Assembly (NCBI GenBank): GCA_944327105.1
Contig: CALVGN010000008.1
Location: 1 to 47,900, forward strand
DNA: 47,900 nt
Direction of reading: 5' to 3'
Source: an uncultured Erysipelotrichaceae bacterium
Lineage (GTDB): Bacteria; Bacillota_I; Bacilli_A; Erysipelotrichales; Erysipelotrichaceae
Positions within the stretch are counted from its first letter, which is position 1. The number at the start of each line of letters is the position of its first letter. The translations under genes were made by a program, and so were the position numbers. Under the pieces are notes generated by a model. That model searched no databases. It saw nothing but the letters and a program-made list of their open reading frames with translations, and was not told the DNA's origin. Below, piece by piece: positions 1 to 47,900 of the stretch.

Positions 1-1007
1 CCGGTTCCACCAAGCGGAATTTTACTTGATGCAATACTGATAGAGCCGGGCCACATAATTCCAACAGAAAATCCGCAGACAATACAGCCAATTAGTCCCA
101 AAACAGGATTGGCAGAAACGGCGGCAAGCAAATAGCAAACCAGGCACAGAATGCCTGACCACATCATAAAATTTACCAAATTCATTTTGTGTCCGTACTT
201 TCCGTAAATGGTACGGCTGAGTCCCATTGAGACGGCAAACATACATGGCCCAACGATATCCCCGATGGTTTTAGAAAATCCTAATGCGGATTCCGCATAA
301 GCCGATGCCCATTGTGCCATAGAGGCCTCGCTGGCACCTGCTCCAATCATCAGCAAGAGGGAAACCCAAAAGAGTGGGATGCTGAGCAGTTTTTTTGCCG
401 ACAATCCTTGTCCTTCATGTGTCAAGCGTTCAATGGGGCAGGTCATAAAATTATAGATGTTGAACAACGGAAGTAGCGCCCATAGACAGGCCAGAATCCA
501 CCAATATTCTATTCCAAAAATGGCAAAGAAAAGCGTTGAAAGGGAAATGACCCCAACCGCGCCCCAGCAATAGAAGGAATGGAGTAAACTCATCACGCTG
601 TCCTTATGTTCAAATGGACAAGCCTCAACGATAGGGCTTACCAACACTTCTATCATTCCGCTGCCCATTGCATAAACGATCACGCTAATCAATATTCCGG
701 CAAATGGATTTGACAGCAGGTTTGGTAAGGTTGCCAAACCAACCAGTCCCACTCCCGCCAGAAATTGAGAAATCACAACACTTTTTCGATATCCTATGCG
801 ATCCACAATTGTCGCACAAAGTGTATCTACAACTATTTGTGTAACGTAAAATACGGTAGAAATTAAAGCGATTTCCCCAAGAGGGATATTATATTCGTTA
901 TGGAATCGTAAAAACAACAACGGCGTAAAATTCGCCACAATTGCCTGTGTGATGAAGCCGATGTAACAAGTTATCAATGTCTTTTTATAGTTCTTTTTTT
1001 CTGCCAT
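1..1007 (-). CDS. MFS transporter, C-terminus cut by window edge
   Basis: The frame is open from an ATG at 1007 to the left edge without a stop, about 335 codons. The product starts MAEKKNYKKTLITCY and is a chain of hydrophobic helices typical of a major facilitator superfamily permease. After the second helix the loop has DRIGYRK, matching the MFS motif A pattern (D-R-x-G-x-R). At least nine membrane spans are visible before the edge. It follows the AraC-type regulator gene by about 90 bp on the same strand, so that regulator probably controls it. The substrate cannot be told from sequence. No strong ribosome binding site is seen; a weak purine-rich stretch lies upstream. Confidence 0.8.
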   Translation of the reverse strand, partial: MAEKKNYKKTLITCYIGFITQAIVANFTPLLFLRFHNEYNIPLGEIALISTVFYVTQIVVDTLCATIVDRIGYRKSVVISQFLAGVGLVGLATLPNLLSNPFAGILISVIVYAMGSGMIEVLVSPIVEACPFEHKDSVMSLLHSFYCWGAVGVISLSTLFFAIFGIEYWWILACLWALLPLFNIYNFMTCPIERLTHEGQGLSAKKLLSIPLFWVSLLLMIGAGASEASMAQWASAYAESALGFSKTIGDIVGPCMFAVSMGLSRTIYGKYGHKMNLVNFMMWSGILCLVCYLLAAVSANPVLGLIGCIVCGFSVGIMWPGSISIASSKIPLGGT

Positions 1008-1099
1008 GTTATCTCTAACAGACCTCTCTTCCGTAGTTTTCGGGTATTATATCACCAAAAAACAGGAATTTAAAGCCTTATTATCACCGTAAGCAGGTA

Positions 1100-1990
1100 C
1101 TATTTACCCAACTTTCGCAGTTCATGAGGAGTGTGGCCATATTTCTTTTTGAACTGACGATTGAAATAGCGAACAGAATGAAATCCACAGGCGCAGCTTA
1201 TTTTCTCCAGCGTCAAGGATTTATCGCCAAGTAACTCATGGGCGATTTGCAGACGATACTGGATTAAAGCATCAACAGGAGAGCACTCCATATAAGTTTT
1301 GAAGCACCGCCCCGCCTCACTACGACTGATATTAGCCGCATTTGCAATGTCCTCCAGTGTTATTGCATTGGAGTAATTATCATAAATGTATGAAAGCATC
1401 TTCTGGATTCGTATTTGTGCGGTGATTTGTATGCGTGGAACCTCTGTCTTTGGTAAGCACTCAAAATTGCGAAATAAATATTCAAATATTTTACTTAGAT
1501 TACGCTGAACCGCCATCTCAAAACAGTTTTCTTGTCTGCGCAATCGGGAATAAATGTCTTTTAGCCAGTTGTTTACTTCGTCCTGATTGATATCGTTATG
1601 TCTAAACACTACAAAGGGCATCTGATCACACAGTGCGATTGGCTTGATATATTTTTGAAAAATGATGCTGTTTTCCGGTGCGATTACGCTGCCAGAAAAG
1701 ACGATATTAGGCATTGGTTCCGTTTGGCTTCCATCCAACTGCTTAACACCATGCAACACATTTCTGTTGATAAATATACTGTCTCCTGGCTCCAACAGGA
1801 TGCGCTGCTGTCCAATCTGATATTCTAAAATAGAAAATTCCGCTGAAGCCAATTCGAAGTCTGGGTGCCAATGTAAAGGGCCAGTGAACTGTGGTAGCTC
1901 AGCCAGTTCATCTTGAAAATATGTGATTGGAAATTTTGTGTGTTTACGGAATATTTGCTCTCGCAATTGGTGATCAAGCCGCATGACCAT
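1100..1990 (-). CDS. AraC-family transcriptional regulator
   Basis: This is a 296-residue protein. The N-terminal half looks like a cupin-type sensing domain (LHWHPDFELA, then ILLEPGDSIFINRNVLHGV at about residues 65-82). The C-terminal hundred residues hold two helix-turn-helix units: ITLEDIANAANISRSEAGRCF, then LEKISCACGFHSVRYFNRQFKKKYGHTPHELRK. The second is the classic AraC signature. The start at 1990 is supported by GGGAGG nine bases upstream; an ATG two codons later is also possible. The MFS transporter lies directly downstream, so a sugar- or metabolite-responsive activator of that permease is the likely role. The ligand is unknown. Confidence 0.9.
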   Translation of the reverse strand: MVMRLDHQLREQIFRKHTKFPITYFQDELAELPQFTGPLHWHPDFELASAEFSILEYQIGQQRILLEPGDSIFINRNVLHGVKQLDGSQTEPMPNIVFSGSVIAPENSIIFQKYIKPIALCDQMPFVVFRHNDINQDEVNNWLKDIYSRLRRQENCFEMAVQRNLSKIFEYLFRNFECLPKTEVPRIQITAQIRIQKMLSYIYDNYSNAITLEDIANAANISRSEAGRCFKTYMECSPVDALIQYRLQIAHELLGDKSLTLEKISCACGFHSVRYFNRQFKKKYGHTPHELRKLGK

Positions 1991-2120
1991 TGCTTTTTTC
2001 CTCCCTGCAAATTTTTTTATTTATCCGCCGTTCATTTAGGCGAAAACTGGACGGTACAGGTGTTTTTATTATTATAATCTGCTAATCGAAAATCAGTAAT
2101 ATTCCTAACTTCGTCAATTT
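1991..2120. other. Upstream region of the AraC gene
   Basis: This AT-rich region lies between the AraC start and the left copy of the direct repeat. A TATAAT hexamer on the minus strand near 2074-2079 could be a -10 element, but no good -35 accompanies it. Nothing else is recognised here. Confidence 0.3.
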
Positions 2121-2139
2121 AGTTATATTCGATAACTTT

Positions 2140-2178
2140 AAGATTTCGACATTTTTGACTTGAAGATTTCGGCAAAAG
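2140..2178. repeat. Remnant of 23-base tandem repeat (1.7 units)
   Basis: One full unit (2140-2162) and one partial unit (2163-2178) are present, related to AAGATTTCGGCATTTTTGAC. The right-hand copy at 4630-4691 has two full units and one partial. In the right copy the array lies just upstream of the ATPase gene. Here no ATPase gene follows. Confidence 0.75.
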
Positions 2179-2208
2179 TAACTTTAATTTTCGTATAAAT
2201 CACCAAAC

Positions 2209-2237
2209 AAAAAAAGGCAACGCGTCTCGTCGTTGCC
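2209..2237 (-). terminator. Rho-independent terminator, duplicated copy
   Basis: The stem GGCAACG/CGTTGCC is followed on the minus strand by seven T residues. It is the same as the terminator behind the intact nagA at 4722-4750 and now sits behind the nagA fragment. Confidence 0.85.
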
Positions 2238-2261
2238 TGATTCATTATCCTTGATTTGGTT

Positions 2262-2585
2262 CTAATCAAAAAAATGTGGGTTGAAGATCTTGCCTTCGCT
2301 TTGATCATAGACTTTGCGTCCATTGGCATAAGTAGCGATGGCTTTGTAATCATCACTGATCACGACGAAGTCCGCGTCTTTGCCGACTTCGATACTGCCT
2401 TTATTGGTATAACCATAGAAGCGAGCCGGATTCAAAGATGCCATTTTGACTACAGTCTCCAATGGAATATCCGATTTGTTGACCAGATTGCCGATGCCAT
2501 AAAGTACTGGTTGACTGGAGCCCATCAAACGACCGGTATCACTTAAGACAAATCCATCTTCGCCAACATTGATGGCCATATCCAT
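2262..2585 (-). pseudogene. nagA: C-terminal fragment of nagA
   Basis: The frame encodes 107 residues matching the last 107 residues of the intact NagA, with a single change (Ser for Leu in LVNKSDIPLE). The metal-binding and catalytic residues of the full enzyme lie upstream and are missing, so the product cannot be an active deacetylase. An in-frame ATG at the break point has only a weak Shine-Dalgarno, so translation is doubtful. Nine of the ten nucleotide differences from the intact gene are synonymous. The fragment therefore seems to derive from a diverged but functional nagA allele rather than from long decay after an in-place copy. Confidence 0.9.
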
Positions 2586-2638
2586 ACACCTAACTGGCTT
2601 TATGAGTGATAAAATTTGCTTATCAGGAGGCTTCGTTT

Positions 2639-3247
2639 ATGAACAGTATTTTTTATCAAGGTCACGCTTCTTTACGGTTGACCACGGATCAAGGACACGT
2701 TGTCTACATAGACCCATATGCTGGGGATGGTTATGACCAGAAAGCTGATCTGATTTTGGTATCGCACCAGCATTATGATCATAATCAAATTGATCTTCCT
2801 GCCAAAAACGATGATTGTACCATCTGGCAAAATTTTGATTTGCTGAAAAATGGAATCTATCAAACCAAAACATTCCATGAAATCACTGTTGAAGGAGTGG
2901 AAGCTTATAACAAAAACCATTCTAAAAACGAATGTGTTGGGTTTCTTCTGATATTCAATGGTTTAACCATTTATATTGCGGGTGATACATCCACTACAGA
3001 TATGATGCGATCATTAAAAGATCGTCATTTGGATTATGCATTTTTACCTTGTGATGGCATCTACAATATGGATATTGACGAAGCAATCCAATGTGCAGAT
3101 ATAATCCAAGCCAAGCATGTCATTCCATACCATACATCGCCGCAATCACTCTTTGATTTGAATCGAGCCCAGAAATTTAAGGCAGACAACTCTGTGATCC
3201 TACGTCCGGGAGAAACATTGGACCTTGATAATACGATAATCATTTAA
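2639..3247 (+). CDS. Metallo-beta-lactamase-fold hydrolase (UlaG/UPF0173-like)
   Basis: A 202-residue protein starts MNSIFYQGHASLRL at an ATG preceded by CAGGAGG eight bases upstream; a longer frame from 2606 lacks such a site. The zinc-binding motif HQHYDH is at residues 43-48, with AGDTS (D116) and a late histidine in HVIPYHTS. This matches small metal-dependent hydrolases related to UlaG and UPF0173. The substrate is not predictable. The gene lies between the two copies of the nagA repeat and converges on the ATPase gene. It is one of the few plus-strand genes in the left half. Confidence 0.85.
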   Translation: MNSIFYQGHASLRLTTDQGHVVYIDPYAGDGYDQKADLILVSHQHYDHNQIDLPAKNDDCTIWQNFDLLKNGIYQTKTFHEITVEGVEAYNKNHSKNECVGFLLIFNGLTIYIAGDTSTTDMMRSLKDRHLDYAFLPCDGIYNMDIDEAIQCADIIQAKHVIPYHTSPQSLFDLNRAQKFKADNSVILRPGETLDLDNTIII

Positions 3248-3248
3248 A

Positions 3249-3285
3249 TCAAAAGCCCTTCAAGTTCTATTTGATGGGCTTTTGA
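3249..3285. terminator. Bidirectional terminator between convergent genes
   Basis: TCAAAAGCCC pairs with GGGCTTTTGA across a 17-base loop that can itself pair partly. T-rich tracts on both strands let it end both the hydrolase and the ATPase transcripts. Confidence 0.8.
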
Positions 3286-3299
3286 ATTGATTTGTATAC

Positions 3300-4574
3300 C
3301 TAATTTTTAAGACAACCGATCGGTACAATGTAGATGCCGTCTTTACGTCGATAGGCATATTTTCCGACACCTACAAGTATCATTAAAAATGATGGACGTT
3401 CTTCTCTTCCGGATTGAATGATTATATTTTCAAGTTTTTTTAACGAAGCTGCTGCCGACTCAATCGCTTTGTCACCACCCAACTTGATTTCGATCAAGCC
3501 GTATTTACCATTACGCAAACTGACCACTGCATCACACTCTAAACCATTATGATCATGGTATTGAAAAACCGTTCCGTAAAGCGATTGTGCATAAATTCTA
3601 AGATCACGAATCGCAAGCGTCTCATAGAACAAACCAAAAGTATTCAAGTCGAGCAGTAGATCAGCTGGAGTGGCGCCAAGTGCTGCCGTGGCAATTGAAG
3701 GATCGACAAAATAACGCACTGGAGTTTGACGCATCGTTGAACGCGAGCGAATATTGGGATTCCAAGAAGTCAGATCCTCGATAATAAACAGTTTGGTTAA
3801 CACACTTACATATTCAGAAACGGTTTGATTATTTAATATACCTTCTCCAACGTCGATATCTTGCGCGATTTTCGTATATGGTGTCGCTGCGCCCTGATTA
3901 CGCGCATAAGACTTAAAAAAGCGCCGAACCAATGTTTCATTACGATTTATCCCATCAACGCGATGCATGTCATGTTTAATCACGCTGTCAATATAGTCAA
4001 ACGGCAATTGCATTGCGTGATCGACGGATAAACTAACACCCCGAGGCCACCCACCTCGGCATACCCACTCAGCGAGTTGCTTCAATGTCAAATCGGATAC
4101 ACCGTGAATCGTTTGTGGGCAATTAAACAGCGTACTAAGACTGACACTCCCATTTGAAACACTTGATTCATATAGCGACATCGGGCGCATCAGAATCCAA
4201 CTAAATCTTCCTGTGCCAGTATGAGCAGTATCATCAAGGTCGACCGGAACAGATGAACCTGTTAAAAGGAACAATCCAAATTCATCGGATTTGTCTATGG
4301 TCCTTCGAATTGCATTCCACAAATTCGGTGCCAATTGCCATTCATCGATCAATCGCGGTTTATCCCCCTGAAGCAAAAAATATGGATCCAATTCTGCCAT
4401 TTCCAAATTCGCTTTTTTTGTTTCTGGATCATCAATGTAAATCGCACTCTTTGCCTGTTGTTCACAACTTGTCGTTTTGCCACACCATTTGGGTCCTTCA
4501 ATTACTAGCGCTCCGGTACTTTGTAAACGATTACCCAATAATTGATCAATTACTCTTGGTAAATATTTTTTCAT
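3300..4574 (-). CDS. AAA-type ATPase with DUF4143 domain
   Basis: A 424-residue protein. The Walker A motif GPKWCGKTT is at residues 27-35 and a Walker B with LIDEW at 75-79 (D77, E78). The C-terminal part, including FYETLAIRDLRIYAQ and LECDAVVSLRNGKYGLIEIKL, resembles the PD-(D/E)XK-like DUF4143 region of this widespread family. Members are usually found singly in variable chromosome regions, and their cellular role is not established. Here the gene sits with the hydrolase inside the nagA direct repeat. A 23-base tandem repeat and an ATATAAT stretch lie just upstream and may contain its promoter and an operator. No strong Shine-Dalgarno is visible (TATAGG only). Confidence 0.85.
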   Translation of the reverse strand: MKKYLPRVIDQLLGNRLQSTGALVIEGPKWCGKTTSCEQQAKSAIYIDDPETKKANLEMAELDPYFLLQGDKPRLIDEWQLAPNLWNAIRRTIDKSDEFGLFLLTGSSVPVDLDDTAHTGTGRFSWILMRPMSLYESSVSNGSVSLSTLFNCPQTIHGVSDLTLKQLAEWVCRGGWPRGVSLSVDHAMQLPFDYIDSVIKHDMHRVDGINRNETLVRRFFKSYARNQGAATPYTKIAQDIDVGEGILNNQTVSEYVSVLTKLFIIEDLTSWNPNIRSRSTMRQTPVRYFVDPSIATAALGATPADLLLDLNTFGLFYETLAIRDLRIYAQSLYGTVFQYHDHNGLECDAVVSLRNGKYGLIEIKLGGDKAIESAAASLKKLENIIIQSGREERPSFLMILVGVGKYAYRRKDGIYIVPIGCLKN

Positions 4575-4629
4575 AATAGATTCCTATATAAAGTTTATCC
4601 CATTTTACCAAATTATATTTGATAACTTT

Positions 4630-4691
4630 AAGATTTCGGCATTTTTAACCTGAAGATTTTGGCATTTTTGACTTGAAGATTTCGGCAAAAG
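4630..4691. repeat. 23-base tandem repeat upstream of the ATPase gene
   Basis: Units at 4630-4652 and 4653-4675 are followed by a partial unit at 4676-4691. They lie between the nagA terminator and the ATPase start on the minus strand. Their regular spacing next to a TATAAT-like sequence suggests an operator, but this is inference. Confidence 0.7.
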
Positions 4692-4721
4692 TAACTTTAA
4701 TTTTCGAATAAATCACCAAAC

Positions 4722-4750
4722 AAAAAAAGGCAACGCGTCTCGTCGTTGCC
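4722..4750 (-). terminator. Terminator of the PTS-nagA operon
   Basis: The stem GGCAACG/CGTTGCC (4729-4735 and 4744-4750) is followed on the minus strand by seven T residues. It lies 25 bases beyond the nagA stop codon. Confidence 0.88.
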
Positions 4751-4774
4751 TGATTCATTATCCTTGATTTGGTT

Positions 4775-5953
4775 CTAGTCAAAAAAATGTGGGTTGAAGA
4801 TCTTGCCTTCGCTTTGATCATAGACCTTGCGTCCATTGGCATAAGTCGCGATGGCTTTGTAATCATCACTGATCACGACGAAGTCCGCGTCTTTGCCGAC
4901 TTCGATACTGCCTTTATTGGTATAACCATAGAAGCGAGCCGGATTCAAGGATGCCATTTTGACCACAGTCTCCAATGGAATATCCAATTTGTTGACCAGA
5001 TTGCCGATGCCATAGAGTACTGGTTGACTAGAGCCCATCAAACGACCGGTATCACTCAAGACAAATCCATCTTCTCCAACATTGATGGCCATATCCATGC
5101 CACCCATGGAATCATAATGACCGGCAGGAGCACCGGAAAATGGAGTACAATCCGAGATCATCATGAATTTATCATATGGTCGAACCATAAAATACAGTTT
5201 CAACATCGGTAAACCAATATGCAATCCATCACAAATCACTTCATACTGCATATTATCATTCAATAAACATGCACCCAAACCACCCATATTGCGATGGTGC
5301 AGACCACTCATCACATTGCCGGTATGAGTAGCCACGGTAATCCCTTGTTTGAATGCTTCCGTTGCTTCTTCATAATTCATATCGGAATGGGCATACGCAA
5401 TGGTGACACCATTGTTCTTGAAGTAACGGATGATTTCATTTGTTCCCGGGATTTCTGGTGCGATGGCAACCAATTTCAAAAGACCCTGACCATCTTCCAC
5501 CATTTTTTTAGCGGTATCCAAGGATACTTCCGGCCAGCCGGTCTTGATGCCTTTTTCACCGACACGGTTCAACCAAGGACCTTCAGAATGGATACCGACA
5601 ATGGTGGCACCATCCTGATCTTGTTTGGCCATATCGGCAACCGTTTTGATCATATCCAAACCAGCTGTAGGGAAGATCGTGGTCACACCTTGGCTCGCCA
5701 GACCCTTCAGATATCCTTTGACCTGATATCGTTTTTCTTCTTCGCTTAAATCAGAACCACCCATCATGGAATAACCACAGGTCCCATGGTTATGGGTATC
5801 GAAGATGCCCGGGATGATCCGATGGTTACCATAGTCGATATCGACTGGACCATCATATTCGCTGGTAAAACCAGTGAATTTACCATCTTCGATGGTCAGA
5901 TAGCCATCTTGTCTTCCATTGACGGTATAGATGGCGCTAGAGTGAATGATCAT
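4775..5953 (-). CDS. nagA: N-acetylhexosamine-6-phosphate deacetylase (NagA-type)
   Basis: A 392-residue enzyme that removes acetate from GlcNAc-6-phosphate (or GalNAc-6-phosphate) in the cytoplasm, giving the amino-sugar phosphate. The start MIIHSSAIYT at 5953 follows AAAGGAGG; an upstream in-frame ATG at 6001 has no such site and runs into the preceding gene. The family residues are present: H54 and H56 in DTHNHG, E124 in HSEGPW, H189 in YAHSD, H210 in THTGN and D268 in ISDCT. It is the last gene of the mannose-family PTS operon, which should deliver the phosphorylated substrate. With this PTS type, a GalNAc-specific AgaA role is possible. Its 3' end is duplicated at 2262-2585. Confidence 0.93.
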   Translation of the reverse strand: MIIHSSAIYTVNGRQDGYLTIEDGKFTGFTSEYDGPVDIDYGNHRIIPGIFDTHNHGTCGYSMMGGSDLSEEEKRYQVKGYLKGLASQGVTTIFPTAGLDMIKTVADMAKQDQDGATIVGIHSEGPWLNRVGEKGIKTGWPEVSLDTAKKMVEDGQGLLKLVAIAPEIPGTNEIIRYFKNNGVTIAYAHSDMNYEEATEAFKQGITVATHTGNVMSGLHHRNMGGLGACLLNDNMQYEVICDGLHIGLPMLKLYFMVRPYDKFMMISDCTPFSGAPAGHYDSMGGMDMAINVGEDGFVLSDTGRLMGSSQPVLYGIGNLVNKLDIPLETVVKMASLNPARFYGYTNKGSIEVGKDADFVVISDDYKAIATYANGRKVYDQSEGKIFNPHFFD

Positions 5954-5955
5954 GG

Positions 5956-6870
5956 TTAAAATCCTCCTTTGATCCATTGATCTGCTAGTGCATTGATCCA
6001 CTTTGGAAAGTGTTGTAAACGTTGTGTATTCAATAAAACATCTTTGCTGCTATTCGCCAGTGGGATCATGAATTGACCATCATGGATCTCACCACAAGAG
6101 ATCACCATCAATGGTGAATAGTACATGAATCGATTCTGGCCTTGTTTGGTTTCATCATAATGATGATATCGTGCAGCCATGTCTTCAGGTAAAACCAAAG
6201 ATTGAATGGTCTTATCATTTTCAGCGACTACCATCACCGATCCATTGGCCAAACCATCCAACATGATGATCAGTGGATGATGCTTCATCCGTTTGGCCAA
6301 TACCCCGATCCCCACATTGGAATTGACACATTGATCCATCAACACAAATGCCATATCCGGATTGGTATTGGTTTCAACCATTTCCATCAAAACACTCACC
6401 GCTGCACTGTTACGCTCAAAGTTGGTTTTGTTTTTCATGGGTGTGATGATACCAAAGATACCCAAGATGACCATCAATGCAAAAATGATGATCCCCACAA
6501 TAAATTGGGTATTACGTAATCCAAGCCATGCTCCAAATCCCAATAAGATGATCATGATCCCAATCAGTGTACGAATGGTCAATTCGATTCGAGTATTATG
6601 AATATTCCCCTCATTATAGAATGGATAATAACCTGGTTTGAACCAATACATCAATGGGGTATCATACCCAGCAGCAACGATCACTTTGGCTGCATCGATA
6701 TTACCGAAAGCCAAATGGGCACATTTGCTACCTTCTTGCGAAATGATTTCTGTGGTATACCCTTTTTCATTGCCATACGATTGCATCGCGGAAATAAATT
6801 TCGCCCGTTGCTTTTTGGTGTAACGTACCGGCATACTGACTGCACAACGCATTAACCAGTCTTTTAACAT
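5956..6870 (-). CDS. Membrane protein resembling an inactive M28 peptidase
   Basis: A 304-residue protein of uncertain function, between the EIID gene and nagA. Two membrane helices are clear at about residues 98-117 and 122-142. The flanking parts resemble the M28 aminopeptidase fold. VIVAAGYDTP (64-72) aligns with the usual GAHYDTP, RNSAAVSVLMEM (153-164) with the D-N-A-S-G helix, and FVLMDQC (175-181) with the FDAEE segment. In each case the zinc or catalytic residue is replaced: G68 for His, R153 for Asp, and MDQ for the Glu pair. An inactive, membrane-anchored relative is therefore likely. The M28 relation is my own reading of motifs. The start at 6870 has no evident ribosome binding site. 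Confidence 0.6.
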   Translation of the reverse strand: MLKDWLMRCAVSMPVRYTKKQRAKFISAMQSYGNEKGYTTEIISQEGSKCAHLAFGNIDAAKVIVAAGYDTPLMYWFKPGYYPFYNEGNIHNTRIELTIRTLIGIMIILLGFGAWLGLRNTQFIVGIIIFALMVILGIFGIITPMKNKTNFERNSAAVSVLMEMVETNTNPDMAFVLMDQCVNSNVGIGVLAKRMKHHPLIIMLDGLANGSVMVVAENDKTIQSLVLPEDMAARYHHYDETKQGQNRFMYYSPLMVISCGEIHDGQFMIPLANSSKDVLLNTQRLQHFPKWINALADQWIKGGF

Positions 6871-6882
6871 AATTCAATCTTA

Positions 6883-6908
6883 ACAAAAATACGGGGCCGA
6901 AGCCCCGC
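6883..6908 (-). terminator. Intra-operon terminator after the EIID gene
   Basis: CGGGGC and GCCCCG (6892-6897, 6902-6907) pair around a TTCG tetraloop on the minus strand and are followed by ATTTTTGTT. It lies between the EIID gene and the M28-like gene and probably reduces, rather than stops, transcription into nagA. Confidence 0.8.
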
Positions 6909-6926
6909 ATTTGAAACAAACGGTGA

Positions 6927-7745
6927 TTAGAAGATACCTAAGAATGCACCGACTAAGCCGAAAGCCAGGATACACAATACCAATTGTGTCGGACGCCATC
7001 CCTTCTTGATCGCACCAACCATCAAGAACAGTAATCCAACACCCAGAATACCCGGGAAGATGGAATTCAAGACATCTTGAACGACCACACTGGTTTCACC
7101 AATAGAAATAGTCCAGTTCAACGGTACATTGACCGTAGAAGCCGTCATGAAGCCGATCATCATCAAACCCATGACACCAGCCGCCTTGGTCAAGGCCTGC
7201 ATCAAGCCAGAATTGTAAACCGCATCGATGAAACTTGTACCAAAGGTATAACCCCAATTGACAAACAGATATTTGACAACCGATTGAGAAACACCATAAA
7301 TCAAAATAAACAGGAATGTACCCAAGACATTACCTTGAGAGCACAGACCAATCGCAATACCAGAAGCAATGATCCGCAAGCAGTTGAAGAATAAGCTATC
7401 GAACATACCAGCGGTCGGTCCCATCAACGCCGTTTTAATCGCATTAATGGTCGTACCATCGATCGACCCATTGTCATGGTGTTGTTTTTCCATCGCATAG
7501 TTCAAACCAGCAATGAAACTGAACGGAACCGCATGGGTATTAAAGAACTGATTCGCTCTTAAATAAGCTTCCCGTTTTTCTTCTGGATCATCTTTATAAA
7601 TTGATTCAATTGCAGGTGCCATGGTCAATGTGTAAGCATTGGCTTCCATCTTTACCATATTGAAGGTGGTGAAAACCAAATGGCTCCGCAAGAACATGGA
7701 TTTAAGAACCTTGCGTTCTTCCTGAGTAACTTGTTTCTTTTCCAT
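6927..7745 (-). CDS. PTS mannose-family transporter subunit IID
   Basis: A 272-residue membrane component of a mannose/amino-sugar class phosphotransferase. It starts MEKKQVTQEERKVLKSMFLRS, followed by the family stretch FFNTHAVPFSFIAGLNYAMEK and several hydrophobic helices near the C-terminus, ending FGLVGAFLGIF. The start codon overlaps the EIIC stop by one base. Its Shine-Dalgarno GAGGAGG lies inside the last EIIC codons, so translation of the two is coupled. With EIIC it forms the sugar channel. Confidence 0.95.
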   Translation of the reverse strand: MEKKQVTQEERKVLKSMFLRSHLVFTTFNMVKMEANAYTLTMAPAIESIYKDDPEEKREAYLRANQFFNTHAVPFSFIAGLNYAMEKQHHDNGSIDGTTINAIKTALMGPTAGMFDSLFFNCLRIIASGIAIGLCSQGNVLGTFLFILIYGVSQSVVKYLFVNWGYTFGTSFIDAVYNSGLMQALTKAAGVMGLMMIGFMTASTVNVPLNWTISIGETSVVVQDVLNSIFPGILGVGLLFLMVGAIKKGWRPTQLVLCILAFGLVGAFLGIF

Positions 7746-8545
7746 TAGAAGAAGTCCTCCTCATCATTGACAGCAGTAGCTGCACTACTGTTAGCCATCG
7801 CATTCTTCGTATCAATATGCCGTTTTTCACCAAAGAACATCGTAATGGCAATGGCAGCAGCGATAATCGCAACTTTCAGTGAATCCAATCCGGTAACAGA
7901 AGAAAGAACATATCCGACAAAGAAGAAGATTCCAACTTCGTTGCTCCAGATCATGGAAACCAGGATAGCAAATCCGACCGCGGTCATCATAGAACTTGCG
8001 GCACCCAAACCTGTCATGACCCAAGCCGGCAAAACAGCTAAGGCGGCATTCAACCCTTCAATACCATAGGCAACAGCGATGAATAATACCACTGTATTGA
8101 CCAACGGCTGAACAAATGTTGTAAACAATAATGTTTGAACAGTAAATGCTTTGATATTCTTTTGGCACAGATTTTCCCAATACGGTGCCAAAGAAGCAAA
8201 GATCGGTGTCAGCATGGCATTCCATGAAGACATCAACGTACCAATCGGCAGTGCCAATGCAATACCAGTTTCGGCATCTGCTCCGGTCAGAATGGAATAT
8301 GCAACAGAAATACATGTTGCACTCAGTGGATCTGCCGGAATTGACCCACCGATCGCGGAAATTCCCATAAAGATAGCTTCCAACGAAGCACCCATTAATA
8401 TACCGGTATGGAAATCACCCAGTAACAAGCCAACCACTGGTGCAACCACGATTGGTCGACTCAAACATTGCCATGACAGGAATGATTGATCCAATACATT
8501 GATGAACCAATAAACTAGTGCCACGACGATCGCACTTTGTACCAT
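7745..8545 (-). CDS. PTS mannose-family transporter subunit IIC
   Basis: A 266-residue polytopic membrane protein. The segment GLLLGDFHTGILMGASLEAIFMGI near the N-terminus is typical of EIIC of the mannose family and is followed by GGSIPADP. GGGAGG precedes the ATG. The C-terminus ends DEEDFF, and the codons of that tail supply the ribosome binding site of the EIID gene. Confidence 0.95.
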   Translation of the reverse strand: MVQSAIVVALVYWFINVLDQSFLSWQCLSRPIVVAPVVGLLLGDFHTGILMGASLEAIFMGISAIGGSIPADPLSATCISVAYSILTGADAETGIALALPIGTLMSSWNAMLTPIFASLAPYWENLCQKNIKAFTVQTLLFTTFVQPLVNTVVLFIAVAYGIEGLNAALAVLPAWVMTGLGAASSMMTAVGFAILVSMIWSNEVGIFFFVGYVLSSVTGLDSLKVAIIAAAIAITMFFGEKRHIDTKNAMANSSAATAVNDEEDFF

Positions 8546-8566
8546 AATAACCTCCCTTTCTTTTTA

Positions 8567-9064
8567 TTATTTCAGTACATCGCGTAACTTTTCCGGCTGT
8601 TCATCCGGAATGGTTTGATAAATCACATCCACATTTCCAGCGGCATCCAGAACCTTTTTCAATGTGTCCTTTTCATCATCATAGCAATACAGATTATTGC
8701 CATAACGTGTCCGCTCACTTTCAGCACGTTTAGCTGCAACACGGCCATAGTTGCCAACATTGATCTTTTCGATATCCGGTGCATTTTCCACGACCTTGAG
8801 CAGATCATCCGGTGTTTGGACCAAAACCAGGATCTTCATGGCATGGCACCGTGGATCCTGTAATAATTTCAATCCAGCATCCATGCTTTTGATCGCAACC
8901 TTACAGGTTGCGGGTGCTGCCATCATCAGCGACTTTTGGATGATTGGATTCGCAGCGGCGTTGTCGGAGATGACCACGATGTGATCCACACCCGTGTGAC
9001 GGCTCCATTTAATGGCAATCTGTCCGTGGATCAAACGTTCATCTAGACGAAGTAATGTAATCAT
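8567..9064 (-). CDS. PTS mannose-family subunit IIB
   Basis: A 165-residue cytoplasmic phosphotransfer protein. LRLDERLIHGQ at residues 5-15 places the phosphorylated histidine at H13, as in EIIB of the mannose/sorbose class. It accepts phosphate from EIIA and gives it to the sugar during transport. AAAGGAGG lies just upstream of the ATG. It sits 21 bases before the EIIC gene. Confidence 0.95.
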   Translation of the reverse strand: MITLLRLDERLIHGQIAIKWSRHTGVDHIVVISDNAAANPIIQKSLMMAAPATCKVAIKSMDAGLKLLQDPRCHAMKILVLVQTPDDLLKVVENAPDIEKINVGNYGRVAAKRAESERTRYGNNLYCYDDEKDTLKKVLDAAGNVDVIYQTIPDEQPEKLRDVLK

Positions 9065-9103
9065 GTCTTGTCCTCCTTTACATTCGTTTCGTTTTTATAT
9101 GAC

Positions 9104-9514
9104 TTAGAAGAAGTCTTCTTCTGCTTGTACCGGTTGATCATCATTGACCAGCTGCGTCATCATGCCTTTGGCATTATTGACGATTTCATCCAATTCTTCT
9201 TTGGTAATGCTTTGATGCGTCAACAGTTCAATCACCAATGCCAAATTGACACCGGCCACCAAAAATCGATTCGGTTTGGTCAAATAAGTGTACATCGTAT
9301 TATTGACCGAACCACCATACAGATCCGATAACATGATGACCTGATCATCATCACTGACGGATTCAAAATAATCATCCAGTACCTTATTCAAACTGGTTTC
9401 ATCCACATATGCGTCATAAACCGTTAATTGATCGGCATTGCCAAATAAGATACTGACACTGCTTTTCAAACCAGAAGCCATGTGACCATGGGAAGAAAGG
9501 AATAATTTCAGCAT
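9104..9514 (-). CDS. PTS mannose-family subunit IIA
   Basis: A 136-residue phosphotransfer protein and first gene of the transporter operon. LFLSSHGHMASG places the phosphorylated histidine at H9. LSDLYGGSVNN and GVNLALVIELL are typical EIIA-man segments. It ends AEEDFF, the same last five residues as EIIC. A ribosome binding site (AAGAGGTAAGGCG) precedes the ATG. A promoter with an overlapping cre-like site lies immediately upstream. Confidence 0.95.
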   Translation of the reverse strand: MLKLFLSSHGHMASGLKSSVSILFGNADQLTVYDAYVDETSLNKVLDDYFESVSDDDQVIMLSDLYGGSVNNTMYTYLTKPNRFLVAGVNLALVIELLTHQSITKEELDEIVNNAKGMMTQLVNDDQPVQAEEDFF

Positions 9515-9538
9515 CGCCTTACCTCTTTCTGTGATTTC

Positions 9539-9567
9539 ATCTTAAAAGGAAGTGTAACCGCATACAA
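9539..9567 (-). promoter_or_regulatory. Promoter of the PTS operon
   Basis: On the minus strand TTGTAT (9562-9567) and TAAGAT (9539-9544) are spaced by 17 bases, close to the sigma-A consensus. They lie between the terminator of the regulator gene and the EIIA start. Confidence 0.65.
9553..9566. promoter_or_regulatory. Candidate cre site (CcpA operator)
   Basis: TGTAACCGCATACA matches the cre consensus TGWAANCGNTNWCA with one mismatch and is nearly palindromic. It covers the spacer of the PTS promoter, so binding of CcpA would block initiation. This fits catabolite repression of an amino-sugar operon. No ccpA gene is in the window. Confidence 0.6.
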
Positions 9568-9587
9568 TGGGAATATCATGTGTTTAA

Positions 9588-9615
9588 AAAGGGAAGTGAT
9601 GATTCACTTCCCTTT
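9588..9615 (-). terminator. Terminator after the PRD regulator gene
   Basis: A 12-base perfect stem (AAAGGGAAGTGA and its complement) with a four-base loop is followed on the minus strand by TTTTTAA. It separates the regulator from the PTS operon. Confidence 0.88.
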
Positions 9616-9626
9616 ATTAAATGAAA

Positions 9627-11609
9627 TCAATTGATTTCCAATGCTTTTTGAATCAATTTTTCAACTCCATGTGCACCAAGTCGAATTATCGTAAAGAAAT
9701 CATCCCTTAATGTAGACTGCTTGAGTATGTTCTCCCAAAACTTTAGCTTGATGTCATCATAATTCCACTGGATACAGATCACCATCAATGATTTGATCCG
9801 GGCTTTGCCGATGGTCAAATCATTGCTTAAGGAAATGACTTCGATCCACTCTTGGTCAAACAAGCTAGAATCCACAAATAATACCAACCCTTTACTGCTT
9901 TTATCCAAACTCATCAGGTCGATATATTTATGCCATCCCTGCACCATGCGTTCGACCCGAGAAAGATCGGTCGTATATCGGAATGCCAGGTGTTTTAAAA
10001 ACGCATCAACTGACTCTGCCGGAAATTCTTCAAGAAAAGTAAATTGCTCATCAGTCGGGATATACCATTGATACTGATGGGCTTTCATCAGCAAATCATT
10101 ATACAGATTATCCAATTGATGACTGCGCTTTACCAAGTGCACCACTCGGCAGGGCAATTGATAGTTATATACAAACGTGTCCATATCGATCAACGCTGCA
10201 TCATACGCATCCATATCGATGCCGCGTCCTTCATACAGCTCCATGCAGCGGGTATGTCCAATCAATGTTCCAAAGCGTTCACGGATTCTTTTTTCCAAAA
10301 TGCAGCAGGTATTCATCCCATTGCCACTGATCAATAGAAGATTGACCGGTTTGATCTGAAATTTGGTATATGCCGCAACTTTGTATACAAAGTAGGCATA
10401 TTTCAAAATTTCACTCCGTTCCAATTTCATTCCCAAATTGGTTTCAACCAAACGTTCAATGGCCAAAGCGACGGTTAATGAAATCGGGCTGTTACAGATT
10501 TCAGCTGAATTGTCAGCAAAAGGTAATCGTTCATGGCAGATGTCACCAAACACTTTACGTGCAACGATCGGCGTCGTGATGGCCTCGAATTCTCGATAAC
10601 TCCAATCCTGCATAAACAGATTCAAATGATATCGATGATATAGCTCATCTTTCACTTTCATACAAATCGATGTCACCTTCACGTGCACCATTGGATGAAA
10701 ATACGGGGTATACGCTAAAGCATCGATATCCTCCCGTGTCAACAATTCGACTGCAAAGCACGTGATTTCATCGTTGTCGTAATCGAATCGTCCCAATTTC
10801 GTTTTCAAGGCTACGAATACCCGATTGGCTAATTCCATTTCTGGAGAACGGTTCATTGTTAAATGCCAGTCGGAGGGTAAGTTCAACGGATGAGTGGGGT
10901 GACGGCGATCAACGATACTGAGATACACGGATAAGCGTTGGGTTTCAGTATCCAGCATACGAATATTCGAACCACGGAGTACCTCTAAAAAGATATGGCG
11001 AATATCCTGCCGTCGTTTTTCATCCGGTGCGACTTCATTCAGATATTCCGGATCCGCCTGGATTTCAACACGATGGAAATGAACACCATATAATTCCAGG
11101 ATCACCATCCGTCGATCATATTCGCTTCCATTGACCATCAAACCTTTATTTCCACAAGGATCGATCGAAAGATGATGGAGTTCGAAAAACCGTCGAACTT
11201 CTTCCAATGTTTTATGAACTTGACTCAATGAAATATAAAGCAATTGGGCAAAGGTGTCCACCTTGATCGGTGCAGTTGCAACGATCAAGGTACGGGCGAC
11301 TTTCATGAAACGATAGATGTTTTCATTTTCGAAATCCAATGCGTAGCTTTGGACCATCTCGACAGATTGAAGTAACGTTTCAAATTGATTGGGATCATCG
11401 ATTTCGATGGTATAACCATGATTCCGTTTGGATACGATATGAAAACTACCGTCTTTTGCTGCAATATCCATGATATTGCGCATTTCCGTTTTGATGGTAC
11501 GATCGGAAACATGGGCGATCGATGCTAATTGGATGCTGGTACGATAATCGTTAGCATGGTAGAGTTCATGCAAAATGATTTTTTGTCGTCGAGAAAAATG
11601 AATATCCAT
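9627..11609 (-). CDS. PRD-domain PTS-responsive transcriptional regulator
   Basis: A 660-residue protein of the BglG/MtlR/LicR type. The N-terminus has a DeoR- or Mga-like helix-turn-helix (LASIAHVSDRTIKTEMRNI, about residues 28-46) and a second DNA-binding region. Two regions around 190-400 look like PTS regulation domains. NLLLISGNGMNTCCILEKRIRERFG (about 415-440) resembles an EIIB domain. The C-terminus, with RLGAHGVEKLIQKAL, looks like an EIIA-type domain. Such proteins sense phosphorylation by PTS components and activate the neighbouring operon, here the mannose-family PTS. The start at 11609 has no visible Shine-Dalgarno. The domain borders are estimates. Confidence 0.85.
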   Translation of the reverse strand: MDIHFSRRQKIILHELYHANDYRTSIQLASIAHVSDRTIKTEMRNIMDIAAKDGSFHIVSKRNHGYTIEIDDPNQFETLLQSVEMVQSYALDFENENIYRFMKVARTLIVATAPIKVDTFAQLLYISLSQVHKTLEEVRRFFELHHLSIDPCGNKGLMVNGSEYDRRMVILELYGVHFHRVEIQADPEYLNEVAPDEKRRQDIRHIFLEVLRGSNIRMLDTETQRLSVYLSIVDRRHPTHPLNLPSDWHLTMNRSPEMELANRVFVALKTKLGRFDYDNDEITCFAVELLTREDIDALAYTPYFHPMVHVKVTSICMKVKDELYHRYHLNLFMQDWSYREFEAITTPIVARKVFGDICHERLPFADNSAEICNSPISLTVALAIERLVETNLGMKLERSEILKYAYFVYKVAAYTKFQIKPVNLLLISGNGMNTCCILEKRIRERFGTLIGHTRCMELYEGRGIDMDAYDAALIDMDTFVYNYQLPCRVVHLVKRSHQLDNLYNDLLMKAHQYQWYIPTDEQFTFLEEFPAESVDAFLKHLAFRYTTDLSRVERMVQGWHKYIDLMSLDKSSKGLVLFVDSSLFDQEWIEVISLSNDLTIGKARIKSLMVICIQWNYDDIKLKFWENILKQSTLRDDFFTIIRLGAHGVEKLIQKALEIN

Positions 11610-11676
11610 GAATTCGTTATATCAAAGCAATAAGGGAAAAAGCAATGGTTATTGTCTTAATAAAGTGAAACAAGAA

Positions 11677-11702
11677 AACGGCATGGATCATTCCATGCCG
11701 TT
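11677..11702 (-). terminator. Terminator overlapping the end of the 43-residue ORF
   Basis: AACGGCATGG and CCATGCCGTT pair across six bases, and the minus strand continues TTCTTGTTTC. The upstream arm is part of the coding sequence of the small protein, with the stop codon in the loop region. Confidence 0.8.
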
Positions 11703-11819
11703 GACGCGTTTGTGATATTTGGAATCTTTGGATTCCGTATGAATATAATGGATGGTCACGATGATATTCAAGGCCATCGTAATCATGAGTATGGTCAAAA
11801 CCAGGCTTTGTTTTCCCAT
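11688..11819 (-). CDS. Small single-span membrane protein, 43 residues
   Basis: The minus strand encodes a 43-residue peptide starting MGKQSLVLTILMITM. It has one strongly hydrophobic segment (about residues 5-26) and a short charged tail (HTESKDSKYHKRVNGME). AAGGAG lies seven bases before this ATG; two ATGs directly upstream in frame could add one or two Met. A terminator overlaps the stop codon, so this is a self-contained short transcript unit upstream of the PRD regulator gene. No family is recognised. The tidy Shine-Dalgarno, membrane helix and terminator together support a real gene. Confidence 0.65.
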   Translation of the reverse strand: MGKQSLVLTILMITMALNIIVTIHYIHTESKDSKYHKRVNGME

Positions 11820-11895
11820 CATCATTCTCCTTCATTCACATATTAATACCGACAGTATGAACAAAAAGATGAATTCAGGTTAAATGTTTTTAAAA

Positions 11896-12570
11896 CTATT
11901 CGCCCAGTGTCAATGATTCCCAACAGGTCAATCGATCTGCATTTTCTTCACTGACGACGACATAGTTTTCATTCATCAATTCACTCAATGCGTTATAGGC
12001 CACATCGGGAACGGAATACCATTCGGTAGCGTTGGTCATGACATTTTTAACTCGGACTGTACCATCATTGTAAATTCCCATGGTAAAACGATCCGTACCA
12101 TTGGTTAAATCAAACCGGGTGATCAGCTGATCATCACTGACCGCACGTTCATTTCCTTCATTAAAGGTAGTTTCTTCAATAAAGGTGTCCACACCTTCAC
12201 GCAATGCACCATTCTGAGCAACACGCAATTCGATTTGTTCATCGATCGTACCAACCGATGCCACACCTTCGCAGGCTGCAGCCAGTTCCGTATAATTGGC
12301 TCTTAATGTTTCTTCATCACTGAAATGACGGACATTGTATTCGCCACCTTCGAAAACCAAAAATCCCTTGGCGGAATCATCGGCATTGGCCCATCCGGCC
12401 TGGAAAGCTTCCAAAACAGTTGCATATTCCTGTGGTGCAGTGGTTGCCGCCACTTCAGTCGCTACCGGTGTTTCACTGGCAACCGGTGTTTCACTGCTGA
12501 CGGTCCCTTCTGTCGTGCTGCAGGCACATAACGTTGCCAAAGCAGCAACCATCACACATAATTTCTTCAT
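11896..12570 (-). CDS. Lipoprotein of unknown function
   Basis: The likely start is the ATG at 12570, after AAGGAG ten bases upstream; the frame extends further upstream into tatD without support. The 224-residue product starts MKKLCVMVAALATLCAC, a lipoprotein signal with the probable lipidated cysteine at residue 17. A low-complexity linker with two SETPVA units follows, then a soluble domain rich in acidic residues (FEGGEYNVRHFSDEETL). No family is recognised. It follows tatD and may share its transcript. A ligand-binding or stress-related surface role is only a guess. Confidence 0.75.
   Translation of the reverse strand: MKKLCVMVAALATLCACSTTEGTVSSETPVASETPVATEVAATTAPQEYATVLEAFQAGWANADDSAKGFLVFEGGEYNVRHFSDEETLRANYTELAAACEGVASVGTIDEQIELRVAQNGALREGVDTFIEETTFNEGNERAVSDDQLITRFDLTNGTDRFTMGIYNDGTVRVKNVMTNATEWYSVPDVAYNALSELMNENYVVVSEENADRLTCWESLTLGE
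12461..12496. repeat. Two tandem 18-base units in the lipoprotein linker
   Basis: GCTACCGGTGTTTCACTG and GCAACCGGTGTTTCACTG lie back to back and encode the repeated SETPVA of the linker. Slippage here would change linker length by six residues. Confidence 0.8.
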
Positions 12571-12628
12571 ATTTGCAATACTCCTTATTTCTTTCATGAA
12601 GATTAGCATACGCCATTCGTACAAAAAA

Positions 12629-13405
12629 TTAAGAAATTTCACAAGTCAATGGGGTGGTCAGAAACCGTCGATAGTTAGCTTTGATGATCGCGCTCATTTC
12701 ATCCACTGGAATTGCTTTTAATTCGGCGATTTTGGAAACGACGTGGCGCACATAATAGGGCTCATTGTCTTTACCACGAAATGGGACTGGTGTCATATAG
12801 GGGGAATCGGTTTCAGATAAGATGCGATCGAATGGACACTGACGTACAGCTTCCAGCAGTTTATTGGCATTTTTAAAGGTGATCGGACCAGCGAATGATA
12901 TGTAGTAACCACATTTGATACACTCCTGCATCACTTCCACACTGCCGCTAAAACAGTGGATCAGACCACGGCAGGGGTGGTTTTTGATGATCTTAAGTGT
13001 ATCATCCCACGCATCCCGTGTATGGATGGCAATGGGTTTGTTCAATCGATTTGCGACGTCGATCTGTTCGATGAATACTTCTCTTTGTCGCTGACGCAAC
13101 ACGTCATCTTTGATCCAGTGGTATTCCAATCCGATCTCTCCGATGATATCGATCCAAGGGTGATCCATGATCTGATAATACGCATTACGCGTTGCTTTAT
13201 CCATGGTTTGACCATCTTCCGGATAGATCCCAAAGGCAATGGTATATTTATTGGGATTACGGCGTTTCAAAGCAAACGCTTTGGAAAGATCACGGAAAGA
13301 TAAACAGATCAACCCGACCTTATCCAAAGAAAGCGAGCGATTCAATACACCCGATGGTCGATTGTCATAAAGCAAGATGTGACTGTGTGTATCAATAAAT
13401 CCCAT
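12629..13405 (-). CDS. tatD: TatD-family metal-dependent DNase
   Basis: A 258-residue hydrolase. FIDTHSH at residues 3-9 gives the first metal-binding histidines. GEIGLEYH, PIAIHTRDAW, GLIHCFSG and SETDSPY follow in the order expected of the TatD/YcfH family. Relatives cut 3' ends of DNA or RNA and act in repair or nucleic-acid turnover in the cytoplasm. The start lies five bases after the mnmE stop, so it is co-transcribed with mnmE. Confidence 0.92.
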   Translation of the reverse strand: MGFIDTHSHILLYDNRPSGVLNRSLSLDKVGLICLSFRDLSKAFALKRRNPNKYTIAFGIYPEDGQTMDKATRNAYYQIMDHPWIDIIGEIGLEYHWIKDDVLRQRQREVFIEQIDVANRLNKPIAIHTRDAWDDTLKIIKNHPCRGLIHCFSGSVEVMQECIKCGYYISFAGPITFKNANKLLEAVRQCPFDRILSETDSPYMTPVPFRGKDNEPYYVRHVVSKIAELKAIPVDEMSAIIKANYRRFLTTPLTCEIS

Positions 13406-13410
13406 ACCTA

Positions 13411-14736
13411 TTACTTCCCCACACAGAAATTCTTGAAAATGGTATCCAGCAGATCATCACTGTAGTTTCGACCCATGATTTCAGCCAGATAACGAATGAT
13501 TTCACCCAGATTGATTTCGATCAGATCCAATGGTTCGCTCCGATGCAGCTGATCAAGCGTTTCCGTCAGTAAATCATTGGCCTGTCTGGCCAATGATAAC
13601 TGACGGGTATTGGTCAGCGTATGATCATACATGGTGGCATCCACCGTATCAAATCGCTGTTGGATGGCTTGAACCAGTGGTTCGATGGCACTATGGTGTG
13701 CCGAAATGTTGATATATCTTTCACTGGATTTCAATTCCGCTTTGTTATTGACGATGATCGGATCATGGTCTTTGACTAGATCCAGGATCAGTTGATCATC
13801 ATGGGTGATACCATCGGCTTCAGCGACTAAGGCAATCACCAGATCACTCTTTTCGATCAATGCTCTGCTTTTTTCAATGCCCAAGGTTTCGATGGTGCCG
13901 GCACCTTCCCGAATACCGGCAGTATCGAGTAGATGCAAGGGGAGTGATCCGACCATGATATCCCCTTCCACCACATCCCTTGTGGTGCCGGCAATATCGG
14001 ATACGATGGCTTTGTCTTCATTGAGCAATGCATTGAGCAACGAACTTTTACCCACATTGGGTTTGCCTACTATGACCGTGTCAATGCCACGAACAATGGG
14101 CATGACACGGGATGAGACAGTGATCAAATGATCGATGTCCTGATGCAATGATTCCACCAAAGGAATCAATGTATCATGGGAAAGCTGTTGGATATCTTCA
14201 TATTCGGGATAATCGATATTCACGTTCAGATGTGCTTGGATCAATAATGCTTTTTCATAGAGTGGTTGAACCAATGCATCCACGGATCCATGTGCACTGT
14301 GGTAGGCAATGGTTAAACCCGAGTTGTTGCGGGCATGGATCATATCATTGATCCCTTCAGCTTGGGATAAGCTCATCTTGCCATTGAGCACGGCCCGTTG
14401 GCTGAATTCCCCGTTTCTGGCCAAACGGGCACCATGGTGTTGGGCCCATAAATACAATTTAGAGCGGATCAAAGGGGAGCCATGGCAACTGATTTCCAAC
14501 ACATCCTCGCCAGTATAACTCTGTGGTGCATTGAAATAAGTAACCAACACATCATCAATGATCGAACCATCATAAACCGGATGAGCCATCGTGCTCATCC
14601 GTGGTGTAATCTTAGATAAATCTTTGGTAAAACCAACTTTTAATATGGTTTTGACCAAATCTCCCGATAAACGGATCAGGGATATGGCACATATCCCTGA
14701 TCCGCTGCTCAATGCATAAATGGTATCATCAAACAT
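13411..14736 (-). CDS. mnmE: tRNA modification GTPase MnmE
   Basis: A 441-residue protein that works with MnmG to make the 5-carboxymethylaminomethyl group of wobble uridines. The N-terminal tetrahydrofolate-binding domain starts MFDDTIYALSSGSG. The GTPase domain has GKPNVGKSS (G1), DIAGTTRD (G2), DTAG (G3) and NNKAEL (G4). The C-terminus ends FCVGK with the conserved cysteine. In Bacillus mnmE is next to mnmG, but here the rsmG-noc-parA-parB genes lie between them. The start follows GGAG, which overlaps the parB stop. Confidence 0.96.
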   Translation of the reverse strand: MFDDTIYALSSGSGICAISLIRLSGDLVKTILKVGFTKDLSKITPRMSTMAHPVYDGSIIDDVLVTYFNAPQSYTGEDVLEISCHGSPLIRSKLYLWAQHHGARLARNGEFSQRAVLNGKMSLSQAEGINDMIHARNNSGLTIAYHSAHGSVDALVQPLYEKALLIQAHLNVNIDYPEYEDIQQLSHDTLIPLVESLHQDIDHLITVSSRVMPIVRGIDTVIVGKPNVGKSSLLNALLNEDKAIVSDIAGTTRDVVEGDIMVGSLPLHLLDTAGIREGAGTIETLGIEKSRALIEKSDLVIALVAEADGITHDDQLILDLVKDHDPIIVNNKAELKSSERYINISAHHSAIEPLVQAIQQRFDTVDATMYDHTLTNTRQLSLARQANDLLTETLDQLHRSEPLDLIEINLGEIIRYLAEIMGRNYSDDLLDTIFKNFCVGK

Positions 14737-14740
14737 ACCC

Positions 14741-15601
14741 TTACTCCGTTAACCCCAATTGATCCAGTATCCGATTCAAATCATCCGTATCACTGTACTC
14801 GATGATCATACGTTTTTTGCTAACAACGACCTTCGTCTGCAATTTCGATTCGATCTGACGGGAAAGATCTTCCAGATACGGGTCGACCTCCGTCTCCTTT
14901 TTGCTTTTCGGTGAATTCAACGCTTTCACTTTGGCTTCCACTGCACGGGTGGATAGACCATTGGCCATGATTTCTTTGGCCAAAGGCACCTGTTGACTGG
15001 TGTCTTTCAAGCCCAAAAGCGCACGAGCGGTAGAATTGGATATTTGATTATCCATTACCCATTGCTGTACGGTTGGATCCAGTTTCAGCAGGCGTAGAAG
15101 GTTGGTCACATATTCACGGGATTTACCAACACGCTGGGCCACCTGTTCTTGTGTATAGCCTAAATGTTCCATCAATTTGGCATACCCATTCGCTTCTTCG
15201 ATCGCGGATAAATTTTCACGCTGGATATTTTCCAAAATAGCGATCTCCATCATTTCCGCATCGTTGAAATTGCGGATGATGGCAGGGATCGTGGTAAGAC
15301 CAGCCTTTTTGGCAGCGCGGAAACGGCGTTCACCGGCAATCAATTCATAATCGTTACCCACACCTTCGCGAACAAGGATCGGTGTAAAAACACCGTGTTG
15401 TTTGATGGATTGTGCCAGTTCATCAATGGCCGATTCATCAAAATGAGTTCGTGGTTGGTATGGGTTGATGCGGATACGATCTAACGGGATTTCACTGGTA
15501 TTATCGCTGGTGGCATTTTTTTGAATATCATCGATCAGGGAAACGACATCGACGTCTTCGCCAAAGATCGCGCCCAAGCCTTTGCCGAGTTTACGTGGCA
15601 T
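14741..15601 (-). CDS. parB: Chromosome partitioning protein ParB (Spo0J)
   Basis: A 286-residue CTP-dependent DNA clamp that loads at parS near the origin and recruits the condensin SMC. The start MPRKLGKGLGAIFG, the CTP-binding GERRFRAAKKAG and the helix-turn-helix region (YTQEQVAQRVGKSREYVTN) are all typical. The start overlaps the parA stop in TAATG, with GGAGG upstream, so translation is coupled. Its predicted sites, TGTTTCACGTGAAACA, occur at 25627 and 27010 in this window. Confidence 0.96.
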   Translation of the reverse strand: MPRKLGKGLGAIFGEDVDVVSLIDDIQKNATSDNTSEIPLDRIRINPYQPRTHFDESAIDELAQSIKQHGVFTPILVREGVGNDYELIAGERRFRAAKKAGLTTIPAIIRNFNDAEMMEIAILENIQRENLSAIEEANGYAKLMEHLGYTQEQVAQRVGKSREYVTNLLRLLKLDPTVQQWVMDNQISNSTARALLGLKDTSQQVPLAKEIMANGLSTRAVEAKVKALNSPKSKKETEVDPYLEDLSRQIESKLQTKVVVSKKRMIIEYSDTDDLNRILDQLGLTE

Positions 15602-16377
15602 TATTGCATTCCTCCATTGGCATCCAGCACTTCCTTGGCTAAACGCAAATAAGCTCTGGCGCCTTCACAATTGGTTTCATACTGGAAAATATCCTGGCCC
15701 ATGGACGGTGCTTCGGATAATTTGACGTTTCGGGGGATATACGCCTTATAGACTTTTTCTTTGAAATATTTACGTACATCCTGACTGACTTCCAAAGCCA
15801 GCGTGGTGCGGGAATCGTGCATGGTCAATAAAATCCCTTCGATGGTCAGATGCGGGTTGAATAATTTCTGGACCAGTCGAATGGTATTGAGCAATTGGTT
15901 CAACCCTTCCAATGCATAATATTCACACTGGACGGGGATCAGCGCACTATCGGCGGCGGTCAGTGCGTTGGTATTCAATAAACCCAAAGATGGGGGACAG
16001 TCGATGATGATGAAATCATAACGGTCTTTGACGGGTAATAATTTTTGTTTGAGCAATCGCTCGCTAGCAGTGGGCAGCTGGCTGATCTGAATATCGGCAC
16101 CGGAAAGATCGATGGATGCGGCGATCATGTCGATCTGCGGGATCGGCAAGGTGATCTTGACATCATCGACGCTGTCCGCACTTAACAGCAGTTCATAACT
16201 GGTTTTTTCAAATCCGACTTTGGATGCACCAATGCCGGTGGTGGCGTTGGCTTGTGGATCCAGATCGATCAATAATACTTTTTTTCCAAGATAACTCAAT
16301 GCAGCGGATAAATTGATGGAGGTGGTGGTTTTACCAACTCCGCCTTTTTGATTGGCAATGGCGATGATCTTTCCCAT
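15601..16377 (-). CDS. parA: Chromosome partitioning ATPase ParA (Soj)
   Basis: A 258-residue Walker-type ATPase that acts with ParB in origin segregation and regulates DnaA in Bacillus. The deviant Walker A KGGVGKTTTSINLS lies at residues 10-23, and DLDPQANAT and IIIDCPPSLGLL follow. GGAG precedes the ATG. It lies between noc and parB in one operon. Confidence 0.97.
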   Translation of the reverse strand: MGKIIAIANQKGGVGKTTTSINLSAALSYLGKKVLLIDLDPQANATTGIGASKVGFEKTSYELLLSADSVDDVKITLPIPQIDMIAASIDLSGADIQISQLPTASERLLKQKLLPVKDRYDFIIIDCPPSLGLLNTNALTAADSALIPVQCEYYALEGLNQLLNTIRLVQKLFNPHLTIEGILLTMHDSRTTLALEVSQDVRKYFKEKVYKAYIPRNVKLSEAPSMGQDIFQYETNCEGARAYLRLAKEVLDANGGMQ

Positions 16378-16387
16378 GGTGGTTCTC

Positions 16388-17158
16388 CTATTTTTGAATG
16401 GTGATGGTCAATGTGATGGTGGTTGGATCATCGGATAATGTATAGTCGATGTCAAACCCGCTTTTTTTGACCATATCGATACTGGTTTTGATGGTATTGA
16501 TGGCAATACGCTGATTCTTGTTGAATGATCGGATCTTGCCTTTGGATTTGGGCTTGGATTTGGGTGCGACGTGTTTGGCCACTTCTTTTTCTGTTTGTGC
16601 CACGGTGAGCTGTTCATGCACTATTTTTTGATAAACGGCATGCTGTGTCTTCCCTTCCAATGATAATAGCGCACGACCATGGCGTTCCGTTAACACACCG
16701 GAAGTGATGGCGTTTTGAATATCTTTGGGTAAATGGAGCAAGCGTAATTTATTGGCGATGCCACTTTGACTTTTCCCTAAAGCTTTCGCCAGTTGAGCTT
16801 GGTTGAAACCATATTGATCCATCAGTTTCTGATAGGCCTTAGCTTCTTCCACACTGGTCAGATCCACGCGCTGGATGTTTTCAACCAATGCCAATGTGGC
16901 ACTTTCCATTGAATCCGTGGCTTTGACATAACAGTCGATGGTTTTCCATCCGGCTTTGATCGCGGCGCGATAGCGCCGCTCTCCGGCAATGATTTGATAC
17001 CCATCTTCTACGGGTCGAACCGTGATGGGCTGGATCAAACCATTTTCTTTTAAAGAGGCCGCCAGTGCATTCAATTCATTATCATCAAAGACATTGCGCG
17101 GTTGGTCTGTATTGGGATGGATCTTGGTTAAGGGAATACTGATGACAGATTGACTCAT
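16388..17158 (-). CDS. noc: Nucleoid occlusion protein Noc (ParB paralogue)
   Basis: A 256-residue ParB-like protein with PNTDQPRNVFDD, GERRYRAAIKAG and the helix-turn-helix FNQAQLAKALGKSQSGIANKLR. It is distinct from the parB product two genes downstream. Position right after rsmG and before parA is the standard place of noc, whose product binds its own sites around the chromosome and keeps the division septum off the nucleoid. The N-terminus lacks a long amphipathic helix, so membrane binding by that route is uncertain. AAAGGA lies upstream of the start. Confidence 0.85.
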   Translation of the reverse strand: MSQSVISIPLTKIHPNTDQPRNVFDDNELNALAASLKENGLIQPITVRPVEDGYQIIAGERRYRAAIKAGWKTIDCYVKATDSMESATLALVENIQRVDLTSVEEAKAYQKLMDQYGFNQAQLAKALGKSQSGIANKLRLLHLPKDIQNAITSGVLTERHGRALLSLEGKTQHAVYQKIVHEQLTVAQTEKEVAKHVAPKSKPKSKGKIRSFNKNQRIAINTIKTSIDMVKKSGFDIDYTLSDDPTTITLTITIQK

Positions 17159-17185
17159 GACGTCCTTTCTATTTTTTAGTTTGAT

Positions 17186-17881
17186 TTAAAGCGGATGTTT
17201 TTTCATCACGCTATAGTTGCGCGGATAGGTAGATGGCGTATGTGCTGTTTTATCGAAGAGCAGGGTGATATGGTTTCCACCATCTTCACAGGTATAGGTG
17301 ATGGAGGTGGTATGAACCATATGAAGCTTGTTCATGGCGTTGATGGAATCATTTAATTCTTCCATTGCACTGCTGCCTTTTAAGGCGACCATGGTTCCCT
17401 TTACTTTTAACAATGGTGTGCATAATTCCAATAATAAAGGCAAACGGGCCACGGCTCTGGCACAGACCAGATCATAGTGTTCTCTAAGATCAATACAGTC
17501 TTCACTGCGTTTATTGATCACATTGACATTGGTCAAACCAAGGGATGATTTGACCGTATTGAGAAACAGACACCGTTTACCAGTGGGTTCGATCAAATCA
17601 ATGGTGATATTGGGATAGTAAATGGCCCAAACCATGCCGGGAAATCCGGCACCACTACCGATATCGGCCATATGGCCATTCATCGTTAAGATAGTGGTTG
17701 GAACCAGACAATCTAATATATGTTTATCCAAAGCACTTTCGATCGTATCAATGGCCGTCAGATTCATTTTTTGGTTCCATTGAAACAATAATTGAAGATA
17801 ATCCATGGTGTGTTGGATGGTACGATCATCCGTATTGAATCCATACTGATTCAATCGTTGAATAAACATCTGCTTATGCAT
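17186..17881 (-). CDS. rsmG: 16S rRNA m7G527 methyltransferase RsmG
   Basis: A 231-residue SAM-dependent methyltransferase for 16S rRNA. QWNQKMNLTAI and ADIGSGAGFPGMVWAI are the family signatures, followed by KRCLFLNTV and ARAVARLPLLLEL. The chosen start overlaps the end of the upstream gene by eight bases; an ATG four codons later is also possible. It sits between a ThyX-like gene and noc. Confidence 0.95.
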   Translation of the reverse strand: MHKQMFIQRLNQYGFNTDDRTIQHTMDYLQLLFQWNQKMNLTAIDTIESALDKHILDCLVPTTILTMNGHMADIGSGAGFPGMVWAIYYPNITIDLIEPTGKRCLFLNTVKSSLGLTNVNVINKRSEDCIDLREHYDLVCARAVARLPLLLELCTPLLKVKGTMVALKGSSAMEELNDSINAMNKLHMVHTTSITYTCEDGGNHITLLFDKTAHTPSTYPRNYSVMKKHPL

Positions 17882-18509
17882 TAGTCTTGACCACGGTAAT
17901 CAATTCACTATTGGGTAATGTTTCCACCCAATCACAGAATGCCTGCCATTCCGGAAGACGGTGGTTACGACGCTGATGGTAAATGGTTTTCAATTGTCGA
18001 TAATTGGTCGTCATGGAAGCCGTGATCCGAAATCCGGCCGGATTGGTATACAGGATTTCAAGATAATGGGTATTCATGGTTTCCACCAATGCTGCCCGTT
18101 TGTCGCTGTCCGCTTCGTTTTTCAACCATTCCGCTTCTTGATTGTATTGCGCCACCTTTTCTTTCATGATCTCGACCACTCTTGGATCGACATAGGAAAT
18201 ATACGCCTGATCCAGATCGAATTTGGTGATGCGATGCATCGTGGATTGACTGGAAATAAAATCCAGGAAATGATAGCGTTGAGCTTCCACCCAACATTTA
18301 TTGGTCAGTGTCAGATCAAACTGAACAATGATCCCATTCAAGAAATTGTCATGACCACTGCCAGTGGGGCTTTGTGCCAATGTTTCGATGGTCTTGGTCT
18401 TGTCCACCGTGATTTTATTTAAATCCACAGCATAGGAAAACTTCGAACCACGAAACGCATTGTCCATGCCATAGATATGGACATTATTAATCACATCATT
18501 GATCTGCAT
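17874..18509 (-). CDS. ThyX-like protein of uncertain function
   Basis: A 211-residue protein. QRYHFLDFISSQSTMHR (about residues 77-93) resembles the ThyX signature R-H-R-x-x-S-x-N-E-x-S-x-R, and ASMTTNYRQLKTIYHQRRNHR near the C-terminus resembles the ThyX region that packs the substrate. Several signature residues are replaced, so flavin-dependent thymidylate synthase activity is doubtful. The gene overlaps mnmG by 14 bases and rsmG by eight, so it is tightly embedded in a conserved operon. AAGGAGG precedes the start. I am fairly sure it is a gene and only moderately sure of the ThyX relation. Confidence 0.5.
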   Translation of the reverse strand: MQINDVINNVHIYGMDNAFRGSKFSYAVDLNKITVDKTKTIETLAQSPTGSGHDNFLNGIIVQFDLTLTNKCWVEAQRYHFLDFISSQSTMHRITKFDLDQAYISYVDPRVVEIMKEKVAQYNQEAEWLKNEADSDKRAALVETMNTHYLEILYTNPAGFRITASMTTNYRQLKTIYHQRRNHRLPEWQAFCDWVETLPNSELITVVKTNA

Positions 18510-20370
18510 CTTTCAATCCTCCTTGTTTGATCAACATGGCCAATACCGCTATATCCGCCGGATTGACACCAGAAATACGGGAAGCCTGTCCCAATGTCTG
18601 TGGTTGGACCAGTTCCAATTTGGCTTTTCCTTCCAATGACAGATGGGAGAGTTTGGTATATTCATAATGTTTCGGTAATTTGACATGATCCATGGAGAGC
18701 AACTTTGCTGCTTCCCGTTTGGCTTTTTCAATGTAGCCTTCGTATTTGATTTCCAATTCGACTTGGTTGGCAATATCATCATCAACTAAGATGTCTAGCG
18801 CATTCGCCAGATCGATCGCTTTGATACCGGGACGGCGCAATAAGTCGATGGCATGCATGCCATCATGGGGGATGGTCATACCAGAAGATGAGAGTAAATC
18901 ATTGATTTTGGTCTGACCATGAATGCGCGCATCGCTTAATTCCTGTTTGAAGCGTTGAATCATCTCCAGTTTATGGTTAAACCGATCGATTCGCCCCTGA
19001 TCCACTGTCCCATATGTGATCGCATATGGTGTTAACCGTTGATCCGCATTATCATGACGCAACAACAATCGAAATTCCGCCCGAGAAGTCAACAGTCGAT
19101 ACGGCTCCTGGGTTCCTTTATTGACCAAATCATCGATCAATACCCCGATATACGCTTCATCCCGTTTCAGGATCAATGGTTCGATCCCATCCAATGCCAG
19201 TGAAGCATTCAGCCCGGCGATCAAGCCTTGCCCAGCGGCTTCTTCATAGCCGCTGGTACCGTTGATCTGGCCGGCACCGTATAATCCATGGATGATTTTA
19301 TATTCCAATGAAGGTAATAGCTGCAACGGATCAATGGCATCATATTCGATCGCATAAGCATATTTCTTGATGCGTGCATTGGCCATACCCGGCAATGAAT
19401 GGATCATCGCTTCCTGGACATCATAGGGCATGGAAGTTGAAAACCCTTGAACATATGTCGTATCCAGGTTTCGGCTTTCCGGTTCCAAAAACAATTGATG
19501 GCGTGGTTTGTCGGCAAAGCGGACCAGTTTGTCCTCAATGCTTGGACAATAGCGTGGACCGACACCTTTGACCAACCCGGAATACATCGCACTGCGTTTG
19601 AGATTATCCAGTATGATCTTATGGGTTTGCGGTTGGGTATAAATCAGATAACACGGCCATTGGTTTTCATAGGGCAATGTGGCAAGTGGATCAAAGGAAA
19701 ATTGGATGTGTTCCAAATTGCCATATTGGATCTCGGCTTTGGAAAAATCGATGGAATCCGTATAGATACGCGCTGGGGTTCCGGTTTTTAATCGAAACAG
19801 GCGTAATCCTAAGGAAGAGAGGCATTGGGACAACGCATTGGAGGTGGTTTGACCATCGGGACCCGATGGGGTGGCTGTATCACCGACCAATATGGATGCA
19901 GCCATGTATGTTCCGGTCGTAATGATCACTTTGTATGCCGTAAATGATCGGCCATCATGAAGTATCACGCCTTCGATGGTATGATCACTAACTTTTAATC
20001 CATCGACACATCCTTCGATCACCGTTAAATTTTTTGTAGTTAAACAGATATCGCGCATCATGGCGCTGTATGCCAATTTATCGGATTGCACACGAAGTGC
20101 GCGCACTCCCGGTCCTTTGGCAGAATTGAGCATTTTAAACTGCAGCGCCGTCAGATCGGCGGTTTTACCCATCTGACCGCCCAATGCATCGATTTCCCGG
20201 GTAACGACACCTTTGGCAGGACCACCGACGCTGGGATTGCAGGGCATGGAAGCAATGTGATCGATATCCAACGTGATCAAAGCGGTCTTTTTATTGCGTT
20301 TGGCGCTGATCAAAGCTGCTTCCACACCGGCATGGCCGCCACCGATGACGATGATATCAAAATCTTTCAT
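18496..20370 (-). CDS. mnmG: tRNA uridine modification enzyme MnmG (GidA)
   Basis: A 624-residue FAD-dependent partner of MnmE. The dinucleotide-binding motif GGGHAGVEAALISAKR is near the N-terminus. MPCNPSVGGPAKG, GTYMAA and NGTSGYEEAAGQGLIAG follow as in the family. AAAGGAGGGGG lies before the start. A TATAAT-like -10 sequence on the minus strand at 20411-20416 could serve this nine-gene run. Confidence 0.97.
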   Translation of the reverse strand: MKDFDIIVIGGGHAGVEAALISAKRNKKTALITLDIDHIASMPCNPSVGGPAKGVVTREIDALGGQMGKTADLTALQFKMLNSAKGPGVRALRVQSDKLAYSAMMRDICLTTKNLTVIEGCVDGLKVSDHTIEGVILHDGRSFTAYKVIITTGTYMAASILVGDTATPSGPDGQTTSNALSQCLSSLGLRLFRLKTGTPARIYTDSIDFSKAEIQYGNLEHIQFSFDPLATLPYENQWPCYLIYTQPQTHKIILDNLKRSAMYSGLVKGVGPRYCPSIEDKLVRFADKPRHQLFLEPESRNLDTTYVQGFSTSMPYDVQEAMIHSLPGMANARIKKYAYAIEYDAIDPLQLLPSLEYKIIHGLYGAGQINGTSGYEEAAGQGLIAGLNASLALDGIEPLILKRDEAYIGVLIDDLVNKGTQEPYRLLTSRAEFRLLLRHDNADQRLTPYAITYGTVDQGRIDRFNHKLEMIQRFKQELSDARIHGQTKINDLLSSSGMTIPHDGMHAIDLLRRPGIKAIDLANALDILVDDDIANQVELEIKYEGYIEKAKREAAKLLSMDHVKLPKHYEYTKLSHLSLEGKAKLELVQPQTLGQASRISGVNPADIAVLAMLIKQGGLKDADQ

Positions 20371-20470
20371 GCTTCCCCCTCCTTTCCAAACAGTTCAGAC
20401 AAGCGCTACTATTATATGCCAAACCCGACGTATTCCCAGTGTGAAACGACGTGAAACAATGGAAAGCAAC

Positions 20471-20506
20471 ATGAAAACAAAGTCGCGATTGCGACTTTGT
20501 TTTCAT
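20471..20506 (-). terminator. Terminator of the dnaX-recR-fhs transcript
   Basis: A perfect 16-base stem with a four-base loop (20471-20486 and 20491-20506) lies just after the fhs stop. It is T-rich on the 3' arm of the minus strand (CTTTGTTTTCAT). Confidence 0.88.
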
Positions 20507-20529
20507 CACTGATGGTTCGCTCATTCCAA

Positions 20530-22197
20530 TCAGAATAATCCGACAATGTTTCCTTCATCGTCAAAGCCGATATGACAGGCCGCCGGATCTTTGGGCAAGC
20601 CGGGCATTGTCAGTATATTTCCGGCATAAGCGACAACGAATTGCGCACCGGTATTGACTTTGAACTCACGGATATGGATGACAAAATCATCCGGTACGCC
20701 ATACCGTTTGGGATCATCGGTCAAACTGTTTTGGGTTTTGGCCATGCAGATCGGATATGTACCGTATAAAGGCTGCATCGATTGTAACTGATCTTTGGCG
20801 ATATCACTCAATTCGATATCCTTGGCGCCATAGATTTTCTGTGCGATGGTGCGGCATTTTTCTTCCAGTGACATTTCATCCGGATAAAGTAGATGGAAAG
20901 ATTTGGGTTTATCGCAGGCATTGACGACCGTTTCCGCCAATTCCATGCAACCCTCTCCACCTTTGGCCCAACCATCGGAGAATGCATGGTCAAAACCATC
21001 TTCATCCAATAATCGGGTCAATGTATCGATTTCCAATTGGGTATCTGCACTGAAATGATTGATGGCGACCACGACCGGTACCCCATATTGTTTTAATGCC
21101 AGTACATGATGGTTTAAATTGCAGTATCCTTTTTTCAACGCATCAATATTTTCCGTGGTCAAACCATCGGCATCCATGCCCCCATGCAATTTCAATGCCC
21201 GAATCGTTGCCACACAGACGATGCAATCTGGAGCAAGATGACCTTTTCGACACTTGATGTCCAAAAACTTTTCAGCACCGAGATCTGATCCAAATCCAGC
21301 CTCCGTGACCACATAATCACTTAATGCCAAAGCAGTCTTGGTTGCAATCAACGAATTGCAGCCATGGGCAATATTGGCAAACGGACCGCCATGGATCAAC
21401 ACTGGATTATGTTCCAACGTCTGGACCAGATTGGGTTGGATGGCATCTTTCAACACGACAGCAACAGCTCCGTCCACATTCAAATCTTTAACGGTCACCG
21501 GATTGTTGTGTGTATCATATGCAACAATGCAACGGGCGACACGATCCTGTAAGTCTTTCAGATCAGAGGAAAGACATAAGATCGCCATCAATTCGGTTGC
21601 AACGGTGATCACGAAATGGTCCTCTCGTTGTACCCCGTTGATCCTGGCACCTTGACCGATCGTTGTCGTACGCAACGTACGGTCATTCATATCCACGCAT
21701 CGTGTCCACACGATGCGGTTGATATCAATATCCAACGGGTTACCTTGATAGATGGAGTTATCCAGTACCGCTGCGACCAGGTTGGTGGCAGCGGTCAAGG
21801 CATGGAAGTCTCCGGTGAAATGCAGATTGATATCCTCCATAGGGATCACTTGAGAATAACCCCCACCGGTCGCACCACCTTTTAAACCAAAGACGGGTCC
21901 CATGGATGGTTCTCGTAATGCACCCATGGCCTTTTTTTTGATTTTGGTCAAACCATCGAGTAATCCGATCGTCACCGTACTTTTGCCTTCACCGGCTTTG
22001 GTTGGATTGATGGCCGTGACCAGAATCAGTTTTCCGGGTTTGTTTTCAGCCTGGATTTTGGCACAGTAGCTGGAATTTAATTTGGCCTTGTCAAAACCAT
22101 ATGGAATCAATGCATCGTGATCGATACCACATTTTTTTGCGATCGAGGTGATGGCCTCGGGTTTGATTGAGCGTGCGATTTGCAAGTCATTCATCAT
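20530..22197 (-). CDS. fhs: Formate-tetrahydrofolate ligase
   Basis: A 555-residue enzyme that makes 10-formyl-THF from formate, THF and ATP. TAINPTKAGEGKSTVTIGL is the ATP-binding motif, followed by REPSMGPVFGLKGGATGGG. The chosen start MMNDLQIARS follows AAGGTGG; an upstream in-frame ATG at 22218 has no such site. The start overlaps the end of recR. It is an unusual companion for the DNA-repair genes dnaX-ybaB-recR, and probably supplies one-carbon units in an anaerobe. Confidence 0.96.
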   Translation of the reverse strand: MMNDLQIARSIKPEAITSIAKKCGIDHDALIPYGFDKAKLNSSYCAKIQAENKPGKLILVTAINPTKAGEGKSTVTIGLLDGLTKIKKKAMGALREPSMGPVFGLKGGATGGGYSQVIPMEDINLHFTGDFHALTAATNLVAAVLDNSIYQGNPLDIDINRIVWTRCVDMNDRTLRTTTIGQGARINGVQREDHFVITVATELMAILCLSSDLKDLQDRVARCIVAYDTHNNPVTVKDLNVDGAVAVVLKDAIQPNLVQTLEHNPVLIHGGPFANIAHGCNSLIATKTALALSDYVVTEAGFGSDLGAEKFLDIKCRKGHLAPDCIVCVATIRALKLHGGMDADGLTTENIDALKKGYCNLNHHVLALKQYGVPVVVAINHFSADTQLEIDTLTRLLDEDGFDHAFSDGWAKGGEGCMELAETVVNACDKPKSFHLLYPDEMSLEEKCRTIAQKIYGAKDIELSDIAKDQLQSMQPLYGTYPICMAKTQNSLTDDPKRYGVPDDFVIHIREFKVNTGAQFVVAYAGNILTMPGLPKDPAACHIGFDDEGNIVGLF

Positions 22198-22792
22198 GAT
22201 CCACCTTCTTTCTTCCACTGAATGCCTGTTTGAGTGTCGTCATATCCGCATAGTCGATCTGCCCACCCATGGGTAAACCACGGGCGATACGAGTAACCAG
22301 AATTTTACTGTCGTTTAATTTACGATCAATATACATGGCGGTCATCTCCCCATCCATGGTTAAGGGGGTTGCCAGGACCACTTCCTGGATATTGCCCTGA
22401 TGGATTCGTTCAAACAGGGCATCTAGATTCAGATCTTGCGGATAAATGCCTTTGGAAGAGGAAAGGACGCCATTTAAAACATGGTAGCGACCATTGAAAA
22501 ATCCCGCATTTTCGATTGCCAATAAATCCTTAGCAGATGCCACGACACAGATGGTCGAACCATCCCGATTCTCATCCTTGCAGATCTCACAGATCTCTCC
22601 TTCACAATAATTCCCGCAGACCTTGCATTGTCTGACATGGTTCAAACCATGCAAATCCGCAATAAACTGCTCCCGCTTGGAATCTGAAAGATCCAATAAT
22701 GCCAAAACATAACGTTCTGCGCTTTTGGCTCCCACTCCCGGAAATATTCGCAATGCTTCAATTGCCTGTTGAATCGACTTTGGATAATTCAT
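22187..22792 (-). CDS. recR: Recombination protein RecR
   Basis: A 201-residue RecFOR partner for gap repair. It has FPGVGAKSAERYVLAL near the N-terminus, a four-cysteine zinc finger (CKVCGNYCEGEICEIC) and a Toprim-like segment ICVVASAKDLLAIE. It follows ybaB, as in Bacillus, and is followed by fhs. Confidence 0.96.
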   Translation of the reverse strand: MNYPKSIQQAIEALRIFPGVGAKSAERYVLALLDLSDSKREQFIADLHGLNHVRQCKVCGNYCEGEICEICKDENRDGSTICVVASAKDLLAIENAGFFNGRYHVLNGVLSSSKGIYPQDLNLDALFERIHQGNIQEVVLATPLTMDGEMTAMYIDRKLNDSKILVTRIARGLPMGGQIDYADMTTLKQAFSGRKKVDHDE

Positions 22793-22815
22793 ATCACTCC
22801 ATTTTGATGATTAGT

Positions 22816-23130
22816 TTAATTATGCAGCAATTTGGAAATATCCATGGATGCACCCAATGCACCCATATCATCTTCCTTACGCTGATTGATCGTGGCATAG
22901 ATCTCGTCCAATGCCAGTTTTAGATAATCCGTTAGTATTTCTTTGTTTTCCACGGTGAGCAGATCATCATCAATCTCGATGGATTGTACCTTTCCTGCTC
23001 CACTGATGGAAATTTTGACTGCACCGCTTCCGGCGGATGCATCAAAAATGGTATTGTTCAACGCTTCCTGTTGTTTTTCCATGTTGCGCTGGATCTTGCT
23101 GGCTTCGGCCATAAACTTTTGAAAATTCAT
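22816..23130 (-). CDS. ybaB: Nucleoid-associated protein YbaB/EbfC
   Basis: A 104-residue small DNA-binding protein starting MNFQKFMAEASKIQRNMEKQQ, with the family core VKISISGAGKVQSIEID. It lies between dnaX and recR, its usual place. Its Shine-Dalgarno AAGGAG overlaps the dnaX stop region, so the two are coupled. Confidence 0.95.
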   Translation of the reverse strand: MNFQKFMAEASKIQRNMEKQQEALNNTIFDASAGSGAVKISISGAGKVQSIEIDDDLLTVENKEILTDYLKLALDEIYATINQRKEDDMGALGASMDISKLLHN

Positions 23131-23138
23131 GTGTGTGA

Positions 23139-24998
23139 TTACTCCTTAATGATCAAATTATCGTGAAATATGGATTTGATTTTATTTTCCAATGCGCTGG
23201 CTTCATCATTGGCAGTTGTGTTTTCGCTAAACGATCGAAATTCGACCTTTAATGGCTGGGGCAAATTGTGTGAACGGAACAGTGTTGCGAATTGCTGACG
23301 TAAAAGTTTGCCATGTTCTTCATTGAGCGCATAGATCCGTTTGGATTCCCGGAACGCATTTCTATAAAACTTTTCGAGCTCGATTTCCGTTTTGTCTTCG
23401 TTGATGGCATCAATGACATCTGGATATGGGCAGGTGACCAGAACAAAATCATTTCCTGCCGCATACACAGAGCATTGTTCCAACAAGGATATCAATCGTG
23501 CAGAATTCAGATCACTTCTGAATTGGGATAAAGACGCGAATCGATTGGTTTCTTCATGCTTGATTTGCCGGTCACTTCCAGCCAATAATGCGATGTATTG
23601 ATCATCAGCGAGATGGTTTACATTGGTTGAACCATGGTTTTCTTCAAGCGGTTGAAGGGAAATCGAATCAATATTCGGTTGAGGACTTTGTGATTCTTCA
23701 CTATCCGTTGTATTTTCGTTTATCGATGATTCTACATAAGTGGATGGAATCGCTTCGCTCGATTTTTGCTGTGGTTCAACCATGGCATCAAAAATCGGTT
23801 TAACAGTATCTTGATTAACGGCATCAGTAATAGTATTTGAAGGTTCTGCTACCGGCTGATGAATCATATCACCCGAAGCTTGTACATTAGTGTTAGATGG
23901 TTCAAACATCTGTTTATCAAAACATTCCATGGTTTTCAAGGCACTGACCTGAAAGTAGGAAACAAGATTGGATACATACTTGAGTTCATTGCTGGTCTTC
24001 AGCCATATATCGATGGCTTCTAGGAAACTGTGCGCGGTACGATGATGGGTCAATTGATCCATCTGTGTTTTAGAACACATCTGCAATAAAGTCGTATCGC
24101 CAGTATAAAGATAACAGACGGCTTCTTTGAATAGATTCATCAAATCATTGATCAATCGGCGTAGATCAACGCCGTTTTGATCCATGGTATCAACCATATC
24201 AAATGTGGTTTTGACATCTTTGTGCATCATGGCTTCAACCAGTTTTAATTTGGTTTCAACACTGGTAATACCATACACACTGTTAACGATATCACTGGAC
24301 AGATGATCGCCACTGTAAGCGATGCATTGATCCAGTATGGATAATGCATCCCGCATACCGCCATCCGCCAGTGAAATAATGGCATCCACAGCCGATGGGT
24401 CATAAGTGATGGATTCTTTATCCATCACATAACGCAGTCGCTTAGCCATATCCGTATGATCAACTTTTTTAAAGTCATAACGCTGGCATCTGGAAATAAT
24501 TGTCGGAAGGACTTTATGTGGCTCGGTGGTGGCCAGGATAAAGACCACATAAGCCGGTGGTTCTTCCAAAGTTTTCAACAAAGCATTGAATGCACCACTG
24601 GACAGCATATGCACTTCATCAATGATGTACACTTTGAATCGACTCTGCATCGGTGGGAATTTGACCTGGTCGATAATCGAACGGATCTGGTCAACACCAT
24701 TATTGCTGGCTGCATCGATCTCGATCACATCCGGATTGGATTCTTCATTGACACTGATGCAGTTGGCACAGTGGTTGCATGGTCGATTAACTTTATTGTC
24801 GTCTGTACAATTGATGGCTTTGGCCATCAATTTGGCAATCGATGTTTTTCCGGTTCCCCGTGGTCCGCAGAAAAGGTAGGCATGTGCGATCTTTTCATGC
24901 TCAATTGCATGCCGCAGTGTCTGCACGATGACATCTTGTCCAACGACATCATCAAACGTCTGTGGTCGATAAGTTCGATATAGTGCCTTGTAACTCAT
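23139..24998 (-). CDS. dnaX: DNA polymerase III subunits gamma and tau
   Basis: A 619-residue clamp-loader ATPase. The Walker A is GPRGTGKTS, a zinc-binding set CNHCANC lies about residue 75, and IDEVHMLSSGAFNALLKTLEEPP is the Walker B region. LATTEPHKVLPTIISRCQRYDF contains the SRC sensor. Residues around 375-480 are low-complexity linker, followed by a tau-like C-terminal domain. Its start overlaps the tadA stop by four bases (ATGA). Confidence 0.96.
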   Translation of the reverse strand: MSYKALYRTYRPQTFDDVVGQDVIVQTLRHAIEHEKIAHAYLFCGPRGTGKTSIAKLMAKAINCTDDNKVNRPCNHCANCISVNEESNPDVIEIDAASNNGVDQIRSIIDQVKFPPMQSRFKVYIIDEVHMLSSGAFNALLKTLEEPPAYVVFILATTEPHKVLPTIISRCQRYDFKKVDHTDMAKRLRYVMDKESITYDPSAVDAIISLADGGMRDALSILDQCIAYSGDHLSSDIVNSVYGITSVETKLKLVEAMMHKDVKTTFDMVDTMDQNGVDLRRLINDLMNLFKEAVCYLYTGDTTLLQMCSKTQMDQLTHHRTAHSFLEAIDIWLKTSNELKYVSNLVSYFQVSALKTMECFDKQMFEPSNTNVQASGDMIHQPVAEPSNTITDAVNQDTVKPIFDAMVEPQQKSSEAIPSTYVESSINENTTDSEESQSPQPNIDSISLQPLEENHGSTNVNHLADDQYIALLAGSDRQIKHEETNRFASLSQFRSDLNSARLISLLEQCSVYAAGNDFVLVTCPYPDVIDAINEDKTEIELEKFYRNAFRESKRIYALNEEHGKLLRQQFATLFRSHNLPQPLKVEFRSFSENTTANDEASALENKIKSIFHDNLIIKE

Positions 24999-25462
24999 GC
25001 CGTTTTTCCTTTCCGTTTGGATTTAAAATAGGATTTCAACAGGGATGCACATTCATTCTGTCGTACTCCGGATACGATGGTAGGATAATGGTTGAAACCA
25101 TGAATATCCGTTATGGATAGAACAGTATTGGCACAACCACCTTTGGGATCAGATGCACCATAAACGACTTTTTCGATTCGAGCTTGAATGATTGCACCCA
25201 TGCACATCATGCACGGTTCTAATGTGACATATAACGTACAACCTTCCAATCGCCAGCTTTTTAAACGACGAGACGCTTGAGCGATTGCGCGGATTTCTGC
25301 ATGATCAATTGCCTGTTGAGAATGCTCTTTTTTATTATACGCTCTGGCGATGATTTGACCATGGCAAACGATGACACAACCAACCGGAACTTCATCAATT
25401 GAAGCGGCGTGTTGTGCCAGGTGTATCGCCTTATCCATGTAATACAAATCATCGTGAATCAT
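24995..25462 (-). CDS. tadA: tRNA adenosine(34) deaminase
   Basis: A 155-residue deaminase making inosine at the wobble position of tRNA-Arg. HAEIRAI (H54, E56) and LEPCMMCMGA (C84, C87) are the zinc and proton-shuttle motifs. I chose the ATG at 25462; an ATG at 25489 lies inside the SRP RNA gene and is unlikely. No clear Shine-Dalgarno is seen. It follows the SRP RNA, the reverse of the tadA-scr-dnaX order in Bacillus. Confidence 0.93.
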   Translation of the reverse strand: MIHDDLYYMDKAIHLAQHAASIDEVPVGCVIVCHGQIIARAYNKKEHSQQAIDHAEIRAIAQASRRLKSWRLEGCTLYVTLEPCMMCMGAIIQARIEKVVYGASDPKGGCANTVLSITDIHGFNHYPTIVSGVRQNECASLLKSYFKSKRKGKTA

Positions 25463-25477
25463 GATTGATATAAAAAA

Positions 25478-25553
25478 TGGTACACACAAGACTTAATTGC
25501 CGTAGTGCTGCTACCTTCCGGTCCTGACACGATTAGGATAAGCTTGTTGTACC
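25478..25553 (-). ncRNA. ffs: Small SRP RNA (4.5S-type)
   Basis: The minus strand contains GTCAGGACCGGAAGGTAGCA, the diagnostic apical loop of bacterial SRP RNA. The ends pair (GGTAC with GTACC, ACAAG with CTTGT), giving a short hairpin of about 76 bases. Six T residues follow the stem as a terminator (25472-25477). A TATAAT -10 element lies at 25560-25565, about seven bases before the presumed start. The short form without an Alu domain distinguishes it from the long 6S-like Bacillus scRNA. Confidence 0.95.
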
Positions 25554-25595
25554 ACTGAAATTATATCAAATTTTACAGATTCGTCCACCAAAAGC

Positions 25596-25622
25596 AAAAA
25601 GGAAGCAATGTGCTTCCTTTTT
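25596..25622. terminator. Terminator after serS
   Basis: A 12-base stem (AAAAAGGAAGCA and its complement) with a three-base loop ends in five T residues on either strand. It lies directly beyond the parS site downstream of serS. Confidence 0.88.
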
Positions 25623-25626
25623 GGGA

Positions 25627-25642
25627 TGTTTCACGTGAAACA
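25627..25642. promoter_or_regulatory. parS site 1
   Basis: TGTTTCACGTGAAACA is the perfect 16-base Bacillus-type ParB recognition palindrome. It lies three bases beyond the serS stop codon and before the serS terminator, so it would be transcribed in the 3' untranslated region. It is about 13.5 kb from oriC. Confidence 0.95.
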
Positions 25643-25645
25643 TTT

Positions 25646-26938
25646 TTATTTAGTAGATGGAACCAACACCTTCTTGCCACCCATATACGGTTGCAATACT
25701 TCCGGGATCAGAATAGAACCATCAACCTGGTAGTTGTTTTCCAAAAATGCAATCAGCATTCGTGGCGGCGCCACCACCGTGTTATTAAGCGTGTGGGCAA
25801 AATATTTGCGCTTGTCATCTCCTTGAATGCGAATTTGCAGACGTCTAGCTTGTGCGTCGCCTAAGTTCGAACAAGATCCGACTTCGAAATATTTCTTTTG
25901 ACGAGGAGACCATGCTTCGACGTCACAAGATTTTACCTTCAAATCTGCCAAGTCTCCACTGCAGCATTCAATGGTTCGAACCGGAATATCCAATGTTCTA
26001 AAGAAATCCACTGTATTTTTCCACAACCGGTCATACCACATCATGGAATCTTCCGGCTTACAGACCACGATCATTTCTTGTTTTTCAAACTGATGGATTC
26101 GATAGACTCCCCGTTCTTCGATTCCGTGAGCACCGACTTCTTTACGGAAACATGGTGAATAGGAAGTTAATGTATACGGTAATACCTTTTCATCGATGAT
26201 CGTATCGATAAAACGACCGATCATTGAATGTTCACTGGTACCAATCAAATACAGATCTTCCCCTTCGATCTTGTACATCATATTGGTCATCTCATCGAAA
26301 GACATCACACCATTGACGACATCTCCATGAATCATAAACGGCGGAATCACATACGTAAATCCACGGTCGATCATGAAATCCCGGGCGTAAGTCAGAATCG
26401 CGGAATGGAGTCTAGCCACGTCCCCCATTAAATAATAGAAGCCGTTACCGCTGGTCTTTCGCGCACTGTCCAGATCAATTCCGTTCAGGCTTTCCATAAT
26501 GTCGACATGATAGGGAATTTCGTAGTCCGGGACAATCGGTTCCCCAAAACGTTCACGTTCGACATTTTCACTGTCATTTTTTCCGATTGGTACAGAAGGA
26601 TCGATTATGTTTGGAATAACCATCATGCGTTTTTTGATTTCGCTTTGATATTCCGCTTCAAGTTTCTCCAGTTCCTCCAAACGTGCAGCACCAGCTTTGA
26701 CTTCAGCTTTTACTGCTTCCGCTTCTTCTTTTTTGCCTTGCCCCATCAAAGCCCCAATCTGCTTGGATAGACTGTTCCGTTTCGCACGGATTTCATCCCC
26801 TTCTTTTTTGCTGGATCTGAATTTTTGATCCAATTCCAGCACTTCATCAACCAAAGGTAGTTTCTGATCCTCAAATTTTTTGCGGATGTTTTCTTTAACT
26901 AGCTCTGGATTGTCACGCAACAGTTGAATATCGATCAT
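25646..26938 (-). CDS. serS: Seryl-tRNA synthetase
   Basis: A 430-residue class II synthetase. It starts MIDIQLLRDNPELVKENIRK, with the long antiparallel coiled-coil arm (about residues 30-105), then the class II motifs, including YSPCFRKEVGAHG (motif 2). The start at 26938 is set by AAAGGAGG; the upstream extension of the frame lies inside the T-box leader. The leader, with specifier codon UCC, indicates induction by uncharged tRNA-Ser. The gene is flanked on both sides by perfect parS sites. Confidence 0.97.
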   Translation of the reverse strand: MIDIQLLRDNPELVKENIRKKFEDQKLPLVDEVLELDQKFRSSKKEGDEIRAKRNSLSKQIGALMGQGKKEEAEAVKAEVKAGAARLEELEKLEAEYQSEIKKRMMVIPNIIDPSVPIGKNDSENVERERFGEPIVPDYEIPYHVDIMESLNGIDLDSARKTSGNGFYYLMGDVARLHSAILTYARDFMIDRGFTYVIPPFMIHGDVVNGVMSFDEMTNMMYKIEGEDLYLIGTSEHSMIGRFIDTIIDEKVLPYTLTSYSPCFRKEVGAHGIEERGVYRIHQFEKQEMIVVCKPEDSMMWYDRLWKNTVDFFRTLDIPVRTIECCSGDLADLKVKSCDVEAWSPRQKKYFEVGSCSNLGDAQARRLQIRIQGDDKRKYFAHTLNNTVVAPPRMLIAFLENNYQVDGSILIPEVLQPYMGGKKVLVPSTK

Positions 26939-26955
26939 GTTTCCTCCTTTAAAAT

Positions 26956-27172
26956 AAAAAAGAACCGCCAATTTGGGACGATTCCTCGTGTTGCCACCCA
27001 ATTTATGAATGTTTCACGTGAAACATTCATCACTCGTTTTGCGGATAACGGCCGCTGCCGAAATCTTTCGATTTGCTTTCCAAGGTGGATTCATTCACGG
27101 TATCGGCGTATTTTCACCAGCCATACGCTCTCTTCATCGCATCCTGTGAATTACTAACCTTTTCATCAAGCA
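26956..27172 (-). ncRNA. Serine T-box riboswitch in the serS leader
   Basis: On the minus strand Stem I runs from 27171 to 27075. It has a K-turn-like GAUGA/GGA loop, then AAGG/CCUU, then the specifier loop with AGUA on the 5' side and GAA-UCC-A on the 3' side. UCC (27089-27087) is a serine codon. A small GAAA-capped hairpin and GC-rich pairings follow. A perfect palindrome that is a parS site forms the next hairpin. The antiterminator motif GGGTGGCAACACG (about 26999-26987) has UGGC, which pairs with GCCA of tRNA-Ser (discriminator G). The terminator stem is at 26962-26984, ahead of a T-rich tract. Confidence 0.95.
27010..27025. promoter_or_regulatory. parS site 2, inside the serS T-box
   Basis: This is the perfect palindrome TGTTTCACGTGAAACA, extended by matching flanks to 26 bases (27005-27030). 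In RNA it forms the hairpin just upstream of the T-box antiterminator. It is about 12 kb from oriC. Confidence 0.95.
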
Positions 27173-27180
27173 AGAAAAGT

Positions 27181-27208
27181 CTATCATCAAAACATTGGGT
27201 CTGCACAA
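27181..27208 (-). promoter_or_regulatory. Candidate serS promoter
   Basis: TTGTGC (27203-27208) and TGATAG (27181-27186) on the minus strand are spaced by 16 bases. They end about ten bases before the first base of T-box Stem I. Confidence 0.45.
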
Positions 27209-27270
27209 ATTTCTTTACGAAATAGACACATTTAACACGCAAATTTGTAGATTAATCTTAAAATAATGCT

Positions 27271-28152
27271 ATGAAATTGAAAGTCGTGCTCCCTTTCTTG
27301 TTATTGCTGAGCGGATGCAATTCCCAGAGCAAACCGGAAAACACCAATTACTCCGAGGTATTTGCGGATACTCACTCCAAAACAGCACTCGAAGTCATCA
27401 ATCAAGCGATTACTGATTTGAATGATGGAAACGTCCAGACTGCAATGGACGCGCTTCACCAACGTGGCATCAACATTCCGATCGATGTGAGCGATATTCC
27501 ATTATTGAGTGATATCGATCAATGCACACCATTGACCAACGATCATAGCAACGCAGCTTATATCGGAACATGTCCGATCAATGAACATTATCAGATGCAA
27601 GTGTCGATTTATGATTTAAATGCCGATTTCTGGAGCAGTGGTTCGATCACGTTTGAACGGATCGATATCCCAGATAATTTAGACGCGTATGGTTCGACCA
27701 AACAAATCCTGGATGACCTATTATCCAAACGGCTGGATGCCCAAAACGCATTGTTTGGTTTTACCACCGATTGCCTGAGTGAACCCAATGAAAACGGATA
27801 TTGTCTAGTCGCTGAAGGTGAACAAAACGGCCAGACCTATATTGACCAATTAAAATCTCATGCCTCTACCGTCTTCAGTCAGGCATATCTGAACGAATAT
27901 GACACGATGCTTTTTAGCGGCAATGCACCCATTTGGCAACTTGAATCAGACGGTCTGTATCTGTCAACAATTCATGATATACTGAACCAGTCCTATAATT
28001 ATGAAACATCGACCATTATGGCGACACGCGAAGAAGGATCATCCCTTTATATCAACTTATGTGTCAGCTATATGGATACAATCGATCCTACTGTACATCA
28101 GATCGTATTGCAGGACGACGGTGAAGGATACCGTCTATATACAATGGAATAG
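27271..28152 (+). CDS. Lipoprotein of unknown function
   Basis: A 293-residue protein with a signal MKLKVVLPFLLLLSGC and the lipidated cysteine at residue 16. The mature part is soluble and acidic with several cysteines (CTPL, CPIN, CLSE, CLVA). No family is recognised. No Shine-Dalgarno is visible before the ATG, so expression may be low or the start may be later, though the signal peptide argues for this start. It is divergent from serS and lies ten bases before the hydrogenase gene, so the two are probably co-transcribed. Confidence 0.75.
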   Translation: MKLKVVLPFLLLLSGCNSQSKPENTNYSEVFADTHSKTALEVINQAITDLNDGNVQTAMDALHQRGINIPIDVSDIPLLSDIDQCTPLTNDHSNAAYIGTCPINEHYQMQVSIYDLNADFWSSGSITFERIDIPDNLDAYGSTKQILDDLLSKRLDAQNALFGFTTDCLSEPNENGYCLVAEGEQNGQTYIDQLKSHASTVFSQAYLNEYDTMLFSGNAPIWQLESDGLYLSTIHDILNQSYNYETSTIMATREEGSSLYINLCVSYMDTIDPTVHQIVLQDDGEGYRLYTME

Positions 28153-28161
28153 GAGATCAAA

Positions 28162-29571
28162 ATGACTCAACAAATCAAGCTCAGCAAATGCGTGGATATC
28201 AATCCCGAAAACCGAGCCCTGTTTTGCATTCAAAAGAAGTGTGTCAACTGTGGCATGTGCCTGAATCGCTGCAAGCAATCCAGTGCTGTGTGCGGTTTCT
28301 ACGATAATAATGAGACCAAATTCAAGCATCAGATCTGTATTGGTTGTGGCCAATGTATTATGGTCTGTCCAACCGGTGCCATTGTTGAGAAACGGCACTG
28401 GGTCAAAACCATCAAAGAAACGATCGATCCAAACAAAAAGGTGGTCTTCATCACCGCACCCGCTACGCGAGTCTCCTTTGGAGATGCGTTTGGTCTGTTA
28501 CCCGGAGAAAATGTCGAATCCAAGCTGGTCGGTGCCTGTCGGATCATGGGCGGCGATTTCGTATTTGATACCGCCACCGGTGCTGACTTTACCGTCATGG
28601 AAGAAGCCAGTGAGTTGATCGAACGATTGATGCACAATGGTCCGTTACCCATGTTTACGAGCTGCTGTCCGGCATGGGTCCGTTTTGCTGAAACTTTCTA
28701 TCCGCATTATATCGATCATCTCAGTACATGCAAATCACCGATCGCCATGCTGGCTACATTGATCAAAACGTATTTTGCTCAACGTGAAGGCATCGATCCA
28801 AAAAATATTGTTGTGGTATCTGTCACTCCATGTACAGCAAAGAAATGTGAACAAGACCGTGAGGAAACCTGGGCAGCCGGTGAGGGTATCAAAGATGTGG
28901 ATTATACCATCACTGTTCGTGAACTGGCGGAATGGGTCCAGGCATCCAATGTGACCTGGGAACAGATCCCCGATAGTGATTATGATTCGATTTTACCAAA
29001 GGGCACAGGCGCAGGTCTGATCTTCGGCAATACCGGTGGTGTCACTGAAGCTACCTTGCGTACTGCTTATTATTTGTTAAATGGGGTGGATGCACCAACA
29101 GATTTCTTCAAACTCGAACCGCTGCGTGGTCTGACCGAAGTCAAACAAGCAGAAATCGATCTGAAAGTGAAAACCATCAATGTTGCGGTGGTACAGGGAA
29201 CTGCCATTGCACGTAATTTTCTAGAACATTTGAAAAACAATCCGGATCAACATATCGATTTTATTGAAGTCATGGCCTGTCCGGGTGGCTGCATCGCCGG
29301 TGGCGGTCAACCAAAATTCCCGGCACCGCGTATGCAAGCCGTCAAACAGGCGCGGATCAATAATCTCTACAAAGCCGATGATGCCAGTGAACGGCGTGCA
29401 TCGTATAAATCACCAGTGGTTGCAGATGTCTACAAGACTTTCCTGGATAAACCACTTGGGGAAAAATCCCATCATTATCTGCATACACCACATTTCATCG
29501 ACCGCAGTGAAGAATTGGGTGCTCTGAATGTTGATGAACTCAACCAAAAAGCATTGCAAATGGTCCAATAG
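28162..29571 (+). CDS. hydA: Monomeric [FeFe]-hydrogenase
   Basis: A 469-residue enzyme that makes or uses H2 with ferredoxin. Two [4Fe-4S] sites are C27-C30-C33-C37 and C59-C62-C65-C69. The H-cluster motifs are TSCCPAW (166-172), TPCTAKKCE (222-230) and EVMACPGGCIAGGGQP (369-384), giving ligands C169, C224, C373 and C377. In the second motif Thr222 takes the place of the Met found in many clostridial enzymes. AGGAG precedes the start. The maturases HydE, HydF and HydG are not in the window. The gene lies on the strand facing the replication fork. Confidence 0.95.
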   Translation: MTQQIKLSKCVDINPENRALFCIQKKCVNCGMCLNRCKQSSAVCGFYDNNETKFKHQICIGCGQCIMVCPTGAIVEKRHWVKTIKETIDPNKKVVFITAPATRVSFGDAFGLLPGENVESKLVGACRIMGGDFVFDTATGADFTVMEEASELIERLMHNGPLPMFTSCCPAWVRFAETFYPHYIDHLSTCKSPIAMLATLIKTYFAQREGIDPKNIVVVSVTPCTAKKCEQDREETWAAGEGIKDVDYTITVRELAEWVQASNVTWEQIPDSDYDSILPKGTGAGLIFGNTGGVTEATLRTAYYLLNGVDAPTDFFKLEPLRGLTEVKQAEIDLKVKTINVAVVQGTAIARNFLEHLKNNPDQHIDFIEVMACPGGCIAGGGQPKFPAPRMQAVKQARINNLYKADDASERRASYKSPVVADVYKTFLDKPLGEKSHHYLHTPHFIDRSEELGALNVDELNQKALQMVQ

Positions 29572-29575
29572 ATCC

Positions 29576-29599
29576 AGGCAGCCATATGGCTGCCTTTTC
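29576..29599 (+). terminator. Terminator of the hydrogenase gene
   Basis: AGGCAGCC and GGCTGCCT pair around ATAT and are followed by TTTTC, five bases after the stop codon. Confidence 0.88.
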
Positions 29600-29640
29600 A
29601 ATTACTCATAAGTAAGACTTATCTAATTATTGAGGGTAAT

Positions 29641-29670
29641 AAAAAGACGTATGCTGAATCCAACATACGC
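29641..29670 (-). terminator. Terminator of the gyrA transcript
   Basis: On the minus strand GCGTATG pairs with CATACGT across ten bases, and TTTTTATT follows. It lies just beyond the gyrA stop. Confidence 0.8.
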
Positions 29671-29683
29671 CTTTAGATTGATC

Positions 29684-32257
29684 TTATTCTTCGTTTGCTT
29701 CAGCGGATGGTTCCATCACAGTATCCGTGGTCGTATCATCTTCATGATCAACCTCATCCATTTGATCTTCCAATTTCGGAACGATGGATACCGCCTGTAC
29801 CCGGGTACCTTCTTTCAAACTCATCAACTTGATTCCTTGAGTCGCTCGACCTTTGACACCGACAGTTTCCAAAGAGATCCGGATCATGATGCCATCATTG
29901 CTCATCATCAATGCATCCTCATCCCCATTGACAGCCCGACAGACGACCAAAGCACCCGTCTTATCTGTGGTATTGATCGTTTTGACCCCTTTGCCACCAC
30001 GATGAGACAACCGATACTCATTCAAATCAGATAATTTACCCAATCCGTTTTCAGAAACCGTTAGGATATATTGACCCAATATATTGCTGGTCAAACCAAT
30101 ACAGATACTGCCATCGGTATTCATACCCCGCACACCCATGGATGTACGGCCACTGGCACGGATTCCCGTTTCACTGAAACGAACCGCTTTGCCATTGGAT
30201 GCCGATAAAATGATTTCATCATTGCCACTGGTTGGGATCACCTTCAGCAACTCATCACCTTCCCTTAGCGTAATTGCGATTTTTCCACTGGCACGGATAT
30301 TGTCGAATTCACAGATTTCCGTTTTTTTGACCAAGCCATTCGTGGTTGCAAAGAATAAATAATGGAAACGATCCTGGTTAGGATCAATGGCCAGCATCGT
30401 TGCTACTTTTTCACCCTTGTCCAGTGATAAGAAGTTAACGATCGGTACCCCTTTGCTGATGCGTGAACCCAATGGCACGTTATAACCCTTCATGCGGTAA
30501 ACCCGTCCAAAATTGGTAAAGACCAGCAAATAATCATGTGTGCTCATGGAAATGAACTGATCGATCAGATCATCCTCGTTCATCCCCATTCCTTTGATGC
30601 CTTTGCCCCCACGGTTTTGTACCCGATAGGTATCGATTGGCAAGCGTTTGAAATAGCCATTATGCGTCAATGTGACCACGATCGATTCACGTGGGATCAG
30701 ATCTTCATCTTCCAAGGATGCATCGCCTTCGATGATTTCGGTACGTCGCTCATCCCCGTATTTGGTTTTGATTTCATCCCATTCTTTCATGACGATGGCT
30801 TCGACACGATGGACATTGGCCAGAATATCTTTGTAATCGGCGATCTTGGATAGCAATTCCTGATATTCGGCTTCGATCTTATCCCGTTCCAATCCACTCA
30901 ACCGTCTTAACTGCATGCTTAATATGGCTTTGCTTTGGATTTGGGATAGTCCGAATTTGACCATCAATTCATTGACCAGCTGTTCTTCACTGCCCTTGCT
31001 TTGACGGATGGTTCGAACCACTTCATCAATGGCATCGATGGCAATGCGGAATCCTTCAAGGATATGCGCACGGTCTTGCGCTTTTTTCAGATCATAGCGG
31101 GTCCTGCGGGTAATGACTTCTTTTTGATGATCGTTATAAACCTGTAACAGTTCCTTGACACCGCACAATTTTGGGGTGTTATTGATCAACACGATATTGT
31201 TGACGGCAAATGTCGACTGCAATGGCGTCAAGCGGTATAACTGATTTAAGATCACATCCGGTTGAGCATCTTTTTTCAATTCCAAATCAATATGAATACC
31301 GTTCATATTGCTGGTATCGGTCAATGCAACGATACCTTCGATCACCTTTTCGCGTACCATTTCCGCGATTTTTTCAACCAAAACGCTTTTGTTCACCGCA
31401 TATGGGATCTCGGTCACGATCAAATGGGCTTTGCCATTGGATTGCAATTGGGTTTCCACTTTACTGCGAATAACAACACTGCCTTTTCCGGTTTCAAAAT
31501 AGTTACGGATCCCGCTTCGACCGACAATGATGCCTCCGGTCGGAAAATCCGGACCTTTGAGCACACCCATCAGTGTTTTGGTATCACAATCGGGCTGTTT
31601 CATCACCAATTCACAGGCATTGATCAATTCCGTCAGATTATGGGGTGGGATATTCGTCGCCATCCCCACGGCGATACCTTGGTTACCGTTTGCAAGTAAA
31701 TTTGGGAATCGGCTTGGTAAAACCACAGGTTCCTTTTCATCGCCTTGGTAATTATCGATCCAATCCACCGTATCTTTATTGATATCCCGCACCAGTTCCA
31801 ATGAGATTTTGGACATTCGCGCTTCGGTATATCGCATGGCCGCTGCGCCATCCCCGTCGATCGAACCAAAATTTCCATGGCCATCCACCAACGGATAACG
31901 ATAAGAGAAATCTTGTGCCATTCGCACCAATGCTTCATAAATGGAAGAATCACCATGGGGATGGAATCGTCCCATGACATCACCAACGATACGTGCACTT
32001 TTACGATGCGGTTTATCTGGGGTGGTTCCCAAGTCATTCATGCCATAGACGATACGACGATGGACCGGTTTCATACCATCTCGTGCATCCGGCAATGCTC
32101 TGGCTACGATGACGCTCATCGAATATTCCAGAAACGATTTCTTCATTTCACTGGAGAATTCGGTCAACGTGATCCGACCGTGATTGAATTCCTTATCTTC
32201 GTATTCGTCGACCTCTTCATCGACGGTATCGATTGGCTTGTTTTCCTGTTCGCTCAC
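29684..32257 (-). CDS. gyrA: DNA gyrase subunit A
   Basis: An 857-residue type II topoisomerase subunit. The catalytic tyrosine is Y143 in RYTEAR. The quinolone region reads [10 protein letters not shown], with S104 and E108 at the positions of E. coli S83 and D87, so it looks unmutated. The C-terminal beta-pinwheel contains the GyrA box-like [10 protein letters not shown]. It is preceded by gyrB, 11 bases upstream. The acidic tail is rich in Asp, Glu and Thr. Confidence 0.97.
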
Positions 32258-32268
32258 GTCATTCCTCC

Positions 32269-34230
32269 TTAGAAATCAAGATTCTGCACGTAATGTGCAT
32301 TTTGAACGATAAAGTTTTTACGAGGTTCGACTTCATCCCCCATCAGCATACTCAATACCTGATCGGCTTCGATGGCATCATCGATACTGACCCGTTTGAG
32401 GGTACGCGTTTTGGGATCCATCGTGGTCTCCCATAATTGATCAGGATCCATTTCACCTAAACCTTTGTAGCGCTGGATGTCATATTTGGCCTCACCGAAT
32501 TCCTGCTTGAGCAGATCGAGCTGTTCATCGCTGTAGGCATAATCGGTCCGTTTGGCATTCCAGATTTTATAAAGCGGCGGCAAAGCACAATAGACATAAC
32601 CTTGTTCGATCACCGGTTTGAAATAACGATAAAGGAATGTCAGCAAAAGAGTTCGGATATGAGAACCATCCACATCCGCATCGGTCATGATGATGATCTT
32701 GTGATAGCGTAATTTATTCATATCCATCTCATCGCCGATCCCACATCCAAACGCAGTGATCATCGATGCGATCTCTTTGTTGTCATAAATGCGATGCAGA
32801 TTGGCTTTTTCCACATTGAGTATTTTTCCACGTAATGGCAAGATCGCCTGGAAATTGGAATCTCTTCCTAATTTGGCGCTCCCTCCGGCAGAATCCCCCT
32901 CAACGATATAGATTTCGCTGATGGAGGCATCTTTGCTGTGGCAATCTGCCAATTTTCCAGGTAAAGAGGAAATTTCCAATACATTTTTACGACGGGTCAA
33001 CTCCCTGGCTTTTTTTGCGGCCAGTCTGGCCTTGTAAGCCAGTGTGGCTTTATCCAGGATCGCTTTGCCTTCGTCGGGGTGTTCAGCCAAAAAGCGGGCA
33101 AATTCTCGTCCAAACATGGTTGAAACCATTTTCCGCACTTCGCTATTACCCAGTTTGGTCTTGGTCTGACCTTCGTATTGGGGATTTGGGTGTTTGACGG
33201 AGATGATGGCGGTCAATCCTTCACGTACATCTTCCCCTTGCAAAGTATCCTCATCTTTTTTGATCACACCTTTTTCTTTGGCATAGGCATTGATGACGCG
33301 ATTTAATGCCATGCGGAAGCCATCTTCATGATAACCACCTTCCACAGTATGGATATTATTGCAGAAGGAATAGATGGATGTGTTGTACGTATCATTGTAC
33401 TGCAATGCCACTTCGATCAATACTTTATAGCCGGTCTCATCACCAACCTCGACCCCTTCGCAACAGAAGATTTCAGAAGTGATCGGTGTTTTGTTGGCAT
33501 TGAGAAATTGAACATATTCCTTGATACCGCCTTGGTAAAAATACGTTTCATCATCGCTGGTTTCACCACGATTATCATGGAATAAGATCTTGATACCTTT
33601 GTTCAAAAACGCAAGTTGTTTGAGTCGATCTTTAAGGATATCGGCGTCATAACTGGTCGTTTCGGTAAAAATGGTCGAATCTGCTTTAAAGCGTACGGTC
33701 GAACCATGATCAGATGGATCACAATCCCCAATGACATGAAGGGGTTGGGCCACTTTTCCACCATTTTCAAATCGACATTGGTATAATTTCCCATCTTTTT
33801 TAACGGTGACTTCCAACCAAGTGGACAATGCATTGACTACTGATGCCCCGACACCATGCAAACCACCGCTGACTTTATACGCACCACCGCCGAATTTACC
33901 ACCAGCATGCAGTACAGTAAAAATGGTTTCAACAGTAGAGATACCGGTTTTATGATGGATCTCTACCGGCATACCTCGACCATTATCTTCCACACGGATG
34001 ATATTATCGGGTTCGATGGTCACATCAATGGTATCGGCATAACCGGCCAAGGCTTCATCGATACCATTATCGACGATTTCCCAGACCAGATGGTGTAAAC
34101 CACGGGCAGAAGTGGAACCGATATACATTCCAGGACGTTTCCGGACAGCTTCCAAACCTTCTAATACCTGGATATCATTTTCGGTATAGGAAGCTTTGGC
34201 TTTTTCCAATGATGTTTCTAATTCATCCAT
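32269..34230 (-). CDS. gyrB: DNA gyrase subunit B
   Basis: A 653-residue ATPase subunit. The GHKL ATP-binding site contains [11 protein letters not shown] and EDNGRGMPV, followed by [15 protein letters not shown]. The Toprim domain has [12 protein letters not shown] and [16 protein letters not shown]. It lies between recF and gyrA, as in Bacillus. Confidence 0.97.
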
Positions 34231-34242
34231 AGCGTTACTCCT

Positions 34243-35322
34243 TTAAAAATCAATGATCCGACCATGATCGATCGGGAATACTTTACCTAATTGATCAAAC
34301 CAATCCGACTTATGTGTCGTGGTGATCATCGTTTGTGTGGTAGTGGAAATCATTTCTACAAAATGCTGTTGGTTCAAACCATCCAGCTCACTCAATACAT
34401 CATCCAATAAAAGGATCGGATCTTGATGACATACTTCTTTGATCCATTGGCAGATGCATAATTTGTATGACAAGATCAATGCGCGTTTCTGTCCTTGAGA
34501 GGCGATGGTTCGCGCATCTTTTCCATCCAGGAAGAAACGGATATCATCTTTTTGTGGTCCAACCATCGTTATGCGATAACGCATCTCATCTTTTTTAGAT
34601 TGCTCCAGTTTTTCCTGTAAGTGGATCAAGATACTGGCATTGGGATCAATGCCACACTGATAGTGGATTTCCGCTTTGACCGATGTATTCATGATATTGG
34701 AATACATCAGTGGAAAACATTGGTTCAACCATTGAATGAACTGGTATCGTTTGTAAATCAATGCACTGGCTGCCTGCAGCCATTGTTTACTGATCACTTC
34801 CAGATAATCTGGATCCATCGGTTCACTTTTCAAAACCAGATTACGTTGTTTTAACAGTGCATTGGTTTTCATCAACGTTGTCAGATAACTGGCATCCCCT
34901 TTGACCATTTCTTCATCGATCAGTTTTCTTCGCATCGAAGGTGATCCATCCACGATGGTGACATCACTGGGCAGAAACAATACTGTTAATATCTTACCGA
35001 TATAATCACTGGCTTTTTTAATGATCGTACCATCATGAATGATGGTTTTACCAAGGGGATAAATCACGATCTTGGACTGATGGGATTTCAATTCTCTGGA
35101 ATAATTCAACTCCACCATTGCCTGATCATTACCATGAGCAATCATGGCTTTGATATCATTGACTCTTGGTGAACGTGTGGTGGCACCAAAATATATCGCC
35201 TCAAGCAGATTGGTTTTACCCTGACCATTGGCACCCACCATAAAATTCAATCCATGATGTGGTTTGAATGTGACCGATTCCAGATTACGGAAATGACGTA
35301 ACCCAACGGATTCGATGATCAT
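34243..35322 (-). CDS. recF: DNA repair protein RecF
   Basis: A 359-residue SMC-like ATPase for gap repair. Walker A is GANGQGKTN at about residues 31-39, the signature-like segment is ASQGQKRALILS, and Walker B is ILLLDDVLSELD. Its start overlaps the rlbA stop by four bases (ATGA). Confidence 0.96.
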   Translation of the reverse strand: MIIESVGLRHFRNLESVTFKPHHGLNFMVGANGQGKTNLLEAIYFGATTRSPRVNDIKAMIAHGNDQAMVELNYSRELKSHQSKIVIYPLGKTIIHDGTIIKKASDYIGKILTVLFLPSDVTIVDGSPSMRRKLIDEEMVKGDASYLTTLMKTNALLKQRNLVLKSEPMDPDYLEVISKQWLQAASALIYKRYQFIQWLNQCFPLMYSNIMNTSVKAEIHYQCGIDPNASILIHLQEKLEQSKKDEMRYRITMVGPQKDDIRFFLDGKDARTIASQGQKRALILSYKLCICQWIKEVCHQDPILLLDDVLSELDGLNQQHFVEMISTTTQTMITTTHKSDWFDQLGKVFPIDHGRIIDF

Positions 35323-35519
35323 GCTTCAATAGTATCGATCGTTCCATCTACATTGATCAGATCACCGGGATACAATTTTCTTCCCCGCCGTGTTTCTTTG
35401 ATCTCATTGACCAAAACATCATGATCTTGCAGAAAGATTTTGCTTTGTGCACCGGTATCGATAAAGCCGTTGAACTTGAGATATGACTGTAGCGTAATAT
35501 AGCTGTCCCTGATCTTCAT
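35319..35519 (-). CDS. rlbA: S4-domain RNA-binding protein RlbA/YaaA
   Basis: A 66-residue S4-domain protein starting MKIRDSYITLQSYLK and containing VNEIKETRRGRKLYPGD. The start at 35519 is supported by AAAGGAG; the frame extends upstream without support. Bacillus YaaA (71 residues) has the same place between dnaN and recF. Confidence 0.9.
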   Translation of the reverse strand: MKIRDSYITLQSYLKFNGFIDTGAQSKIFLQDHDVLVNEIKETRRGRKLYPGDLINVDGTIDTIEA

Positions 35520-35628
35520 AGATGACTGATCTCCTTTCACGATACCCGTAAATTTTACCATATTTAAAGCGTTTTCTCTACCATGGTCTCCTGTACGTGA
35601 CATCATTTTTTATGGTTAAAACCATATA

Positions 35629-35866
35629 AAAATCCAAAATGATGCATCACGTATCATTTTGGATTGTTATACCTAAAGTGGAATGCTTAATTGGTTCTAC
35701 CAGTGAAATATAATCATTCAATAAGAAACCTTGATTGACCATAAAAATGGTACTGATCCCAATCGGTATCTTAGAAATATTTAAATTACATAATTCGGTT
35801 AGCAAATTCGGTCTTCAAACTTGTTCTACTACCCCTCGTACCACGATTATGGTCAATCAAGGATTA
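35629..35866 (-). ncRNA. Unidentified structured RNA candidate
   Basis: CCTTGATTGACCAT (35729-35742) and its perfect complement (35849-35862) form a 14-base closing stem. Inside it TGGTAC/GTACCA (35748-35753, 35838-35843) adds a second stem. ACCGAATT occurs twice in the interior on the minus strand. Downstream on that strand lies a 13-base terminator stem. A TACAAT hexamer at 35866-35871 could be its -10. It is about 240 bases and does not look like RNase P, tmRNA or a T-box; 6S RNA is possible. No ORF of note lies here. Strand is set by the terminator. Confidence 0.55.
35631..35665 (-). terminator. Terminator of the structured RNA
   Basis: AATCCAAAATGAT and ATCATTTTGGATT form a 13-base stem with a nine-base loop. 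On the minus strand the T run (GGATTTTTATATGG) follows the stem. Confidence 0.8.
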
Positions 35867-35962
35867 TTGTAACAAAACGATACATCTAAAAATTTCTTGA
35901 TTCGAATCGAACCACATATGTGATGGTTAGGCCATTAAGATTATCAGTCAAACATGTTATTT

Positions 35963-36295
35963 TTATTTTCTGAGAAATCGATCATCGATATGCGCATTGG
36001 AAATATCATCGATCAATCTTCTTGAAGTCACATGCAAATCATATTTTTCCCGTAACATGGCAACGTGTTGCATCAAATCGGATGCATGATACGCATCCAA
36101 TGCATCCTGATCTTTCCACTCATCGATCAATATCACAATATTCTGATGATCATACGGAAAATAATATGCATACTGGATACAACCATCCAACTTACGAATC
36201 GCTTCCACAATACCGCTTTCCATCATTTCTTTCGCAAAGTTAACAGCATTGTTCCCTTCACCGTGATACGTCAACATCATCATAAATGACATCAT
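35963..36295 (-). CDS. ABM-domain (YgiN-like) monooxygenase family protein
   Basis: A 110-residue protein with the antibiotic biosynthesis monooxygenase fold. The pattern LDGCIQYAYYFPYDHQNIVI, then IDEWKDQDALDAYHASDLMQ, is typical. Relatives include quinol monooxygenases and heme-degrading enzymes; the substrate here is unknown. The start after AAGGAGGATGAA sets the N-terminus, and the longer upstream frame runs into dnaN. Its place between dnaN and rlbA, with terminators on both sides, is not that of Bacillus and suggests an insertion. Confidence 0.85.
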   Translation of the reverse strand: MMSFMMMLTYHGEGNNAVNFAKEMMESGIVEAIRKLDGCIQYAYYFPYDHQNIVILIDEWKDQDALDAYHASDLMQHVAMLREKYDLHVTSRRLIDDISNAHIDDRFLRK

Positions 36296-36317
36296 TTCAT
36301 CCTCCTTCTGCATAAAA

Positions 36318-36350
36318 AATGGATATCCTAGAACACCAAGGATATCCATT
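36318..36350 (-). terminator. Terminator after dnaN
   Basis: AATGGATATCCT and its complement form a 12-base stem with a nine-base loop, followed on the minus strand by TTTTTTATG. Confidence 0.85.
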
Positions 36351-36365
36351 ATGGTTAAACCATTT

Positions 36366-37487
36366 CTAATTATAGGTCCGTACGGGTAACAGTAATTCGA
36401 TGGTATGATCGAATTCAATATTTTCGATCAAGAACGCTTTCATTTCACCACTCATCAAAAATACCACCGTATCACAATTCAATGCTCTGATCGCATCCCG
36501 TGCATAATCGCCACTGAATGCGATATCGATCGGATCCCCTTCATAACGGATATAGTCCACTGTTTCATTAGAAGAACCCACTTCCTGATTCCTGGATGCA
36601 ATGGTAATACCATCCGCGTTGACACTCATTTTGACAATGGCCATACCATCATTACGAATGAATGCACACCGATCCAATGCTGCCATCAGATCATCCACCT
36701 TCACCGTTAATTTTTGAGTATGACTGGATGGAATCAACCGATCTGTTTCCGGGAATGAACCATCGATCAATCTGGATTGAACCAATGTATCCGTGATAGC
36801 AAACTGCACATAACGATCGGAAATATAGAATCGGATCTTCCCTGGATTTTCAATGATCTTGTCCACATCATCCAATACCCGTGCAGGGATGGTCACATTA
36901 AACATTTCATTGGAATCCACCGGGATCTGTTTTTGAGAAAGTCGATACGAATCGGTTCCCACAGCTGTCAACATCCCATTGAGGTTTCTGAAATTGACAC
37001 CGGTCAATACCGGACGTTGCTCTTTTTTAGAAACCGCAAAGGTGGTTTGATGGATCAGACTCATTAAATCGGCCGCATCGATATCCAAATAAGTTAATGG
37101 ATGTTTGATATCAATATCCGGATAATCACGTGCCGGGATACCATTGATTTTATATTCAACGGCATTACCGCTAATTTTTGTGAATGTGGTATCGGCGACA
37201 TCGAACTTTACAGTATCTCCATCCAGTCGACGGATCATTTCTAACAAGTATTTGCTTTCCAATACGATCGCACCGGTTTCATTCATCACGATCTGATAAT
37301 CTGGTTCTTGGATATCAATGGTTTTGACAATCGTCATATTGGAATCGGATGCCGTTAATATCAGTTGATCATTGGTCAATTCGATCTTGATCCCACTTAA
37401 AGCCGGTACCGGTGAATTCGCTGATATGGCATGAGAGACATGATTGAGTGCTTTGAGAAAGTAACGTTTGGAAATAGAAAATTGCAT
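36366..37487 (-). CDS. dnaN: DNA polymerase III beta clamp
   Basis: A 373-residue sliding clamp. It starts MQFSISKRYFLKALNHVSHAI, has SKYLLEMIRRLDGDTVKF and RPVLTGVNF in the usual places, and ends IELLLPVRTYN. The start follows GGAG. It lies after dnaA with a small DnaA-box cluster between them. Confidence 0.96.
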   Translation of the reverse strand: MQFSISKRYFLKALNHVSHAISANSPVPALSGIKIELTNDQLILTASDSNMTIVKTIDIQEPDYQIVMNETGAIVLESKYLLEMIRRLDGDTVKFDVADTTFTKISGNAVEYKINGIPARDYPDIDIKHPLTYLDIDAADLMSLIHQTTFAVSKKEQRPVLTGVNFRNLNGMLTAVGTDSYRLSQKQIPVDSNEMFNVTIPARVLDDVDKIIENPGKIRFYISDRYVQFAITDTLVQSRLIDGSFPETDRLIPSSHTQKLTVKVDDLMAALDRCAFIRNDGMAIVKMSVNADGITIASRNQEVGSSNETVDYIRYEGDPIDIAFSGDYARDAIRALNCDTVVFLMSGEMKAFLIENIEFDHTIELLLPVRTYN

Positions 37488-37539
37488 GAGCGGGGTGGCT
37501 CCTTTCTTGTATTATTATACGAATTTATTATTACTATAC

Positions 37540-37623
37540 TGTGGAAAGTGTGGAAAAGTGGTCAAACCATCGCATTTATCGGTGTTATTGATGTCGATAA
37601 AATCGTGGATAAATTGTGGAATC
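37540..37623. promoter_or_regulatory. Second DnaA-box cluster between dnaA and dnaN
   Basis: Four boxes on the minus strand: CTTTCCACA (37540-37548), TTTTCCACA (37549-37557), TTATCCACG (37604-37612) and a GATTCCACA-like box at 37615-37623 overlapping the dnaA stop. Together with the larger cluster upstream of dnaA this suggests a bipartite origin as in Bacillus. Confidence 0.75.
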
Positions 37624-39037
37624 ACGCCGTTTTGGGTTTGAGTTGCTTTTCCAGTTCATTGATGGCCATGGCATAAGCAGGATCCGTTTTGATCAATTTT
37701 TCCACTTTTGCGATGGAACTGATCACGGTGGAGTGGTCTTTACCACCGAATTCCGCTCCAATGCTGAGATAAGGCAGATCCATGAGTTTGCGGATCAGAT
37801 ACATGGAAATCTGTCGTGCTTTGGTGATTTCTTTGGTTCGGGTCTTGCTGGTGACCTGCTGTCGGGTCAAATTGTAATAATCTGCGACCGTAGTAATGAT
37901 CTTTTTGGGATTGATCCCAGAAGCATCCATGATCAACGGCTGACCTTTGAAACACGACATGGTGAAATGAATATCGACCGGGGTATCAGGATTAGCCTGA
38001 ATGATGCAGAATTGCAGCCGTTTCAAGGATCCTTCCAATGCACGTACATCTGAATTGAAGTTAGTTGCAAGGAATGCAATGGACTCATTATCGATATCTG
38101 TGGAGAATTCACTGCTACTTTGGTTCAGCTTCTTTTTTAAAATAGCGACACTGGTTTCAAATTCCGGGGAATCGATGCCAACTGTCAATCCTTGGCGAAA
38201 CCGGGAAATCAATCGGTCTTCGATTCCTTTGATTTCATTGGGCAAGCGATCCGAAACGACAATGATCTGCTTGTGGTTATTGATCAATTCGTTATAACAG
38301 TTAAAGAAAATCTCATGGCTTTTTTCTTTATTGGCCAGAAACTGGATATCATCCATCAGCAATACATCATAAGTGCGCAGTTGTTCTTTAAAGGCATCGA
38401 TGGTTCCTTTGCGAATGGATTCGGATACCGCTTCGACAAAATCCATAGTCGGAAGATAACAGACCCGTTTGGTCGGATCATTGGATAAGACGTAATTACC
38501 AACTGAACAAAGCAAATGCGTTTTTCCAAGACCGGAATTGCCATAAATAAAGAGTGGATTATAGAACCGACCGGGATTGTACGCACAAGCCAATGCAGCA
38601 GCATGACATTCCCGATTGCAGTCACCAACGACAAAATTTTCAAATGTATATTCGCTGGGTAAGGGCAAGCCAAGTTGGAAGGTCTCGTTTTGGGGTAAAG
38701 CGTGGGATTTCGAACTCAAAGCAGTGGGATGACGCATGGAGCGATAGTGCTCATAGTCACCTGGCGAATAGATGGAAAGTTGGGTTGTCGTATTGGATAA
38801 TTGTTGGATCGTGGATTCGATGATAGCTTTATGTTCTTCGATGATACTTTGACAAATCGCATTGGTCGCAATAATGATCGTATGGTCTTTATCCATATCA
38901 GCAATGACAAGGGATGGCACAAAAAAAGTATCGATGATCATTGAATCGATGTTGGTGTTGTTTTTGATTGTTTCAAATAATGTCGTTTGAAATGGTTGGA
39001 ATTGCGGAAAATCGCTTTGCGTATATATATTAGACAT
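37622..39037 (-). CDS. dnaA: Chromosomal replication initiator DnaA
   Basis: A 471-residue AAA+ initiator. Domain III starts about residue 130 with YTFENFVVGDCNR; Walker A is GNSGLGKTH, and LLMDDIQFLANKE carries Walker B. Domain IV has the DnaA signature GGKDHSTVISSIAK. Domain II is short. The start at 39037 is within 65 bases of the first upstream DnaA box; the Shine-Dalgarno is weak. An extended -10 (TGCTATTCT) is seen upstream on the minus strand. Confidence 0.97.
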   Translation of the reverse strand: MSNIYTQSDFPQFQPFQTTLFETIKNNTNIDSMIIDTFFVPSLVIADMDKDHTIIIATNAICQSIIEEHKAIIESTIQQLSNTTTQLSIYSPGDYEHYRSMRHPTALSSKSHALPQNETFQLGLPLPSEYTFENFVVGDCNRECHAAALACAYNPGRFYNPLFIYGNSGLGKTHLLCSVGNYVLSNDPTKRVCYLPTMDFVEAVSESIRKGTIDAFKEQLRTYDVLLMDDIQFLANKEKSHEIFFNCYNELINNHKQIIVVSDRLPNEIKGIEDRLISRFRQGLTVGIDSPEFETSVAILKKKLNQSSSEFSTDIDNESIAFLATNFNSDVRALEGSLKRLQFCIIQANPDTPVDIHFTMSCFKGQPLIMDASGINPKKIITTVADYYNLTRQQVTSKTRTKEITKARQISMYLIRKLMDLPYLSIGAEFGGKDHSTVISSIAKVEKLIKTDPAYAMAINELEKQLKPKTA

Positions 39038-39099
39038 AGACTTAAACCCAAGTGATGCGTATAGAATAGCACGAATCTGATATGTAAACTCATTGTAAA

Positions 39100-39380
39100 T
39101 GTGGAAAAATTATTTTTCCACATTTCATATCATATCGTTTATTTAATGTTTATCGGAGTATCTGCAGTTTTCCACATTTTTCCACATCTTTATGATGTGG
39201 ATTATTTGTGGAAAAATCATCCACATGAGTGATGGATGTGGATAATGTGGAGAAAACAGGGAATTTTTTGAATTATCCACGAATTTTAAACAGTCAAAAA
39301 GTGTGATTTTATCGGTTTTCCACAAACTTTTCCACATTTTCCACAGTTGTTGAAAAGTGGTAATTGTGGATTGTGGAAAA
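39100..39380. other. Origin of replication (oriC), main DnaA-box cluster
   Basis: About 15 DnaA-box-like nine-mers lie on both strands. Nine are TTTTCCACA (for example 39114, 39168, 39178, 39316, 39328, 39337). One is TTATCCACA (39237-39245, minus) and one TTATCCACG (39273-39281). The left part (39110-39165) is AT-rich and could be the unwinding element. It lies immediately upstream of dnaA, the usual place of oriC. Confidence 0.93.
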
Positions 39381-39515
39381 CCAATCTGTTTTACCACATT
39401 GTTCCTTTTATAGGGATTTGAACATGATTAAATCACGAATGAACATGGTTTGAATCATGGTGAATCATCATTAATCAATAAGGAACCCTTAAAGATGATG
39501 GTTTTCCATCAAAAA

Positions 39516-39540
39516 AAGGATGTGGTGTTACCACATCCTT
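39516..39540 (-). terminator. Terminator of the rpmH-rnpA-yidC-jag operon
   Basis: AAGGATGTGGT pairs with ACCACATCCTT across three bases, and seven A residues on the plus strand give the T run for minus-strand transcripts. It protects oriC from read-through. Confidence 0.9.
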
Positions 39541-39561
39541 GGACATTGAATATATTGAATA

Positions 39562-40275
39562 CTATTCACTGATGGTCGTTTCATCCAATTCAACGATTTC
39601 AACGGTGACATCATTATCATCGTTACTGTCGCTTAAATCGATATGATCGCCAAGATCCACTTCTTCATCCGGGATATAGCGTAAAACGATATGCCGGTTG
39701 GTACCTTCACCTTCACTGGCTGTGGATAAATTATGCCAATTCGCCAATGCCTGGTGGATCACTTTGCGTTCGTCATTGGGCATCGGTTGAAGTTCGGCAT
39801 CCACATGGCTGCGTTGGACTTCTTTTGCAGTATTCTTGGCAGCCCGTACGATTCGAGAGTAGCGGTGATGCTTGTAGTTGTTGATATCCACGAAAACCGG
39901 ATATCTGTGCTTGAATTCACCTTGAACGGCGGCATTGGCCACGGTGTTGATGGCTTTTAATGTATTGCCACCTTTGCCGATATATACGGCATTATTGGTA
40001 GAGGTGATATTGACATTCCAACCATCTCCTTCACGATTGAGGCTGATTTCCATTTCGATGCCGTCAGGATCGATCTCGGAGAAGAAACCACCCAGATAAT
40101 CAAAGAGGAATTCTTTGATATCATCCATGCAATACGCTTCGATGATGCATTCTTTGCCTTCATCGGGGTTGGATGGTTGAACCACCTTATACTTCAATTC
40201 TTCCAATGCACAGCCTTTGGCTTCACAAGCTAATTGTAATGCATTGTTTAAATCCTTACCGCTGTATTGTTCCAT
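39562..40275 (-). CDS. jag: RNA-binding protein Jag/KhpB
   Basis: A 237-residue protein with the N-terminal Jag domain (ALQLACEAKGCALEELKYKV), a KH domain with AVYIGKGGNTLKAI, and an R3H region (RAAKNTAKEVQRS through DERKVIHQAL), with an acidic tail. It binds RNA with KhpA and influences cell envelope and division in relatives. It follows yidC by four bases. Confidence 0.94.
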   Translation of the reverse strand: MEQYSGKDLNNALQLACEAKGCALEELKYKVVQPSNPDEGKECIIEAYCMDDIKEFLFDYLGGFFSEIDPDGIEMEISLNREGDGWNVNITSTNNAVYIGKGGNTLKAINTVANAAVQGEFKHRYPVFVDINNYKHHRYSRIVRAAKNTAKEVQRSHVDAELQPMPNDERKVIHQALANWHNLSTASEGEGTNRHIVLRYIPDEEVDLGDHIDLSDSNDDNDVTVEIVELDETTISE

Positions 40276-40279
40276 AGAT

Positions 40280-41143
40280 TTATACCTTCTTGTCGACTAT
40301 ATATTGAATGAATACTGTTTTGAATATGGTAACTAAAGCAGAAATGGTCCAGTAGATGATCATACCACTTGGCCAGATCACCGATAAGATCAAGATCGGG
40401 ATCATCATCAAGTACATGGAATTGCCCATCGGGTTTTTCTGTTCCTGATAACGGCGATGTTCGGCTTCCGCTTTTTTCTTGGCCCGTTGTTTAGCTAAGA
40501 ATTGTGGAATGAACATCGAGCCGACTTGTGCGGCCATCATGATGACAAATAAGATCACATACTGCCATTGTCCGTTGGTGAAACCATCCCATGGTGTTTG
40601 TTCCAGATGCAAACCAAGGAATTCTCCACTGGTCACGATCGGAGAACGCTGCATTGCCTGGAAGATGGCAAAGATCAATGGGAATTGTAAGAACATCCCA
40701 ATCATGGCAGAAAATGGATTGATCTTATACTTACTGTATAGACTTTGCATTTCCTGAGCCATGCGCATCTTGGATGCATCATCGGTCTTGTTGGCATATT
40801 TATCTTGGATCCGCTGCAATTCTGGTTGAATCAATTGCATCCGTTGCATGCTGATCTGGGATTTGATGGTCAATGCCACGATCACGATGTTGGCAATGAT
40901 GGTTGCAGCTGCAATACCGCCGGCCGGACCAATATAGTCGGCACTGTAGTTGATGATCTGACAAATCGGCCATACAAAGATCGCAAACCATCCCGTATCG
41001 GATAATGTTTCCATAAACGGTGTATCTTTGGCGATCATGATGATATTGCCAGCTTCATCCTGCGGAGCGGTACAGCCGGTCAGTGTGAACACACCAACGA
41101 TGGCAACCATGAAAAGCAACATTTTTTTCTTGTTAAATTTCAT
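40280..41143 (-). CDS. yidC: Membrane protein insertase YidC (SpoIIIJ type)
   Basis: A 287-residue lipoprotein insertase. The signal ends LTGC with the lipidated cysteine at residue 24. Five hydrophobic segments follow. IQDKYANKTDDASKMRMAQEMQSLYSKYKINP is the cytoplasmic loop before the conserved insertase helix. The Lys-rich C-terminus ends YIVDKKV. It lies between rnpA and jag. Confidence 0.95.
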   Translation of the reverse strand: MKFNKKKMLLFMVAIVGVFTLTGCTAPQDEAGNIIMIAKDTPFMETLSDTGWFAIFVWPICQIINYSADYIGPAGGIAAATIIANIVIVALTIKSQISMQRMQLIQPELQRIQDKYANKTDDASKMRMAQEMQSLYSKYKINPFSAMIGMFLQFPLIFAIFQAMQRSPIVTSGEFLGLHLEQTPWDGFTNGQWQYVILFVIMMAAQVGSMFIPQFLAKQRAKKKAEAEHRRYQEQKNPMGNSMYLMMIPILILSVIWPSGMIIYWTISALVTIFKTVFIQYIVDKKV

Positions 41144-41171
41144 GAATACTCCTTAATTACTAAATGAAAAG

Positions 41172-41504
41172 CTATTCCATTATAGCTTTATTCAATAGCT
41201 TTTCAAAAAACTTTTTATTGGTGGCAAAATCATTGGAAAGATAGAGTTTCCGAACGATCAAAACACCATCATACGGAAAAGTGTCAAAATCGATAAGATC
41301 CTGGATCATCATGCGTAATTGCCGTTTGATGTGATTGCGGGTGACAGCAATGCCGATTTTTTTGGACACAGATAAACCAAATCGCGCATATGGTTCTTTT
41401 TTTGGATGGATATATAGAATAAAGGATGGACTAACCAAAGCATGATCTTTTTTGCGGATCATGCGAAATTCCTCATTTTTGAGAATGCGATATTTCTTTT
41501 TCAT
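41172..41504 (-). CDS. rnpA: Ribonuclease P protein component
   Basis: A 110-residue basic protein. FGLSVSKKIGIAVTRNHIKRQLR contains the RNR-like motif that contacts RNase P RNA. The ATG lies 18 bases after the terminator-like hairpin behind rpmH, and no Shine-Dalgarno can be seen. Translation may therefore depend on the hairpin or be weak. Confidence 0.93.
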   Translation of the reverse strand: MKKKYRILKNEEFRMIRKKDHALVSPSFILYIHPKKEPYARFGLSVSKKIGIAVTRNHIKRQLRMMIQDLIDFDTFPYDGVLIVRKLYLSNDFATNKKFFEKLLNKAIME

Positions 41505-41522
41505 TGTTCATTATTATAAAGA

Positions 41523-41548
41523 AAAAGCCACGAACATGTCGTGGCTTT
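41523..41548 (-). terminator. Hairpin between rpmH and rnpA
   Basis: A 10-base stem (AAAGCCACGA and its complement) with five-base loop is followed on the minus strand by TTTTTC. It probably attenuates transcription so that rpmH is expressed more than rnpA. Confidence 0.8.
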
Positions 41549-41551
41549 ATT

Positions 41552-41686
41552 TTATGCAGATAAAACTTTTCTTCCCTTAGCTCTGCGACGGGACAATACT
41601 TTGCGTCCGCCGACGGTGGCCATGCGGGCACGGAAACCGTGAGTCGCTTTTGCTCTGCGCTTGCTGGGCTGATATGTACGCTTCAT
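41552..41686 (-). CDS. rpmH: Ribosomal protein L34
   Basis: A 44-residue basic protein, [18 protein letters not shown] and so on, ending GRKVLSA; every part matches L34. AGGAGG lies seven bases before the ATG. The gene is head of the rpmH-rnpA-yidC-jag operon. Confidence 0.98.
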
Positions 41687-41811
41687 TGATAAAACCTCCT
41701 TTTTACAAAATCGCTATTAGTTTAATGAAAGCATGTCGAAAAGTAAAGAGAAAATCGATTGACAAAAGGGATTGATCGATGGTCAGACCATAAAAATAAT
41801 GTGAAAATTCG

Positions 41812-41846
41812 TTGACATTACTACTGTACTAGTTGTATAGTACAGT
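41812..41846 (+). promoter_or_regulatory. gntR operon promoter with palindromic operator
   Basis: TTGACA (41812-41817) and TATAGT (41836-41841) are spaced by 18 bases. ACTGTACTA (41823-41831) and its complement TAGTACAGT (41838-41846) form an inverted repeat over the -10, the natural site for autoregulation by the encoded GntR-type protein. Confidence 0.8.
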
Positions 41847-41862
41847 CATAAGGAGGAAGTGG

Positions 41863-42225
41863 ATGTTCGAATTCAATAAAAATGAACCACTGTGGCAGCA
41901 GATCATCTTAGATATCCAGACCAAGATCGCATCCGGTTATTATACGACGGGAACACAAATCGAATCGGTGCGGGAACTGGCATCCATTTATGGTGTCAAT
42001 CCCAATACGATCGTTAAATCTTTATCGGTATTGGAAGATAAGGGCATATTAAAAACCGAGAGAGGAATCGGGAAGTTTGTGGATATGGATGAAGCAGCCA
42101 TCGAAGAAATGAAAATCGAACTGGCAAGTCGTTTGATCCAAAACGTTGTCAAACAATGTAAGGCAATGGGAGTGGATCAAATCTTGTTTGATGCAATCGC
42201 AAAAAAGGAGTATATGCATGAGTGA
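41863..42225 (+). CDS. GntR-family regulator, YtrA type
   Basis: A 120-residue repressor. The winged helix (PLWQQIILDIQTKIASGYY, SVRELASIYGVNPNTIVKSL) occupies most of the protein, and the C-terminal part is short as in the YtrA subgroup. AAGGAGG supports the start at 41863. It heads an operon with an ABC-2 type transporter, the usual partner of YtrA regulators. Confidence 0.92.
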   Translation: MFEFNKNEPLWQQIILDIQTKIASGYYTTGTQIESVRELASIYGVNPNTIVKSLSVLEDKGILKTERGIGKFVDMDEAAIEEMKIELASRLIQNVVKQCKAMGVDQILFDAIAKKEYMHE

Positions 42226-42940
42226 AAACAACGATGTGATGATTCAAATTGATCATGTCACAAAATCCTATGGTTCGACCAAGGCACTGGATGATTTTTC
42301 ATTACAGTTGTCTACGGGCAAGATCATTGGATTATTGGGTCCAAATGGAAGTGGTAAAACCACCTTGATGAAGATACTGGCAGGTCTGATCCATGATTAT
42401 TGTGGATCTGTAACCATTGATGGTCATACCATCGATCCCTATACCAAAAGTATCGTGGCTTATCTTTCCGATGAACCCTATTTTCCAAAATGGATGAAGA
42501 TAAGAGATGGGATACGGTTATACCATGATTTCTATACCGATTTTGATGTAGAAAAATGCATGCATCTGATCAAACAGATGGAATTGGATCCCAATATGTC
42601 CATTAAATCTATGTCCAAGGGAATGAATGAAAAATTTTTACTGGCCCTTTGCATGGCCCGTAATGCATTGGTGTATATCCTGGATGAACCGATCGGTGGT
42701 GTCGATCCTGCGGCAAGGGAAGAGATCATGGAGACGATATTATCCAATTACAATCCCAATGGATTGATGGTCATATCCACGCATTTGGTCAAAGATATCG
42801 AACGGATCTTTGATGAAGTGGTATTGATCAAACAAGGAAGTGTGGTTTTACACCGCAATGCTGAAGAATTAAGAGAAGAACGTAATCAAAGTATCGATGA
42901 TTTATTTGTGGAGGTGTTCCGTCATGATGCGTTTAATTAA
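42218..42940 (+). CDS. ABC transporter ATP-binding protein
   Basis: A 240-residue ATPase. Walker A is GPNGSGKTT, the signature is SKGMNEK (rather than LSGGQ), Walker B is VYILDEPIGGVD, and the switch is STHLVKD. It overlaps the gntR gene by eight bases and has AAAAAGGAG before the start. With the membrane gene it likely exports an antibiotic or lipid-like compound, as in YtrB/BcrA-type systems. The substrate is unknown. Confidence 0.92.
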   Translation: MSENNDVMIQIDHVTKSYGSTKALDDFSLQLSTGKIIGLLGPNGSGKTTLMKILAGLIHDYCGSVTIDGHTIDPYTKSIVAYLSDEPYFPKWMKIRDGIRLYHDFYTDFDVEKCMHLIKQMELDPNMSIKSMSKGMNEKFLLALCMARNALVYILDEPIGGVDPAAREEIMETILSNYNPNGLMVISTHLVKDIERIFDEVVLIKQGSVVLHRNAEELREERNQSIDDLFVEVFRHDAFN

Positions 42941-43706
42941 ATTGGAACTGATTCAGTGTAAAAACCAATATATGACACTGATGTTCATTGTGATGGGTGG
43001 TTTCTTCTTGATGGGATTTGCCGGTTATCATCTGGAATCAGTTCGTGGGATGAACGCCATGGAGATGGTTTCGACCATTTATGGTGTAACGGCATTCGTA
43101 TTCATGATGGGTGTCACACTGTTATGTTTTGTGGTACTGGTCAGAGTATTCTCAACCTTTGCTTCCAGCATGTTCAACCGGAATGGATATCTTTACAATA
43201 CATTACCGGTTACATCCTATGAATTGGTTGCAAGCAAGATCATCGCTGCGTTTATTTGGTTAGTGATCTTTGGATTGGTTTTATTAGCTTCGATGGTGGT
43301 GATGACTATTGGGATATTATTGGCAGTATTGATGGATAATATGGATATTTTCAGACAATTGATCACTCAAGTGGATCTTCGATATGTCTTGAACCGGTGT
43401 ATCTATTTCTTCATGGCGCTTTTTGACGGGAATGGTTATTATTTGTTCCAAAGTGTGATGATGATCTTATCCACGATATCCATTGGTTATACCATCATTA
43501 CATTGGTCCATCTTCCTTTGATCCAACAGATGAAAAAAGCGTTACGGTATGTGGTTTATCTGATCGTGATCGTATTGATGATCTTAGCCATGGAATACAT
43601 TGAACTTCCATTCTTAGATACATGGATGGTGTTGACCATTATCGGAATACTCGGTTATGGTTTGACCAGTTATCTCGTGGCACATAAAATCGATGTCGCT
43701 GGTTAA
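42924..43706 (+). CDS. ABC-2 type membrane permease
   Basis: A 260-residue polytopic protein with about six hydrophobic helices (for example MTLMFIVMGGFFLMGFAGY and LVIFGLVLLASMVVMTIGIL). Its start overlaps the ATPase gene and GGAGG lies upstream, so the two are coupled. It is the membrane partner of that ATPase. Confidence 0.88.
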   Translation: MMRLIKLELIQCKNQYMTLMFIVMGGFFLMGFAGYHLESVRGMNAMEMVSTIYGVTAFVFMMGVTLLCFVVLVRVFSTFASSMFNRNGYLYNTLPVTSYELVASKIIAAFIWLVIFGLVLLASMVVMTIGILLAVLMDNMDIFRQLITQVDLRYVLNRCIYFFMALFDGNGYYLFQSVMMILSTISIGYTIITLVHLPLIQQMKKALRYVVYLIVIVLMILAMEYIELPFLDTWMVLTIIGILGYGLTSYLVAHKIDVAG

Positions 43707-43717
43707 TTGAAAATAAT

Positions 43718-43751
43718 GAAAAGCATGATCTGTTCAAAGATCATGCTTTTC
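43718..43751 (+). terminator. Terminator of the gntR-ABC operon
   Basis: GAAAAGCATGATC pairs with GATCATGCTTTTC across eight bases, 12 bases after the stop, and CTTTTC ends the 3' arm. Confidence 0.85.
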
Positions 43752-44137
43752 AATTATTGAATTAAAATAACGATTCATAGGAAACGGAAAAGGAATATTC
43801 CTTGTGCTACAGAGAATGAGTTGCAGAAAACTTCTGATTTGAAGCAGCGAATCACTCATTTTTTGATTGATACGGAGTGATACGGAGTGATCCATCACAA
43901 AAATTTGCGTTATTTCATACGCAAGTAGTAAGATGGATAAGCATGACTCGACCATCCATAAGATGGTCATACCATTTTAAAATACGATGGAGGAAAGATG
44001 GAGAAATGTTGAATTTTAATAAAAAAGAAAGGATGATCAAATACTAGTTCAACAATGGGTTTAGGAGGATACCGTATTCCGGTATTTGGTCATAATCATG
44101 AAATCATATGGTTTAACCATGGAATGCGGTGTGCTTT
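43752..44137. other. Intergenic region before the ABC exporter genes
   Basis: This region of nearly 400 bases has no long ORF. It holds an imperfect hairpin ending in T6 (about 43827-43866), two direct copies of TGATACGGAG (43868-43887), a TTGCGT/ACGCAA hairpin (43905-43924), and a 13-codon frame MLNFNKKERMIKY near 44006-44050. That frame, preceded by GGAGAA, resembles the start of the nearby GntR protein (MFEFNKNE) and may be a remnant of a second regulator gene. Confidence 0.5.
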
Positions 44138-44141
44138 ATGA
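44055..44141 (+). CDS. Possible 28-codon leader ORF overlapping the exporter start
   Basis: ATG at 44055 opens a 28-residue frame, MGLGGYRIPVFGHNHEIIW and so on. Its TGA shares bases with the ATG of the ABC exporter gene (ATGA). The exporter has no convincing Shine-Dalgarno of its own, so coupling to this frame is plausible. The ORF itself also lacks a clear site. No family is recognised. Confidence 0.3.
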   Translation: MGLGGYRIPVFGHNHEIIWFNHGMRCAL

Positions 44142-45931
44142 AACGTCTTCATTTTGTTTTAGATCATCTAAAGGGATTCAAATTACTGATGGTTTTAACC
44201 ATTATTGTAACCATCATTTATGCTGGCTTGAATTTAACGGCATCCCTTGTATTTTCCTATGTCATCGATAATGTCATTGGTGGATCTGCCATATCCAATC
44301 CATTGACCCATATGGTCAATACCATCGTCGGAGGGATCGATAACGTCAAATCCCATTTCTGGATCTTGGCCATCCTTTTGATCGGTATTTACATCCTGGT
44401 TGCAGTATTCATGAGTTTTCGGCAACGCCAGCAAGGCGTCGTTGCCGAAAACCTGGTTGAAACCATCCGTAATGATTTATATGATCATATCCAACAACTT
44501 CCTTATAAATTCCATGTTTCCACCAATACCGGTGAATTGATCCAAAAATGTACCAGTGACGTGGATATGATCCGTCGTTTCTTTTCCGGTCAGTTGTGTG
44601 AGATTTTCTATATTTTATCCACGGCCATCATCGCATTGATCGTTCTTTATATGATCAATGCGAAACTGGCGTTGTTTGCATCGATTTCGTTACCGATCAT
44701 TTTCGTTTATTCCTATTTGTTCTTTAAAAAAGTACAGCAACAGTTTTTACTTTCCGATCAAGCAGAAGCCATCATGACCACCAAGATCCAGGAGTCATTG
44801 TCCGGTATCCGAGTTGTGAAAGCATTCAATCGAGAAAAGTATGAAGTCGATCGTTTCGCTCAAACCAATCAGGATTATGTGGATGTTACTTATAAGATGA
44901 TAAAAACATTGGGTGGATACTGGTCCAGTTCATATATGATCTGTTTATTAGGTATCTTATCCGTTGTCGTGATGGGTATCTTCGCGGTACGCAACGGTGA
45001 ATTGAGCATCGGAAATTTTGTGGTTTTTGTCACTTACCAGACCAGTATCCTTTATCCGATAAGAATGCTGGGACGGATCATGAGTGACTATGGTAAGGTC
45101 ACGGTATCCATGGATCGGCTGATGGATATATTGGATAGACCGGCGGAGGATCTGGTTCATGGTTCAAAACCGAATATGCAGGGGGATATCATCTTTGATC
45201 ATGTCAAATTCAATTATGGAGATGATCATTTTGATGTTTTGAAGGATATATCGTTTCAGATCCATAATGGTCAAACCATCGCCATCATCGGTCCCACCGG
45301 TGCAGGTAAAAGTACATTGATGTATCTATTGACTCGTTTATATGATCCAACTGGGGGTACCATTACCATCAATGGGGTCGATATCACAAATATCAACAAG
45401 AAATACTTACGGGAAAATGTCGGGATCGTTTTACAGGAACCATTCTTATTTTCCAGAACGATCGAATCCAATTTACGGATCGTCAATCCCACTGCCAGTG
45501 AAGAAGAAATGGTCAACGCCACCTCCATTGCTGCCGTTCATGATGTCATCACTTCCTTTGAGCGGGGTTATTCAACGATCGTCGGTGAAAAAGGGGTCAC
45601 GTTGTCTGGTGGTCAAAAACAAAGGGTCGCGATTGCCCGTACATTGATCAAAGATACTCCGATATTGATCTTTGATGACTCATTGAGCGCAGTGGATACC
45701 GAAACGGATGAAAAGATCCGTCATGCCATCCATTCCATGGAGCATAAAAAAACCATGATCATCATTACCCAACGGGTATCCAGTGCCAAAGACTGTGATT
45801 GGATCGTGGTGATCGAGGATGGTTTGATCACGCAACAAGGTACCCATGATCAACTCATCGTACAGGATGGTTTATACCAGCGCATCAATGCGATCCAATC
45901 TAAAGTGGAAGAAGGTGATCATCATGAGTAA
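44138..45931 (+). CDS. ABC exporter subunit, degenerate nucleotide site
   Basis: A 597-residue half transporter with six membrane helices (residues 1-320) and an ATPase domain. Walker A is GPTGAGKST, the signature LSGGQKQR is intact, but Walker B reads ILIFDDS with Asp in place of the catalytic Glu, and the switch reads ITQR with Gln for His. Such a degenerate half pairs with a complete one in heterodimeric exporters (BmrCD, LmrCD, TM287/288). The next gene supplies that partner. Likely a multidrug or lipid exporter. Confidence 0.92.
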   Translation: MKRLHFVLDHLKGFKLLMVLTIIVTIIYAGLNLTASLVFSYVIDNVIGGSAISNPLTHMVNTIVGGIDNVKSHFWILAILLIGIYILVAVFMSFRQRQQGVVAENLVETIRNDLYDHIQQLPYKFHVSTNTGELIQKCTSDVDMIRRFFSGQLCEIFYILSTAIIALIVLYMINAKLALFASISLPIIFVYSYLFFKKVQQQFLLSDQAEAIMTTKIQESLSGIRVVKAFNREKYEVDRFAQTNQDYVDVTYKMIKTLGGYWSSSYMICLLGILSVVVMGIFAVRNGELSIGNFVVFVTYQTSILYPIRMLGRIMSDYGKVTVSMDRLMDILDRPAEDLVHGSKPNMQGDIIFDHVKFNYGDDHFDVLKDISFQIHNGQTIAIIGPTGAGKSTLMYLLTRLYDPTGGTITINGVDITNINKKYLRENVGIVLQEPFLFSRTIESNLRIVNPTASEEEMVNATSIAAVHDVITSFERGYSTIVGEKGVTLSGGQKQRVAIARTLIKDTPILIFDDSLSAVDTETDEKIRHAIHSMEHKKTMIIITQRVSSAKDCDWIVVIEDGLITQQGTHDQLIVQDGLYQRINAIQSKVEEGDHHE

Positions 45932-47777
45932 TCGATTTGAAGAAAAAGATTTTTCTAAGGATGGTTTCAATTTATCCACATGGAAAAAAATCGCAATATT
46001 GTTTAAACCACAGTATAAAAACTTTCTTATTTTGATTGGGTTGCAGATCTTGATCGCATTTAGTGATGTTTTGTTCCCGTTTTTGAATTCCACTGCCATC
46101 GATACCTTTGCCTCCAACCATGGTTCAGACCAATTGCTTTATGGTTTCATCATTCTTTATGTGGTTGCCATTTTGTTGGTCGGATTATTGAATTACGTGT
46201 ATTTCCATTATTCCGGTAAAGTCGAGATGGGATTTGGATACGATCTAAGAAAAAATTGTTTCGATAAACTGCAAAGTCTTTCTTTCTCTTATTTTGATAC
46301 GACTCCCACGGGGTGGTTGATGGCCCGTATGACCAGTGACATTGCCCGTTTAGCCGAAGTGATCGCCTGGAGCATGTTGGATCTGGCATGGGGATTTCCG
46401 GTCATGGTCTTTTCCACACTGATCATGCTCAACGCCAATCCTTTACTGACTTTATTGGTCTGGATCGTCGTTCCGTTTCTCGCCATATTGAGTTATTGGT
46501 TCCAGAAGATGATGTTAGCGGCGTATCGTCATGTGCGCAAAGCCAACAGTAAGATCACCAATGATTTCAATGAAGGGATCAATGGTGCCAAGACTACCAA
46601 AACATTGGTTTTGGAAGATCATAATTTAAGTGAATTCAAGGAAGATACCGCCGAAATGCGTCGCGTATCCGTACGCGCCGCCAAACTGGGCGGTACCTTC
46701 CGTCCCTTGGTTTATTTCGTCTCATCCTTGGCCTTGGCATTGATCATCTGGTTTGGTGCGGATCTAGGAAGTAAAGGTATCGTAAGTTTTGGTACGTTGA
46801 TGCTATTCATTCAATATGCCCAACAATTTTATGAACCGATCCGATCGATCTCTGCGATCATGAGTGAATTCCAGATGGCCCAGGCTTCTGCGGAGCGGAT
46901 CATCTATTTGCTGGAAAGCGAACCCAGTATCGTGGATTCCGATGATGTGATCGATCGATATGGAACGGTATTTGAACCAAAGAAGGAAAACTATGAACCG
47001 ATCAAAGGCGATGTGGAATTCAAACATGTGGACTTCTCGTATTTGCCGGATGAACCGATCTTGACGGATTTCAATTTGAAGATTCATTCTGGTCAAACCA
47101 TCGCATTGGTGGGTGAAACCGGCAGTGGGAAAAGTACGATCGTGAATCTGATCTGTCGATTCTATGAACCGATTAATGGTGAGTTGTTGATCGATGGAGT
47201 GGATTATCGCAATCGCTCCATTGGTTGGTTACATTCCAATTTAGGCTATGTGTTGCAGGCACCCCATTTATTCAGTGGGACGATCAAGGAAAACGTACGA
47301 TTCGGTAAATTAGATGCCAGTGACGAAGAAATCATCGATGCCTGTAAATTGGTCAATGCTCATGATTTCATCATGAAATTCGATGATGGTTATGATACCC
47401 AGGTCGGGGAAGGCGGAAGCCGCTTATCGACGGGTCAGAAGCAATTGATTTCCTTTGCTCGGGCAGTGTTGGCCAAACCAGCGATCTTTGTTTTGGATGA
47501 AGCAACCAGCAGCATCGATACGGAAACCGAGCAAATTATCCAATATGCTATCGAAAATATCATGAAGGATCGCACCAGTTTTGTAGTGGCCCATCGCTTA
47601 TCTACTATTGTCAATGCAGATCGAATATTGGTGATTCGAAAAGGAAAGATCGTGGAAGATGGGACGCATGGTGAATTGATGCGATTACATGGTTATTATT
47701 ATCGGTTGTATACCAATCAATTCAATGAATCCATTCAAGCTGCGATCGAAGCCAATAGTCGTAATGTGATGGCTTGA
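45924..47777 (+). CDS. ABC exporter subunit, catalytic partner
   Basis: A 617-residue half transporter. It starts MSNRFEEKDFSKDGF in the eight bases overlapping the previous gene. Walker A is GETGSGKST, Walker B FVLDEATSS has the catalytic Glu, and the switch is VAHRLST. The signature reads LSTGQKQ rather than LSGGQ. In a heterodimer this altered signature would face the degenerate site of the partner, while the consensus site is formed by this subunit's Walker motifs and the partner's LSGGQ. The stop lies just before the IS-like end. Confidence 0.93.
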   Translation: MSNRFEEKDFSKDGFNLSTWKKIAILFKPQYKNFLILIGLQILIAFSDVLFPFLNSTAIDTFASNHGSDQLLYGFIILYVVAILLVGLLNYVYFHYSGKVEMGFGYDLRKNCFDKLQSLSFSYFDTTPTGWLMARMTSDIARLAEVIAWSMLDLAWGFPVMVFSTLIMLNANPLLTLLVWIVVPFLAILSYWFQKMMLAAYRHVRKANSKITNDFNEGINGAKTTKTLVLEDHNLSEFKEDTAEMRRVSVRAAKLGGTFRPLVYFVSSLALALIIWFGADLGSKGIVSFGTLMLFIQYAQQFYEPIRSISAIMSEFQMAQASAERIIYLLESEPSIVDSDDVIDRYGTVFEPKKENYEPIKGDVEFKHVDFSYLPDEPILTDFNLKIHSGQTIALVGETGSGKSTIVNLICRFYEPINGELLIDGVDYRNRSIGWLHSNLGYVLQAPHLFSGTIKENVRFGKLDASDEEIIDACKLVNAHDFIMKFDDGYDTQVGEGGSRLSTGQKQLISFARAVLAKPAIFVLDEATSSIDTETEQIIQYAIENIMKDRTSFVVAHRLSTIVNADRILVIRKGKIVEDGTHGELMRLHGYYYRLYTNQFNESIQAAIEANSRNVMA

Positions 47778-47781
47778 CACT

Positions 47782-47900
47782 CCCCATGACTAAAGTCAGG
47801 GGATTCTCGCTACCCCGCCACCATATTGTGGCTGACCAGTACATTTCTGCTAGGTCGTAGTGCGAGCTACGGGTGTGCCATCACCCATCGTAGGGCAGAA
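47782..47900 (-). mobile_element. Structured end of an IS200/IS605-type element (partial)
   Basis: The bases CCCC-A-TGACT-AA-AGTCA-GGGG (47782-47802) form a subterminal hairpin with a bulged base, as in IS200/IS605 ends. Further hairpins follow (GCCAC/GTGGC, CGTAG/CTACG). No ORF is visible before the window edge. Read on the minus strand this looks like the 3' end of a tnpB gene region with its omega RNA, so tnpB is expected beyond the right edge. This is recognition by pattern only. It lies four bases after the exporter stop codon. Confidence 0.55.

Follow-up and report, generated by a model that had tools for sequence, protein, structure and literature searches.

Can one short stretch of bases serve both as a chromosomal ParB-loading site in DNA and as a helix of a T-box riboswitch in RNA? 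The question is raised by the leader of serS in the window, the whole stretch of DNA that was analysed (47,900 nt), which is the oriC region of a 1.6-Mb genome. In the window, parB, parA and noc together span 14.7–17.2 kb, recR and dnaX lie at 22–25 kb, gyrA, gyrB and recF at 29.7–35.3 kb, and dnaN and dnaA at 36.4–39.0 kb. An earlier interpretation (the sequence-only reading) had proposed a perfect parS in an extended palindrome ahead of serS, and this is correct: the perfect 26-nt palindrome ATGAATGTTTCACGTGAAACATTCAT encloses parS TGTTTCACGTGAAACA as its inner 16 bases with no mismatches. The second perfect parS of the window, at the other end of serS, is missing from that account. The features are listed in Table 1.

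Table 1. Positions in the window of the serS leader, its elements, the parS sites and the relevant genes
Feature	Position	Strand	Basis or remark
serS T-box leader (RF00230)	26971..27175	-	Rfam 112.9 bits, gathering 93, E 2.7e-24
T-box Stem III, perfect 26-nt palindrome AUGAAUGUUUCACGUGAAACAUUCAU	27005..27030	-	Rfam alignment; fold
Purine motif RRRxG (GAGUG), conserved	27031..27035	-	abuts Stem III on its 5' side; sequence; motif per PMC7583486
AA, conserved	27003..27004	-	abuts Stem III on its 3' side; sequence; PMC7583486
T-box sequence GGGUGGCAACACG, antiterminator 5' half, UGGC bulge	26987..26999	-	Rfam alignment
Ser specifier UCC	~27089-27087	-	read from sequence, specifier loop aligned to consensus
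Terminator form with U run	~26985-26953	-	read from sequence
Perfect parS TGTTTCACGTGAAACA, also T-box Stem III core	27010..27025	.	0 mismatches; comparative data
Second perfect parS, serS 3' UTR	25627..25642	.	3 nt past serS stop, ahead of a separate terminator hairpin
parB	14741..15601	-	ParB_N + HTH_ParB (Pfam); GKSR motif; parS-type Arg at Caulobacter position 173
parA/soj	15601..16377	-	Pfam
serS, seryl-tRNA synthetase	25646..26938 (start 26938, stop 25646)	-	Pfam Seryl_tRNA_N + tRNA-synt_2b; homologues
dnaA, oriC region marker	37622..39037	-	~11 kb from T-box parS

The leader, upstream of the Pfam-confirmed serS, was taken for a T-box in the sequence-only reading, and its covariance-model score exceeds the curated threshold (Table 1). 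It has the conserved T-box sequence and the antiterminator/terminator pair, and the specifier (UCC, Ser) agrees with the downstream gene. The palindrome, previously read as the hairpin before the antiterminator, is placed by the Rfam T-box alignment at Stem III, the hairpin directly 5' of the antiterminator. On the minus strand the order from 5' to 3' is GAGUG, AUGAAUGUUUCACGUGAAACAUUCAU and AA, shortly followed by GGGUGGCAACACG, with Stem III lying between RRRxG and AA. Stem III is reported to be indispensable for aminoacylation sensing, with RRRxG...AA as its conserved part (PMC7583486).

As a chromosomal parS, the site agrees in all 16 bases with the published palindromic consensus TGTTNCACGTGAAACA (PMC7022226), lies 11 kb from dnaA and occurs in a genome with ParA and a parS-type ParB. 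The window ParB keeps the parS-type arginine (Arg173, GKSR motif; residue key in PMC7383237) and has a serine at the position of Caulobacter Gly201, which was reported as invariant (PMC7383237). Besides the two parS sites flanking serS, the source genome has no site with fewer than two mismatches. Dinucleotide shuffles of the window give 0.42 parS matches even when three mismatches are allowed, so the perfect sites are not due to chance.

To see how widely the arrangement recurs, parS followed within 0–30 nt by GGGTGG was searched for in 295 genomes of the order (Erysipelotrichales), using the reversed pattern as control. The pattern matches in 96 genomes and the control in none (0 in 295/295); together with the shuffles, this rules out a chance match as the explanation for parS at serS. 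In the family (Erysipelotrichaceae), 105 serS leaders were read, with serS fetched by protein so as not to select for parS. A parS-like Stem III is found in 38 of the 88 serS T-boxes and in 19 of 56 sampled genera, each sampled genus uniformly having or lacking the overlap. The distance of Stem III to parS is bimodal, either parS (0–3 mismatches) or unrelated (5 or more): there are 29 T-boxes with no mismatch, five with one, three with two, one with three, none with four, one with five and 49 with six or more. The superposition of parS on Stem III is real, and it is conserved.

Class-wide sampling added five further families with a parS Stem III (f7, f10, f13, f18 and f25), six in total, and brought in a second SerS type that is only 33–35% identical. 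The two SerS types form a mosaic over the families of the class, and parS Stem III occurs with both. An Rfam T-box was confirmed at 11 of 12 sampled parS-type loci, across the two types. On the SerS tree (FastTree), the overlap requires at least 12 changes, though a tree of another marker might give a different number; it is retained almost without exception in one clade of about 15 genera. A scan of 84,980 species gave 103 exact instances, of which 98 were checked as serS, four are at contig ends and one is a chance match in Actinomycetales (L191); this chance match aside, no parS was found in the T-box of any gene but serS in the scan. Named species with the overlap include Holdemania filiformis, Bulleidia extructa, Erysipelothrix inopinata and Lactimicrobium massiliense. 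Distance from the origin is mostly not the cause of its absence in some relatives, as genomes with and without the overlap alike have serS close to dnaA. In one close relative (L036, genus g55), Stem III lacks parS, and perfect parS sites are located at −293 and just past serS; this suggests that parS may have been relocated inside the serS locus.

The inventory of parS in the family is small and centred on serS. The 116 family genomes contain 156 perfect parS (0–3 per genome), and in the genomes with serS read, 84 of 150 are at −400 to +300 of serS. In seven genomes the sole perfect parS is Stem III. Six of these have at least one further site with one or two mismatches, the nearest lying at serS or no more than about 2.5 kb away; only G136 has none. 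In both G136 and G630, Stem III is the only site within two mismatches of parS. The nearest further parS sites in G114 and G150 are symmetric variants, and in the closed genome G319 Stem III is the only TGTTNCACGTGNAACA. The distance between serS and dnaA was checked in 20 genomes. It is 8.5–20 kb in 18 of them, 44 kb in G207 and 117 kb in G191, and serS stays near dnaA even with parB hundreds of kilobases away (G207, G105).

The 3' side of serS is a second parS location in the family, with 49 perfect parS from just inside the serS end to 300 nt beyond; in 25 cases the site is at the end of the coding sequence or no more than about 10 nt from it. In seven loci (L057, L093, L099, L107, L115, L117 and L119), outer pairs lengthen the 3'-flank parS and a T run comes after it; such a parS may also be an intrinsic terminator hairpin of serS, a second RNA use. 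Nine T-box leaders (L049, L054, L057, L062, L080, L088, L099, L116 and L126) have little or no Stem III hairpin despite its reported indispensability, and their genomes carry parS or near-parS, often two, in the serS 3' flank. In L133 and L137 (genus g44; G167:C22:118195-118210 and G125:C33:97886-97901), serS itself contains a one-mismatch parS, TGTTCCACGTGAAACA, within its coding sequence.

A first explanation for the overlap would be regulatory coupling. ParB bound at the leader or sliding from it would lower serS transcription by acting as a roadblock or by local silencing, polymerase crossing the site would alter ParB loading, or both, and serine supply or post-replication gene dosage would thereby be tied to segregation. 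In P. aeruginosa, ParB at the parS upstream of PA0011 and PA0013 represses both genes, and a single parS is described in a review as tuning comCDE in S. pneumoniae (PMC7022226). RNA polymerase crosses the leader parS at every initiation, since transcription covers the leader whether it then terminates or reads through, whatever the tRNA charging, whereas the frequent post-gene parS is transcribed solely on readthrough. However, the precedents elsewhere are selective and modest, and several relatives have parS only 3' of serS or a few kilobases off. The sequence-only reading had expected the stem of relatives to match parS; in about half of the family serS T-boxes it does not. The T-box therefore does not need parS, neither function needs the overlap, and coupling is probably not essential, while dual use where parS is present is not refuted. 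We regard coupling as the reason for the overlap as a tentative possibility, on the unlikely side. A mutual influence of ParB and serS expression is a plausible hypothesis. A full regulatory junction, in which ParB loading and serS transcription would control each other and serine or tRNA charging would be coupled to segregation via one 26-bp element, we consider doubtful; if it were true, in some species the coupling would run through the only centromere site of the chromosome.

Two constraints can be separated on these bases. Under RNA pairing alone, the loop would be free to drift, and paired stem bases would change together at any position. Outside the parS core, 95, 97, 89 and 74% of leaders form the pairs at positions 9, 10, 11 and 12 from the centre, compared with 52, 75, 48 and 41% expected from the column make-up, and AT, TA, GC and CG are used as alternatives. 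At the control sites, 131 further parS of these loci, the same pairs are formed in 75, 56, 53 and 48%. The outer stem is thus under RNA-level constraint, as these pairs are formed above expectation via alternative pairs where ParB specificity should not matter. The parS hairpin is folded in 42 of 48 parS-type leaders; the exceptions include leaders of f10 and g16, in which a shifted partner gives a longer stem. The RRRxG-stem-AA frame surrounds the extended palindrome in 26 of the 48 under a strict ungapped rule. If Stem III were decaying or dispensable and the palindrome merely a transcribed parS, covariation of the outer pairs well above both expectation and the control sites would be hard to explain, as would the Rfam T-box scores of the sampled leaders and the published requirement for Stem III in aminoacylation sensing (PMC7583486). 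Genera g4, g9, g12 and g14, whose T-boxes have little or no Stem III, fit such a decay, which we nevertheless judge very improbable for the parS-type leaders.

The core behaves differently from the outer stem. The unpaired RNA loop ACGT, the centre of parS, is fixed in 47 of the 48 parS-type leaders; across 42 parS-free stems of the family, the loop takes 34 different forms and the inner stem 35. Symmetric changes that keep the pair occur in the family solely at the fourth pair from the centre (C-G, A-T), the pair that corresponds to the N of the consensus (PMC7022226). In G276, TGTTACACGTGTAACA is present in Stem III and at both other sites, all three being identical. L040 and L063 have a one-sided core change that breaks the RNA pair and retains 15 of the 16 parS bases. 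The check suggested in the sequence-only reading, whether the core is kept more strictly than pairing needs, is positive. The fixed loop, the symmetric changes solely at N, the matching variants within one genome and the one-sided changes place the parS core under DNA-level constraint. Invariance inside one clade could partly reflect shared descent, though the flanks have diverged there and SerS identity falls to about 68%.

The same observations bear on whether conservation could be due to RNA only, through descent or a sequence-specific role of the RNA, the parS match being incidental and not used by ParB. The region does fold and align as a normal Stem III, and the stem of one clade without parS is likewise rather constant (ATCTTA/TAAGAT). 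Such a reading would, however, have to account for the invariant loop and one-sided changes, for symmetric changes solely at the known degenerate position of parS with variants matched elsewhere in the genome, for separate occurrences in six families, and for genomes without another perfect parS, when the chance expectation of a perfect parS is far below one per genome; it is scarcely credible. That the palindrome is an operator through which another factor with a CACGTG core regulates serS is exceedingly improbable, for although it lies just downstream of the promoter region and has few copies in some genomes, it follows the exact parS consensus including the single degenerate position, its copies occur 3' of serS and up to a few kilobases away, nearly always near dnaA, parA and parB are present, and in the species scan no other T-box gene has the arrangement.

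Our preferred explanation, which we hold to be very probable, is that the 16 bp load ParB as DNA and, once transcribed, form a functional Stem III of the serS T-box. The two separable constraints seen in the comparisons argue strongly for the proposal in the sequence-only reading that the same bases would be both DNA centromere site and RNA stem. We infer that ParB loads at the leader in the cell and that the parS-type T-box regulates normally. Stem III would require a hairpin of suitable size between the fixed purine motifs, with the sequence of stem and loop free, and because of this freedom a palindromic DNA site could stand in for it cheaply. serS lies about 10–20 kb from oriC, a zone where centromere sites would be selected, and a transcribed palindromic parS would fold into an acceptable Stem III, combining both functions in one element. 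ParB would then hold the parS sequence at the DNA level and the T-box the base pairs beyond parS at the RNA level. The overlap would have been fixed more than once and then retained over long periods.

No prior report of such an overlap was found in the literature searched, which omits most subscription papers, and a riboswitch-embedded bacterial centromere conserved over many genera and six families appears to be undescribed. It would be a clear natural case of two unrelated codes, protein–DNA recognition and RNA folding, in the same bases, with constraints separable by position. The same 16 bases would act in both chromosome inheritance and amino-acid sensing across a large group of bacteria from the gut and the environment. 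Species with a single transcribed parS would offer a direct test system for the long-standing question of transcription versus ParB loading.

The P. aeruginosa PA0011/PA0013 intergenic parS and the S. pneumoniae comCDE parS resemble the serS site in that parS is near a promoter and a regulated gene; they differ in that parS there belongs to no RNA structure and that ParB effects were measured, whereas the serS case is built on sequence comparison (PMC7022226). Compared with the chromosomal parS of ParABS centromeres (TGTTNCACGTGAAACA), the site is alike in being a perfect 16-bp match about 11 kb from dnaA, with parA and parB in the window and few copies per genome, and unlike in lying inside a riboswitch, of which it supplies one helix, and in being the only parS in some genomes. 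As in other serS T-boxes (RF00230), the serS leader has Stem I, the Ser specifier, Stem II, Stem III, the antiterminator and the terminator form; Stem III, which is normally variable, is here fixed as a predicted ParB site, loop included. parS sites also occur within genes, for example in spo0J of B. subtilis. There, as at serS, a DNA segregation site overlaps another code, but the second code in spo0J is protein, and in the serS leader it is RNA secondary structure.
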